Positions 1-45,370 of a stretch of DNA of 45,370 nucleotides are shown here, one piece after another. Under the pieces are notes generated by a model, which worked only from the letters and a program-made list of their open reading frames with translations, had not been told where the DNA came from and ran no database searches. The position numbers were made by a program, and so were the translations under genes. The DNA is taken from positions 1 through 45,370 of IMG/VR virus record IMGVR_UViG_3300025276_000060. The stretch is one strand, 5' to 3'. Source of the DNA: a virus. Every line of letters begins with the position of its first letter. The first letter of the stretch is position 1.

Positions 1-139
1 TGCTGATATTTAGGTGTTCCCCATTCGACCACTGGTTGATGTGATAACATAACGTCAGCGTCGTCACAGTGATAATAGGAGTTGATAAAAATAGGTTTTT
101 CCCCCATAATAAAATTACTTTACTAATGAGAGCGTGAAA
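1..139. other. Left-end non-coding leader before the packaging genes
   Basis: No open reading frame with a usable ribosome site is visible here. The stretch is AT-rich. It carries a possible -35-like TTGATA near position 80 and an AATAAA-like stretch further on, but the spacing is too long for a convincing sigma-70 promoter. If the genome is circular or terminally redundant, this would be the region between the early cassette at the right end and the terminase genes, where packaging sites often lie. No cos-like or terminal repeat shared with the right end is visible. Confidence 0.4.
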
Positions 140-514
140 ATGAGTGATATAGAGAGAATAAAATGTAATCCACCTAAGTCAGTGGTTGACCACGATGAAC
201 ACCAAATGTACTGGTCAATGCTTGAAGATATTACGAGTAATGGTGTTGTACTGAAATATCAAGACCGTCATACACTTGGTGAATTGGCCGTAACTATGTG
301 TGAAATGAATCGTCTACGTAATGAACTCAAGGATAACGGCGAATCGATGGAAGTGCAAGGTGATAGAAATATGGTCACTAAACGCAACCCTGCTCGCGAC
401 GCATTAGAGAAATTACGCTCACCAGTATTACGGTTGTTGAAAGAATTTCAGATGACACCATCAAGTCGTGGTAAAACGTTTGGTTCTACTACCTCTGCAA
501 TAGATGATGTTTGA
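140..514 (+). CDS. Terminase small subunit, P27-like
   Basis: The 124-aa product is probably the DNA-recognition subunit of the packaging motor, which binds the packaging site and hands DNA to the large terminase. The C-terminal half contains an NPARDALEKLRSPVLRL-type helix followed by TPSSRGK. That arrangement is typical of P27-family small terminases, where a conserved asparagine-proline precedes a helix and then a T-P-x-x-R segment. I chose ATG at 140 over the in-frame GTG at 134 because GAGAG at 128-132 lies 7 nt upstream of the ATG but only 1 nt from the GTG. The large subunit follows, separated by a homing endonuclease gene. Position next to the large terminase supports the call. Confidence 0.8.
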   Translation: MSDIERIKCNPPKSVVDHDEHQMYWSMLEDITSNGVVLKYQDRHTLGELAVTMCEMNRLRNELKDNGESMEVQGDRNMVTKRNPARDALEKLRSPVLRLLKEFQMTPSSRGKTFGSTTSAIDDV

Positions 515-521
515 CCTTTTA

Positions 522-567
522 GCGTGAACCTCGTATAGTTGGTAAATCGATTAAACGAGGTTCACGT
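522..567 (+). promoter_or_regulatory. Perfect hairpin covering the ribosome site of the homing endonuclease
   Basis: CGTGAACCTCGT at 523-534 is the exact reverse complement of ACGAGGTTCACG at 555-566, with one extra G-U pair outside. The 20-nt loop is AT-rich. The 3' arm contains the ACGAGG ribosome site for the GTG start at 569, so in mRNA read through from the small terminase the site would be paired. Phage homing endonuclease genes are known to be kept quiet in this way, for example the I-TevI ORF of T4. A transcript starting inside the loop would escape repression, which would couple expression to promoter choice. No clear promoter is visible in the loop. Confidence 0.75.
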
Positions 568-568
568 A

Positions 569-1726
569 GTGACTAAAAGAAAGACTGTTAATGAATGGAT
601 TGAACTATCTAATTCAATCCATGATAGTAAATATAAGTATCCTTTTTCAGAATGGGGTACTTTTAATAGTAAATCAAAACTACCTATATCATGCCCCTTA
701 CATGGTGTTTTTCATCAGTCTATGAGCAACCACACTCACAGTAAAAACCCTACAGGTTGTCCTTCTTGTTCCGGTATTAAACAACTTACACTAAAAGAAA
801 GGTTAGAACAGGCTGTAAAAGTTCACGGTGATATATACGACTACTCTCAATGGCCTGAGTCACTAACAGCTAAAACAAAAGTCGAAACAACTTGTACGTT
901 ATGTAACCACAAATGGGTTCACAATGTAGACAACCATATTAGAGGTCGAGGTTGTCCTAATTGTAAATCTCATAACTCAATACTAGAAAAAAAGGCTTTA
1001 AAAGAGAAATTGTCACTTTCAAAAATGCGTAAATGCGAAACGTTAATAGATGGTTGTTCTGACTTACAGAAATCAAAGTATTCATATGATAAGTTACCAA
1101 TGCCTTTCTTAATGAAGTCGGTGTATGAGTTCGAGTGTAAAGAACACGGGACCTTTTTCACAACACCTTATAATCATTTCATAAAGAAAAGTGATTGTCC
1201 CAATTGTGTAAACTCAAACCTTAAAAATAGGCACATGTTCGGTTTTGATAAGTGGTTAAAATTTTTAAAGTCTATACATAACAAGTATGAGTTTAGACAA
1301 CATGAAAGTGGTTCTAACACTGCAAAGGATAAAATATATGCAATATGTCCTTTACATGGTGAATGGGTTGTGAGTATTGATTCGCTCAAGTCTTCAGGTT
1401 GTCCAGCTTGTAAAGGTCAATCTCAGAATTATTTATACATAAACCAGGTTGAAAACGGTTGTTTGAAATTTGGCATAGCATGTGACCCCGAACGAAGATT
1501 GAAAGGTCAGAATAGAGTTAATAATTTACAAATGGAAAGACTCATGGTTTTTATATTCCCTAATTATTCTGACTGTAGAAACTGTGAGAGTGAGATAAAA
1601 AAGTCTGTAACACCTGTTTTGAGTAAAAAGGACCTATGTGACGGATGGACCGAAACTTGTTCGTCGAAATATTTATCTTTGATAATTTCAATGTGTAAAG
1701 GCTTTGGTGGTAAATTTTATGAATAA
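569..1726 (+). CDS. Free-standing GIY-YIG homing endonuclease with DUF723-like zinc repeats
   Basis: This 385-aa protein has four successive Cys-rich modules of the form CP-x-HG-x-F/W followed by GCPxC, as in DUF723-type repeats. They are probably zinc-stabilised DNA-contacting units. Cysteine pairs occur around CPLHG...CPSC, CTLC...CPNC, CKEHG...CPNC and CPLHG...CPAC. The C-terminal part, with LYINQ, then LKFGIA and a following ERRLK, fits a divergent GIY-YIG nuclease core. The gene lies between the two terminase genes, a common landing place for homing endonucleases. I chose the GTG start at 569 because AACGAGG lies 8 nt upstream; the TTG at 539 has no ribosome site. Its stop overlaps the start of the large terminase by 8 nt. 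It is Lys/Asn-rich and AT-rich compared with its neighbours, which suggests acquisition. Nuclease class is likely but not certain. Confidence 0.75.
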   Translation: MTKRKTVNEWIELSNSIHDSKYKYPFSEWGTFNSKSKLPISCPLHGVFHQSMSNHTHSKNPTGCPSCSGIKQLTLKERLEQAVKVHGDIYDYSQWPESLTAKTKVETTCTLCNHKWVHNVDNHIRGRGCPNCKSHNSILEKKALKEKLSLSKMRKCETLIDGCSDLQKSKYSYDKLPMPFLMKSVYEFECKEHGTFFTTPYNHFIKKSDCPNCVNSNLKNRHMFGFDKWLKFLKSIHNKYEFRQHESGSNTAKDKIYAICPLHGEWVVSIDSLKSSGCPACKGQSQNYLYINQVENGCLKFGIACDPERRLKGQNRVNNLQMERLMVFIFPNYSDCRNCESEIKKSVTPVLSKKDLCDGWTETCSSKYLSLIISMCKGFGGKFYE

Positions 1727-3473
1727 CATAGAACAATACGAATACCCTGATTTGCAACCTTTAGAACAAGATTGGCGGTGGTGTCATAAATATGCTTATG
1801 ATGTAATTAAAGGTAATATACCTGCCGGCAAACTAATCAAACAAGCATGTCAGAGACATTTAAAAGACCTTGAACGTAAAGAACTAATATTCGACGAGGA
1901 GGCTGCTAGGTCTATCGTCGCATGGTTTAAGTATATACCTATAACAGATGGTGTTACTGCTGGTAAGGCTACTGTACTTTTACCTTGGCAGATATGGACT
2001 GTCGTTTCAATGATTGCTTGGCGGTGGAATGAAAATACATTCGACGAAGATGGTAACCCTATACGCGTACTAGGTGAGCGACGATTCAATCAGGCTTTTG
2101 TACTAATATCTAGAAAAGCGGGAAAAACGACTTTGGCCGCAGGTATCATGTTATATCTTATGTACAAGTCTGGTTTTCAACCTCGCGTTTTCTCAGTCGC
2201 AACAAAGAGAGACCAGGCTAAGATCCTTTGGACCACAGCTAAAGTTATGATAAAACTAAGTCCTCAGTTGCGAAATATATTTGAAACAAGAGCTAACGAC
2301 ATACTTATGCCTGATAAAGAAGGTGTGTTCAAAGCATTAGCCAGTGACAGTAACCAGATGGACGGATTAAACCCTATAGCTGTGAGTCTGGACGAACTGC
2401 ATGCGTATAAGGATAGAAATTTATATGGTGTAATGATATCTGCTTTCGGTGCACAGACTGAATATCTAATGATAGGTATAACTACGGCAGGTTTCGTGTT
2501 AGATGGTTTATGTACTGACCTTTATAAAAATGGTTGTAGGGTTTTAGACCCACACGATGAAATAGAACAGGATAACTACTTCTACGCAATGTGGCAGATA
2601 GATAAAGGTGACGATTGGACAGAGCCTAAAAATTGGTACAAAGCAAACGCTGGTTTGATATACGGTCTGCCTCGAATGAAATACCTGAAAGATAGGTTTG
2701 TTGAAGCGTCTATGTCTACAGAACAAAAAGCACAGTTTTTAACAAAACATTGTAATGTATTCGTTTCAGGGTCGGATAAATGGCTAGACATAGACGAGGT
2801 TAAAGCGTGTCCTAAGCCACTCGGTAAGTCTTATCTTGACCCAATATACCACGGTCGCAAAGTCTACATAGGACTCGATAGAGCGCGTGTGCACGATATA
2901 ACGAGTTTCTGTATTATGTTCCCGATGGACGATGGTGGTGTCGATATATTCTTTAAAAACATATTACCTAAAGCTACAGTTGACAGTGTGAGTGATTATT
3001 TAAAGAGTAAATATGATAAGGCCCTCGAAACTGGTGATTTAGATTTGGTTTATACACCGACAGTTAAGAACGTAGATGTTGAAAAAGTTATCACTCAACT
3101 GAACGAAGAATTGTCACCTAAAGCGTTCCACTATGACCCTTGGCACATGAGAGAAATATGTGAGGACATGGAAGACATGGGTATACCTATGATTTCTGTA
3201 TCTAACGGTACTGGTAACATGTCAGAACCATCTAAAACACTGGAAGGACTCATAAAAGAGGGTCTTTTAAGGTTTGATAGTGTATTATTTGAGTATGCAT
3301 GTGAGTGTGCTATGATGTCGATGACCAGAAAAAACAACATGGAAGTGTGGCGTGAGAACGATAAGATTGATAAAATTGACCCGTTAATCTCGACTATAAT
3401 AACTCTGTCAGGTGCTACACTAATCAGGGTAGATAAAAACATTTACGATGAACGAGGAATGATGTCAGTATGA
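1719..3473 (+). CDS. Terminase large subunit
   Basis: The 584-aa packaging motor has an N-terminal ATPase and a C-terminal headful or site-cleaving nuclease. Walker A is SRKAGKTT at about residues 131-138, and Walker B is AVSLDELHAY at about 221-230, with the catalytic Glu after the Asp. The nuclease half begins with YIGLDRARVHD, the first metal-binding Asp of an RNase H-like fold. Length and motif order match HK97/P27-like terminases. I chose ATG at 1719 (reading MNNIEQYEYP); it overlaps the endonuclease stop. Upstream in-frame starts lie inside the endonuclease gene and have no better ribosome site. The stop overlaps the portal start in an ATGA junction, indicating translational coupling. 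Confidence 0.95.
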   Translation: MNNIEQYEYPDLQPLEQDWRWCHKYAYDVIKGNIPAGKLIKQACQRHLKDLERKELIFDEEAARSIVAWFKYIPITDGVTAGKATVLLPWQIWTVVSMIAWRWNENTFDEDGNPIRVLGERRFNQAFVLISRKAGKTTLAAGIMLYLMYKSGFQPRVFSVATKRDQAKILWTTAKVMIKLSPQLRNIFETRANDILMPDKEGVFKALASDSNQMDGLNPIAVSLDELHAYKDRNLYGVMISAFGAQTEYLMIGITTAGFVLDGLCTDLYKNGCRVLDPHDEIEQDNYFYAMWQIDKGDDWTEPKNWYKANAGLIYGLPRMKYLKDRFVEASMSTEQKAQFLTKHCNVFVSGSDKWLDIDEVKACPKPLGKSYLDPIYHGRKVYIGLDRARVHDITSFCIMFPMDDGGVDIFFKNILPKATVDSVSDYLKSKYDKALETGDLDLVYTPTVKNVDVEKVITQLNEELSPKAFHYDPWHMREICEDMEDMGIPMISVSNGTGNMSEPSKTLEGLIKEGLLRFDSVLFEYACECAMMSMTRKNNMEVWRENDKIDKIDPLISTIITLSGATLIRVDKNIYDERGMMSV

Positions 3474-4750
3474 TAGTTGACAAATCAGGTATCCCTTTTG
3501 AATACGGTATGAAGTCCGAGCAGGTATCTGACGGCGCTATCTCTATTGACATGCTCGCGAATCGTAGCAGTGGTGTCATGACCGAATCAAAGGCCATGAA
3601 AATTGAAGCGTTTTATGCGTGTGTACGAGATAAAGCTGAAACAATAGGGCAACTGCCTCTAAAACTGTATCAGGTGGGTCGTAATTCTCGTACACAATTG
3701 CTGCAGGGACGCACACACCGCATATTCACTAAACAACCTTGTGAACACATGACCATGCAGGGCTTTTTAGAAATGTTGGTTGCGTCATACGAAACGAATG
3801 GTGCTTTCTACGCATACATTGAACGTAATGACCGTGGTGCACCGATGGGTTTAATTCCTTTCGTACACCAGCGTAATGTCGTGCCTAATATGGATTTAAA
3901 CGGTAACGTCTATTACACGTACACAACCAATGACGGTAAACCAGTCCTAGCAGCTCACCCAGACGATTTATTCATTATAAGTATGTTCACGCTCGACGGT
4001 TACACTCCAATTCGCCCTATTCAAGCACAGGCTCGTTTACTCGGTACTGCTGAGTCACAGGATGAATCATATAAGGAAATGACCGAGCAAGGAATCATGT
4101 CGCAGATGGCCCTTAAAACAGACCAACTATTTGACAATAAAAATGCTGCTGAACGACTACGTGAGGATATGAAGAAAACGCGCGGCCCTAACGGTGCTAA
4201 ACATATTCCTATCTTTGAGCAAGGTCTCACACCAATCAGTTTAAAGATTTCACCGAAAGATGCTGAATTACTTGGTTCTAAACAGTTCACAGTAAACCGT
4301 ATCTGCCGCATGACACGTGTACCACCGCATCGTGTTGGTGTTGATACAGGTAAAAATGCCACGGCCACAGTAAGTGAGTTAGACGAGGCTTATATGCGCG
4401 ACTCGTTAAACCCAATACTGTGTAAAGTTGAAGCGGCTTTTGATAAAATTACACCAGATGGCAACAGTGTTGAGTTTAACCGTAAGGCATTCTATGCTGG
4501 CTCACCTTGGCGCTTGGTTGAGGCTGTTGAGAAAGAAGTTAAAGGTGGTCTTGCCAGTGTTAATGAAGGTCGTATCGATTTAGGTCGTGAGACCGTTGCT
4601 GGTGGTGATATATTCGCTATCGACAATAATAACGTAACCTATGGTTTATGGACTGAGGTTAAACAAATTCAAGAACAACTGTATGGTCAAGCAAACCAGC
4701 AAACAGGTGATAAACCGGCTAACAACCAGGAGTCTGAAAATGAAGAATAA
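3470..4750 (+). CDS. Portal protein, HK97-like
   Basis: The 426-aa protein forms the dodecameric ring at the packaging vertex through which DNA enters and leaves the head. The N-terminal segment reading ALK/AMKIEAFYACVRDKA followed by IGQLPLKLYQ is characteristic of HK97-type portals. A later QFTVNRICRMTRVPPHRVG segment matches the family's conserved stem region. The C-terminal tail is rich in Gln, Asn and Glu. The gene starts in an ATGA overlap with the terminase and ends overlapping the protease start, the canonical terminase-portal-protease-capsid order. Confidence 0.95.
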   Translation: MIVDKSGIPFEYGMKSEQVSDGAISIDMLANRSSGVMTESKAMKIEAFYACVRDKAETIGQLPLKLYQVGRNSRTQLLQGRTHRIFTKQPCEHMTMQGFLEMLVASYETNGAFYAYIERNDRGAPMGLIPFVHQRNVVPNMDLNGNVYYTYTTNDGKPVLAAHPDDLFIISMFTLDGYTPIRPIQAQARLLGTAESQDESYKEMTEQGIMSQMALKTDQLFDNKNAAERLREDMKKTRGPNGAKHIPIFEQGLTPISLKISPKDAELLGSKQFTVNRICRMTRVPPHRVGVDTGKNATATVSELDEAYMRDSLNPILCKVEAAFDKITPDGNSVEFNRKAFYAGSPWRLVEAVEKEVKGGLASVNEGRIDLGRETVAGGDIFAIDNNNVTYGLWTEVKQIQEQLYGQANQQTGDKPANNQESENEE

Positions 4751-5390
4751 ATTTATTGAGTTCGGTGTTACTGATTTTAAGATGGACTCTGATGCTGGTA
4801 CGTTTACCTGTTACGGTAATACTAAAGGTAACATCGACCACGCCCTTGACCGTACACTTGATGGTGCTTACCAGAAAAGTATCGACACCCACATGAAAAA
4901 CGGTACGATGCCTAAAATGTTTTGGATGCATAACCCACATGGATTACCTGTAGGTGCATGGCTTGAAATGCGTGAAGACAGCAAAGGTTTGTTTATGAAA
5001 GGTCGTCTGTCCGACACCACTATGGGTAAAGACATTGCTATTCTTGCTAAAGACAAAGCACTTGACTCATTCAGTATTGGTTATCGTGTCATCGAAGAAA
5101 AATGGAATGGCACTAAAGGTTGCAACGATTTAATTGAGTTAGACATCAAGGAAGTGAGTTGGGTGACTATGGCTTGTAATGAAGAATCATTATTACAAGG
5201 CATTAAATCTAAACTTGAAGATGGTGAACACTTAACTAAATCAGACCTTCGTAACGTACTACGTGACACTGGATGGTTTAGTAAACGTCAGATTGAACGC
5301 ATCACGGCTGACTATAATCCTGTTGAACAGGAAGAAATCGATTTAACAGGTTTCAAAGACTTACTTGAAAACTCTACGTTATTTAAGTAA
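4740..5390 (+). CDS. Prohead maturation protease, U35 family
   Basis: The 216-aa serine protease cleaves the scaffold part of the capsid protein after prohead assembly. WMHNPHGLPVGAW near residue 60-72 carries the catalytic His, and LDSFSIGYRV near 113-122 carries the catalytic Ser, as in HK97 gp4-like enzymes. The ATG at 4740 has AGGAG about 8 nt upstream. Starts further upstream would lie inside the portal gene. It overlaps the portal stop by 11 nt and directly precedes the capsid gene. Confidence 0.93.
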   Translation: MKNKFIEFGVTDFKMDSDAGTFTCYGNTKGNIDHALDRTLDGAYQKSIDTHMKNGTMPKMFWMHNPHGLPVGAWLEMREDSKGLFMKGRLSDTTMGKDIAILAKDKALDSFSIGYRVIEEKWNGTKGCNDLIELDIKEVSWVTMACNEESLLQGIKSKLEDGEHLTKSDLRNVLRDTGWFSKRQIERITADYNPVEQEEIDLTGFKDLLENSTLFK

Positions 5391-5480
5391 GCTGTAAAGA
5401 ACATGTGTGGATACACAGGTAAACGCTTGGATAAGCGCCCAAAAGTAAGATAAACCCTTTTAACTATTATAGGTATCATT

Positions 5481-6845
5481 ATGGATATTAAAGCATTACA
5501 GGCGCTTATTGAAACAGCGACCAAAAACTACGAGGCTCAAAAAGATGAGAACTCGAAACTCGAAACCAAGTTCAAAGCGCTTGACGAAAAGCACAACGAA
5601 TTACTTGGTAAATTTGACAAGTTACAAGAGTCTGGTGATAAAGACGTTTCGGCTGTTAAATCTAAGTCTGAAGAAATCGTTACTCAGCTTAAAGAGCTTG
5701 AAGATGAAATGTCAGATTTACGTACTAAACAAAAGTCACCAGCAATTGCTTTCGATAACAAAGAAGTTAAATCTGTTGTTCAAGGTATTGCTAAAAAGGC
5801 TGTCGGTGCGTTTATTAAAACCAAGGACAATCGTTTAGACTTCTTTGAATTTATTGCTCAAAACTCGACAGACCAGTGTAAAGCGTTAAACATTAGTTCA
5901 CCTGAAACAGGTGGTCTTGCTGTAGCTGAAGTGCTTGCTCGCGATGTATTGGATTATTACCGTGACGTATCACCTATCATTGGTGAAGTTGGTCGTAAAC
6001 CATCTATGACACGTTCATACCGTCAGTTAATTCGTATTTCATGGCCTAGTGTTGCAGAAGGTATTGAAAACGTTGCTGGTGTTGTACCTGATGAAACAAG
6101 CACTCAAGAATACGCTGAAATCAAATCTAAAGAGTTCAAAATGTATGCATCACCACGCATCACTAATGAAGCCCTTTCAGGTGTTGATATTGATGTTTAT
6201 GCAGACCTGGTTGCTACACTTGGTGAAGAAAGTGGTGTTTACCTTGCTAACCAAATCTTGTTTGGTGACGGTCAAGACAAAAACGCACGTGGTATTCTTT
6301 CTAGTAATCGTTTCGATATTACTGATGAAACAGGTGAATCGTTCAAACCAACTTTAGGTACTGGCGCACGTGACCATGATTTCTACCCTGCTTATGCAAC
6401 GGGTGTATCTGGTGCTATCGGCGCTGATGATAAAGCTAAAGTAGACTGGTTACTTACCTTTATGCGTAAGTTACCTAAACGCTACCGTAAGAACGCGAAA
6501 CTTTACATGAATGAAAATACACTGTTAGAGTTTGAACTTCTTCGTGACGCTGATGACCGCCCTATTTTCCGTACTAACTACATGGAAGGTGAAGTTCGTC
6601 TAAATGGCAAACCAGTGGTTATCGATGACACGTTACCTGATATTGCGGCAGACTCTGCCTTTATGATTTATGGTGACTTACCGATGGCTTATGCAATCAA
6701 TGACGGCGATATTGATCAAATGCTGTTGGACCCCTATACAAAAAAAGGCTCTTTGATTGTATACACTGAAAAAGAAATGTTTGAAATGGCACAGCGCAGC
6801 GACGCTATCTTAATCGGTGCTGCAACGGCTAACGCTTTAGCATAA
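5481..6845 (+). CDS. Major capsid protein with N-terminal scaffold (HK97 fold)
   Basis: The 454-aa subunit builds the icosahedral head. Residues 1 to about 95 are highly charged coiled coil and correspond to the delta/scaffold domain removed by the neighbouring protease. The HK97-fold core starts near SSPETGGLAVAEVLARDV, the usual start of the mature protein. It continues with long stretches typical of the family, such as the ITNEALSG and GEESGVYLANQI segments. A 90-nt non-coding gap with small hairpins separates it from the protease. A strong intrinsic terminator follows at 6870, consistent with high, separately controlled expression. Confidence 0.95.
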   Translation: MDIKALQALIETATKNYEAQKDENSKLETKFKALDEKHNELLGKFDKLQESGDKDVSAVKSKSEEIVTQLKELEDEMSDLRTKQKSPAIAFDNKEVKSVVQGIAKKAVGAFIKTKDNRLDFFEFIAQNSTDQCKALNISSPETGGLAVAEVLARDVLDYYRDVSPIIGEVGRKPSMTRSYRQLIRISWPSVAEGIENVAGVVPDETSTQEYAEIKSKEFKMYASPRITNEALSGVDIDVYADLVATLGEESGVYLANQILFGDGQDKNARGILSSNRFDITDETGESFKPTLGTGARDHDFYPAYATGVSGAIGADDKAKVDWLLTFMRKLPKRYRKNAKLYMNENTLLEFELLRDADDRPIFRTNYMEGEVRLNGKPVVIDDTLPDIAADSAFMIYGDLPMAYAINDGDIDQMLLDPYTKKGSLIVYTEKEMFEMAQRSDAILIGAATANALA

Positions 6846-6869
6846 AATTCGTTAAATTTATTCTCTCTT

Positions 6870-6896
6870 AAAGCCACTATCACAGTGGCTTTTTTT
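6870..6896 (+). terminator. Intrinsic terminator after the major capsid gene
   Basis: AAAGCCACT at 6870-6878 pairs perfectly with AGTGGCTTT at 6884-6892 around a 5-nt loop, and a run of seven T follows within 6890-6896. It lies 25 nt past the capsid stop. It probably reduces, rather than abolishes, read-through into the connector genes, because no strong promoter is visible immediately downstream. Confidence 0.9.
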
Positions 6897-6928
6897 ATGC
6901 TAATCTTTCGGTTATTAACGGAGGATTT

Positions 6929-7051
6929 ATGTCTTATAACTGTATATCCAAAGAAGAAGATTTTAAACACTGCACTAAGTCGTTAAAACAATTAACGGAG
7001 GATTTATGTACAGTCAAATACTTACACAAAACCCGCTTGACGAGCTATTAA
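6929..7051 (+). CDS. Small 40-aa ORF ahead of the head-tail connector
   Basis: A 40-residue reading frame (MSYNCISKEEDF...) begins with an excellent ribosome site, GGAGG 5 nt before the ATG. The 18 nt from 6914 to 6931 are identical to those at 6991-7008, which start the next gene. The last 46 nt therefore overlap the connector gene in another frame. It may be a leader peptide coupling translation to the connector, or a by-product of a duplicated initiation region. I do not recognise the peptide. Confidence 0.5.
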   Translation: MSYNCISKEEDFKHCTKSLKQLTEDLCTVKYLHKTRLTSY

Positions 7052-7515
7052 CGCTTGATGAAGCTAAAAAACAATGCCGTGTAACTCATACGTTTGACGA
7101 TGATTACATCACTGCATTAATCCCTGTCGCTGCTGAAATGGCGCAAGCTTATAGTAATCGAATTTTATCACCTGCTACTGTTGTGAGTGTTGTTGAACAA
7201 TATTACTCGCAGGTACAATTACCATTCGGTGATGTGACCACTATTAACACTGTTGAAATCGATGGTGTAGCAACGACTAATTTCGAGTTTGAACCAGTTA
7301 CACAGAAAATCACTGTCAATGCGAGTTACGGTAAACTTAAAGTCAATTACGATTGTGGTTTCGTGACATTACCGAAAGCGGTTAAACAGGCCATGTTATT
7401 AACTATCAGCACACTCTATAACAACCGTGAAAACTTCATTACGGGTGTTACTGTTGCTAAATTACCGCAGACCTCTGAAATGCTTTTGAACACGGTGAAG
7501 TATTATGGAATTTAA
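7006..7515 (+). CDS. Head-tail connector, gp6-like
   Basis: The 169-aa protein resembles the gp6/gp15-type adaptor ring that docks under the portal. The N-terminus reads LTLDEAKKQCRV followed by DDDYITALIPVAAEMAQAY. This is the classic start of the family: a helix of conserved Asp and Ala residues that packs around the portal. A later AMLLTISTLYNNRE stretch is also typical. The start at 7006 has GGAGG 5 nt upstream. It overlaps the next gene by 11 nt, which fits the connector operon. Confidence 0.88.
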   Translation: MYSQILTQNPLDELLTLDEAKKQCRVTHTFDDDYITALIPVAAEMAQAYSNRILSPATVVSVVEQYYSQVQLPFGDVTTINTVEIDGVATTNFEFEPVTQKITVNASYGKLKVNYDCGFVTLPKAVKQAMLLTISTLYNNRENFITGVTVAKLPQTSEMLLNTVKYYGI

Positions 7516-7837
7516 TATAAATGCGGGGCGTATGAGCAACCCTGTCGCGTTTATGGTGCAACCGAAAGGTTCTGATGACTATGGTCAACCAAAACCGTTA
7601 GAGGAAGCGTTTAGCGCGTATGCTGATGTGGACGTTAAGAACGGTAGTCAATTAGCACAACTCGGTGAAGATATGACCACCGAGTTAATTACGTGTTTAA
7701 TGTATTATGATGAACGGGCAACCAATTCAATGTGGTTACGTGATTTGCAATCAGGTATTGATTACCAGGTGCATCACATTCGCCCAAGTCGTCGTCACCA
7801 ATCAATGATAGTAACAGCTAAGGTAGAAACAAAATGA
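7505..7837 (+). CDS. Head closure / head-tail joining protein
   Basis: The 110-aa protein matches the SPP1 gp16-like head-tail joining family: a short beta-rich protein beginning with a segment like INAGRMSNPVAF and ending with a conserved YQVHHIRPSRRHQSMIVTA segment. It probably forms the stopper ring that retains DNA after packaging. It overlaps both neighbours, ending in an ATGA junction with the next gene. Confidence 0.82.
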   Translation: MEFNINAGRMSNPVAFMVQPKGSDDYGQPKPLEEAFSAYADVDVKNGSQLAQLGEDMTTELITCLMYYDERATNSMWLRDLQSGIDYQVHHIRPSRRHQSMIVTAKVETK

Positions 7838-8079
7838 GTAATACTGTAAACGTCGATGTGTTAAAAAGCGATGGTTGGAAACTAGGGATAACAGGTCCGT
7901 CAACAGGTACTTTTTCAGGTGGTTCTAGTTATGAGTTTTGTAACAGTGACACGCAACCCGTTGAAGGTTTTGTCGGTCATCGTGTTTCAAATAGTGACCT
8001 TGTATTTTTTGATGTCACCAGTGGTGCAAGTGTGTATTTTAAATCAACACGTGCCACAATTGTAATTACAGAGGGTTAG
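7834..8079 (+). CDS. Unrecognised 81-aa connector-region protein
   Basis: I do not recognise this protein. It is rich in Ser, Gly, Thr and Val, with alternating hydrophobic residues suggesting a small all-beta fold and no membrane segment. It starts in an ATGA overlap with the head-closure gene and ends 3 nt before the SGNH hydrolase gene, so it is in the same translation unit. A small virion decoration or neck protein is possible, but only position supports that. Confidence 0.7.
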   Translation: MSNTVNVDVLKSDGWKLGITGPSTGTFSGGSSYEFCNSDTQPVEGFVGHRVSNSDLVFFDVTSGASVYFKSTRATIVITEG

Positions 8080-8082
8080 AGG

Positions 8083-9450
8083 ATGGCTGCTATTTTTAGT
8101 TTATCAGGTATATACAGAGCGTCACCAGGTGGTGCACCTGTTAATATTCAGCAAGCCAGCTTTGCACCATTACCACCAAGCGAGGGTGATACGGTTGAAG
8201 TTGATGATGGTCAGTGGTCTAGCAATACACCGATTGATTACACATACCAATGGCAGCTAGGTAGTGTTGATATTATTGGCGCGACACTTAAAACTCTATT
8301 GATATTGCCAACAATGGTGGGTTCGTCTTTGCGGTGTGTTGTAACTGCAACCAACTTAATTGGGTCATCTTCTTCATTAACCACTAACGAGAGTGTAGAG
8401 CCTGAAAGTCAAATAAAGAGGTTAATTCTCATTGGGGACTCAACAACTTACGGAGTTGGTGGTACTATATCTGGTACTCAGTCTGCGGGTGGTGCAAATA
8501 TAAATTCACCTGCTCAATTGATAGCTAAATACTTCAATGAGCAAAATATTCAATCGTCCGCCAAATCATTCGTTGGTACTGGGGGCAATGGTTCAGTTTC
8601 AACAGCAGCCGAATATTACGATGGCAATCCAGATATGAATATAGAGCTGAATGGGTGGGATCAACTAGATACAAACACTATTGGCGGTGAGTTATTCCAA
8701 GGAGAGCCAGGTTCTGGGATACTAAAGTTCACCATTTCGGGAGTGGATAAGGGGGCTATTGGTATACCTAGGCGAATTTACGGTATATGCGAGTACCGCG
8801 TAGACGGTGGAGACTGGATTGAAGTCAATCAAAATACAAACCCTGATGGTAGTATGGAGAGATTTGATATTGATTTCGGGTCAGTGGGAACACACACAGT
8901 TGAGATTCAGCACAAGTCTGGTGATACCATTTATCTTAATTATGTTGAAACATGGAACTCAAGCGATAAGTTGGTTGTTGTGCCGTGGGGTGCTCGCGGC
9001 TATGGTACAGGCCAATTAATTAGCACTAATAGACCTTGGGATTATACCCCTGCATTATCATCTGTGCCTTTTGATGCTGTACTTATAAATATAGGCATTA
9101 ACGACATTAGGAATGGCGGCTATGGAATTTCAGAGGCTAACTATATTACTCGGGTTAAAGAGTATATAAACTCAGTCAGAGTCGCCAACCCAAATGCAAA
9201 AATAATATTATGTATACCCAATGATATATCAACGGGATTGAGTTATATACCATCTGCGTTGACGGCAATTGCAATAGAAGAAGGTGTTGAGCTTATCGAC
9301 GCCAGAAACGGGGACGGAATGGCGAGCTATGGAATTGCAAACGCAAGTGGAAAAATGAAAGACGCCTTACACCCTAGCATTGATGGTTATAGCGCGATTT
9401 ATGATTACCTATCACCACTGATAAAGGGCTTTATTTATAGTCAACTATAA
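8083..9450 (+). CDS. SGNH/GDSL hydrolase with N-terminal Ig-like domain
   Basis: The 455-aa protein has two parts. Residues about 25-105 look like an Ig-like fold, with YTYQWQLG, a hydrophobic strand and then RCVVTATNLIGSSSS. Residues about 112-455 carry SGNH hydrolase blocks: IGDST with nucleophile Ser120, GTGGNG as the oxyanion block, GINDI with Asn340, and DALHPS with the Asp-x-x-His triad ending in His430. Such enzymes remove acetyl or acyl groups from polysaccharides. Its place among connector genes, rather than with tail fibres, is unusual and suggests a virion-attached esterase on the head or neck. Codon choice changes near position 8400 (more AGA, AGG and AGC), suggesting a swapped-in catalytic module. 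Confidence 0.85.
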   Translation: MAAIFSLSGIYRASPGGAPVNIQQASFAPLPPSEGDTVEVDDGQWSSNTPIDYTYQWQLGSVDIIGATLKTLLILPTMVGSSLRCVVTATNLIGSSSSLTTNESVEPESQIKRLILIGDSTTYGVGGTISGTQSAGGANINSPAQLIAKYFNEQNIQSSAKSFVGTGGNGSVSTAAEYYDGNPDMNIELNGWDQLDTNTIGGELFQGEPGSGILKFTISGVDKGAIGIPRRIYGICEYRVDGGDWIEVNQNTNPDGSMERFDIDFGSVGTHTVEIQHKSGDTIYLNYVETWNSSDKLVVVPWGARGYGTGQLISTNRPWDYTPALSSVPFDAVLINIGINDIRNGGYGISEANYITRVKEYINSVRVANPNAKIILCIPNDISTGLSYIPSALTAIAIEEGVELIDARNGDGMASYGIANASGKMKDALHPSIDGYSAIYDYLSPLIKGFIYSQL

Positions 9451-9498
9451 CTAAAACCTCTTGATTGAGGGTACACCAGAAATAGATGAGTCAACAAT

Positions 9499-9855
9499 AT
9501 GAACACAACCACAGCACTAATATCATTGTTTAAAACCTCACTCACTGATATTGGTGTGTGGGGTGGTACAATACCTGAAAATGCTGATGTCCCTGCAATA
9601 GCTGTTTATAATGTGGCCTTTGCAAATGACAGGGTGTTATCAGGTAAGAAAACTAAACGTGTGTCAACATGGCGAATAACGTTGGTTGATACAACGCAGA
9701 ATTTACAAAACTCAATTGATCAGATAGAATCAATTGACAACATTGTTACTGATGATTTCAATCGTATTTGGGTTGAGTTGTCATTAATAGAACCGAAGGC
9801 GCTTACTGAACCACATCAAAGAGCGTTTTTTGATATTACGATTTATCCGAAATAA
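9499..9855 (+). CDS. Tail terminator / tail completion protein (DUF3168-like)
   Basis: The 118-aa protein has the pattern of gp17/DUF3168-type tail-completion proteins: a short N-terminal helix, a VPAIAVYNV strand, then a segment with KRVSTWRITLVDTT and a C-terminal FFDITIYPK strand. It would cap the tail tube and bind the head connector. The ribosome site is weak. It directly precedes the tail tube gene, as expected for this role. Confidence 0.7.
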   Translation: MNTTTALISLFKTSLTDIGVWGGTIPENADVPAIAVYNVAFANDRVLSGKKTKRVSTWRITLVDTTQNLQNSIDQIESIDNIVTDDFNRIWVELSLIEPKALTEPHQRAFFDITIYPK

Positions 9856-9871
9856 CAGTAAGGGCTTCAAA

Positions 9872-10546
9872 ATGAGTGAAGATGTAATCTTAAATGCCGG
9901 TACAACGGTAGAACACCAGGTCATCGACGGTAGCTGGAAACGTATCCCATCACTAACAGTGCTCGGTGCTGTCGGTGAACAGTCAGACCCGAAAGAAAAA
10001 ACAACGCTAGAAGACCGTATTAAAAAGTATGGTTCAGGCTTACGTGATGCACCAGATAAAAATATGCAAGGTAATTATATTCCTATGCAAGAATCAGGTG
10101 ACGAACATTACGATGACTTCGTGTTGCAACAAGAGTTTATCAACCGTTGTCGTAACCAAGAAGAATTTAACGTTCGTGTTAACTGGTCAGACGGTGAAGT
10201 AACAGGTTTCTTGTTTAAATCGCTTGGTTTCCAATTTAACGAAGGTGGTCAAGAAGACTGGAAAATGTGGACTGTTAACGGTAAACAAAACAGTCGTGTT
10301 ATTTACACTGTTAATGTTACCGGTACTGCTACAGTAGCAACCGCTGGCGAAACTCAACTAACCGCTGGTTGGATACCTTCAGATATTACGTCCGCTGATG
10401 CAGGTGGTGTTGTTTGGACATCAAGCGACGAAACTAAAGCTACTGTTGATGCTGATGGTCTTGTAACGGGTGTTGCCGCTGGTGATGTTATTATCACTGC
10501 TGAAATCCGTGGCGTTGTTGGTTCATTAGAAGTGACAGTGTCATGA
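9872..10546 (+). CDS. Major tail tube protein with C-terminal Big_2 Ig-like domain
   Basis: The 224-aa tube subunit has a beta-rich body (about residues 1-140). It ends with an Ig-like Big_2 domain marked by TAGETQLTAGWIPSD, then WTSSDETKATVDADGLVTG and VAAGDVIITA, a common surface decoration of siphovirus tails. I chose ATG at 9872 because AAGGG lies about 9 nt upstream; in-frame codons upstream overlap the previous gene. Its stop overlaps the chaperone start in an ATGA junction, as expected for tube-chaperone neighbours. Confidence 0.9.
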   Translation: MSEDVILNAGTTVEHQVIDGSWKRIPSLTVLGAVGEQSDPKEKTTLEDRIKKYGSGLRDAPDKNMQGNYIPMQESGDEHYDDFVLQQEFINRCRNQEEFNVRVNWSDGEVTGFLFKSLGFQFNEGGQEDWKMWTVNGKQNSRVIYTVNVTGTATVATAGETQLTAGWIPSDITSADAGGVVWTSSDETKATVDADGLVTGVAAGDVIITAEIRGVVGSLEVTVS

Positions 10547-10932
10547 TTTTAAAGTCTCTCAATCTATCTAACGAGGAACAGAACAAGAAAAAAACTATTC
10601 TTGTTCCTGTTCCTCAATGGGGTGAAGGTGCTGAAATTATGGTCACTGAAATGACTGTTGCTGGTTACATTCGTCGTAATAATTTAACTCGTGTCATCTT
10701 TGATATGAAAGACATCGATGATATTCGACGCACTGGTTTATTAATGTGTGCAGATTTATTATCAACAATGGTTCACCCTGAAACTGGTGATTTCTTGTTG
10801 CCTGAAACTGACCTTGATAAATTTCATGCGACAGTGAATAAAGATAGCCTAGACGACTTGCTAACGGCACAGGGTACACTTAACCCACCTAAAGCATACG
10901 TTGACATGGAGTCAAAAAAAAAGCCGTCTTAA
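10543..10932 (+). CDS. Tail assembly chaperone, short form (gpG-like)
   Basis: The 129-aa chaperone is expected to bind the tape measure protein during tail assembly. The reading frame ends right after a run of nine adenines, where a -1 shift gives the long form. Acidic and helical segments and position between tube and tape measure support the gpG role. The end of the 0 frame reads lysines, then PS and a stop at 10930-10932. Confidence 0.88.
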   Translation: MILKSLNLSNEEQNKKKTILVPVPQWGEGAEIMVTEMTVAGYIRRNNLTRVIFDMKDIDDIRRTGLLMCADLLSTMVHPETGDFLLPETDLDKFHATVNKDSLDDLLTAQGTLNPPKAYVDMESKKKPS

Positions 10933-11141
10933 GTGACGGTAATATGCTACTGATACGTCGAATATGTATGGACCAAGGACGGCCCGTATTCGAGGTTATG
11001 CGTTGGCCGGCTAGTGAACTAGATTATTGGTCAGTGTTCTATAGTATCAAACCCACCGATAAACCTATCATCACTAAAAAAGCAGCTGACAAAGTATCAG
11101 TTACCGAGAGTAAAGCTCATTTCAAAATGTTATTCGGGTGA
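10543..11141 (+). CDS. Tail assembly chaperone, frameshifted long form (gpGT-like)
   Basis: A -1 shift on A AAA AAG at 10917-10923 fuses 127 codons of the short form to 72 codons ending at 11141, giving about 199 aa. The added part reads AVLSDGN, then MLLIRRICMDQGR and VMRWPASELDYWSVFYS, a gpT-like tail. The ATG at 10944 is in this same shifted frame, so a separate start is possible, but it has no ribosome site. In lambda and HK97-type phages the G:GT ratio is set by this slip. I infer the same here. Confidence 0.85.
10914..10939 (+). promoter_or_regulatory. Programmed -1 frameshift site: nine A plus hairpin
   Basis: Nine adenines at 10914-10922 followed by G give the slippery heptamer A AAA AAG, in register with the 0-frame codons AAA and AAG. 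This is the same type of site as E. coli dnaX. CCGTC at 10924-10928 pairs with GACGG at 10935-10939, a small hairpin starting directly after the heptamer and holding the 0-frame stop codon in its loop. The spacing is shorter than the usual 5-9 nt, so the hairpin's role is uncertain. Confidence 0.8.
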
Positions 11142-11144
11142 TTT

Positions 11145-11663
11145 ATGGCACGTGGTTTCGTAGAAATAACAAACTCAGGTTTAACCGAAATAGCTGATTA
11201 TCTCGATAAACTTGCAGACGATTATAACGAAGTTCTGTATCAATCTGTCGAGGCCATGCAGGACGTTGTTGTTGACCGTATTAAAGCCAATTGGGTAGCT
11301 ATGGTCGGTGGGGATGCGGGCGGTTTCGTATATAACTCAATCGGTAAATCAACCATCTACAGTCGCGAGAAAGAGTTCAGTATTGCCGGTACTATGGGTG
11401 TGTACAAACTCGATACTATAAGTGCGTCATTCGGTAAAACAGATAAAGACTTCAACGCTGCACAAATCGCATATTGGGTAGAATACGGAACGTCACGGTT
11501 GAAATCTGGTGCACGTAAACCTCGTAAGGGTGAAATCAGTGATGAAGACCTTATATCTGTTGCGGCCAAGCCATTTATAAGCAATGCTTATAACACAACC
11601 ATAAATGAACAGAATGACGCTTTCAGCATTAAGTTCAACGAACTAATGGATAGAGTAAAATGA
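11145..11663 (+). CDS. HK97 gp10-like neck/tail completion protein
   Basis: The 172-aa protein contains AYWVEYGTSRLKSGARKPRKG and AAKPFISNAYNTT (each in family order), typical of the HK97 gp10-like family. The segment vExGT followed by a proline-phenylalanine motif is its hallmark. Members usually sit between the head-tail joining gene and the tail terminator. Here the gene lies between the chaperones and the tape measure, so the order has been rearranged. It ends in an ATGA overlap with the tape measure gene. Confidence 0.72.
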   Translation: MARGFVEITNSGLTEIADYLDKLADDYNEVLYQSVEAMQDVVVDRIKANWVAMVGGDAGGFVYNSIGKSTIYSREKEFSIAGTMGVYKLDTISASFGKTDKDFNAAQIAYWVEYGTSRLKSGARKPRKGEISDEDLISVAAKPFISNAYNTTINEQNDAFSIKFNELMDRVK

Positions 11664-14239
11664 GTAATGTATTACGTTCCACAACGTTTCAATTAGAGTT
11701 CAACGGTAACGACGGTATTACTGGTGTTAAAACATTCACTAAAGCTGTTCGTGATGCTGATGCTGTCACTGAAGAACTAAATCGTACACTCGGTGAGAAC
11801 ACTACTGTCACCGTTAAAAATGTAAAAGGTAAAAAAGAGTTAACTGCACAGGCTCGACTTGTTGCTAATGAAATGGCTCGTAATGAAAACCGTACTCAAC
11901 GACTAACTGAACAGTATAGTTTTATGGCATCGACTGTCGGTAAAACTGCTGACGAGATACAGGTTTTAAGTGCTGTTCAACAACTCGGTGCCAATGCGTC
12001 AGAGAAACAACGAAAACAGGTTGAACAGTCTGTTATCAGTTACCAGAAATTGCGTGACTCACAAAACCAACAACAAGGTTCAATGCGTAATAGCCGTGGT
12101 GTTATGCAAAACTTTGGTTGGCAAATGCAAGATACCATTGTACAACTCCAGATGGGTACGTCTGCCTTCGTGGTTCTGTCACAACAGGGTTCACAGATGG
12201 CGGCTGCGTTTGGTCCTAAAGGTGCTGTGATTGGTGCATTTATCGCGCTTGCTGGCGTTGTGGGTGGTACGTTATTTAAATCGTTACAATCGGCCACCGA
12301 AAAGACTAAAGACTTTGACAAGGCTAACAAGGCTGTTTCAGAGTACGTAACTATTAACAGTGAAGGTGTTGCTAAACTATCGTCTCGATATGAAGAATTA
12401 GCTCGTTATTCTAAAGAGGCTGCTGATGCTCAGTTAGCTATTGTCCGTGTGAGTGCTAACCAAGCACAAGCTGAAAGTGTAAAACTTATTGGTGAAGAAA
12501 TTAAAGGTTTAGCACGTGACCTTAAAACTCTTGATAAATATGCGTCAGATTCAACAGGGTTTGGTGTATTAGGTAAACTGAAAACTAAAGACCTCGACTT
12601 AATGAAAGAGTCATTTAAACGTCTACAAGGTGAGGTCAATCCTGAAAATATAGCTAATTTTGTGTCATACCTTGGTGAGTTGGAAACCTCTGGTAAAAAA
12701 GGTAATGAAGCCGTATCTGAACTGATGACGTTGCTGAACACACAACTGGTTTCAATGGAGAAGAACAAGAAAATATTAGAAGATACTAAAGATGGTTGGC
12801 AAAACCTTTCTGACGAGTCAACTAAAACCTCCAGTAAAATAGTTGAGAACTTTGAAAAAGAGGCGAGGTTATTAGCCAAGCAAACTGAGACTTACGAGCA
12901 AGAATATGAAAGACGTAGAAAAGTAATATTTGATTTCCTCGATAACGTCAATAAAGATGATGAGAAGTCGAAAAAGAAAGCATCTAAAGCATTCGCAGAC
13001 TTACTTAAATCGGATCAAGACGAAAAAGAAAAAATACGTAAAGATTCTTTTGATAAACAATGGAAAGATATAACGACTGCTTTTGAACAGGAATATAATC
13101 GTACAACTAAGCAGACTGAAACCATTGAACAAGAATATAGTCGTCGTTACGCGCTTATAAAATCTTACATCGAAAAGCCTGGTTACGATGTTTTAAAAGT
13201 AGCTAAAGCAGAGATTGCACTCGAGGAATGGAAAACAGCAGCCTATCAAAAAGAATACGATAAACGTGAGCGTGTACGTCGCCAGATTGAAAATGCTCAA
13301 ACAGCAGCCTATCAAAAAGAATACGATAAACGTGAGCGTGTACGTCGCCAGATTGAAAATGCTCAAACAGCAGCGCGTGGACAAACTGACCCAGTAGGTG
13401 CTGAAGAAAGTAAATATGCAACCAACATAAAAACACTGGAAGACCAAAAGTTATTGTTAAAAGAAGACCAGCTCGAAGAAATTAAACGAATCAATGGTTT
13501 AATTGAGGCTGAAGAAGAACGCCACAAAGACCGAAATGCAGAACTTGAAATGGAGGGTTTGGAGGCTCAAATTGGTGCGTATGCACTTTCAGCACAAAGT
13601 ATGACAAATCTAGTTGATTTAATGTCAACAGGTGCAGAAAGTGTTCGTCAACAAACTGAGGATATGAATGCAACACAGAAGGCTATGTTTGTAACAACAC
13701 AAATAATCGCCGCTGCAATGGCTGTTGTAAACGGTATCTCAATGGGTAGTAAGTTAGCAGATGCAGCGGCAACCTATGATTGGACAGGTGCTACATCAAT
13801 ATCATGGTTAAGTATTGGTACAGCTATAGGTGCTGCACAGGCCGGTGCAATCATGGGTACTACTATTGCTGGTGCATTCGACAACGGTGGTTATATTCCT
13901 GCCGGTCAAATGGGTGCCGTTGCTGGTTTCGGTGACGAGTTTGTGAACGGTACACTAATCCAAGGCCCTGCGAATGTAACGTCACGTAAAGACACCGCTG
14001 AATTATTACGTGACGGTGGCCAATCAGGTACTTCAACTAAATTGAACATTTCTGTTGAGAATAAAATCGAAGGTGGACAATATAGAGTTGAGCAAATAAA
14101 CGAAACTGATGTTAAGATTATTGCGGAACAGGTTTTTAGTAAAAATATTGACAGTGGTGTCAGTGGTGTCTTATCTAACAGTAATTCTAAAACCTCGAAG
14201 TCAATGCGTAAGAGTTATAAAGTAGCGAGGAATCTATAA
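11660..14239 (+). CDS. Tape measure protein
   Basis: The 859-aa protein sets tail length and is ejected with DNA. It is long, alpha-helical and Gln/Lys/Glu-rich. A hydrophobic segment (AVIGAFIALAGVVGGTLF, about residues 192-209) and Ala/Gly-rich stretches occur near TAIGAAQAGAIMGTTIAGA, both typical of membrane-interacting tape measures. The middle holds degenerate repeats of the type EQEYxRR/KEYDKRERVRR, including a perfect 22-residue tandem duplication (positions 13235-13366). The C-terminal FDNGGYIPAGQMG and AELLRDGG are conserved in tape measure proteins. At about 0.15 nm per residue the tail would be near 130 nm. Confidence 0.92.
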   Translation: MSNVLRSTTFQLEFNGNDGITGVKTFTKAVRDADAVTEELNRTLGENTTVTVKNVKGKKELTAQARLVANEMARNENRTQRLTEQYSFMASTVGKTADEIQVLSAVQQLGANASEKQRKQVEQSVISYQKLRDSQNQQQGSMRNSRGVMQNFGWQMQDTIVQLQMGTSAFVVLSQQGSQMAAAFGPKGAVIGAFIALAGVVGGTLFKSLQSATEKTKDFDKANKAVSEYVTINSEGVAKLSSRYEELARYSKEAADAQLAIVRVSANQAQAESVKLIGEEIKGLARDLKTLDKYASDSTGFGVLGKLKTKDLDLMKESFKRLQGEVNPENIANFVSYLGELETSGKKGNEAVSELMTLLNTQLVSMEKNKKILEDTKDGWQNLSDESTKTSSKIVENFEKEARLLAKQTETYEQEYERRRKVIFDFLDNVNKDDEKSKKKASKAFADLLKSDQDEKEKIRKDSFDKQWKDITTAFEQEYNRTTKQTETIEQEYSRRYALIKSYIEKPGYDVLKVAKAEIALEEWKTAAYQKEYDKRERVRRQIENAQTAAYQKEYDKRERVRRQIENAQTAARGQTDPVGAEESKYATNIKTLEDQKLLLKEDQLEEIKRINGLIEAEEERHKDRNAELEMEGLEAQIGAYALSAQSMTNLVDLMSTGAESVRQQTEDMNATQKAMFVTTQIIAAAMAVVNGISMGSKLADAAATYDWTGATSISWLSIGTAIGAAQAGAIMGTTIAGAFDNGGYIPAGQMGAVAGFGDEFVNGTLIQGPANVTSRKDTAELLRDGGQSGTSTKLNISVENKIEGGQYRVEQINETDVKIIAEQVFSKNIDSGVSGVLSNSNSKTSKSMRKSYKVARNL
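13235..13366 (+). repeat. Perfect 66-bp tandem duplication in the tape measure gene
   Basis: Two identical 66-bp units, 13235-13300 and 13301-13366, encode 22 residues each, beginning TAAYQKEYDKRERV. The first 8 nt of a third unit follow (ACAGCAGC). Identity at all synonymous positions indicates a recent event, and the reading frame is preserved. Confidence 0.97.
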
Positions 14240-14745
14240 TGGCCACTAAAGGTGATATATCTGGTTTAGACACACTTAAATTTGGTAGTGAATATTTAAT
14301 ACCCCAAGTTGCACAAGGCGGTTATGAGCGCTACCGTAAATCAGGTGTTGTTCGTAGTGAGGCGGCAGGTGGTGCAACCAGGCAGCGTAAAAAATACTTC
14401 GGTAACACTCACGTTGCTGAGGTGACGTTTTACCTTGAAACCGCTCAACATCAAGACTTCATGGAAATGTTTATCAACCGAAACGAAGGTAAACGTTTTA
14501 TATGTCATTTATCTGCTGATAGACCTGTCGTTGAACCATATGTCGTACAGATAATCAGTGAATGTAATTTTTCTGATGTAGACGCTAAAGACGCAATCGT
14601 GTCTATGACATTAGAAATATTCAGTGCACGTGACCCTGTTCTTGATAACTATATATTTGAAATGTACAGTTTGTACGGTGCAAATTACTCAGGTACATTA
14701 CTAGGCTACCGTGAGATTGTGGAGGCAATGCCTTATGACCAGTGA
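14239..14745 (+). CDS. Putative distal/minor tail protein
   Basis: This 168-aa protein has no clear family signature that I recognise. It has a basic, Arg/Gly-rich N-terminal third and a beta-rich centre (VAEVTFYLETAQHQ). It sits directly after the tape measure (TAATG overlap) and before a DUF1833-like gene, where siphoviruses encode baseplate-hub components. It ends inside the next gene by 11 nt. The role is inferred from position only. Confidence 0.6.
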   Translation: MATKGDISGLDTLKFGSEYLIPQVAQGGYERYRKSGVVRSEAAGGATRQRKKYFGNTHVAEVTFYLETAQHQDFMEMFINRNEGKRFICHLSADRPVVEPYVVQIISECNFSDVDAKDAIVSMTLEIFSARDPVLDNYIFEMYSLYGANYSGTLLGYREIVEAMPYDQ

Positions 14746-15256
14746 TGAACTAAAAGAGATATATGCGAGTGCACCGGTGTCGTCTACAGAAATGGAAGTT
14801 GTTTCTCTATCAGCCCCTTGGTTTAGTCAAACTTATTGGTTGCAAAATGTTGATACAGACCCTATTGATGTTGTTCTTGAAACGGGTGAAACTGTTACTG
14901 TAAATTACGCACCGATGGGTTTGGGTCAAACTAGCAGTAACGCAGATCTAAACTATGAACGCAGTATAGTTATTGAAGAAGTTAACGACATTATTGCCGA
15001 AGAACAATCACGGTTTGACCCCGATATATACGACCCTAAAGATGCTAAAGTAAGCTCACGCGGTTATATCTACTACCGTAATGGTGATGTGAGTTCAATA
15101 CAGACTTCGGTGACTACGGTGACTGTGAGAGACGTTACACGCGACGCATCGACTGGTGCTGTGAATATATCTGCATCGTCAACACCTGCTAACGAGACAT
15201 CGACAGGTGAGGTTGCAACCATAAGTCGTGTTCCTATGCTTGCAGGGTTCTTGTGA
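14735..15256 (+). CDS. Tail tip protein, DUF1833-like
   Basis: The 173-aa protein starts with SDELKEIYASAPVSSTEMEV, and this short acidic helix followed by a beta strand resembles DUF1833 proteins, which occur just upstream of the tail-tip peptidase in many siphoviruses. A later stretch covering ISASSTPANETS is low-complexity. I chose ATG at 14735 because GGAGG lies about 9 nt upstream. It starts inside the previous gene and ends in a GTGA overlap with the peptidase gene. Confidence 0.65.
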   Translation: MTSDELKEIYASAPVSSTEMEVVSLSAPWFSQTYWLQNVDTDPIDVVLETGETVTVNYAPMGLGQTSSNADLNYERSIVIEEVNDIIAEEQSRFDPDIYDPKDAKVSSRGYIYYRNGDVSSIQTSVTTVTVRDVTRDASTGAVNISASSTPANETSTGEVATISRVPMLAGFL

Positions 15257-15594
15257 TTATTGGTAAACACTACAATTACGATAACTACAATTGTGCACAT
15301 TTCGTTAGTGATTGGTATAAAGAAAAACTCAATATTGAAATACCAATCACTAATCAATTCGATATGTCATTCGTCCGCTGGTTGAGAAAGAACTTCACTG
15401 AAATAGATAAACCCATCAATAACTGCCTTGTTGTTATGAAAGATAAAAAATTAAATCATATCGGTGTATACTCTGATTATGGTGTTTATCATAACTACCA
15501 GGTGTCGAACAAACACGGCTCTGTTCAGCATTGGCCGCTTGGTGTTGTTAAACGAAATTTTAAAAAGGTGACGTACTGGAAATGGTTAAAATAA
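15253..15594 (+). CDS. NlpC/P60-like tail-tip cysteine peptidase
   Basis: The 113-aa protein looks like a C40-type peptidoglycan hydrolase of the lambda gpK kind. YNCAHFVSDWY contains the putative nucleophile Cys14, and KLNHIGVY contains His69. A third polar residue is likely among the later His residues. It would cut the cell wall at the tail tip during DNA entry. The start is GTG in a GTGA overlap with the upstream stop, so translation is probably coupled. It overlaps the hub gene by 13 nt. Confidence 0.78.
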   Translation: MIIGKHYNYDNYNCAHFVSDWYKEKLNIEIPITNQFDMSFVRWLRKNFTEIDKPINNCLVVMKDKKLNHIGVYSDYGVYHNYQVSNKHGSVQHWPLGVVKRNFKKVTYWKWLK

Positions 15595-18371
15595 TTTACT
15601 ACGCAGACCCTACTAAAGATGGTGAAATTATCGAATGTGATAACATATCATCTTTTTTATTGTCTCGATTTACTACACGTGACGAACTGCTTGATTTGCG
15701 ATTTTTTGACAATGATATTCTTGACCATGAGATTGACCAGACAGGTGGTGAATTTTTAAGTATTAACGAAGGTGTTGTTGCCATAACTCACGATTCAATG
15801 ATACCTCGCGGTGCAACGGCTGTATGGTATGTAGTAGTGGCTGTGATTGCTGCTGCTGCTACTATATTACTCACACCCGATATACCGCAATTGGTTGCTG
15901 AAACAGGCGGTTCAGACCAACCTTCAGGTACTAACCGCTTAAGTGACAGTAACAATGAAGCACGTATTGACCAGCGTATTGACGATATTTTTGGCACCGT
16001 TAACCGTCACGTACCTTCGTTGTGGCAAGTACCGTTTCGGATAGGTGTTAACAACCAAGAGGTTGAAATATTATATCTTTGTATCGGTCGTGGTAAATAC
16101 CAAATAGACACCTCTAACTGGTATGACGGTGATACACCAATCCAAAATATACCTAATGCGTCAGTCAACATATATGGCCCTAACACTAATCCTAACGTAG
16201 ATACACCTGAAACCGTCATTGGTGGATTAATTGATTATGAAGTCGGTGTGTATAAGCAATCAAACGACCTCAACCCGTCTGAACTGATACCACCTAATGA
16301 AGTTGATAATGCTAACGTCGATTGGAAACTTACCGGCTCAGGTAGTACAGGTGTAATGGATGCAACCAACATACCTGATGATTTTGATATGGTTGATTAT
16401 TACAGTGTTGGTCAAAAAATCAAACTTACTGACTTTAATTACTTTAAACAAGACGGGGCAATAAGTCTTTACGAACTTGACACGATTCCTGTTATAGCAA
16501 GAACGTTTACCGCTTATGAAGCACCAATTGATTTAGGGCAGGGTGGTACAATTGAATATGAAATAACGGCTGTGACAGCTACGTCATTGACTGTGACTAT
16601 ACCTTCTACCGCTAGTGCTGCCGTTTTGACTGCATGGTCTGAAATGTCTAATTATTCAATACGGTCACTCTCAGCCGAAATTACTTTCCCTGTAATCGCT
16701 GGTGGTGATGTTTACTATATATTCAGTACACTTGTAAGAACTGGAATATGGGGAACTAAATTTGAAGACACTTACTATGAAGTTGATATTGTAGACTTTA
16801 CTTACAACCCTTTAGCTGGTGAATTTATCAGTTCAATTGTGGGGCCCGTGTTCACAGGTGAAGGTGTAACTAAAGTATTATTAAATTTCGTAAGCTCCAA
16901 TGGTTTTTATAAATTAGTGAGAAACGTTGAAACTAAAGTGACTGCTGATATTCAGATTAAAGTGTATGAGGTTGATGAAAATGGTGACGAGACAGGTAAT
17001 ATGACACCGTTCATTGAAACATATGAAAGTAACTCAACATCAATTACTAAGTCTGTATTTCAAACAGTGATAATTGAGTTACCGTATAGTCGAACTAAAA
17101 TAACGGCTGAGAGATTGACGTTTCGTGATAAGTATGAGGACGTTAGTGCTGCTGATGTCGTCGAATGGCGTGACGTATATACGTTTAAACCAGTAAGTGA
17201 TGACCATTTCGGTGACGCAACAACAGCGATGGTTTTAATACCAAGTAACACACAGTCTCGACTTATTAAACAGCGCAAACAGAATGTTGATGTAACTCGT
17301 TTAATAACTGAATACCAAGGCAACGGTGTATTTGGCCCTGCTGAAAGCTATGCAACCGACCAGTTTGACCAAATACTAATACATCAAGCACTAGACCCTT
17401 ATATAGGGCGGTTGTCACTAGAAAACATTAATGCAGATGGTTATATGGACGTTCGAGACGAAATAGTTGACTACTTTGGTTCAGATATAATGACTCGATT
17501 CGGTTACGACTTCGACACAGTGAACATGACATTTCAAGATACTTTTATGCTTGTATGTGACACTGTGATGTGTACGCCTTATGTGCAACTCGGTGTGTAC
17601 GATATATTCTTTGAGAAGAAACAAACAGTGTCGTCCATGCAAATTACCTGTCGTAATAAAATGATAAATAGTGAAAGTCGAAAAACTGATTACGACCGTA
17701 AAAACGATGGTGTCGAAATATCTTACAGGGACAATACTGACGGTGTGGTCAATACGATTTATTTACCTTCAGACCAGTCATCACGTAACCCTGAACGTAT
17801 CGAACTAAAAGGTTGTACCACAGCTCTACAGGCCACACGGTATGGTAATAGAGTTTATAATCGTCAGAAGTATCAAATTGAATATGTCGAATTTGACGTT
17901 GACGAGTTTGGTCGTAACATTATACCTAACAAACGTATCGACTCACCTGATAGTACCCGTTTCACTAAACGTGTCGGTGTGACCAATGGATATAAAGTAT
18001 ACGATGGTGAGGTTGTTGAGGTTAACGGTATGACTGTGGAATTGTCAGAACCATGTGAATTTATTGAAGGTGAAGACCACTATATTACATTTACCACAGT
18101 AACAGGTGATAACTCAGCACCGATTTTATGTACTCAAACAGACGAGTTTACAGTATCATTATCAACACTACCCGCTGAACCGATTTATGACGGCTATGAA
18201 AAAGACCGTACAAAATATATACTGGTTTCAGAACAGTTAAAAGACTCGGTTGCGTTAATACCTAAAACGATTGAGTTTAGCTTAGATGATAACGGTGCTG
18301 AAGTTCATACTATAAGCTCTGTAAATTATACTGATAAATACTATCAAAACGACTTAGATGAATTGGAGTAA
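15582..18371 (+). CDS. Central tail tip / host specificity protein J-like
   Basis: The 929-aa protein occupies the place and size of the central tail hub. One hydrophobic segment (about residues 80-101, VWYVVVAVIAAAATILL) is found in many J-like proteins of phages with the same DUF1833-peptidase-J order. The C-terminal half is beta-rich with repeated Thr/Val/Asp strands and is likely the receptor-side fibronectin-like region. No catalytic motif is visible. It follows the peptidase with a short overlap and precedes the fibre gene. Confidence 0.82.
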   Translation: MVKIIYYADPTKDGEIIECDNISSFLLSRFTTRDELLDLRFFDNDILDHEIDQTGGEFLSINEGVVAITHDSMIPRGATAVWYVVVAVIAAAATILLTPDIPQLVAETGGSDQPSGTNRLSDSNNEARIDQRIDDIFGTVNRHVPSLWQVPFRIGVNNQEVEILYLCIGRGKYQIDTSNWYDGDTPIQNIPNASVNIYGPNTNPNVDTPETVIGGLIDYEVGVYKQSNDLNPSELIPPNEVDNANVDWKLTGSGSTGVMDATNIPDDFDMVDYYSVGQKIKLTDFNYFKQDGAISLYELDTIPVIARTFTAYEAPIDLGQGGTIEYEITAVTATSLTVTIPSTASAAVLTAWSEMSNYSIRSLSAEITFPVIAGGDVYYIFSTLVRTGIWGTKFEDTYYEVDIVDFTYNPLAGEFISSIVGPVFTGEGVTKVLLNFVSSNGFYKLVRNVETKVTADIQIKVYEVDENGDETGNMTPFIETYESNSTSITKSVFQTVIIELPYSRTKITAERLTFRDKYEDVSAADVVEWRDVYTFKPVSDDHFGDATTAMVLIPSNTQSRLIKQRKQNVDVTRLITEYQGNGVFGPAESYATDQFDQILIHQALDPYIGRLSLENINADGYMDVRDEIVDYFGSDIMTRFGYDFDTVNMTFQDTFMLVCDTVMCTPYVQLGVYDIFFEKKQTVSSMQITCRNKMINSESRKTDYDRKNDGVEISYRDNTDGVVNTIYLPSDQSSRNPERIELKGCTTALQATRYGNRVYNRQKYQIEYVEFDVDEFGRNIIPNKRIDSPDSTRFTKRVGVTNGYKVYDGEVVEVNGMTVELSEPCEFIEGEDHYITFTTVTGDNSAPILCTQTDEFTVSLSTLPAEPIYDGYEKDRTKYILVSEQLKDSVALIPKTIEFSLDDNGAEVHTISSVNYTDKYYQNDLDELE

Positions 18372-18375
18372 ACAA

Positions 18376-20622
18376 ATGGCTACAGACCCAACCACGCTAC
18401 CAACCATAGCAAATATACAACAGTCTAAAAAGGATATGGACGATATTAACACCTTCACTGTTGGTACACAGGATAATTTCGTTGACAATACAGGTCGGAC
18501 TCGAAGAACCATTGAAGGTATTAATAGTGAGTTTGATTCAATGCAGTCAGGGGAGTTAACAGCCCAAGCGGTTAATGCAGCAGATAGGGCTGCATTATCA
18601 GCAGATGTAGCATTAGTTAACTCAACAGTCTACCCCGACGAAGTGACAGGTCGTGTAGCAGTTGCTGACGGTAATTACTTTAAAGTTATTGGGTCTGGTG
18701 ATGTCGCAGCGTATGAATATCAACGCGTTAATGAGTCAACATCAATTTTTATAACAGCATACCCCTCAATTGAAGGGATTCCTCTACCAACATATTTTGT
18801 TGATGGGCAAAACGCGCCAATAGTTAGCGGATTAAGCATAACATTTACTGGTTTCTCTTTTTTGTATTATGAAGATAAACGATTGCAGATACCAAGCGGA
18901 ACTTACACATTTACATTGCCTCATCAGTTTTTAACTATTGATAAAAGCGGGACTGTGAGTTTGAAGTATTATACTGACGAAGCCCTTAAAGATTGCTTTG
19001 TTATAGCAAAGACTACACCTGATAGTGAGGTTATACCTAACTCCATGCTTTACCCTATAAGCCAGAACGAAAAAACTAAGAGCATTCTTGATATTAGCCA
19101 AGGCGATTACATTGAGTTCTTAAATACGGGTAGCTACAACTCCTCTGGTGTAATAGATGCTGGACTCGGCGGGTACAACATAGAGAAGGAAATAACAAGA
19201 GCGGGTAGCTACTCAATAGGCTGGTGGATTGGCGGAACGTCTAGGGCTGTACTCGCTGTAAATGACAATGACGAGATAATGAAAGTTTGGAATGGTGATT
19301 ATTTCAACTACAGACTAAATAGAATAATACACGTTCCAGAAGGTGCAACAAAGCTTTTACTTACATCGTATGGTGATAACCCTAAAAACGGTTATCTAAC
19401 AAAGATTGAGGACGCAAGCGAAGGGGAAAGAGGTGTAATTGATAACGAGCAAGTATCACTCGTATCTACTAATGATGATAGTGAAATTCCTTATGTGGAA
19501 GTGCAGGGCTACCTGTGGAGCGATGGTAACTGGAGGTTCCCAGACGGCACTAGTCGCGCAAGAATTTATACCGTTGATGAAAATGAAACCTATGATTTTT
19601 ATTGGAGTAACGCCCCAACTGGTACTGATATGGCCTTTAGCTCTAAAGAAATAATAGGCCAATTATCTCACATGGAGAGTTATGGTCGTCTTGATTACAA
19701 CGGACTACCTGTCAACGGAATAAAGCTTGATGTGGAGCAGAACACTATAAACGGCGAAACGTTTGATAGGTTTATTTGTAAAAGCATAACGCCGCCAGCA
19801 GGAACCAAGCGGGTTATCATACAAACGCAATATAACACTGTCCCAACTGACAACGTAAGAATTTACAAGCGTAGAGGTGCAAGCCCACAACACAAAAACC
19901 AACCTAGAGTTAATTCCTCTATTGTCGTTTGTGGTGATTCTGTTAGTCAGAATGCACCGTCTGAGATAGGTAAGGAACGATTGCGCAACGAGTACGGTTG
20001 CAACGTTGAAACATATGGTGTTGGCGGTAGCGGCTGGGCTATAAACTCTTACCTGTCTGGCACATATACCAATAACGTTTCAGGGGTCTATCAAATAGAA
20101 GAGCTGGTTAAACCAACGTCAGATGTTTTTGATATTTACTGTTTATCTGCAACAGTCAATGACCCGATCACACACCAAAAAGCCATAGGTTCATTGACTG
20201 ATTGTGTTCCGTATCTAAAGATCGGAAGCGATCCTGATTTAACAGATCCAAATTTAGATACAATGCTGGGCGGTTTAAACTTTTCAATACAACGTATTTA
20301 TGAAAAGAATCCAAACGCTAGAATTGTAATAGCAACCATGAACAAAGTGTTTTTAACTAACACATCATCTGGTTATAGTTTAGAGGCGGGTTATGATCCA
20401 AATGATACAAGTACAAATAGTCATGGGAGTACTTATTATGAATACGTTGAAGCAGTTAGAAGCCTAGGTAACAGATGGGGCATTCCAATTGTTGATATAT
20501 ACGGTGAGTCTGGAATAAATGAACTAAATAAGAGTGAAAACATGTTTGACTCGTACCATCCAAAAGAAGCTGGGTACGAGTCAATGTGGTCTCTTTGGAT
20601 CGACAAGATAATAAACTCTTAG
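18376..20622 (+). CDS. Tail fibre/spike with C-terminal SGNH esterase domain
   Basis: The 748-aa receptor-binding protein has an N-terminal attachment region (about residues 1-110), a beta-rich middle, and an SGNH hydrolase at the C-terminus. GDSVS gives nucleophile Ser522, GVGGSGW is the oxyanion block, TVND holds Asn595, and DSYHPKEAGY gives His728. It probably deacylates a surface polysaccharide during adsorption. I chose ATG at 18376 because GGAG lies 7 nt upstream; the ATG at 18358 lies inside the hub gene and has no clear site. Codon choice from about 18780 onward resembles the other SGNH gene rather than the tail genes, consistent with module exchange. Confidence 0.85.
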   Translation: MATDPTTLPTIANIQQSKKDMDDINTFTVGTQDNFVDNTGRTRRTIEGINSEFDSMQSGELTAQAVNAADRAALSADVALVNSTVYPDEVTGRVAVADGNYFKVIGSGDVAAYEYQRVNESTSIFITAYPSIEGIPLPTYFVDGQNAPIVSGLSITFTGFSFLYYEDKRLQIPSGTYTFTLPHQFLTIDKSGTVSLKYYTDEALKDCFVIAKTTPDSEVIPNSMLYPISQNEKTKSILDISQGDYIEFLNTGSYNSSGVIDAGLGGYNIEKEITRAGSYSIGWWIGGTSRAVLAVNDNDEIMKVWNGDYFNYRLNRIIHVPEGATKLLLTSYGDNPKNGYLTKIEDASEGERGVIDNEQVSLVSTNDDSEIPYVEVQGYLWSDGNWRFPDGTSRARIYTVDENETYDFYWSNAPTGTDMAFSSKEIIGQLSHMESYGRLDYNGLPVNGIKLDVEQNTINGETFDRFICKSITPPAGTKRVIIQTQYNTVPTDNVRIYKRRGASPQHKNQPRVNSSIVVCGDSVSQNAPSEIGKERLRNEYGCNVETYGVGGSGWAINSYLSGTYTNNVSGVYQIEELVKPTSDVFDIYCLSATVNDPITHQKAIGSLTDCVPYLKIGSDPDLTDPNLDTMLGGLNFSIQRIYEKNPNARIVIATMNKVFLTNTSSGYSLEAGYDPNDTSTNSHGSTYYEYVEAVRSLGNRWGIPIVDIYGESGINELNKSENMFDSYHPKEAGYESMWSLWIDKIINS

Positions 20623-20717
20623 TTTTTGGCTACGTGGTCTTTGTAAAGTAAATAGCAAAGACCACACGTTAAAATTAAAGCTATAACGATTGCTGGTAAA
20701 TCTGATAATTCTGGCAT
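20619..20717 (-). CDS. 32-aa single-span membrane peptide
   Basis: A 32-residue ORF reads MPELSDLPAIVIALILTCGL then a short basic tail. It has one predicted membrane span and a positively charged end. The ribosome site AGGAG lies 7 nt before the ATG and overlaps the stop of the DNA polymerase gene, so it is probably translated after it. It overlaps the stop of the fibre gene on the other strand by 4 nt. I do not recognise it; a small inner-membrane effector or holin-like peptide is possible. Confidence 0.6.
   Translation of the reverse strand: MPELSDLPAIVIALILTCGLCYLLYKDHVAKN
20634..20665. terminator. Hairpin between the converging late and replication operons
   Basis: GTGGTCTTTG at 20634-20643 pairs perfectly with CAAAGACCAC at 20656-20665 across a 12-nt loop. 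Both transcription units end here, so a bidirectional stop is expected. No long T-run follows on either strand, so if it terminates it may need Rho or act as an RNA-end protector. It lies inside the small membrane peptide gene. Confidence 0.5.
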
Positions 20718-20727
20718 TTGTTTACTC

Positions 20728-22914
20728 CTAGTTGTTTAATAACTCATCGACTAACTTTCTAGTCTTTGACACATAGAACTCGATGTTAATGTCCGAAAGG
20801 TCAAGCGCATCGAGTTTATTACATACAGTCACGTTATACTTAGGGTTAACACCAGTACGTCGAATAGGCGGTTCACCACTCGGTGGCTCACATTCTTGCC
20901 ACTTACCAGACGGTGCATTCTTAGATTGTCTCACAGTGCAAGTATCAACGTGTTTCCAGAAAGGTTTAATCAACCAATCACGCTTTTGATTCTCAGTAGG
21001 TAGCATCTCTTTGATTAACTTACCACCACCATTACTCACGAAATAACGGGTGATACGTTGTTGCTCAGTACGAGTGCCGTCGTCGTTTTCTAGGTAAAGC
21101 CAATCAGTACGGTTAACTTTAGTGCGTAACATAAAATCAAGAGGGTTAATTCGCACATGGTTACGTATAAACCTTTCAATGTTTTCACCTCGCACCAGTG
21201 CAGCCTCAGCAGCTTTAGCTACTACAACCATGCTTTGATCTTTGTGCCACGGTAATTCGCGTGTACCGTCGTTATCAGCGGCCAATTCATAGGCATAGGC
21301 ACCGATACGTTTAACCTTCGGTGGACACAATTTACCTTTCTTATCTGTATATGGTTTAGTGACGGCAATATAAGCGTTAACATGAAGAATACACATTTTA
21401 AGGTAATCAACGTGTTCAAGTTCAAGTTGTGTTAACCCTTCCCACCAGTCATTGATAGCATTGGCATGGTCGAGGTATTCGTTAGGGCAAATATAAGTTA
21501 AACCATCGGTATTTATCTGAACCAATCGCACACCTGGTATTTTCATTAATTGTTCGGCCAACATACATAATAGTAATTGGCCGTTAATCGTAATCGCCAT
21601 TGTGTACTGAGGGTCATAGAATGCACTGTGTTTATCGTTAGACTTACCGTACACACCATTTAATGCCAGTTTTAACATACCATTCTCAGCAGTACCCTTG
21701 CCGTAAGTTTTACGCTGTAAGTAAATACCTTTGTAAACAGTACAGAATTTCTCTGTAAGGTGTAGAGGGAACAGATTATTAGCAATAGCTAAGTTAGGGT
21801 AGTAACTGGCAACATCGGAGTCACGTAGCGTCTCATGCGCTTCAGGAACAACGATTGTATTGTGTAAACTACCGTGAATACCACCTGCACCGAAATCAAA
21901 GCGAAACCCATTAACGATTGTGTGTATATTTACAGGTCGCAAGTATTTAATCGATTTCTCGCGGTCTATTTTAGCGTATGTGGACTTAGAACCGTCGAGG
22001 TAATAAACCATGACGTCTTCAGGTTGCATCGTCTCAGCGAGCCGCTCAGTGATGTTAGCGGTACACTTGGTTTTAGATTTATCACGGCTACCGAAAAACC
22101 CTTTAATGGTTTCAGGATTGATGACCGTTTTCTTGAAAAAATCGTGCACTTCTTGAAAGCCGGCTGTCTCGAATTTAATCGATGGTAGCAATACATCACC
22201 CACATTGATTTGAGTACGGTGAGTCTGAATACTTTTATGTGCGCGTATGCCTTCTTTTTCGAGCTCCATCACGAAAAATTCTTCACCGATTTTAGTATCG
22301 TTAAAATTAGTAAAGTCCTTACCGTATTTCTCAGATAACTGGTCACGGAACGCAATTGCTTTTTTACTGTAATCGTAGAATGTACCGGTCGCGAAAACGT
22401 CGTGGTCGTTGTAATCAAGTAAACGGTCTGACTCAGCTCGGTTCAAGGGTTTATTCCAATCGACTTCAAATTCGTCAATGTTATCGAGGCGCATATTAAA
22501 TTCGAGCAGTTTTAACGATGTACGTTTGGCCGCGTTATCGAAGTGGTGAATTTTATAGAGGTCAACCTGTTGAATATAACGTCTGTTGTTCCATATAAAA
22601 TGTTCATAAGCGTTTTCATTGAATGAGTTGATAATCGCCTGTGATTTATTGTACAGAACAGCGTTGTTGATAATGCCACGATAGTCCATTAACAGGTGAA
22701 CCATTGGGTAATCGTAGTGTTCATTGTTGTAACCAACCATGCGCCCGTTAGAGTTTTTCACCTGCATTAAGAAAACGTAAAGGTCTTGACCCTGGTTGAC
22801 CCAATCAGAAATCTCGAAACACCACTTAGCTTTATCTTCCCATCGTGTAAAACGTATAGTGAAAATATTAGGAAGACACTCAATGTCGAATATATAGTTG
22901 CCGGTGAATTGCAT
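20728..22914 (-). CDS. DNA polymerase, family B, with 3'-5' exonuclease
   Basis: The 728-aa replicative polymerase has all exonuclease motifs: FDIE (residues 9-12), NNEHYDYP (about 63-70) and YNDHD (168-172). The polymerase motifs are DSDVASYYP (365-373, motif A), KLALNGVYG (415-423, motif B) and NTDG (468-471, motif C, where DTDS is more usual). The Asp pair for metal binding is intact. The length is short for the family and suggests a compact phage enzyme. GAGG lies upstream of the ATG. It probably works with the PrimPol-helicase and ssDNA-binding protein of the same operon. Confidence 0.93.
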   Translation of the reverse strand: MQFTGNYIFDIECLPNIFTIRFTRWEDKAKWCFEISDWVNQGQDLYVFLMQVKNSNGRMVGYNNEHYDYPMVHLLMDYRGIINNAVLYNKSQAIINSFNENAYEHFIWNNRRYIQQVDLYKIHHFDNAAKRTSLKLLEFNMRLDNIDEFEVDWNKPLNRAESDRLLDYNDHDVFATGTFYDYSKKAIAFRDQLSEKYGKDFTNFNDTKIGEEFFVMELEKEGIRAHKSIQTHRTQINVGDVLLPSIKFETAGFQEVHDFFKKTVINPETIKGFFGSRDKSKTKCTANITERLAETMQPEDVMVYYLDGSKSTYAKIDREKSIKYLRPVNIHTIVNGFRFDFGAGGIHGSLHNTIVVPEAHETLRDSDVASYYPNLAIANNLFPLHLTEKFCTVYKGIYLQRKTYGKGTAENGMLKLALNGVYGKSNDKHSAFYDPQYTMAITINGQLLLCMLAEQLMKIPGVRLVQINTDGLTYICPNEYLDHANAINDWWEGLTQLELEHVDYLKMCILHVNAYIAVTKPYTDKKGKLCPPKVKRIGAYAYELAADNDGTRELPWHKDQSMVVVAKAAEAALVRGENIERFIRNHVRINPLDFMLRTKVNRTDWLYLENDDGTRTEQQRITRYFVSNGGGKLIKEMLPTENQKRDWLIKPFWKHVDTCTVRQSKNAPSGKWQECEPPSGEPPIRRTGVNPKYNVTVCNKLDALDLSDINIEFYVSKTRKLVDELLNN

Positions 22915-22917
22915 TGG

Positions 22918-23187
22918 TTATAATACCTCGAATGCGTGCATGATTAAATTACCATTGTGTAAAAGAACAGTGTCTATGTAACTAATACCACGTTGATACT
23001 CAGGAATGTCTTGACCAGTACCAAACCACACGATTTCTCTATTGACATGAGGTTTCGTGGTTTCGACTTTAAACCAGGTGCAAGGTTGTCCATTCTGAAT
23101 TTTGACACACAAGATTTCAGAGTTTTCAGGTACAGAAAGAACGTTGTCTATTAAATCAAGCTCGAATTTCCAGATTTGTGATGACAT
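22918..23187 (-). CDS. Small DUF7352-like protein
   Basis: The 89-aa protein matches a small phage family with the pattern: aromatic strand, VPENSEILCVKIQNGQPC, a W residue, then FGTGQDIPE and a C-terminal HAFEVL. DUF7352 proteins of this kind are widespread in phage replication regions, but their function is not established. It ends 3 nt before the polymerase gene, so it is co-translated with it. Confidence 0.65.
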   Translation of the reverse strand: MSSQIWKFELDLIDNVLSVPENSEILCVKIQNGQPCTWFKVETTKPHVNREIVWFGTGQDIPEYQRGISYIDTVLLHNGNLIMHAFEVL

Positions 23188-23193
23188 AAATAT

Positions 23194-23547
23194 TTACTCC
23201 TGGGTGTTATCAATGTAACTGTTAATAATATCAGTACAGGTGTCGTTGATACCTTCAGATATAAGGTCATCACGCAACGCAACAAGTACACTGTTAACAC
23301 TAGTGTCTTTAACCTTTTCGTAGACACTATTGAAGATTTGATTTTGCATTTCATTAAATATGTTAAACGACAATTGCTCGAAATCTTGAGTTGCAAAGTC
23401 ATCAAAACTCAGAGTAATACTGTGTGATGACGATTGAACCAACACCTCGTTTTTACTCTGAGATACGATGAACGAAACAGTGAGTCCCGCCTTTTCACAG
23501 ATTTCACCGATAAGACTTACGCGACTATTAATTTTTGATAATGACAT
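23194..23547 (-). CDS. Unrecognised 117-aa replication-operon protein
   Basis: I do not recognise this protein. It is Ser/Asn/Asp-rich with hydrophobic strands near the start and an amphipathic helical C-terminal half, and it has no membrane segment or Cys motif. AAGG lies 8 nt before the ATG. It is 6 nt from the next gene, within the minus-strand replication operon. Confidence 0.65.
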   Translation of the reverse strand: MSLSKINSRVSLIGEICEKAGLTVSFIVSQSKNEVLVQSSSHSITLSFDDFATQDFEQLSFNIFNEMQNQIFNSVYEKVKDTSVNSVLVALRDDLISEGINDTCTDIINSYIDNTQE

Positions 23548-23549
23548 TG

Positions 23550-23622
23550 TTATTTACCTTTTCGTTTAGATGGTGAGAATGTAGAACACTGGTTAAATTT
23601 ACCCATACGACAATTAGTGCAA
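23550..23622 (-). other. Cys-rich coding potential in the +1 frame after the 141-aa gene
   Basis: In the frame shifted +1 relative to the upstream gene, the sequence reads VCCDCTNCRMGKFNQC, then a basic tail ending RKGK and a stop at 23550-23552. Four Cys in CxxC-like spacing look like a zinc site. No start codon with a ribosome site precedes it in this frame. It is either the tail of the upstream gene after a frameshift (natural, mutational or sequencing-derived) or chance. Confidence 0.35.
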
Positions 23623-24048
23623 TCACAACAAACGTGTAAGTTGTTTAAGCTCTGCTAATGATTTACTAAACGCACCCCTTACGAAAATGTCGGTGTCATC
23701 GATACCACCAGTAATAGCAGTAATGTTTTTAGATACCTGTTTACGGTGCTCAACCATGTGATTGTATATTTCGTTAAACTTATCATTCATTTCTTGCGTC
23801 GGTTTAATATCACTGACAACCTCGCGAGTATACAACTCTTCAACTGGGTCAGAACTACATATACGACAATTAGTAAGACCGTCACCGTGGACTAAAATAT
23901 TTTGTTTAACAGTTGAGTCTTTACCTTTTGCGAGGTCTACACCAATGAAATCAGTGTTAACTTTAACAGGGTGGATTAAAACCTCTGGTTCGGTAGGTAG
24001 GTTTCGCTTACCTCGACCGATTAATTGTACTAATGGTAAATCTTTCAT
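23623..24048 (-). CDS. Unrecognised 141-aa protein at the head of the polymerase operon
   Basis: I do not recognise this protein. It contains an acidic/basic mix and one TNCRIC pair of cysteines near residue 70, followed by an Asp/Glu-rich segment and a helical C-terminus. I chose ATG at 24048, after an AGAGAG leader. The longer frame would begin with TTG at 24084, inside the promoter's -10 box. A CxxC-type Cys cluster also lies just downstream in the +1 frame, so the real protein could be longer. Confidence 0.55.
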   Translation of the reverse strand: MKDLPLVQLIGRGKRNLPTEPEVLIHPVKVNTDFIGVDLAKGKDSTVKQNILVHGDGLTNCRICSSDPVEELYTREVVSDIKPTQEMNDKFNEIYNHMVEHRKQVSKNITAITGGIDDTDIFVRGAFSKSLAELKQLTRLL

Positions 24049-24082
24049 AAAATCATTCTCTCTAATTAATTTCAGTACAGAC

Positions 24083-24111
24083 AATATAAACGAGGTTTCC
24101 CTCAGTGTAAA
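24083..24111 (-). promoter_or_regulatory. Leftward promoter of the polymerase operon
   Basis: On the minus strand TTTACA (24106-24111) and TATATT (24083-24088) are separated by 17 nt, a good sigma-70 pair. The -35 box is one arm of the palindrome TGTAAA-N5-TTTACA at 24106-24122, which may be a regulatory site. It fires toward the 141-aa gene, whose ATG lies about 30 nt past the predicted start. Confidence 0.75.
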
Positions 24112-24125
24112 GCATTTTTACAACA

Positions 24126-26603
24126 TTATTTTACACTAGGGAAACCGACTACATTACCTACTGAGAATTGCGCGGTTACTGTTAGACCATAGAACCCCTT
24201 ACGCACTGGTTCATGTGTTATTGGTAGTGATGAATTACGTAATGATTTATCGAATGCTGATTTCATCATTGGGTTTCTAATACCCTCTGTAGATGCCCAT
24301 AAACGATAAGTGTTGTACAGGTCATCTATCATCGTAAACTCGTTACTGTCGAGCACACACGACGTTTCAATGAAGTCAGCGAGAGGAAACATGTCCTTAC
24401 GAATTTCTTCTTTCTCGATTAAACCAAGTTTTGCCTCAGTAAATCGACCACCATTAGCGCGTAGACGACGTAAACCTTCAATTGCCCACTGAGTAACACC
24501 GGCTGTTTCTGTCTGTAATTGTTCACCAAGGTCATAATTCTCACGGCCAGCAAACGATTTATAGAATGGAAAAACCAGCATACGGTTTACCAGTGCACCA
24601 GATGGGTCGTTAAACTCAGGTACATTATTCGTACTTAATACTATTTTGGTTTTGAATATTGCATTGCGTGAACCCTTATACATTTCATGAAACGACACTT
24701 TATCACCACCAGTGATTGACTTAAGGTTACTGAGTACAGCATCACGGACATTACCACCAACGTTATGAGCATCAGGGATTAGAGTTAGTGATTTACTACT
24801 CATTTCCTCAAGCGCTGAATTGGTTGCTAAATTCGGTAACGCTGGTGCGGCCACATTCTGGTCACCAACCATGTTACTGAGCATGTTAGTAATAGTACCT
24901 TTACCACCACGTGGACGACCTACGAACACTGCAAATTTTTGTAACTTAACATCGTTCACCAGGCAATAACCCATGAACTCTTGTAACTGCATTTTAAGGT
25001 CTTCGTTATCATCCCAAATGTTATTAAGGAAGTTAAGGAACACAGGACACTTAGCTGTAGGGTCAAAGTCATAGTCAACAGAGTTCAGTGTAAAAAACTC
25101 AGGTGTATGAGGCATAAGTTTTAAATCAGGACTGTTAAGGTCAACAATGCCATTATTAAACACAGTGAAATTTTTAGTATCGGTTTTGTTGTTACTCAAC
25201 CATTTACCATTTTCTACTTCACTGATATTAACGTAATCATGTAACACCCTAGCAATACCAGAGGTAAACGCATCGGCAGGTTTATATACTGCGAACGAAC
25301 GTTGTATCTCAGACTTAATAACTTCGTCACTCACCTTACGCCATGACTTACCCATAAACTCGTAATACTGTTTGTCACAACGAATAAGGTTTACACCGTT
25401 ATAGTTAACTGCATCGAACACAACACTGAAATCGTAGTGTGATGACTTAACGGTTAATTGCGCGGCCATGATTGCACCAGTATCAGCACCTATTCTGAAG
25501 TGACCGCGGAAATCACTATAATCTTCAGCGGCCTCAGTTGTCTCAGGTAACGCAATGGTTTTAACATTAATATCAGCCTGTGTTAAAACGACCTCTGCGT
25601 TGAATACAGACGATTGATTGTCCCAACCACAGTTTGGCTCAGGTAATGGTGCAAGTGCCTGAAAACCTGCTTTAGCAGACTTACAACCCGCCGCACTGGT
25701 CGCATAGTGGTACCCACGATAAACGACACCATCGAAATGATTGCGCTGTTCTTCACCCCAAGGCGGTAAACATCGAGGGTTGTAATGTTTCCATAACAAC
25801 TCCTTAGCGTTCTCGATAGAAACACCATGGTCATGACCGTAACACGCGACTCTGAACAATTCGTGTGTGCCGTTACCAAGTACAGCAGGGTGAGCAGCAT
25901 TAGAAATAAAACTGACAAACTTAGCTATTTCAATTTCGTTGTCTTCATAACCGACACCATTATCAATACCTTTACGTTTTTCGATCCATTTATTTAACTT
26001 GGCGTCTTTATCAGCGGGTAAAAGATGGTTCTGACGTATATGCTCAGGTGTATACTTTGGTAACGTATCACTGACATTACTGGTAATACGGTAACTCTGT
26101 GGTGACTCAGGTTTTTTATAATGGATACTACCTGCTAACCGAGCAACACGACATGGGTCACTAACCTGTTTGTCAGTGTCGTAATACAGTGCTAACTGAT
26201 ACTGTAATTCAGACCATTCATCATGAGTTAAATCACCCGCTTCAATCAACCAAAATGCGTGGCCATGTGTCGCGTCGCGCTCTTGAGTAAAATGCGGTTG
26301 AATAACCCAATTAGGCTGTTCTTGACCGTCGAAGTCAGCAAACAATACACGTAAATTATTTATGTTGTATATTTCACGACCCTTTAAATCAGTACCGTTG
26401 ATACACAGATAAATACCAGCTAGTTGACCCTGTTTATAATCGATAAACGATTCAGAGTTATCTATTGTACTGTGCCAAATTTCAGCGATACCTTTCGGTG
26501 GGGTCTGACCTTTGGGGTCGTAAAAAGCCTGAAACGTAACGACAGAATCAGCCGACCCCGTTAGAGCTTTGATAAACTCACGGGCTTGAGTAATATCGTA
26601 CAT
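24126..26603 (-). CDS. PrimPol-SF3 helicase (primase-helicase)
   Basis: The 825-aa protein joins a primase-polymerase to a superfamily 3 helicase. The N-terminal domain shows FADFDG (88-93), an Asp-x-Asp catalytic pair, and HGHAFW (113-118), with a CRVARLAGSIHY segment later on, typical of RepB/archaeo-eukaryotic-type primases. The helicase half has Walker A GRPRGGKGTI near residue 560, Walker B LTLIPDA near 605 and the IVLSTNNVP sensor. It would prime and unwind DNA at replication forks. GAGG lies 6 nt before the ATG. It heads the second part of the replication operon after the small HTH protein. Confidence 0.92.
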   Translation of the reverse strand: MYDITQAREFIKALTGSADSVVTFQAFYDPKGQTPPKGIAEIWHSTIDNSESFIDYKQGQLAGIYLCINGTDLKGREIYNINNLRVLFADFDGQEQPNWVIQPHFTQERDATHGHAFWLIEAGDLTHDEWSELQYQLALYYDTDKQVSDPCRVARLAGSIHYKKPESPQSYRITSNVSDTLPKYTPEHIRQNHLLPADKDAKLNKWIEKRKGIDNGVGYEDNEIEIAKFVSFISNAAHPAVLGNGTHELFRVACYGHDHGVSIENAKELLWKHYNPRCLPPWGEEQRNHFDGVVYRGYHYATSAAGCKSAKAGFQALAPLPEPNCGWDNQSSVFNAEVVLTQADINVKTIALPETTEAAEDYSDFRGHFRIGADTGAIMAAQLTVKSSHYDFSVVFDAVNYNGVNLIRCDKQYYEFMGKSWRKVSDEVIKSEIQRSFAVYKPADAFTSGIARVLHDYVNISEVENGKWLSNNKTDTKNFTVFNNGIVDLNSPDLKLMPHTPEFFTLNSVDYDFDPTAKCPVFLNFLNNIWDDNEDLKMQLQEFMGYCLVNDVKLQKFAVFVGRPRGGKGTITNMLSNMVGDQNVAAPALPNLATNSALEEMSSKSLTLIPDAHNVGGNVRDAVLSNLKSITGGDKVSFHEMYKGSRNAIFKTKIVLSTNNVPEFNDPSGALVNRMLVFPFYKSFAGRENYDLGEQLQTETAGVTQWAIEGLRRLRANGGRFTEAKLGLIEKEEIRKDMFPLADFIETSCVLDSNEFTMIDDLYNTYRLWASTEGIRNPMMKSAFDKSLRNSSLPITHEPVRKGFYGLTVTAQFSVGNVVGFPSVK

Positions 26604-26624
26604 AGTGAACCTCGATATTACTTA

Positions 26625-26855
26625 TTATTGGTTTAGTATATTCTCAGCTTTAACAACGTTATATTCTGAAACAAGAACTACCTTACAACGCATGTACTGG
26701 GTCACACTAGATTCAGCTAAACCAGTAGCGGCACTGACAGCACTAACACCGTGTTCGGTTACAAGTGATTTGAAACGACTAGTGATTTCATCCTTCTTGA
26801 TTTTATTAGCGTCATCATACTGTGATGATTTTTGCTTTATGTCATTTAAGTTCAT
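26625..26855 (-). CDS. Small HTH-like protein
   Basis: The 76-aa protein contains a helix-turn-helix-like stretch: GVSAVSAATGLAESSVTQYM, where the Ala, Gly and Ser spacing fits a recognition helix. The C-terminal helix reads LVSEYNVVKAENIL. It probably binds DNA as a small regulator or replication-initiation partner. It lies 1 nt from the VRR-NUC gene and 21 nt from the primase-helicase gene, so it is co-transcribed. Confidence 0.6.
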   Translation of the reverse strand: MNLNDIKQKSSQYDDANKIKKDEITSRFKSLVTEHGVSAVSAATGLAESSVTQYMRCKVVLVSEYNVVKAENILNQ

Positions 26856-26856
26856 T

Positions 26857-27297
26857 TTATTTATTCTCCAGGGCTGTCACCCTCACGTTAAATTCATTCA
26901 GAATGTCATCAACCTGTGAAGCACATGACGCAAAACCTGCGATACCACCTGCGTTCTTAACAATGTTGAAAAACTTGTTCTGACCATACTCTCTTGACTT
27001 AGGATTGTAAACTGATTTTACTTTAAATCCAGCTTTTTTTGAGTCGATGGCTGTGAAAACAGCAACTTGCTTACCTACCATTTCTGGTGTAATCGTGACT
27101 CTAGTCCAACCAACGTCATCAGGTGTACGAATATCCTCGTCTGACTTCTTACCTTCATTACCTAAACCAAAGAATACGGCACGCCCATTGTCAGTATAAG
27201 CAACACCACTGTTATTCTTATACAGACGACAACCCCATTGATTTGCACGTAATAGAACCTGTTCTTTGGCCTTTGCTTCAGGTGTGCGTTTAGCCAT
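26857..27297 (-). CDS. VRR-NUC domain nuclease
   Basis: The 146-aa protein resembles VRR-NUC nucleases, a PD-(D/E)XK group associated with branched-DNA or junction cutting in phages. It shows RTPEAKAKEQVLLRA, GCRLYKNNSGVA, an FGLGNEGKKSDEDI stretch with the catalytic Asp, and a C-terminal GGIAGFAS. I chose ATG at 27297 because the 15 nt before and including it are identical to the initiation region of the neighbouring 94-aa gene (GTGGTGAAACCAATG). It overlaps that gene's stop by 8 nt. Confidence 0.72.
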   Translation of the reverse strand: MAKRTPEAKAKEQVLLRANQWGCRLYKNNSGVAYTDNGRAVFFGLGNEGKKSDEDIRTPDDVGWTRVTITPEMVGKQVAVFTAIDSKKAGFKVKSVYNPKSREYGQNKFFNIVKNAGGIAGFASCASQVDDILNEFNVRVTALENK

Positions 27298-27574
27298 TGG
27301 TTTCACCACACGTTTTTTCCATGGTGTAACAATGTTCATTAGCGACACCATAACACCAGTCTTTATACGTCTCTGCCTTTATATCTACAATTCCGTTAGT
27401 CCAAACCGTTAAAATATAATTATCAGTTGTTGCAGTTGACGAAAGTGACCACGATTTGTCACCCCTTGTTGCATAATGACCTGCCATTGCGTGAATCATA
27501 TTTAAAAGAATGTAATTTTCACTCTTTTCTGACTTACAGTCCCATTTTGCAGTGATTGTTTTTATATCACTCAT
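27290..27574 (-). CDS. Unrecognised 94-aa protein
   Basis: I do not recognise this protein. It reads MSDIKTITAKWDCKSEKSEN and later has alternating Trp, Thr and Ser, suggesting a beta fold, and a Cys/His-containing C-terminus ending GGETNG. The ATG at 27574 has the same initiation sequence as the VRR-NUC gene. It overlaps the zinc-ribbon gene upstream by 8 nt and the nuclease gene downstream by 8 nt. Confidence 0.65.
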   Translation of the reverse strand: MSDIKTITAKWDCKSEKSENYILLNMIHAMAGHYATRGDKSWSLSSTATTDNYILTVWTNGIVDIKAETYKDWCYGVANEHCYTMEKTCGETNG

Positions 27575-27734
27575 TGGTTTCACCACCGTCGTCAGTTTCT
27601 GAATTTTCATAACAATCACTGCAAACTGTTGTGTGATACGAGATTTTACCTGTTGTATCAACCAAGTTTTTAGGGTCTACAGGGACTTGGCACTCAGGGC
27701 AAAAACATACGGCTCTGTGATTCGTTATTATCAT
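27567..27734 (-). CDS. 55-aa zinc-ribbon protein
   Basis: A 55-residue ORF has CPEC near the start and CSDC near the middle, a two-pair zinc-ribbon layout (CFCPEC...TVCSDCYEN), and an acidic end GGETNE. AGAGAG lies about 9 nt before the ATG at 27734. It overlaps the next gene by 8 nt. Such mini zinc-ribbons are often accessory DNA- or protein-binding factors; the partner is unknown. Confidence 0.65.
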   Translation of the reverse strand: MIITNHRAVCFCPECQVPVDPKNLVDTTGKISYHTTVCSDCYENSETDDGGETNE

Positions 27735-27755
27735 CACAATTCTCTCTAAAATAAC

Positions 27756-27783
27756 GAGTCACCGCGCATTACCACAGTGACTC
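27756..27783. terminator. Inverted repeat after the ssDNA-binding gene
   Basis: GAGTCAC (27756-27762) and GTGACTC (27777-27783) are perfect complements around a 14-nt loop, between the stop of the ssDNA-binding gene and the start of the zinc-ribbon gene. It could slow transcription on the minus strand and explain higher expression of the upstream genes. The T-rich stretch that follows is short, so strength is uncertain. Confidence 0.45.
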
Positions 27784-27797
27784 TATTGGTTTAAATA

Positions 27798-28946
27798 TTA
27801 CTGAGCAGGGTTTGTATAGTTCGGTGTAGCGTAACCGCCTGCAACAATCTGGTCATCAGTCCAACCGTGAGTAACACTTAACTGTTCATACGTGTACTCT
27901 GAGTCAGCATTCATAATCACATTACCTGTCAGTGGTACGCTCGGCGTTGCTGGTGCTACTGGCACTACTGGTGCTACTGGCGTTGCTGGTGCTACTGGCG
28001 TTGCTGGTGCTACTGGCGTTGCTGGCGTTGCTGGCGTTGCTGGCGTTGCTGGCGTTGCTGGCGTTGCTGGCGTTGCTGGTGCTACTGGCGTTGCTGGCGT
28101 TGCTGGTGCCACTGGTGTCACTGGTGTCACTGGTGCTGCTGGTGTTTCCATACGACCCTTACCGTTCGCAACCAATACTTCGGTTGTCCATGCTGGGTCA
28201 GCTCGGTATTGCGCTTCAGGGATTGCATCAGTGTGTACATAAACTGGTGCCGCTGGCGTTGCTGGTACACTCGGTGCTGCTGGTGGAATAGCACCCATTA
28301 CCTGACCTGTACCAGACGCAATATTAGTGTTACCCACGGCCATACCAGCAAACGCTTGACTAGCCGCTTGAGTTGGACCACGACCGAATGCTTCATCGTC
28401 ATAACACATTTGTACGTTTAATAATTTAACACTGATAATACGTGACTTATTAGCTGTACTCGTATAAGCAGACACTTCAATCTGAGCGCGGCACCAACAA
28501 CCTGCATAAACAGTGCTAGGGTCGATGTCATTACCATCAGGACCAACCACACCGACAGGGTTTTCATTTTTAATTGATACTAATGTGAAACCTGCTGTTG
28601 AAGGGTTAACAGTACCAGGAATAGGATTACCGTTGTCGTCCTTCTGCATTACTAAATCACCATTCTGAAAATCAGGTGGGAACTGAACACCGATGGTTTG
28701 TTTACATGTTGCAGGATCAAACGCTACACCCCATTCTTCAATCGTTACTTCTGACAATGCTTGAATGATTGACTGTGGTGAGCTAGGGAATGAAACACCT
28801 GTTGCAGCAATAGAACCAGTGCCACTATTGGCAAACATAGTTTTAACTGAAAACTTAGGTTCTTGTTTCGGGTCATGAGTATGACGCTCAGCAAGGTGAG
28901 GGTAAGAAGTACGAAAAATATCTGTAAAAATAGTTCTTGAAGCCAT
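27798..28946 (-). CDS. ssDNA-binding protein, DUF2815, with Pro/Ala/Thr repeat linker
   Basis: The 382-aa protein has a DUF2815/gp2.5-type N-terminal domain ([20 protein letters not shown] and later WGVAFD, IEVSAYT), the single-strand-binding fold. A linker of PAT/PVAP triplets runs from about residue 265 to 330. The C-terminal motif [20 protein letters not shown] is a short Trp/Asp/Gly segment that recurs at the ends of phage proteins and may contact the replisome. The stretch is encoded by a 9-bp tandem repeat that may vary in length. The family role is to coat ssDNA for the polymerase and primase-helicase. Confidence 0.82.
27940..28146. repeat. 9-bp tandem repeats coding for Pro-Ala-Thr triplets
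   Basis: Repeats of the type GGCGTTGCT run through this stretch, with the purest block near 28010-28080, and degenerate ones around it. Read on the minus strand they give ATP or ATPVAP triplets in the ssDNA-binding protein. Such repeats change length by slippage without breaking the frame. Confidence 0.9.
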
Positions 28947-28969
28947 GATTTAATTCTCTTTAATTAAGT

Positions 28970-30136
28970 TTATATTTTACCGAACACACCTGAAGCGGTC
29001 GGCCTTGGTTCATTAATTGGTGCAAATACACCGGTTGCTTTACCCACTCGTACAGCGGGACGTTTGTCATTGTTCGGTACTAATGTTGTGCTTGCTGGTG
29101 GTACTCTGTAGTGTTTCTCAGTAAGCTGTTTACCCAATAACGCTTTAGCTTTAGTTTTACCGACAAGTTTAGGGTCATTAAACAATTTAGTTTTATCTAC
29201 ACCTACTTTTTCAGCATCTAAAAATAAAGCATCAGGGTCGTTACACACCGCTCTCGGGTATGACTTAACAACTTTAAAGTCCTTGAAATTAACACCGTTA
29301 CGACCTTCCTCAAGCATACGACCTGCAACCATATCGAGGAACTTCTTAATAGAGCGAGTCTCTTGATATATAAGTTCTAACTCACCAATCGAAATGTTCT
29401 CAATCGGTGTTTCAGTGTATGCCTTAGTCAACGCATATTCCATTCTAGCGCGACAATTAGCTTGAGCGGGGCAATAGTGGCAATGTTCACCCGCTATTGG
29501 TTTCTCATTCAGATCATCGGCACGTAACACAGCAACACGATATTTCTCACGCCATTCAACCATATCAGCGATGCTATATTCAATCGTTCTGACTGGCCCT
29601 TCTATGTGACCATAATTCGGTTGAATAATGGTGTTATAGATTGTATCGACTTTATCCCACAAATTGAGTGTGTCGAGTGTTGCTACACTATAACCAGCGG
29701 TTTGACTATTATCCTCGACTTCTACACACCCGTAACCATTCTTATAGTCGGTGGTGTGTAGTATACGTTTATCGAGTGATATGTGAGTTACATCGGACGT
29801 ACCATATACATCGTCACGACCTAACGAACTCATTACAACACGCTGTTCCATAAGAGGCTGAACACCATAACGAAGTGTTAAGTCATCGACAACATTTTTG
29901 TACATCGTCGCACCGTCAACCATTTGTTGTGTAGCGATAATGTCGTTAAACGTCATCCCGATACACCCGTCTGGCTGAACACCTAAGCCTATACAGAACT
30001 CACCCAGCTCATGCACAGCAGTACCTAACTCAGCCGCGTCATTCGTACCGTTACGATAACCCTTTGACATACGGATAGTTGCAGGGCAAACCATCCATCG
30101 ATGTGAACTTGAGAATGAGTAGACACTGTGTGACAT
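28970..30136 (-). CDS. DUF2800 Cas4/RecB-like iron-sulfur nuclease
   Basis: The 388-aa protein starts SHSVYSFSSSHRWMVCPATI, the hallmark of DUF2800. It has the PD-(D/E)XK features: His42, GTSDV with Asp115, and TDYKNGYG with Asp130 and Lys132. Cys17, Cys219, Cys222 and Cys228 (HCHYCPAQANC) would bind an iron-sulfur cluster, as in Cas4 and AddB. It probably resects or processes DNA ends in recombination. AAGGA lies upstream of the ATG. It sits next to the ssDNA-binding gene, as in many phage recombination operons. Confidence 0.85.
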   Translation of the reverse strand: MSHSVYSFSSSHRWMVCPATIRMSKGYRNGTNDAAELGTAVHELGEFCIGLGVQPDGCIGMTFNDIIATQQMVDGATMYKNVVDDLTLRYGVQPLMEQRVVMSSLGRDDVYGTSDVTHISLDKRILHTTDYKNGYGCVEVEDNSQTAGYSVATLDTLNLWDKVDTIYNTIIQPNYGHIEGPVRTIEYSIADMVEWREKYRVAVLRADDLNEKPIAGEHCHYCPAQANCRARMEYALTKAYTETPIENISIGELELIYQETRSIKKFLDMVAGRMLEEGRNGVNFKDFKVVKSYPRAVCNDPDALFLDAEKVGVDKTKLFNDPKLVGKTKAKALLGKQLTEKHYRVPPASTTLVPNNDKRPAVRVGKATGVFAPINEPRPTASGVFGKI

Positions 30137-30148
30137 AATAATTAATCC

Positions 30149-31084
30149 TTACGCGTTAGATGCATCGAACCAGTCTTGCCATTGTTTTACGAACGCTTCG
30201 ATAGCATTAGCAGTTTCGGCAAGTTTAGCGAATGGCACGAAATTGAAATCATCGACACCGGCTGTATTTTTAAGTACTACGAATACGTTGGTTTTAATAC
30301 CATGTTCACCGTTGGTTGCTTTATCGATTTCTTCAGCGGCCTTGATGTCAGTATTAATGTTTTCAAGTTCTTCTAACCAGGTTTGTGCGTCAGCAAGTAA
30401 CTCACCATGCTTTTCAACAGGAATTGCATCAATCATGTGGTTGCCGTGTTTTTCAACAATACCAGACGTAATGTTCAGATAAGGCACTTTGTGGTCATCA
30501 GTAAGCTCTTTGATTACTTTAATCACTTTAGTCTTATCAGACTCGTCGTCAACCGCTGGCGTAGCTGGCGTAGCTGGTGTCGCTGGTGTAGCAGGTGTCG
30601 CTGGCGTAGCTGGCGTAGCTGGTGTAGCTGGTGTAGCTGGTGTAGCTGGTACTGCAGGTGCTGCAGGTGTCATTTCACCGGTCGGTTTTTCAGTAACACC
30701 CGTACCAGTTAAAAACTGTGCGTTGTAAGCAGCAAGCTTATCTTTATCTACACCTTTAATTGCTTTCCAGTGACCGTCGTTATTGCATTTCTGTGAACTA
30801 GAATGTACTTCTTTATTCCAAGGAATACCGTGGTCGTTTAACAAACCCTTCTTTTCTGTCACGGGTTCTGACACAGAAACATCGGTTGTCGCTGGGGTCG
30901 TCGGTGTTTCCAGTGACTCCGTTGAAGTAGCCGCTACCTCTGCAACAATAACAGGTGATGCTTGCGCTGTGATAGGGGTCTTTCCCAGCGCTTCAGTGAT
31001 TGCGTTAAGCTTATTCATGATAGTAGCTTGGTTATTCATGATAGTGTTTTGATTGTTTAACATTGTATCTAAAATATTTGACAT
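30149..31084 (-). CDS. Phage protein with GIPW-type motif and ATP-triplet linker
   Basis: The 311-aa protein has a helical start (NILDTMLNNQNTIMNNQ), then a segment with GLLNDHGIPWNKEVHSS, DGHWKAIKGVDKD. This motif (Gly-x-Pro-Trp/Asp ... His-Ser ... Gly-x-Trp) recurs in phage replication-region proteins of unknown role. A linker of nine or so PAT triplets follows, coded by 9-bp repeats near 30553-30665. The C-terminal part is helical and acidic. It is the upstream neighbour of the DUF2800 nuclease gene. A scaffold or cofactor of recombination is possible but unproven. Confidence 0.6.
   Translation of the reverse strand: MSNILDTMLNNQNTIMNNQATIMNKLNAITEALGKTPITAQASPVIVAEVAATSTESLETPTTPATTDVSVSEPVTEKKGLLNDHGIPWNKEVHSSSQKCNNDGHWKAIKGVDKDKLAAYNAQFLTGTGVTEKPTGEMTPAAPAVPATPATPATPATPATPATPATPATPATPATPAVDDESDKTKVIKVIKELTDDHKVPYLNITSGIVEKHGNHMIDAIPVEKHGELLADAQTWLEELENINTDIKAAEEIDKATNGEHGIKTNVFVVLKNTAGVDDFNFVPFAKLAETANAIEAFVKQWQDWFDASNA
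30553..30668. repeat. 9-bp tandem repeats coding for Ala-Thr-Pro triplets
   Basis: Units of the type GGCGTAGCT, GGTGTAGCT or GGTGTCGCT repeat about a dozen times. Codons differ from the ssDNA-binding gene's repeats (GCT-ACG/ACA-CCA here versus GCA-ACG-CCA there), so the two arrays expanded independently. Confidence 0.9.
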
Positions 31085-31095
31085 TTCTTTTCTCT

Positions 31096-31239
31096 CTATT
31101 TTTTACGGTTGTTTAGTTTATTAAATGTTTCAGTAAGCTTGTGTGCATCAACACCTGATTTACCGAAACGACTATCGATTACAATAGTTTTTGAACCATT
31201 CGTAGTAGGGCAATTCATCATTCTTTGTAAATTGGTCAT
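31096..31239 (-). CDS. 47-aa unrecognised leader-position protein
   Basis: A 47-residue ORF (MTNLQRMMNCPTTNGSKTIV...) starts at 31239, 7 nt after AAGGA. It is the first gene of the leftward operon after the divergent promoter, and basic at its end (NNRKK). A small regulator is possible, but I do not recognise a fold. Confidence 0.65.
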   Translation of the reverse strand: MTNLQRMMNCPTTNGSKTIVIDSRFGKSGVDAHKLTETFNKLNNRKK

Positions 31240-31279
31240 TTCTGATTCCTTTAAAGGTTGTTTGTAGTTGACGAGAGAG

Positions 31280-31308
31280 ATAGTAATTTATATTTACAGT
31301 GTTGTAAA
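31280..31308 (-). promoter_or_regulatory. Leftward promoter of the recombination/replication operon
   Basis: On the minus strand TTTACA (31303-31308) and TACTAT (31280-31285) lie 17 nt apart. The -35 box forms one arm of a palindrome TTTACA-N4-TGTAAA at 31293-31308, a likely operator. The 47-aa gene starts about 35 nt beyond the predicted transcription start. Confidence 0.7.
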
Positions 31309-31315
31309 GTATATT

Positions 31316-31343
31316 TTGAAAAATAAATTACATCGTGTATACT
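31316..31343 (+). promoter_or_regulatory. Rightward promoter of the helicase-endolysin operon
   Basis: TTGAAA (31316-31321) and TATACT (31338-31343) are separated by 16 nt, followed by a start region about 30 nt before the ATG at 31377. It is divergent from the leftward promoter and shares its palindromic operator, so both could be controlled together. Confidence 0.7.
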
Positions 31344-31376
31344 GGACGTACTTTAATAGATAAGAGAGATAGTTTT

Positions 31377-31637
31377 ATGGAAACTTTAGAGGAATTACAA
31401 AAGATATTGAATGATGCACCCGATGGTGCAACTCATTATGATGTTGATGAAGATTATTGTATAGAAGATTCGTTTTGTTTTAGTAGAGGTTACTGGCAAC
31501 CTATGGGTGCGACTGTAGCAATGCGCTCACTCGCAGATATTCATCGCATAGTTGATTTGATGACATTTATTGGCTCAGTAGAATTAGAGTCTGCATGTGT
31601 TGAAATGGAAAGAAACGAATTACTGGGTAAAATATAA
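31377..31637 (+). CDS. Unrecognised 86-aa acidic protein
   Basis: I do not recognise this protein. It is Asp/Glu-rich (DAPDGATHYDVDEDYCIED) with a small central Trp/Phe cluster and a helical end. ATG at 31377 follows AGAGAGA by 8 nt, while the upstream in-frame ATG at 31335 lies in the -10 box. It heads the rightward operon and precedes the SF2 helicase by 1 nt. Confidence 0.68.
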   Translation: METLEELQKILNDAPDGATHYDVDEDYCIEDSFCFSRGYWQPMGATVAMRSLADIHRIVDLMTFIGSVELESACVEMERNELLGKI

Positions 31638-31638
31638 A

Positions 31639-33378
31639 ATGGCAATAACATTATTCCCCGAACAGGTAAGGGCGTGTGAAGATACCGACAGTCTACGTGA
31701 ATCGGGTCATAAGCACGTCTTAACTGTTCTTCCTACTGGTGTGGGTAAAACCATAATGCAGGCTGAGTATGCGCGTCGTGCACATGTACAGTCTAAAATA
31801 GTATTACTGTTTGCACACCGTGACGTATTGCTTGGCCAGTTAAGTGAAGCCTGTTGTTTGATGGGTGTATCTCATAGTTTTATATGCTCTGAAAAAACCG
31901 TTGGTTTAGTGACTAATAACAACAGCGCTAAATTCGGTGATAGTTTTCACAATGAACACAGTAGTGTGATTATTGTCAGTGTTGACACCTTTCTAGCCCG
32001 TATTAAAAAAGGTGTTGTTCCCGACGTATTTCTAAACCGTGTTGCTGAATGCACTGTCGATGAAGCACACCACTTAACCCAAAATAGTAAATGGGGTCGG
32101 TGTGTTGAGGCTTTACCTAACGCGCGAGTAATTGGTTTCACGGCCACACCGATACGCGGTGACAAGAAAGGTCTTGGTTCTCACGCTGATGGTTACTTTA
32201 ATGCCATGTCTGTAACCAGTAGTATGATTGACAGCATTCGTAGTGGTCGATTAACTGCTTATAAAATTTTAGCGCCCGACGTTATCGATGTTACAGGTGT
32301 TAAAAAAGACAAAGACGGTGACTTCAATAAAAAAGCACTACTGATGAAAACGAAAGACCAGGGTATTACGGGTAGTGCTGTTGAACACTATAAAAAACAC
32401 CTCGATGGTCAACCAGTGATTACATTCGGTATTAACATTGAACACTGTATCGAAATTGCTAAAGAGTTTAATGATGCTGGTATCCCATCACTGGCCGTAA
32501 GTAGTAAATCTCTCGACTCGGTACGTCAAAAAGCGGTTGCCGACCTTAGAGCGGGCGTTCTATTAAACCTTGTTAACTGTGATTTGTTCGGCGAAGGATT
32601 TGACGCACCGGCCGTTATGGGTGTGATAATGCTGCGTCGTACTGAATCATACTCACTGTATAAACAACAGTTCGGTCGAATGCTGCGTAATTCTGAGGGT
32701 AAAGTGTTTGGTTTATTATTAGACCACGTAGGTAACACTAAATACTTCATGGAAAAATACGGGTTAATGGCACCACACGATGACCCTGAATGGACACTCG
32801 ACCGTGTTGATAACCGTAAGAAACCGATTGATGAGGATGACGACGAGCAACGTATCGAAACAATCACATGTAGTGAATGTAAGGCGTTCGGCATCCTTAA
32901 AAAAGCTGATGATGAAATAACCGCTGATGACGTTGGTTTAATATTTATCGATGGTCATTGTCCGGAGTGTGGTCATAGTGAAACCGATGAAGAAAAAGAA
33001 GACCGCAAGCGTGAGATTAAAACCAAACAGGGTGAATTAGTAGCGCTGGAATTTGATGTTATAGAATCACTTATATCGCAACGTAACGCGTCTTTAAGGT
33101 CTGTCAGTGCATTCGGTCACTCACTCGGTAACGCACCGTTTAAAGCCGCTGCAATGGATAAATTTGCACGTAAACAACACGCACTATCTGTATTACGCCA
33201 CTGGATTCAGGAATGGTGTTCTAAACATGGACGAATAACAGAACAATCGGTATCACTGGTGCAAATGGACTTTGAATTAAAATTCGGTATAAATATATTT
33301 AAAGCACAAAACTTAACTGACAGTAAAATGAGTGAACTGTCATCACGTATTCAATATCAAACGGGAATAATGAAATGA
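31639..33378 (+). CDS. Superfamily II DEAH-type helicase
   Basis: The 579-aa helicase has motif I PTGVGKT (32-38), motif II DEAH (141-144), motif III GFTATP (166-171) and motif VI QQFGRMLR (around 330). A C-terminal zinc region carries CSEC and CPECGH. It probably remodels branched DNA or repair intermediates in phage replication, like other phage DEAH-type helicases. ATG at 31639 follows the previous stop by 1 nt. It ends in an ATGA overlap with the 46-aa Cys protein. Confidence 0.88.
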   Translation: MAITLFPEQVRACEDTDSLRESGHKHVLTVLPTGVGKTIMQAEYARRAHVQSKIVLLFAHRDVLLGQLSEACCLMGVSHSFICSEKTVGLVTNNNSAKFGDSFHNEHSSVIIVSVDTFLARIKKGVVPDVFLNRVAECTVDEAHHLTQNSKWGRCVEALPNARVIGFTATPIRGDKKGLGSHADGYFNAMSVTSSMIDSIRSGRLTAYKILAPDVIDVTGVKKDKDGDFNKKALLMKTKDQGITGSAVEHYKKHLDGQPVITFGINIEHCIEIAKEFNDAGIPSLAVSSKSLDSVRQKAVADLRAGVLLNLVNCDLFGEGFDAPAVMGVIMLRRTESYSLYKQQFGRMLRNSEGKVFGLLLDHVGNTKYFMEKYGLMAPHDDPEWTLDRVDNRKKPIDEDDDEQRIETITCSECKAFGILKKADDEITADDVGLIFIDGHCPECGHSETDEEKEDRKREIKTKQGELVALEFDVIESLISQRNASLRSVSAFGHSLGNAPFKAAAMDKFARKQHALSVLRHWIQEWCSKHGRITEQSVSLVQMDFELKFGINIFKAQNLTDSKMSELSSRIQYQTGIMK

Positions 33379-33515
33379 CTAAGAAAATAATTTATAAGTG
33401 TAACTCGGAAGGGTTTCGTGATAACAGACAGTGTGAAAATTTCGAATATGGTAAACGATGTGGTACACACGGTAACACTAAATGTCCACATAAAATACGC
33501 GAGGAAGTGAAATGA
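33375..33515 (+). CDS. 46-aa Cys-rich small protein
   Basis: A 46-residue ORF carries four spaced Cys (KCNSEG, RQCENF, KRCGTHG, TKCPHK), fitting one zinc site. It overlaps the helicase stop (ATGA) and the endolysin start (ATGA), so it is clearly translated between them. It may be an accessory factor of the helicase. The function is unknown. Confidence 0.7.
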   Translation: MTKKIIYKCNSEGFRDNRQCENFEYGKRCGTHGNTKCPHKIREEVK

Positions 33516-33970
33516 AACCAATAACGTTTAACGAGTGTAAATCATTAATAAAATCTGTATACCAGCGTATCGGGGCCTACAATAGTGAGAATGCTATCGA
33601 TGTTACTTTAATGATTGTGGCCCATGAATCAGGGCAAGGTGTACATCGTCGTCAACTCGGTGCTGATGATCCTGCACTTGGTTTAGGTCAAATGGAACGC
33701 GCGACGTTTAACGATACTCTTAAACACAGTGATAATATTAATAAGTATTTATTGCTTGGTGGGTATTGTCCGAAGTCTGTTGAATTTGAGCAAATCGAAG
33801 ATGATGATGAACTGGCCTTAATATTTATACGTGCGCGATTGGCAATGGACGTTAATCCACTACCGATCGGTACGTTAGCACAGGCGAGATATTGTAAAGA
33901 ATATTGGAATGCGGGTGGTAAAGCTACTGCTCGTAAATATTTTAATGACTATTGTAACTGGATTAGTTAA
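33512..33970 (+). CDS. Endolysin, lysozyme/transglycosylase-like
   Basis: The 152-aa protein looks like a goose-type/transglycosylase-like muramidase: AHESGQG with putative catalytic Glu39, then the region DDPALGLGQM with GLGQM (57-61) lining the sugar groove, and the helical remainder expected of the fold. It would cut peptidoglycan at lysis. There is no signal peptide, so it needs the holin candidate at 34806. It follows the Cys-rich protein in an ATGA overlap, and its stop overlaps the response regulator's stop on the opposite strand. Confidence 0.8.
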   Translation: MKPITFNECKSLIKSVYQRIGAYNSENAIDVTLMIVAHESGQGVHRRQLGADDPALGLGQMERATFNDTLKHSDNINKYLLLGGYCPKSVEFEQIEDDDELALIFIRARLAMDVNPLPIGTLAQARYCKEYWNAGGKATARKYFNDYCNWIS

Positions 33971-34410
33971 ATACCGTCTTTGTACTTTTCACAGAACGCG
34001 GCCATTTCGTTACGTACAGGTTTAAATATGTCACTCAGTTTACTGATAACTTCATGTTTCATTACTTGTGTAACGAGGTGGTCAACACTAACCGGTTTAT
34101 GGAAATAATCAATCACACCCATGTGTAATGACCTCGTTGCATCACTTAATGAGTCAGAACCAGTGACGAATATAACGGGTATATCGCGTGTCAACGGGTG
34201 AGTCTTTAATACTGCACACACTTCAAAACCATCTGCTTCAGGCATATATAAATCAAGAATAACGAATGAGGGTTTATACTTTAAAGTATATTCAAGGGCC
34301 TTGGTTGAGTCTTGTAACGTGATGGTTTCAACACCCTGGTTATTAAAAGCCGCTTCAAATACTTTAAGGTCAAGCGGGTTATCATCAATAATTAAAACTG
34401 AACTATCCAC
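33967..34410 (-). CDS. Stand-alone CheY-like response regulator
   Basis: The 147-aa protein is a receiver domain with every key residue: acidic pair Asp9/Asp10 in VLIIDDN, phosphoacceptor Asp53 in FVILDLYMP, Thr83 in FVTGSDS and Lys105 in DYFHKP. There is no output domain, only about 35 extra residues of helix. It probably receives phosphate from a host histidine kinase or titrates one. The GTG start at 34410 has AAGGGTG nearby and no alternative start. It converges with the endolysin gene, overlapping it by 4 nt, and lies 4 nt downstream of the membrane/coiled-coil gene. Receiver-only proteins are unusual on phages. Confidence 0.9.
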   Translation of the reverse strand: MDSSVLIIDDNPLDLKVFEAAFNNQGVETITLQDSTKALEYTLKYKPSFVILDLYMPEADGFEVCAVLKTHPLTRDIPVIFVTGSDSLSDATRSLHMGVIDYFHKPVSVDHLVTQVMKHEVISKLSDIFKPVRNEMAAFCEKYKDGI

Positions 34411-34414
34411 AATT

Positions 34415-34663
34415 TCACCCTTTACTCTTTGTTTCGCCAGTCGCGATAGAATATAAACGTCGTTCTATGTCCAACTGTGCCGATGCTATAGTTGCCGTTA
34501 ATAACTTGATATCTGAGTTTAACGGGTCGATTTTCTCTTTCAACGATTTAACTTCTATTTCTAATTTATTGATACGTTCTGCTCTCTTAGTGTACGAGTT
34601 GTAGAACCAGCCGATGGGGATTACTACTACAGCCCATATCAAATTTAAGAGATTAAAATCCAT
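34415..34663 (-). CDS. Membrane-anchored coiled-coil protein (spanin- or DUF2730-like)
   Basis: The 82-aa protein has one N-terminal membrane segment (LLNLIWAVVVIPIGWFY, about residues 5-21) and then charged heptads predicting a coiled coil (ERINKLEIEVKSLKEKI...). This matches inner-membrane spanin-type or DUF2730-type phage proteins found near lysis genes. ATG at 34663 has AAGG 7 nt upstream. Its product could present the response regulator to membrane kinases or act in lysis. It leads the two-gene minus-strand unit. Confidence 0.72.
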   Translation of the reverse strand: MDFNLLNLIWAVVVIPIGWFYNSYTKRAERINKLEIEVKSLKEKIDPLNSDIKLLTATIASAQLDIERRLYSIATGETKSKG

Positions 34664-34695
34664 CACAATGCCTTAGTCGTTTATTTTAATTGAAT

Positions 34696-34724
34696 ATATT
34701 AGACCTTTTCACACTGTAATTAAA
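34696..34724 (-). promoter_or_regulatory. Leftward promoter of the response regulator pair
   Basis: TTTAAT (34719-34724) and TAATAT (34696-34701) on the minus strand are 17 nt apart and precede the coiled-coil gene by about 30 nt. It sits back to back with the holin promoter. Confidence 0.5.
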
Positions 34725-34729
34725 CACGA

Positions 34730-34758
34730 TTAAAGATTTTATCTTTACATTGTATGAT
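34730..34758 (+). promoter_or_regulatory. Rightward promoter of the holin candidate
   Basis: TTAAAG (34730-34735) and TATGAT (34753-34758) are 17 nt apart. The ATG of the holin candidate lies about 40 nt after the predicted start, with a GAGGA ribosome site. Confidence 0.5.
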
Positions 34759-34805
34759 AATCGTCCGAGAATTAACACAGTATTAATTGAGGATGAGGAC
34801 TGATA

Positions 34806-35204
34806 ATGAGTATTTTAAGTACCATAGCGGGTATATTTACTGGTGGTGCTACTAAGTCTATCGAGACTATTGCATCTGAATGGATTGAAACAGATTTAGA
34901 GAAAGCTGAAGCAAAGACTTTAATGATTAAAACGTTGGACCCTAACGGTCAAATGCGTCGTGACATTTCAAAGAGGGTGACTTTTCTATATACAGTTTAT
35001 ATATTCATAGCACTTTTACTGTTAGGATTTGAAAGTTTTGGACTTGGTGACGCTGCGACTATATCTATTGCAACCAGTAAGGTTGCCGAGTTGTTCACAC
35101 CCATCACCACATTGTTTGGTACTATTGTCAGTGTAAGTTTCGGTGTGAATTATTCAAATGTACGTGCTGAAAGTAAAATCAGTGACAATAAAAAACCCTC
35201 ATAA
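34806..35204 (+). CDS. Holin candidate (Holin_3TM-like)
   Basis: The 132-aa protein has an amphipathic start (SILSTIAGIFTGGATKSIE), an acidic segment with EKAEAK, then RRDISKRV and two strong membrane spans (FLYTVYIFIALLLLG, about residues 60-75; a second around ITTLFGTIVSVSFGVNY). The layout with the EKAE-type helix resembles Holin_3TM/GTA-type holins. It probably permits endolysin release. GAGGA precedes the ATG. Its end lies in a bidirectional terminator. Confidence 0.72.
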   Translation: MSILSTIAGIFTGGATKSIETIASEWIETDLEKAEAKTLMIKTLDPNGQMRRDISKRVTFLYTVYIFIALLLLGFESFGLGDAATISIATSKVAELFTPITTLFGTIVSVSFGVNYSNVRAESKISDNKKPS

Positions 35205-35220
35205 TCGAGGGTTTCGTTTT
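35193..35220. terminator. Bidirectional intrinsic terminator
   Basis: AAACCCTC (35193-35200) pairs with GAGGGTTT (35207-35214) around a 6-nt loop. On the plus strand CGTTTT follows. On the minus strand a run of T follows the stem, giving a stronger signal. It closes both the holin gene and the leftward nucleotide-enzyme operon. Confidence 0.85.
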
Positions 35221-35222
35221 AG

Positions 35223-35714
35223 TTATTTAACTCCGTGTTCTATTTCGTTGAGAAACATGAGACAACACTGAGCATGTGACAGGTGTGGTAAACCCGACTC
35301 AGTATCTATTGTCTCACCACTGAAGTAAGCTAATAAATGCCTCATTGCAGCGTCAGAATATCTCTGCTTAGCTTCATCAACCATTTTCCAATTATGGGCA
35401 CCATATTTCTTAGCGCCAAACTCAAGGACATCAATAGTGCTTTCAAGTGCTTTCTGAGGAACCAGACTAAAACGCGGTTTATTACCATCGAATTTCTTAC
35501 CTGAATCAATGGTTATTTTAGCAATCACTAAGTCGTCTTTATCAGTGGTTATAACACCTTGATGAGTAACTGGTACCGAACCGTCGAAATTATCTTCGAT
35601 TGCATAACCTTTTTCGATGTCAAACTCTACACAACGTTTAATTTCAACACCATCTACATAAACGGTTATAGGTATCAAACCTAATTCCACGGCTTTATTC
35701 TCGTCTATTTTCAT
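35223..35714 (-). CDS. dATP/dGTP diphosphohydrolase-like protein
   Basis: The 163-aa protein has an N-terminal small domain (VYVDGVEIKRCVEFD, about residues 18-32). The second domain shows KFDGNKPR (74-81), GAKKYGAHNW (100-109), AAMRHLLAY (122-130) and ETIDTESGLPHLSHA (134-148), a pattern of dATP/dGTP diphosphohydrolase-type phage enzymes of the all-alpha NTP-pyrophosphatase group. It probably hydrolyses purine dNTPs. The next gene encodes a MazG-like enzyme. I see no PurZ or DatZ, so 2-aminoadenine DNA is not supported. Confidence 0.75.
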   Translation of the reverse strand: MKIDENKAVELGLIPITVYVDGVEIKRCVEFDIEKGYAIEDNFDGSVPVTHQGVITTDKDDLVIAKITIDSGKKFDGNKPRFSLVPQKALESTIDVLEFGAKKYGAHNWKMVDEAKQRYSDAAMRHLLAYFSGETIDTESGLPHLSHAQCCLMFLNEIEHGVK

Positions 35715-35716
35715 AA

Positions 35717-36277
35717 TTAAAATCCTTTACCACCAGTCTGTGAACGATTCTCACGTTTATGGTCAGCGCGAGTACGATTGTATTCAATCTTTTCAACGAT
35801 AGCACCGTCAATATCGTAACCCTGAACAAACGCTATGTAGTAACACGCTTCAATTAGAACAGAGTAACCGAACGAACACATACTAGCGCTTTCAGTGCCA
35901 TCGTAATGAAACGAGTCGGCCAACTGGATGATTATTTTATTCAGTGATAAATGCATTGCACCGATGGTTTTCTCACCGTAATACATTAAACGTGGTCGCA
36001 TCGTTGCTGAGTATATCCAACCATAATGTCCTGCCATGTCAACGGCTCTAATAACAACGTCAGCGAGTTCAACCTCACCCATCGGGCGATTAGGCAAATG
36101 GTCATCCATTAACTGCTTACGCTCACCTTCAGTGGCCTCAGCGACTTCAGTGCTAAACAGTTGCAACGTTTCAAACGGACAGCGGTCTTTATTATCCCAC
36201 CAACCAACATCGACAGCCCAGGTGTGTACAGTTTCAGATAATTTATTAATATCAGTTTCAATTAGCATTGGTTTCAT
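35717..36277 (-). CDS. MazG-like nucleotide pyrophosphohydrolase
   Basis: The 186-aa protein has the MazG helix pair: LFSTEVAEATEGE (Glu44 and Glu47 area), then MGEVELADVVIRAVD with Glu/Asp metal ligands near 68-73. The C-terminal NRTRADHKRENRSQTGGKGF is a typical MazG-like end. It probably turns NTPs or dNTPs into monophosphates and may tune nucleotide signals. It lies 2 nt from the diphosphohydrolase gene, and its ATG overlaps the previous stop. Confidence 0.78.
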   Translation of the reverse strand: MKPMLIETDINKLSETVHTWAVDVGWWDNKDRCPFETLQLFSTEVAEATEGERKQLMDDHLPNRPMGEVELADVVIRAVDMAGHYGWIYSATMRPRLMYYGEKTIGAMHLSLNKIIIQLADSFHYDGTESASMCSFGYSVLIEACYYIAFVQGYDIDGAIVEKIEYNRTRADHKRENRSQTGGKGF

Positions 36278-36492
36278 TTAGTTATTCCTATTTCAGATTT
36301 AATGTGTGAACCGATAGCAGACCAGAAAATACTAGATTTACCCTCGGTTTCTTCACGCGTAAGTACAAGATTGTGAGTTCGGTTGTGAGGACTGACGGTT
36401 TTAATTTTCATTTCATACGCGTCAGCAGTAATATGAACATCCTCACAATTGGTGGTAGTTTTTAACAGTGTAATTATTTCAAAAATACTCAC
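36274..36492 (-). CDS. Unrecognised 72-aa protein
   Basis: I do not recognise this small protein. It reads VSIFEIITLLKTTTNCEDVH and ends SHIKSEIGITK, with an even charge mix and no membrane span. I chose GTG at 36492, because GGGGA lies 8 nt upstream and the start overlaps the previous stop (GTGA). A longer frame from ATG at 36540 is possible. Confidence 0.55.
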   Translation of the reverse strand: MSIFEIITLLKTTTNCEDVHITADAYEMKIKTVSPHNRTHNLVLTREETEGKSSIFWSAIGSHIKSEIGITK

Positions 36493-36701
36493 GCTATTGT
36501 TCCCCAATAATACATCAATGAAGGAATTGTCACAGCCCATGCAGTAACAGCTAACACACCAATTGATACAACAAAATACAATTCATTACGATTCATTGAA
36601 TGTAAGTGTAGTGACGTTAACATTAAAATAGGTGCTGCTGTGAGTGCCAGTGATAAACCAATCATCGTGATCACACAAACCAACATAATTAAATTAAGCA
36701 T
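36489..36701 (-). CDS. 70-aa two-span membrane protein
   Basis: This protein has two hydrophobic spans (residues about 3-28 and 42-66), separated by a short polar HSMNRNE loop, with no signal for secretion. It could be a holin-type or superinfection-exclusion membrane protein, but I cannot place it in a family. It overlaps both neighbours by a few nucleotides. Confidence 0.65.
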   Translation of the reverse strand: MLNLIMLVCVITMIGLSLALTAAPILMLTSLHLHSMNRNELYFVVSIGVLAVTAWAVTIPSLMYYWGTIA

Positions 36702-37257
36702 TTTTAAGCTCCTGTTTACGAAGTTCTAATTCTCTAATCTGACGGTCAATCTTTTCAATCTCAGTCAGTTCACGTTTGCGATAAATACCGTCTTCAGAAT
36801 CAGGTAAGTAATCGAGGTTAATCCAATTATTTGTCGTGGTTAATTCCTCTAACACACCACCGTCAAGCACATGGTTTATTAAATCGAGGTGTTGTTCACG
36901 CGACAACTCATTAAATCTTACTGGTGGCACCGCTGGTGGTGCTGGTATTGCTAACATCGATGTCAAACCCATACCCATGAGGTCAATATAACGATGTGGT
37001 GTTGACTGATTAATCTTAATGTCGAAATTATATTCAGTATTAGAGATTAAGATATTAAAAATATTAAAATCTTTATTATCAAAATAAAACGCAACGTCAG
37101 GGTCGGGGGTGTTTACAGTTATATTGACTAAAGGTGCTTTACCGCCTTCGACCGTGAAACCAGTAGAATCACTGGTTGCTACACAATAAAGTTCACCTAC
37201 GTATAAAACATGTGACTTTATAAAACAAGGGTATCTAAATTCACTTAAATCTTTCAT
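36694..37257 (-). CDS. Unrecognised 187-aa protein with C-terminal coiled coil
   Basis: I do not recognise this protein. The first two thirds are beta-rich with many Asn/Phe/Thr (FYFDNKDFNIFNILIS), and a short proline stretch (PAPPAVPPVR) links to a helical, charged C-terminal coiled coil (EIEKIDRQIRELELRKQE). It lies in the minus-strand accessory operon, with 4-nt or 8-nt overlaps to its neighbours. Confidence 0.6.
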   Translation of the reverse strand: MKDLSEFRYPCFIKSHVLYVGELYCVATSDSTGFTVEGGKAPLVNITVNTPDPDVAFYFDNKDFNIFNILISNTEYNFDIKINQSTPHRYIDLMGMGLTSMLAIPAPPAVPPVRFNELSREQHLDLINHVLDGGVLEELTTTNNWINLDYLPDSEDGIYRKRELTEIEKIDRQIRELELRKQELKNA

Positions 37258-37490
37258 TTCATTCTCCGATAGTATTGTTCTTGCAATAATTCAGGGTGTA
37301 AATCTTCACCACACGGTATAAATAATGCCTTAAAGACGAGCTGTACATAACAGGTGTGCCACTGGTCATACACCGTCATGCGCTTAGTCATGTTAAACGC
37401 GACTCTAAGCTGTTCTAACGTCTTACATGAGTCAATGACCTTAGTGATTTTAAGTACGACAGGATAGCTCTGTGGTGTCTGCATTAGCAT
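37254..37490 (-). CDS. Unrecognised 78-aa protein
   Basis: I do not recognise this protein. It has amphipathic helices (LEQLRVAFNMTKRM), four aromatic residues around QWHTCYVQLVF and two Cys. It overlaps the 187-aa gene by 4 nt and the upstream gene by 7 nt. Two ATG codons, at 37490 and 37484, are possible starts. Confidence 0.55.
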   Translation of the reverse strand: MLMQTPQSYPVVLKITKVIDSCKTLEQLRVAFNMTKRMTVYDQWHTCYVQLVFKALFIPCGEDLHPELLQEQYYRRMK

Positions 37491-37990
37491 AGTGAAACCA
37501 CTCCCGTCGGTATGTCGAATAATTTCGGTGGCTCGAATAATTCATAACTATCTATACTATAGTTACCACACAGTTTGAAAATTTGATGGTTAAAATGTTC
37601 AGTAAATTCGTATGTTAACCAATGGTTTATAGTCAGTTCGTAATCCACTTCATTCACACTATTGTACATATCTGACTTAAGCCAGCTAATATAGTAATCA
37701 CGCAACGTCGTAAACGGCTGATAATTAATAGTGAATAAACAGCAATCATCACTAAAACCTTCGTAACCGCACCATTCATTCAATTCACGCGGTACACAAT
37801 TAACAACTGGTCGTATACCTATAAAATTATGGCGGAAATGACTACGCCATGCCAATGCTGCGGTAAGGTCGAAACAATCGTCAATTAAACGTGTGTAACT
37901 GTGCAAACCGTAGTTTAAAATCGTCATACCGTCGTCCAACACAAACGGTATATACGGTGCTATCGTGGGTATCCGTGGTTTAATTAGCAT
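37484..37990 (-). CDS. Unrecognised 168-aa protein heading the accessory operon
   Basis: I do not recognise this protein. It is rich in Tyr, Trp, Phe and Cys, has paired Cys in FSDDCCLF, and begins with a proline-rich start (KPRIPTIAPYIPF). It follows an AGAGAG leader and lies about 25 nt after the predicted start of a good promoter. It may be an early-expressed effector. Confidence 0.6.
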   Translation of the reverse strand: MLIKPRIPTIAPYIPFVLDDGMTILNYGLHSYTRLIDDCFDLTAALAWRSHFRHNFIGIRPVVNCVPRELNEWCGYEGFSDDCCLFTINYQPFTTLRDYYISWLKSDMYNSVNEVDYELTINHWLTYEFTEHFNHQIFKLCGNYSIDSYELFEPPKLFDIPTGVVSLC

Positions 37991-38023
37991 AACTATTCTC
38001 TCTCTGAGTTATTCATTACAGAC

Positions 38024-38052
38024 AGTATAATCACTGTAAACTAAAATTACAA
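38024..38052 (-). promoter_or_regulatory. Leftward promoter for the accessory operon
   Basis: On the minus strand TTGTAA (38047-38052) and TATACT (38024-38029) are 17 nt apart. It contains TTTACAGTGATTAT (38027-38040), which recurs in the non-coding region at 42229-42242. It fires toward the 168-aa gene. Confidence 0.7.
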
Positions 38053-38298
38053 TAACTTTTTACACCCGTCGATTACTTTTAATTCTTCGAGGTCTTCACA
38101 CACTTTATTAATGACATCAACAGCACGACTCAGATTACCTTTTGGTACTTTACACATGACAGCACTGGTTTCGAGTGCATAACCTGTAACGAGGTGCATG
38201 TGTAATGCTTTCTTAATGCTAATACTAGTGATACCGGTGAACCGTAATAACAGATTTAAACGCTCTGTAGACTGGTTGCCCGGGAATACGTATCTCAT
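38047..38298 (-). CDS. PapB-like HTH protein
   Basis: The 83-aa protein has a helix-turn-helix-like centre (HLVTGYALETSAVMCKVPKGNLSRAVDVI) of the pattern found in PapB/FocB and TrfB-type regulators. Its helices occupy about residues 28-65. Its start overlaps the end of the methyltransferase gene by 4 nt, so they are probably co-translated. It may regulate the phage methyltransferase or its promoter. Confidence 0.6.
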   Translation of the reverse strand: MRYVFPGNQSTERLNLLLRFTGITSISIKKALHMHLVTGYALETSAVMCKVPKGNLSRAVDVINKVCEDLEELKVIDGCKKLL

Positions 38299-39035
38299 AA
38301 TTGAACACCTGTAATTCGCTTGAACGCGATATTGAAATAATCACTGTCCAACTCAATACCTATAAATTGACGATTCAAATTCATAGCAGCAACACCTGTT
38401 GTACCACTACCCATCGTAAAATCTAAAATGACATCACCTTCGTTAGTGTACGTTTTGATTAGATATTCCATTAATGCAACTGGTTTTTGCGTTGGGTGTA
38501 GACTGCAGGTTTGTTTGTCACTGCTAAATGTCTGAATACTACGCGGGTATCGTGATGTCTTACCTCCGCCACTTGCAGTTTTCGTTTTACCATAACATTC
38601 ACCGTCTGAGTTTTCTTTTTTATAAAAACTGTTTGTGGCTAAATGTCCTTCTGTTATCTGAGGATTATATACAGGCGGTTTCTTATAAAAAACAAGTGCA
38701 TTTTCGTGAGCCTTCATAGGCATTTTCTTAGCATTCAAATGACCTGTTGCTGCAGTCTTTTCCCATATCCATTCATATTTAAGCATACTGAGGTTACTGC
38801 AGCCTAAGACCTTGTCAAATGGAGTTTGAGCCATTAATACAATAGCACCATTAGGTTTAATAATGCGCTTTAACTGTTTCCACATTAATTCTAAATCAAT
38901 AATAGAATCCCACTTGCAAGCTGTTGTACCATAAGGCGGGTCAGTTAATATCATGTCAACAGAGCCGTCGGGTATTTCTTTCATTCGTTCAAGACAATCA
39001 CCATGCATCAACCAGTGGCTATTAAGTAATCTCAT
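38295..39035 (-). CDS. DNA (N6-adenine/N4-cytosine) methyltransferase
   Basis: The 246-aa enzyme has DPPY at residues 32-35 (catalytic motif IV) before the SAM-binding FTMGSGTTG near 205-213, the beta-class order. The specificity region lies between (about residues 60-195). There is no restriction nuclease partner, so it probably protects phage DNA from host restriction or marks it. It is about 250 aa, the usual size for phage orphan methyltransferases. Its target base cannot be read from the sequence alone. Confidence 0.88.
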   Translation of the reverse strand: MRLLNSHWLMHGDCLERMKEIPDGSVDMILTDPPYGTTACKWDSIIDLELMWKQLKRIIKPNGAIVLMAQTPFDKVLGCSNLSMLKYEWIWEKTAATGHLNAKKMPMKAHENALVFYKKPPVYNPQITEGHLATNSFYKKENSDGECYGKTKTASGGGKTSRYPRSIQTFSSDKQTCSLHPTQKPVALMEYLIKTYTNEGDVILDFTMGSGTTGVAAMNLNRQFIGIELDSDYFNIAFKRITGVQL

Positions 39036-39039
39036 AAAA

Positions 39040-39507
39040 TTACCAACCCTCCATTTTATCGACGATGTTATAAATATCGAGTTCAGTTAATTCGTCAGCA
39101 CATGACCCGATTGGTACAGCTAACCAGCAATAGTTATCAACCTCAGTAAGGCCCGAATGATTAACAGCAAAGTCAGTGTGACGCTCTCTAAGGTACTCAA
39201 CCAATTCGTGCTGAAACATATACTCTTTAATCTGAACAGTGTCGTAGTTAAACGAGACCTCGCCCTGGTCGTCCTTACCCGTATTGATTAAAATCATCTG
39301 CCACTTGTGTTTCAAGTCTTTAAGTGTGAACGCGATAACGTCAGTTAATTTAATCGGGTTTCTGGTTTGAACATTCACCAATTTAAACGGGTATTTCCCT
39401 TCGCTACGATAGTCATACCACACGCCTAAATTTCTCAGTCCTTTCTTTGCAAACGTGGACATCGATTTCTTTGCGTTATATTTTTTATTACGTCGTTGAA
39501 ATGCCAT
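39040..39507 (-). CDS. Unrecognised 155-aa protein
   Basis: I do not recognise this protein. It has a very basic start (FQRRNKKYNAKKSMS) and a beta/alpha mixed body, which may suggest nucleic-acid contact. It lies 4 nt from the methyltransferase gene and overlaps the next gene by one nucleotide in a TAATG junction. Confidence 0.6.
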   Translation of the reverse strand: MAFQRRNKKYNAKKSMSTFAKKGLRNLGVWYDYRSEGKYPFKLVNVQTRNPIKLTDVIAFTLKDLKHKWQMILINTGKDDQGEVSFNYDTVQIKEYMFQHELVEYLRERHTDFAVNHSGLTEVDNYCWLAVPIGSCADELTELDIYNIVDKMEGW

Positions 39508-39947
39508 TATGATTTACCTCGCCCTGCATCACCGATTTTATTTCTAATTTCACGTAACCAATCGCTACCCGTTTTACACGGCGGTGGCTCAGGGTCATTA
39601 ATATCCCATTGTTTACCACAGTGCGAGCAATGCATCTGATCACTATACTGACGTAACTGTGCTGGTGGGTGAAACCTAGCCTCTGTAATCACTGTTGGGT
39701 CTATTCCTAAATGATGAAACCTATTTTTAAAATCTTCCCATTCGATGTAGTTTATACGGTTAAAACTGTGGTCAATATACACATTAGTGACAGCTCGACC
39801 GTAGAAGTCATCGACACAAGAAATCACAGTTATAAGTTCATCACCGTTGACAAATGAGTTGTGTGATTTACGAACCCATTTAGTATTAGCCTTTATGAAA
39901 ATAACTGCGTGGCGAACACTCTGTGCTATATAAAAACTATTTTTCAT
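39507..39947 (-). CDS. Unrecognised 146-aa protein with zinc pair
   Basis: The protein carries one CSHCGKQWD pair with later PPPC, suggesting a zinc-like site near the C-terminus (about residues 107-124). The first part is beta-rich with many aromatic residues. It overlaps the 155-aa gene and sits 3 nt from the next gene. The function is unknown. Confidence 0.6.
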   Translation of the reverse strand: MKNSFYIAQSVRHAVIFIKANTKWVRKSHNSFVNGDELITVISCVDDFYGRAVTNVYIDHSFNRINYIEWEDFKNRFHHLGIDPTVITEARFHPPAQLRQYSDQMHCSHCGKQWDINDPEPPPCKTGSDWLREIRNKIGDAGRGKS

Positions 39948-39950
39948 AAT

Positions 39951-40862
39951 TTATCCCTTATTAAGGTCATTGTAAGTGATACCGTAAGGCTCGATAACTC
40001 TATCTATAATAGCTACGTCAGTATCGTTGAAAGTGCTAATTGGTGTTTTATGTATTTCATCACCGTTAATGACAACAACGTAGTAACCTTCTTTTCGGGC
40101 CAATCGGTAACGCTGTTTAGTGACAACACCTTTATTAAAACTAACTGTGTTGTCCGACTCTTTATATACGTGGTATTTAATTTTACTTTCTGTTAAGTCA
40201 GGGTATTCACTAAAATCAATCGGTACTGGTAAACCCCATGGTAAACCTTTTATAAAATTCTTTAGTCGTATTACCGATGATAATATTGAAAGGTCACTTT
40301 TATCTAACCTCGACACTTCTAAATTTTTACCACGCACCTTGGTTCTAAATTTTACGCCGTTCTTTTCACTATACGCTTGAATGGCAGACCTTAATTTCAC
40401 AACACTAGTATAAAGTGACGTCGGTATCATTTTAACGTCACCTACATTTATACCGTCTAACATTTCATGCAGTTTATTACTTGATTCTTTCACACTCACA
40501 TAAATCATACCTAGGTAACTCTTGATACTTACACTAATTCCGAGTTGTCTGGCGTGTCGGTATGAGGCGTTCCGAATGCTGGGGAGTTTGAACTCACCCT
40601 TATATACAACATGTTGGTTCTCACCGTGTGCAAGAGCACCTATTAATTGCTCAGCAACAATTTTGGCTGTGACTTGTTTGCTGATAGTAACAACGTTAGT
40701 GCCGTGATGTTCGTTACGTGAAACGTTTATCCAACAACCTTCTTCATAGGCTTCATGATATACCTCATTAATGTCTACAGTGTGGTTTAATAACAGTGAT
40801 TTTTTTGTCCCTGCTATCAAATCGTATAAGTCAATAATTTTGTCTTCAGTTATAAAATTCAT
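39951..40862 (-). CDS. Unrecognised 303-aa first gene of the leftward accessory operon
   Basis: I do not recognise this protein. It is highly basic in the middle (KNGVKFRTKVRGKNLEVSRL), with repeats of short beta strands and charged helices, suggesting a possible DNA- or RNA-binding protein. I chose ATG at 40862 because GAGAG lies 6 nt upstream; another ATG lies directly before it at 40865. It is transcribed from a near-consensus promoter, so it is likely an early, abundantly made product. Confidence 0.6.
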   Translation of the reverse strand: MNFITEDKIIDLYDLIAGTKKSLLLNHTVDINEVYHEAYEEGCWINVSRNEHHGTNVVTISKQVTAKIVAEQLIGALAHGENQHVVYKGEFKLPSIRNASYRHARQLGISVSIKSYLGMIYVSVKESSNKLHEMLDGINVGDVKMIPTSLYTSVVKLRSAIQAYSEKNGVKFRTKVRGKNLEVSRLDKSDLSILSSVIRLKNFIKGLPWGLPVPIDFSEYPDLTESKIKYHVYKESDNTVSFNKGVVTKQRYRLARKEGYYVVVINGDEIHKTPISTFNDTDVAIIDRVIEPYGITYNDLNKG

Positions 40863-40901
40863 CATTCGCTCTCGACGTTTATATGATAATGGTTTCGTGT
40901 A

Positions 40902-41027
40902 GTTTATATAATATAAACAACGACCCCTATATGTCAACCAAGAATATATAAATCGGACGTTATGACAGACGACACTGTTATATATTTACAACACGAAAAG
41001 GGGTGTCGTTGTTTATATAATACAAAC
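40902..41027. repeat. Inverted operator-like pair
   Basis: The 26 nt at 40902-40927 and the 28 nt at 41000-41027 are inverted copies, agreeing at 24 of 26 aligned positions with a 2-nt insertion. Each includes the TTTATAT core. They could bind one regulator at both ends of a promoter region. Confidence 0.75.
40910..40937 (-). promoter_or_regulatory. Strong leftward early promoter
   Basis: On the minus strand TTGACA (40932-40937) and TATATT (40910-40915) are 16 nt apart. The palindrome GTTTATAT-A-ATATAAAC at 40902-40918 covers the -10 box and may be an operator. This is the best match to consensus in the window. Confidence 0.8.
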
Positions 41028-41087
41028 ACCACAAATTGATTATCATAGAGTAGTAGTACTTTTTTTATAACAATCAACAACTTACAA

Positions 41088-41225
41088 CTAGTTTTTTATA
41101 TAGTTACTAATATTAAATTACCTCTCAGTTAAAAATAAGATAATATAATATAAACAATTAAATATAATATTTTTAGTTTCTTGACTGAAAAGTAATTCAA
41201 TATTCCTAACTATATAAAAAACTAG
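41088..41225. repeat. Long inverted repeat, 45-nt arms
   Basis: Arms 41088-41132 and 41181-41225 are complementary. The outer 19 nt (beginning CTAGTTTTTTATATAGTTA) match perfectly and the inner 26 nt match at 20, mostly with G-U-compatible changes. The 48-nt spacer is AT-rich. The 40863-41326 stretch is otherwise non-coding, and lies between divergent operons. A replication origin or a strong regulatory RNA fold is possible. Confidence 0.8.
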
Positions 41226-41259
41226 ATTGGTTGAGGGATACGGACATGGTTAAATTATG

Positions 41260-41287
41260 TTGACGGTAAACGTTGAAGTGCTAAACT
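41260..41287 (+). promoter_or_regulatory. Candidate rightward promoter for the HNH pair
   Basis: TTGACG (41260-41265) and TAAACT (41282-41287) are 16 nt apart, ending about 40 nt before the ATG at 41327. The match is moderate. It is the only clear candidate downstream of the long inverted repeat. Confidence 0.5.
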
Positions 41288-41326
41288 CAGAATCGTTAAT
41301 TAACTAACCTTTATAGAGGAAATATC

Positions 41327-41539
41327 ATGGCAGCTAAAAAACCTGCAACTCCGAAAACACCAGAAACGGTAAAACCAGCAGTACCAGCGACACCAGAAAC
41401 GGTAAAACCAGAAGCGCCAGAAATCGATGAAGCGCCAGTGCCGGCTAAATTGAAAGTGAAGCATAAAAAGTCTGGTAAAACACATGAAGTAAGTAAAGCG
41501 TATTATGAGCGTAATCGCTCGGTGTTAGAACGTATCTAA
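41327..41539 (+). CDS. P/A/K-rich 70-aa protein upstream of the HNH gene
   Basis: The 70-aa protein begins with a Pro/Lys/Thr-rich half containing a direct repeat TPETVKP at about residues 10-16 and 22-28, coded by a 22-nt repeat. It ends with a small domain reading LKVKHKKSGKTHEVSKAYYERN, seen in small phage proteins next to packaging genes. AGAGGAAA precedes the ATG. It overlaps the HNH gene by one nucleotide, suggesting a shared role in packaging or DNA nicking. Confidence 0.65.
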   Translation: MAAKKPATPKTPETVKPAVPATPETVKPEAPEIDEAPVPAKLKVKHKKSGKTHEVSKAYYERNRSVLERI

Positions 41540-41955
41540 TGCCATTACGTCAGTGTACCTTCAACGGTTGCAATACAGCCGTTGAAGTCCCTCATAACTA
41601 CCGCCAATCACCCCGATGTGAAATACATCAACGCCCTAAACCCACTCCTAAGCGTAAATACGACCACCACTACCATAATGGGAAGAACATATACAAATCG
41701 AGCCGCTGGGTTAAGCTCAGAGCCGCTAAGATAGCGTTAAACCCTTTATGTGAACATTGCGAGCGATACGGAATAATCAAACCAGGTAATACGATAGACC
41801 ACATCATTGAAGTCGAAGACGGTGGTGAAGTATGGGAAATGAGCAATCTCGCTACACTCTGCCATTCGTGTCACAACACAAAAACGGGTAAAGAGGCCAC
41901 GAAACGTAGTCGCAAAGAAAATAACAACGGGTTCGGTTCATTATCTGATTTTTAA
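41539..41955 (+). CDS. HNH endonuclease, HK97 gp74-like
   Basis: The 138-aa nuclease shows CEHC (Cys71/Cys74), DH at 87-88, Asn103 within SNLATLCHSC, and Cys108/Cys111 with His112, the HNH-Zn layout. In HK97-type phages this protein stimulates terminase cutting. Here it lies about 3.5 kb before the terminase genes when the genome is read as circular, which is farther than usual. It follows the P/A/K-rich protein and precedes the iteron-containing region. Its target may lie in that region. Confidence 0.85.
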   Translation: MPLRQCTFNGCNTAVEVPHNYRQSPRCEIHQRPKPTPKRKYDHHYHNGKNIYKSSRWVKLRAAKIALNPLCEHCERYGIIKPGNTIDHIIEVEDGGEVWEMSNLATLCHSCHNTKTGKEATKRSRKENNNGFGSLSDF

Positions 41956-41984
41956 TTTTGACGATGCGGATAGGTGTTTCTCGA

Positions 41985-42022
41985 AAATCAAAACAACGCC
42001 TCGGGTAGGCTATTTTTGATTT
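41985..42022. repeat. Branched hairpin just past the HNH gene
   Basis: AAATCAAAA (41985-41993) pairs with TTTTGATTT (42014-42022), and inside GCCT pairs with AGGC around a CGGGT loop. It may end the HNH transcript or stabilise its 3' end. Just around it ACGATGCGGATA (41961-41972) and ACGCTGCGGATA (42025-42036) recur. Confidence 0.55.
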
Positions 42023-42133
42023 CTACGCTGCGGATACCCATTTTTCAAAAGTCGCTACTAATGGGTGTTTTTCGTAAGTCATTGATTTTTATAGGTTTTT
42101 CTAAGTCATTGATTTCATTACGTTTTATTTTAT

Positions 42134-42217
42134 CGTTATAAAACAACAACTTAGCTTTTATCCTTATAAAACAACAATTTAGCTTTTATCCTTATAAAAC
42201 AACAACTTAGCTTTTAT
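42134..42217. repeat. Three tandem 28-bp iteron-like repeats
   Basis: Units 42134-42161, 42162-42189 and 42190-42217 read (C)NTTATAAAACAACAA then TTAGCTTTTAT, differing by one or two bases. Related GTTATAAAA words recur downstream. No gene is present from 41956 to 42580. Such tandem AT-rich repeats next to a regulatory area are typical of replication-origin iterons or a packaging site. Confidence 0.85.
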
Positions 42218-42580
42218 ATATTTAGAATTTTACAGTGATTATTAAACCAGGTTTTTGCTAATCCCTTATAAACCGTGGTCTGTAGCGTGTTTAACTAGGT
42301 TTTACAGTTTAGTGTTTTACTGGTATTAATCACTTAATACGTCAATTGTCCGCTTTACTACCATCCACCGCTAACCGTGAATTTATACCCGTGTTATAAA
42401 ACCTTTCATTTAGTCCTTAATCTTTGAACGTTGTTATAAAATTAATTGCTATACATCTATAAGGAACAAAAAACTGCTAATTAAAATATTTTGCATTTAA
42501 TTATAAAATTTACTTTACAAAGATAAAATTTCGCGTATATTTGAATACATCGGAAGCAAACAACGTTTAAAGGTCGCATT
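42218..42580. other. Non-coding remainder of the iteron region
   Basis: No supported gene is visible. The stretch carries TTTACAGTGATTAT at 42229-42242, which also occurs in the promoter at 38027-38040, and several GTTATAAAA words. It ends with the promoter of the early cassette. Confidence 0.6.
42514..42541 (+). promoter_or_regulatory. Rightward promoter of the small-gene cassette
   Basis: TTTACA (42514-42519) and TATATT (42536-42541) are 16 nt apart, and the first ATG follows at 42581 after a 30-nt leader. TTTACA is the same -35 form used by two leftward operons. Confidence 0.7.
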
Positions 42581-42751
42581 ATGATTAACTCACTAGCAAT
42601 TGAAAAAGTAAGCACTGCAAAAGAAATATTAAACAACAAAGCCGACTGGGCTGGTTATGAATTTAATATTGTAGATGCTCAAAAAATCATTGACGCTGTT
42701 AATAGTGGTGTTAATGAAAATGTAATCTCTTTAATGCCATTGTTTTATTAA
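42581..42751 (+). CDS. 56-aa unrecognised early protein
   Basis: A 56-residue ORF (MINSLAIEKVSTAKEILNNKA...) begins after AAAGG. It is helical with a single Trp and a hydrophobic end. It is the first gene of the rightward cassette. The function is unknown; an anti-host or anti-defence role is plausible from position only. Confidence 0.6.
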   Translation: MINSLAIEKVSTAKEILNNKADWAGYEFNIVDAQKIIDAVNSGVNENVISLMPLFY

Positions 42752-42765
42752 GTCGGGGTTAGAGT

Positions 42766-42930
42766 ATGATTAAATATTTAACCGCCATCGTTATGATTAA
42801 GCACGCTACTACTAAAGACACTATTAACATCACAAATAGTGACCCTATAGAATTGTTAAAAGAGGCTAATAAATATCATAGTAACTGGCAACCAGTAACA
42901 CGCTTACAAAAATGGTTTGGAGCATATTAA
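42766..42930 (+). CDS. 54-aa unrecognised early protein
   Basis: A 54-residue ORF (MIKYLTAIVMIKHATTKDTI...) begins after AGAG. It looks like a short beta strand followed by a helix ending WQPVTRLQKWFGAY. It is followed closely by the next small gene. I do not recognise it. Confidence 0.6.
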   Translation: MIKYLTAIVMIKHATTKDTINITNSDPIELLKEANKYHSNWQPVTRLQKWFGAY

Positions 42931-42932
42931 TT

Positions 42933-43094
42933 ATGACAATCAATAAAATTAAATCAGTGTTACAAAATCATGGTGTACAGACTGTTATGTTCGCCTACGA
43001 CTTATACGCTGTTGATCAGTACACAAACAATTTCAAACTTGTAAAAACTAACAACTGGACTGTTGACGATTTACGTAACTTCCTAAACTACTAA
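42933..43094 (+). CDS. 53-aa unrecognised early protein
   Basis: A 53-residue ORF (MTINKIKSVLQNHGVQTVMFAY...) begins 2 nt after the previous stop. It has two short helices around a Tyr-rich stretch and ends VDDLRNFLNY. It may share the fold of its neighbour, since both are basic/aromatic and end in a short helix. Confidence 0.6.
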   Translation: MTINKIKSVLQNHGVQTVMFAYDLYAVDQYTNNFKLVKTNNWTVDDLRNFLNY

Positions 43095-43120
43095 TTAACT
43101 ATTTAAGAGAGAATAAAATT

Positions 43121-43693
43121 ATGAAAATTACAAACGATATTAAAGCACTAGCAACGGCACTTTTAAATGAATCTAACGCACGCATCAACAATCGCGAATT
43201 ACGTGCAAAAATGGCTGATTCTATATGTGCCGTATTCAATGACACTTTAGAGGGTCAAACAGTGGACGGTCATTTTAAGAACCGCGTACAGAAAGCATTA
43301 CGTGAACACGACGGTTTAAACTGGATTTGTACTGTCAACCATGATTCTATTTGTGTTCATCTAACGGTAGACGTTGACGGTGTTAATGAGGACTTACAAT
43401 TTAATACGTATGGACAAGAAAATGTGTTTAAAATAGTTAGTTTTACAGAATTGAACAAAGTAGTTTTAAACGCTCGTTCTAGACAGTTACAAGAGGTATC
43501 AAGACGTAACAAGCGCGAATTAACACGTGATGTTAATCGCATTAAAAAGGCACTACAAAAATTAGTAGATGAGGTTGATAACTTTAAACAGTCATACCCT
43601 GAATTGGAACATGAATTACACGCTGGAAATTTTCACAAAAACAGTGATGGTGACTCGGTTTACATGACCAGCTTTTTTAAGGATAACGGCTAA
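43121..43693 (+). CDS. 190-aa unrecognised early protein with coiled coil
   Basis: I do not recognise this protein. It has a beta segment in the middle (CTVNHDSICVHLTVDVDG) and a basic helical region near residues 120-150 (SRRNKRELTRDVNRIKKAL), suggesting a coiled-coil or nucleic-acid-binding part. It follows a clear AGAGAGAAT leader. It is the largest gene of the early cassette. It overlaps the next gene by one nucleotide. Confidence 0.65.
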   Translation: MKITNDIKALATALLNESNARINNRELRAKMADSICAVFNDTLEGQTVDGHFKNRVQKALREHDGLNWICTVNHDSICVHLTVDVDGVNEDLQFNTYGQENVFKIVSFTELNKVVLNARSRQLQEVSRRNKRELTRDVNRIKKALQKLVDEVDNFKQSYPELEHELHAGNFHKNSDGDSVYMTSFFKDNG

Positions 43694-44007
43694 TGCTTAA
43701 ATCAATTAATGTAATTATGGATAACCCGCGTTTTAATTATTCTACCAGTGTAAATTTTTGGTCGAGTGAATCAGATTTAAAAGATTATTTCGTTGGCTCG
43801 AGCTTTTTTATGGGTACGTGTGAGTCACAAGAAAATGACCCATTTTATAATCCTAAATGTGTAGGTATTGAAATTAAACCTGTCAACGTACTAGTTACAA
43901 GCGGTGCGTTTACATTAGAAGAAGGTGAACTAAAAGCTGGTTTGAATAAAAACACTTTTCACGTTAACGGCTGTTTAGTAACTGCTAATCAAATTGAGGT
44001 AATTTAA
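43693..44007 (+). CDS. 104-aa unrecognised early protein
   Basis: I do not recognise this protein. It has alternating hydrophobic residues (LVTSGAFTLEEGEL) suggesting a beta fold, with a repeated Ser/Asn content. It starts in a TAATG junction with the 190-aa gene and ends 1 nt before the next gene, so the three are one translation unit. Confidence 0.6.
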   Translation: MLKSINVIMDNPRFNYSTSVNFWSSESDLKDYFVGSSFFMGTCESQENDPFYNPKCVGIEIKPVNVLVTSGAFTLEEGELKAGLNKNTFHVNGCLVTANQIEVI

Positions 44008-44008
44008 G

Positions 44009-44350
44009 ATGATCCCATTCACTAAAAACGCCCAGCATCTTGAAATCGGTGCTCGTTCGCAGGAACACATAACAGCGATTAACGTTAACGCTAAACGTTT
44101 TACTTGTATAAAGGGTATTATGTATAACGCAGTGCGCGTATGCATCACTGTAGACGGTTTAAACGGTACGCGCTTTATAAACGTTTACTTACCTTTTGAA
44201 CGCTCAGAGCATCACATTAGACGCGTGTATAATTACATGTATGAAAATTTTAGAATGACTAAATGCCAGATAGTAGCAGTGTTAAAAAGTGACAATTTAG
44301 TTATCCGTTGCCTTAAGCGTGATGTAATAAAATTTGGAGCAGTGAAATAA
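44009..44350 (+). CDS. 113-aa unrecognised basic early protein
   Basis: I do not recognise this protein. It is basic, with KRFTCIKG, RRVYNYMYENFRMT and CLKRD segments and a beta-rich body, so it may bind nucleic acid. It overlaps the next gene (TAATG at 44348-44352). It is part of the rightward cassette. Confidence 0.6.
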   Translation: MIPFTKNAQHLEIGARSQEHITAINVNAKRFTCIKGIMYNAVRVCITVDGLNGTRFINVYLPFERSEHHIRRVYNYMYENFRMTKCQIVAVLKSDNLVIRCLKRDVIKFGAVK

Positions 44351-44517
44351 TGAACATGACAACACAAGAATTTAAAATCTGGTTAGTTACTAACGGGTAT
44401 ACACAAAAATCATTGTGTGAAGTGTTAGGACTGACTGAGGCCACAATAACAACATACAACAGAAACGGTCGCTATCCTGTTGTATTCCAGTATGCTTTAA
44501 GAGGATTGATGTTATGA
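44350..44517 (+). CDS. 55-aa small HTH (Cro-like) protein
   Basis: A 55-residue ORF reads EFKIWLVTNGYTQKSLCEVL, GLTEATITTYNRNGRYPVV. Helix-turn-helix spacing, with Leu-Gly-Leu-Thr between the helices, fits a Cro/XRE-like regulator. It overlaps both neighbours. It could regulate the early promoters carrying TTTACA sites. There is no CI partner. Confidence 0.68.
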   Translation: MNMTTQEFKIWLVTNGYTQKSLCEVLGLTEATITTYNRNGRYPVVFQYALRGLML

Positions 44518-44738
44518 ATAAAGCAATAACTAAACTTCAATTTAAAACTTCAGTTTTAGAAAATGGCAACACTTTGTGTTTTTACCCTGAAAATTCAGAG
44601 GTAACTATATTGCCTAATGGTGATTACTTTTGTAGTGTAAATCACAGACTTTGTTTTGAACGCCCTAGTCATTCATATGTACTTAAAATAATGAAACCTA
44701 CAGGTAGAAATATCACTATCGAAAAGTTTTATAATTAA
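44514..44738 (+). CDS. 74-aa unrecognised early protein
   Basis: I do not recognise this protein. It is beta-rich with LCFYPEN, GDYFCSVNHRLCF and a basic ending (KIMKPTGRNITIEK). It starts in an ATGA overlap with the HTH gene. Confidence 0.6.
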   Translation: MNKAITKLQFKTSVLENGNTLCFYPENSEVTILPNGDYFCSVNHRLCFERPSHSYVLKIMKPTGRNITIEKFYN

Positions 44739-44776
44739 CGAGTCAACAGTCATTACACTGAAGGATTAAAACAACC

Positions 44777-45001
44777 ATGAATATAATTAGAAAAACCGTA
44801 AATATAGAAACTTTAAAAAGTGGTGATACTGTCGAAATTGATAACGATTTAATAACCGTTTCTGACTCATATAGAGGTGTGAAGATATATCATTGTAGAA
44901 GTACAGATAAATATTGGACTAACCTATTTAATTTTGACATTTTCAATGCCAACACTCTACAGGGTATTAAATGTAAAATATCTAGGTTTTTAAATACATA
45001 A
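44777..45001 (+). CDS. 74-aa unrecognised early protein
   Basis: I do not recognise this protein. It is beta-rich (TVEIDNDLITVSDSYRG) with a basic Cys/Lys end. It follows an AAGGA ribosome site and is the last gene of the cassette, 25 nt before the terminator. Confidence 0.6.
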   Translation: MNIIRKTVNIETLKSGDTVEIDNDLITVSDSYRGVKIYHCRSTDKYWTNLFNFDIFNANTLQGIKCKISRFLNT

Positions 45002-45025
45002 AACAGACAACCACCAACCCAACCG

Positions 45026-45050
45026 AGCCGCTTTAATTAGCGGCTTTTTT
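45026..45050 (+). terminator. Intrinsic terminator of the small-gene cassette
   Basis: AGCCGCT (45026-45032) pairs with AGCGGCT (45039-45045) around TTAATT, followed by six T at 45045-45050. It closes the rightward early operon. Confidence 0.9.
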
Positions 45051-45068
45051 ATGTCTGCGTTTTACCAG

Positions 45069-45370
45069 GTTTTACCCATATTTAAAATTGGCCTTTAGCA
45101 ACACTGGTTCGAATCACCCGCCAAGTATCCACAGTATCCACAGTATCACCCTCAATTCTAATACAATCAATAACTTAACTATTCTAATGACACCAACGTC
45201 AACGCTATGACGAACACTATCGTTCATTCTCATAACTCCATGAATATGAGCGTTAAATCGTTTTACCCATATTTAAAATTGGCCTTTAGCAACACTGGTT
45301 CGAATCACCCGCCAAGTATCCACAGTATCCACAGTATCACCCTCAATTCTAATACAATCAATAACTTAAC
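45069..45370. repeat. 111-bp direct repeat, period 191, reaching the window end
   Basis: 45069-45179 and 45260-45370 are identical over 111 bp, and the second copy ends exactly at the window end. The 80-nt spacer (45180-45259) is unique. Inside, AGTATCCAC repeats two to three times. There is no ORF. The pattern suggests a tandem array cut at the end by assembly, or the edge of a terminal/packaging feature. The repeat is not present at the window start. Confidence 0.9.

Follow-up and report, generated by a model that had tools for sequence, protein, structure and literature searches.

The pairing of a stand-alone response-regulator receiver with a small membrane protein that has a predicted coiled coil is, judged by sequence comparison, a recurrent module of many unrelated Alteromonas-type phages. 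We examined it in an IMG/VR virus record of 45,370 b (G000; the window, meaning the whole stretch of DNA analysed). The membrane protein gene, its coiled coil predicted to be cytoplasmic, lies directly upstream of the stand-alone receiver at 20 of 21 distinct phage loci, although the 21 loci behind this count share ancestry and are not phylogenetically independent. Of the 20 paired loci, 18 have a gene for an endolysin, holin or spanin, or a gene resembling one of these, in the vicinity. Holins and antiholins set the timing of phage lysis, and the coupling of this timing to host physiology is still poorly understood. An intact receiver beside a membrane coiled-coil protein in unrelated lysis cassettes offers a testable link from host two-component signalling to lysis, and we regard the scales as evenly balanced on whether the pair would be a host-phosphorylated switch acting through the membrane partner on lysis timing.

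The receiver, its membrane partner and the flanking lysis genes

The receiver gene (33967-34410, minus strand) starts with GTG and encodes 147 aa. Pfam Response_reg (PF00072) matches residues 5-116 (2.1e-23, 83.1 bits, the cut-off being 30.2 bits), and this match, an AlphaFold2 model and Foldseek agree on a (beta-alpha)5 receiver fold. An initial annotation of this DNA had described a receiver-only protein with all residues for phosphorylation intact, and both points were borne out: the acidic pair D9 and D10, the phospho-Asp D53, T83 and K105 are present, together with the switch aromatic Y102, and no output domain was found, residues 117-147 having no separate domain match. Nor was a DNA-binding domain found; family matches are confined to the receiver part. 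In the model, alpha-5 carries on into residues 117-147 and forms one helix from 109 to 144 (mean pLDDT 88 for the model, computed from a 16-row alignment of the window and fetched loci, with 63-70 at the less confident helix end).

Foldseek matched the HK853-partner RR468, VicR, DivK and Spo0F over the receiver part of the model, and WspR and PleD over about 145 columns; the nearest named viral structure was the protein of phage V22. The closest families are PleD, PhoB and DivK receivers, and the chemotaxis CheY family is absent among the best 25 family matches, so that chemotaxis, once proposed as a target, is without sequence support. The receivers of PleD and WspR, the best PDB and NCBIfam sequence matches, share an alpha-5 that runs on into a helix, whereas the window protein is stand-alone, with neither GGDEF nor a second receiver domain. 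DivK, Spo0F and CheY are likewise receivers only, with intact catalytic residues, but the window protein differs from them in its conserved C-terminal helix of about 30 aa, its phage location, its near-constant membrane coiled-coil neighbour and the lack of a clear cognate kinase in the phage.

Directly upstream, after a gap of 4 nt, lies the gene for a predicted inner-membrane protein of 83 aa (34415-34666, minus strand; its start is probably the ATG at 34663), and an RBS-like AAAGGG in its 3' end precedes the receiver's GTG. The protein has an N-terminal TM segment (about residues 4-22) followed by a predicted coiled coil, and is modelled as a single, almost continuous helix from 4 to 82 (moderate confidence, 70). 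The positive-inside rule gives N-out/C-in, which would place the coiled coil in the cytoplasm alongside the receiver. The two-gene unit reported earlier therefore holds, and it is not a common arrangement in the window, where a small TM gene immediately precedes only 4 of 55 genes. An Rz spanin was rejected as an identity for the partner, because its charge-derived topology stands against the N-in TM and periplasmic coiled coil of Rz, and because Rz/Rz1-like genes are separate in the contigs L012, L111 and L113-L115. A match to PHROG 739 is weak (6.5e-4). The partner was also rejected as a phosphodonor, since the conserved His of the R8W, R9Y and L012 partners is missing at that place in the window and in L006.

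On the other side of the receiver, an endolysin-like ORF (33512-33970, plus strand; PHROG 3108) with a conserved 'AHES' motif is 36-39% identical to putative endolysins of phages A5, PY6 and RIO-1, and converges with the receiver in a tail-to-tail overlap of 4 bp. Its enzyme class is a putative assignment; against PDB, the family profile gave a non-significant match to lysozyme g (E 0.18). A holin candidate (34806-35204, plus strand; PHROG 31219), with an amphipathic N-terminus and two TM segments, is 56% identical to gp24, the endolysin neighbour in Pseudoalteromonas phage H6/1. Both names come from relatives that are annotated as endolysin or adjoin one, rather than from a Pfam match. The holin candidate diverges from the pair across 139 bp (34667-34805) in which sigma-70-like promoter matches on both strands are no stronger than weak, and a terminator-like stem-loop (35192-35215, both strands) lies 3' of it. 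The convergent and divergent orientations given in the initial annotation are thus confirmed. Unlike its relatives in Alteromonas phages, the window pair is on the strand opposite to the endolysin and holin, so their expression need not be coupled. The H6/1 cassette contains a holin homologous to that of the window and a CC-TM protein, and the receiver is absent there; going by this phage, the receiver seems to have been added to a lysis accessory that was already in place.

Recurrence of the pair across phages

Module carriers include Alteromonas podo-, sipho- and myoviruses, and the two genes mostly overlap by 4 nt or are separated by a few bases. Like the window, R8W, H4/4, V22 and A5 (and also R9Y1-3, PB15 and XX1924) have a stand-alone receiver of about 125-153 aa with an intact phosphosite, an upstream small TM/coiled-coil gene and lysis genes nearby. 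Full-length relatives of the receiver, including its tail, occur in Alteromonas phages R8W and H4/4 (Foturvirus, podoviruses) and R9Y1-3 (siphoviruses), in the IMG/VR contigs L006 (50-52%), L099/L100 (55%) and L007-L012, and in the MAG contigs L019/L020. The receivers of R8W, H4/4 and R9Y fall in the same clade as the window (clade I, 100/100), the identity to R8W and R9Y being about 36%. V22 (a myovirus), A5 (a schitovirus), PB15 and XX1924 differ from the window in having receivers of a second clade (93/84), together with L014, L111-L114 and L116, and with L115 attached; the receiver of L015 is a third, separate case outside both. Clades I and II are joined weakly (75/94) in one tree and stand apart in the other, and there may have been separate acquisitions of two or more receiver clades. 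Single-sequence viral scans with the window receiver or endolysin gave no matches; the relatives came from alignments.

The phosphosite residues are conserved in the 21 phage relatives, position 9 being Glu in L115 and position 83 T or S. Pairwise dN/dS values of 0.09-0.16 show that the receiver is under purifying selection and, taken with the conservation of the phosphosite over two clades, selection appears to act on its phosphorylation chemistry. Each clade conserves tail residues of its own: H119, mostly P131 and K/R142-Y143 in clade I, and an IG[KSR] motif, often [NS]IG[KSR], in much of clade II. This pattern suggests a specific partner surface, for which the simplest candidate would be the cytoplasmic coiled coil that is nearly always adjacent.

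In all 15 pairs tested the coiled coil is predicted to be cytoplasmic, with the TM segment N-terminal in 11 phages and C-terminal in 4. Coiled-coil scores are easily reached by chance, and conservation of the TM/CC proteins between lineages is poor. Between clades I and II, the N-TM partners align with an hhalign probability of 79%, albeit over low-complexity helices, and C-TM partners gave no match to N-TM partners. The PB15 partner matches PHROG 937 'hemolysin' (1.8e-16), to which XhlA of PBSX would presumably fall as well. XhlA-type proteins (PBSX XhlA/XhlB; PHROG 937) resemble the PB15-type partner in their cytoplasmic coiled coil, C-terminal TM segment and lysis-cassette location, whereas the window partner has its TM segment at the N-terminus and no PHROG 937 match. 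XhlA-type proteins are not known to pair with a receiver.

The pairing is rare around cellular receivers: a small TM gene lies directly upstream at no more than 3 of 60 cellular receiver loci, and none of 12 cellular stand-alone receivers has such a membrane coiled-coil neighbour. A Fisher value for the pairing (7.6e-16) was computed with approximate control counts (2 of 61) and takes no account of relatedness, and we do not rely upon it. In an out-of-sample set (L111, L113-L117) the partner is present in five of six. The exception to the pairing is L117, a 94-kb contig whose stand-alone receiver (5998-6384) lies outside a recognisable lysis cassette. Among the best 80 loci of a genome search, the top two, L019 and L020, which are phage-like contigs binned in MAGs, carry the pair, and it is absent in the 60 other loci with neighbours checked. 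A search of 369 gammaproteobacterial genomes at 1e-36, run without a positive control, found no prophage or host copies; a plasmid search returned one cyanobacterial receiver, and a defence library gave nothing convincing for the pair. Many tblastn 'phage' receiver matches were left uncounted, as they came from unannotated records that are apparently host-contaminated or mislabelled (Listeria, Staphylococcus, Enterococcus, Acinetobacter MD-2021a, and Pseudomonas Y11 and PACL).

The placement in the lysis region, proposed from the window, gains support from the recurrence of the arrangement in divergent phages with different lysis enzymes. In R9Y/L008 a GH108 lysozyme overlaps the receiver, while an M15 peptidase is found in PB15 and, convergent with the receiver, in L099. 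XX1924 and L014 have DUF5675 and then GTA_holin_3TM (1.4e-14 and 1.1e-19); L012 has DUF5675, a small TM gene, Rz and Rz1; and L115 has a phage lysozyme (2.8e-11) with Rz/Rz1-like and TM genes. In A5 and V22 an Rz-like spanin (PHROG 4297; 2.9e-8 and 7e-6) is followed by a 2-TM holin-like gene, after which come an endolysin in A5 and DUF5675 in V22-like phages; L111-L114 have, in addition, an Rz1-like lipoprotein ORF in an overlapping frame (spanin region of L111, 6419-7034). An annotated class II holin lies two genes upstream in R8W and H4/4, a peptidoglycan-binding protein a few genes upstream in L015, and a holin-like TM gene with no Pfam match after the receiver in L116. Profile searches picked out no lysis gene in L006 (at its contig end) or L020 (a TM protein with no profile match). 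Since the pair coexists with holin-like genes, endolysins and spanins, the TM/CC protein would be a further component of the lysis cassette.

Several neighbours in these cassettes merit mention in their own right. A5 gp12 (L101 3031-3507) and V22 ORF31 (L102 4168-4578), the Rz-like spanins, have been described as 'hypothetical' and assigned to a host recognition module. A 244-aa ORF, possibly a homing endonuclease, sits between Rz1 and the holin-like gene in L113 (7123-7857) and L114 (7120-7854), and there is none in V22 or L111. In V22-like phages, a permuted papain-like amidase (annotated in V22) is encoded just upstream of the TM/CC gene (L102 2960-3370, L111 5214-5624), and a similar ORF of L115 (8106-8552) is at the far end of its lysis cassette.

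As a counterpoint to lysis control, the pair often has tail fibre genes on one side and lysis genes on the other, a setting in which accessory genes also accumulate. Perhaps, then, a host-derived accessory pair has simply settled in this hot spot and has no role in lysis, and the existence of at least two receiver clades, perhaps separate acquisitions, would fit such a history. We consider this the least probable of the explanations weighed here, because the same type of partner recurs in two well-supported clades and in L015, and because purifying selection, the conserved phosphosite and the out-of-sample confirmation all speak against a chance neighbour.

Phosphodonors and a possible control of lysis time

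The idea that the receiver draws on a phosphodonor from outside the phage is supported by its conserved phosphosite and by the lack of a histidine-kinase ATPase match in 10 of the 11 phages tested. The match in A5 was rejected as a phage kinase, being 18.2 bits, below the cut-off, in an 854-aa frame. Each of 13 phages examined has one receiver. With no kinase above threshold in the 11 phages, the donor would have to be a host kinase or acetyl phosphate.

The reading that we favour is that the receiver and its membrane coiled-coil partner constitute a lysis-control module. Both proteins would be made together late in infection, and D53 would be phosphorylated by host histidine kinases or acetyl phosphate. 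The phosphorylation state would alter the alpha4-beta5-alpha5 face and the extended alpha-5 helix, and with them binding to the partner's cytoplasmic coiled coil, whereupon the partner would delay or trigger the holin, so that the time of lysis would track host physiology. Of this scheme, we infer the interaction of receiver and partner, the phosphorylation and the influence on the holin, including its sign. In its most specific form, in which the recurrent module gates the holin through the host-phosphorylated receiver and host two-component signalling sets the lysis time, the proposal is plausible and leans slightly towards doubtful.

Lacking an output domain and a clear phage kinase, a receiver whose chemistry is intact might also act as a phosphate sink or decoy, as was suggested at the outset: held at the membrane, where its anchor would place it near membrane kinases, it would drain phosphoryl groups from host kinases and blunt a two-component response (to stress, phosphate or motility), and the proximity of lysis genes would be incidental. 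The intact receiver without an output domain remains in favour of this suggestion, but a conserved, lineage-specific C-terminal helix and a constant coiled-coil partner would be superfluous for a sink, and lysis genes adjoin the pair repeatedly, in phages with unrelated enzymes. We therefore regard a sink as less likely than a lysis switch and, on the whole, rather unlikely.

Single members of the module have been published as auxiliary metabolic genes, unconnected with lysis or with the partner. R8W gp48 was described as PhoB, an adaptation to low phosphate (PMC8228385), and V22 ORF30 and A5 gp11 were taken for class II AMGs of CheY-like type and counted towards a shared host recognition module (PMC7289586, PMC10579305). 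On such accounts, a PhoB-like or CheY-like protein would tune the host's phosphate response or motility, which we find improbable. R8W gp48 has 153 aa and receiver matches only, leaving no space for a DNA-binding domain, the CheY family is missing among the window receiver's best matches as noted above, and both ideas leave the partner and the lysis context unexplained. A PhoB transcription factor was accordingly rejected for gp48, as the C-terminal winged-helix DNA-binding domain is missing. In public records, R8W gp48 (L001 4998-5459) is annotated 'PhoB / DNA-binding response regulator', yet has no DNA-binding domain, and V22 ORF30 (L102 3750-4199) 'hybrid sensor histidine kinase', yet is only a receiver; from their domain content, both annotations look wrong. 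The published readings of a PhoB AMG, a CheY AMG and a part of a 'host recognition module' are thereby corrected for cultured Alteromonas phages.

Or, perhaps the pair acts at the inner membrane against competitors, by superinfection exclusion or lysis inhibition, with the receiver reporting an envelope or stress signal from a second phage and delaying lysis, an outcome analogous to T4 lysis inhibition. A membrane-anchored cytoplasmic coiled coil adjoining tail fibre and lysis genes would suit this role, and N4 lysis inhibition has likewise been assigned to a cytoplasmic part of its pinholin (PMC12642591). This scenario, which we rate marginally below the auxiliary-gene accounts, is a special case of the switch of lysis timing. 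If the switch itself is real, host signalling would have a say in when these phages burst the cell, a mode of lysis control without a report in the literature searched: among open-licence papers, no report was found linking phage receivers to holins or lysis timing, and an earlier report elsewhere is possible.

The source phage

Recognisable genes in the window include those for a large terminase, major head protein, tape measure, tail proteins, DNA polymerase and primase, and they identify a tailed phage whose tail has a tape measure. At the nucleotide level, matches are confined to short stretches of Vibrio lentus phages. The nearest relatives of its lysis genes are in Pseudoalteromonas and Alteromonas phages, which makes a host among the Alteromonadales likely.

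A direct repeat of about 110 bp (45071-45179 and 45262-45370; copies 191 bp apart), the second copy of which stops exactly at the record end (45370), holds GGTTCGAATCACCCGCC, which resembles a tRNA 3' part; the repeat may be an attachment-like site or an end artefact of assembly. Beyond the holin candidate, a dATP/dGTP diphosphohydrolase-type protein (35223-35714; PF18909, 2.4e-30) is encoded beside a pyrophosphatase-like gene (35717-36277; PHROG 5658), and the two possibly alter nucleotide pools.
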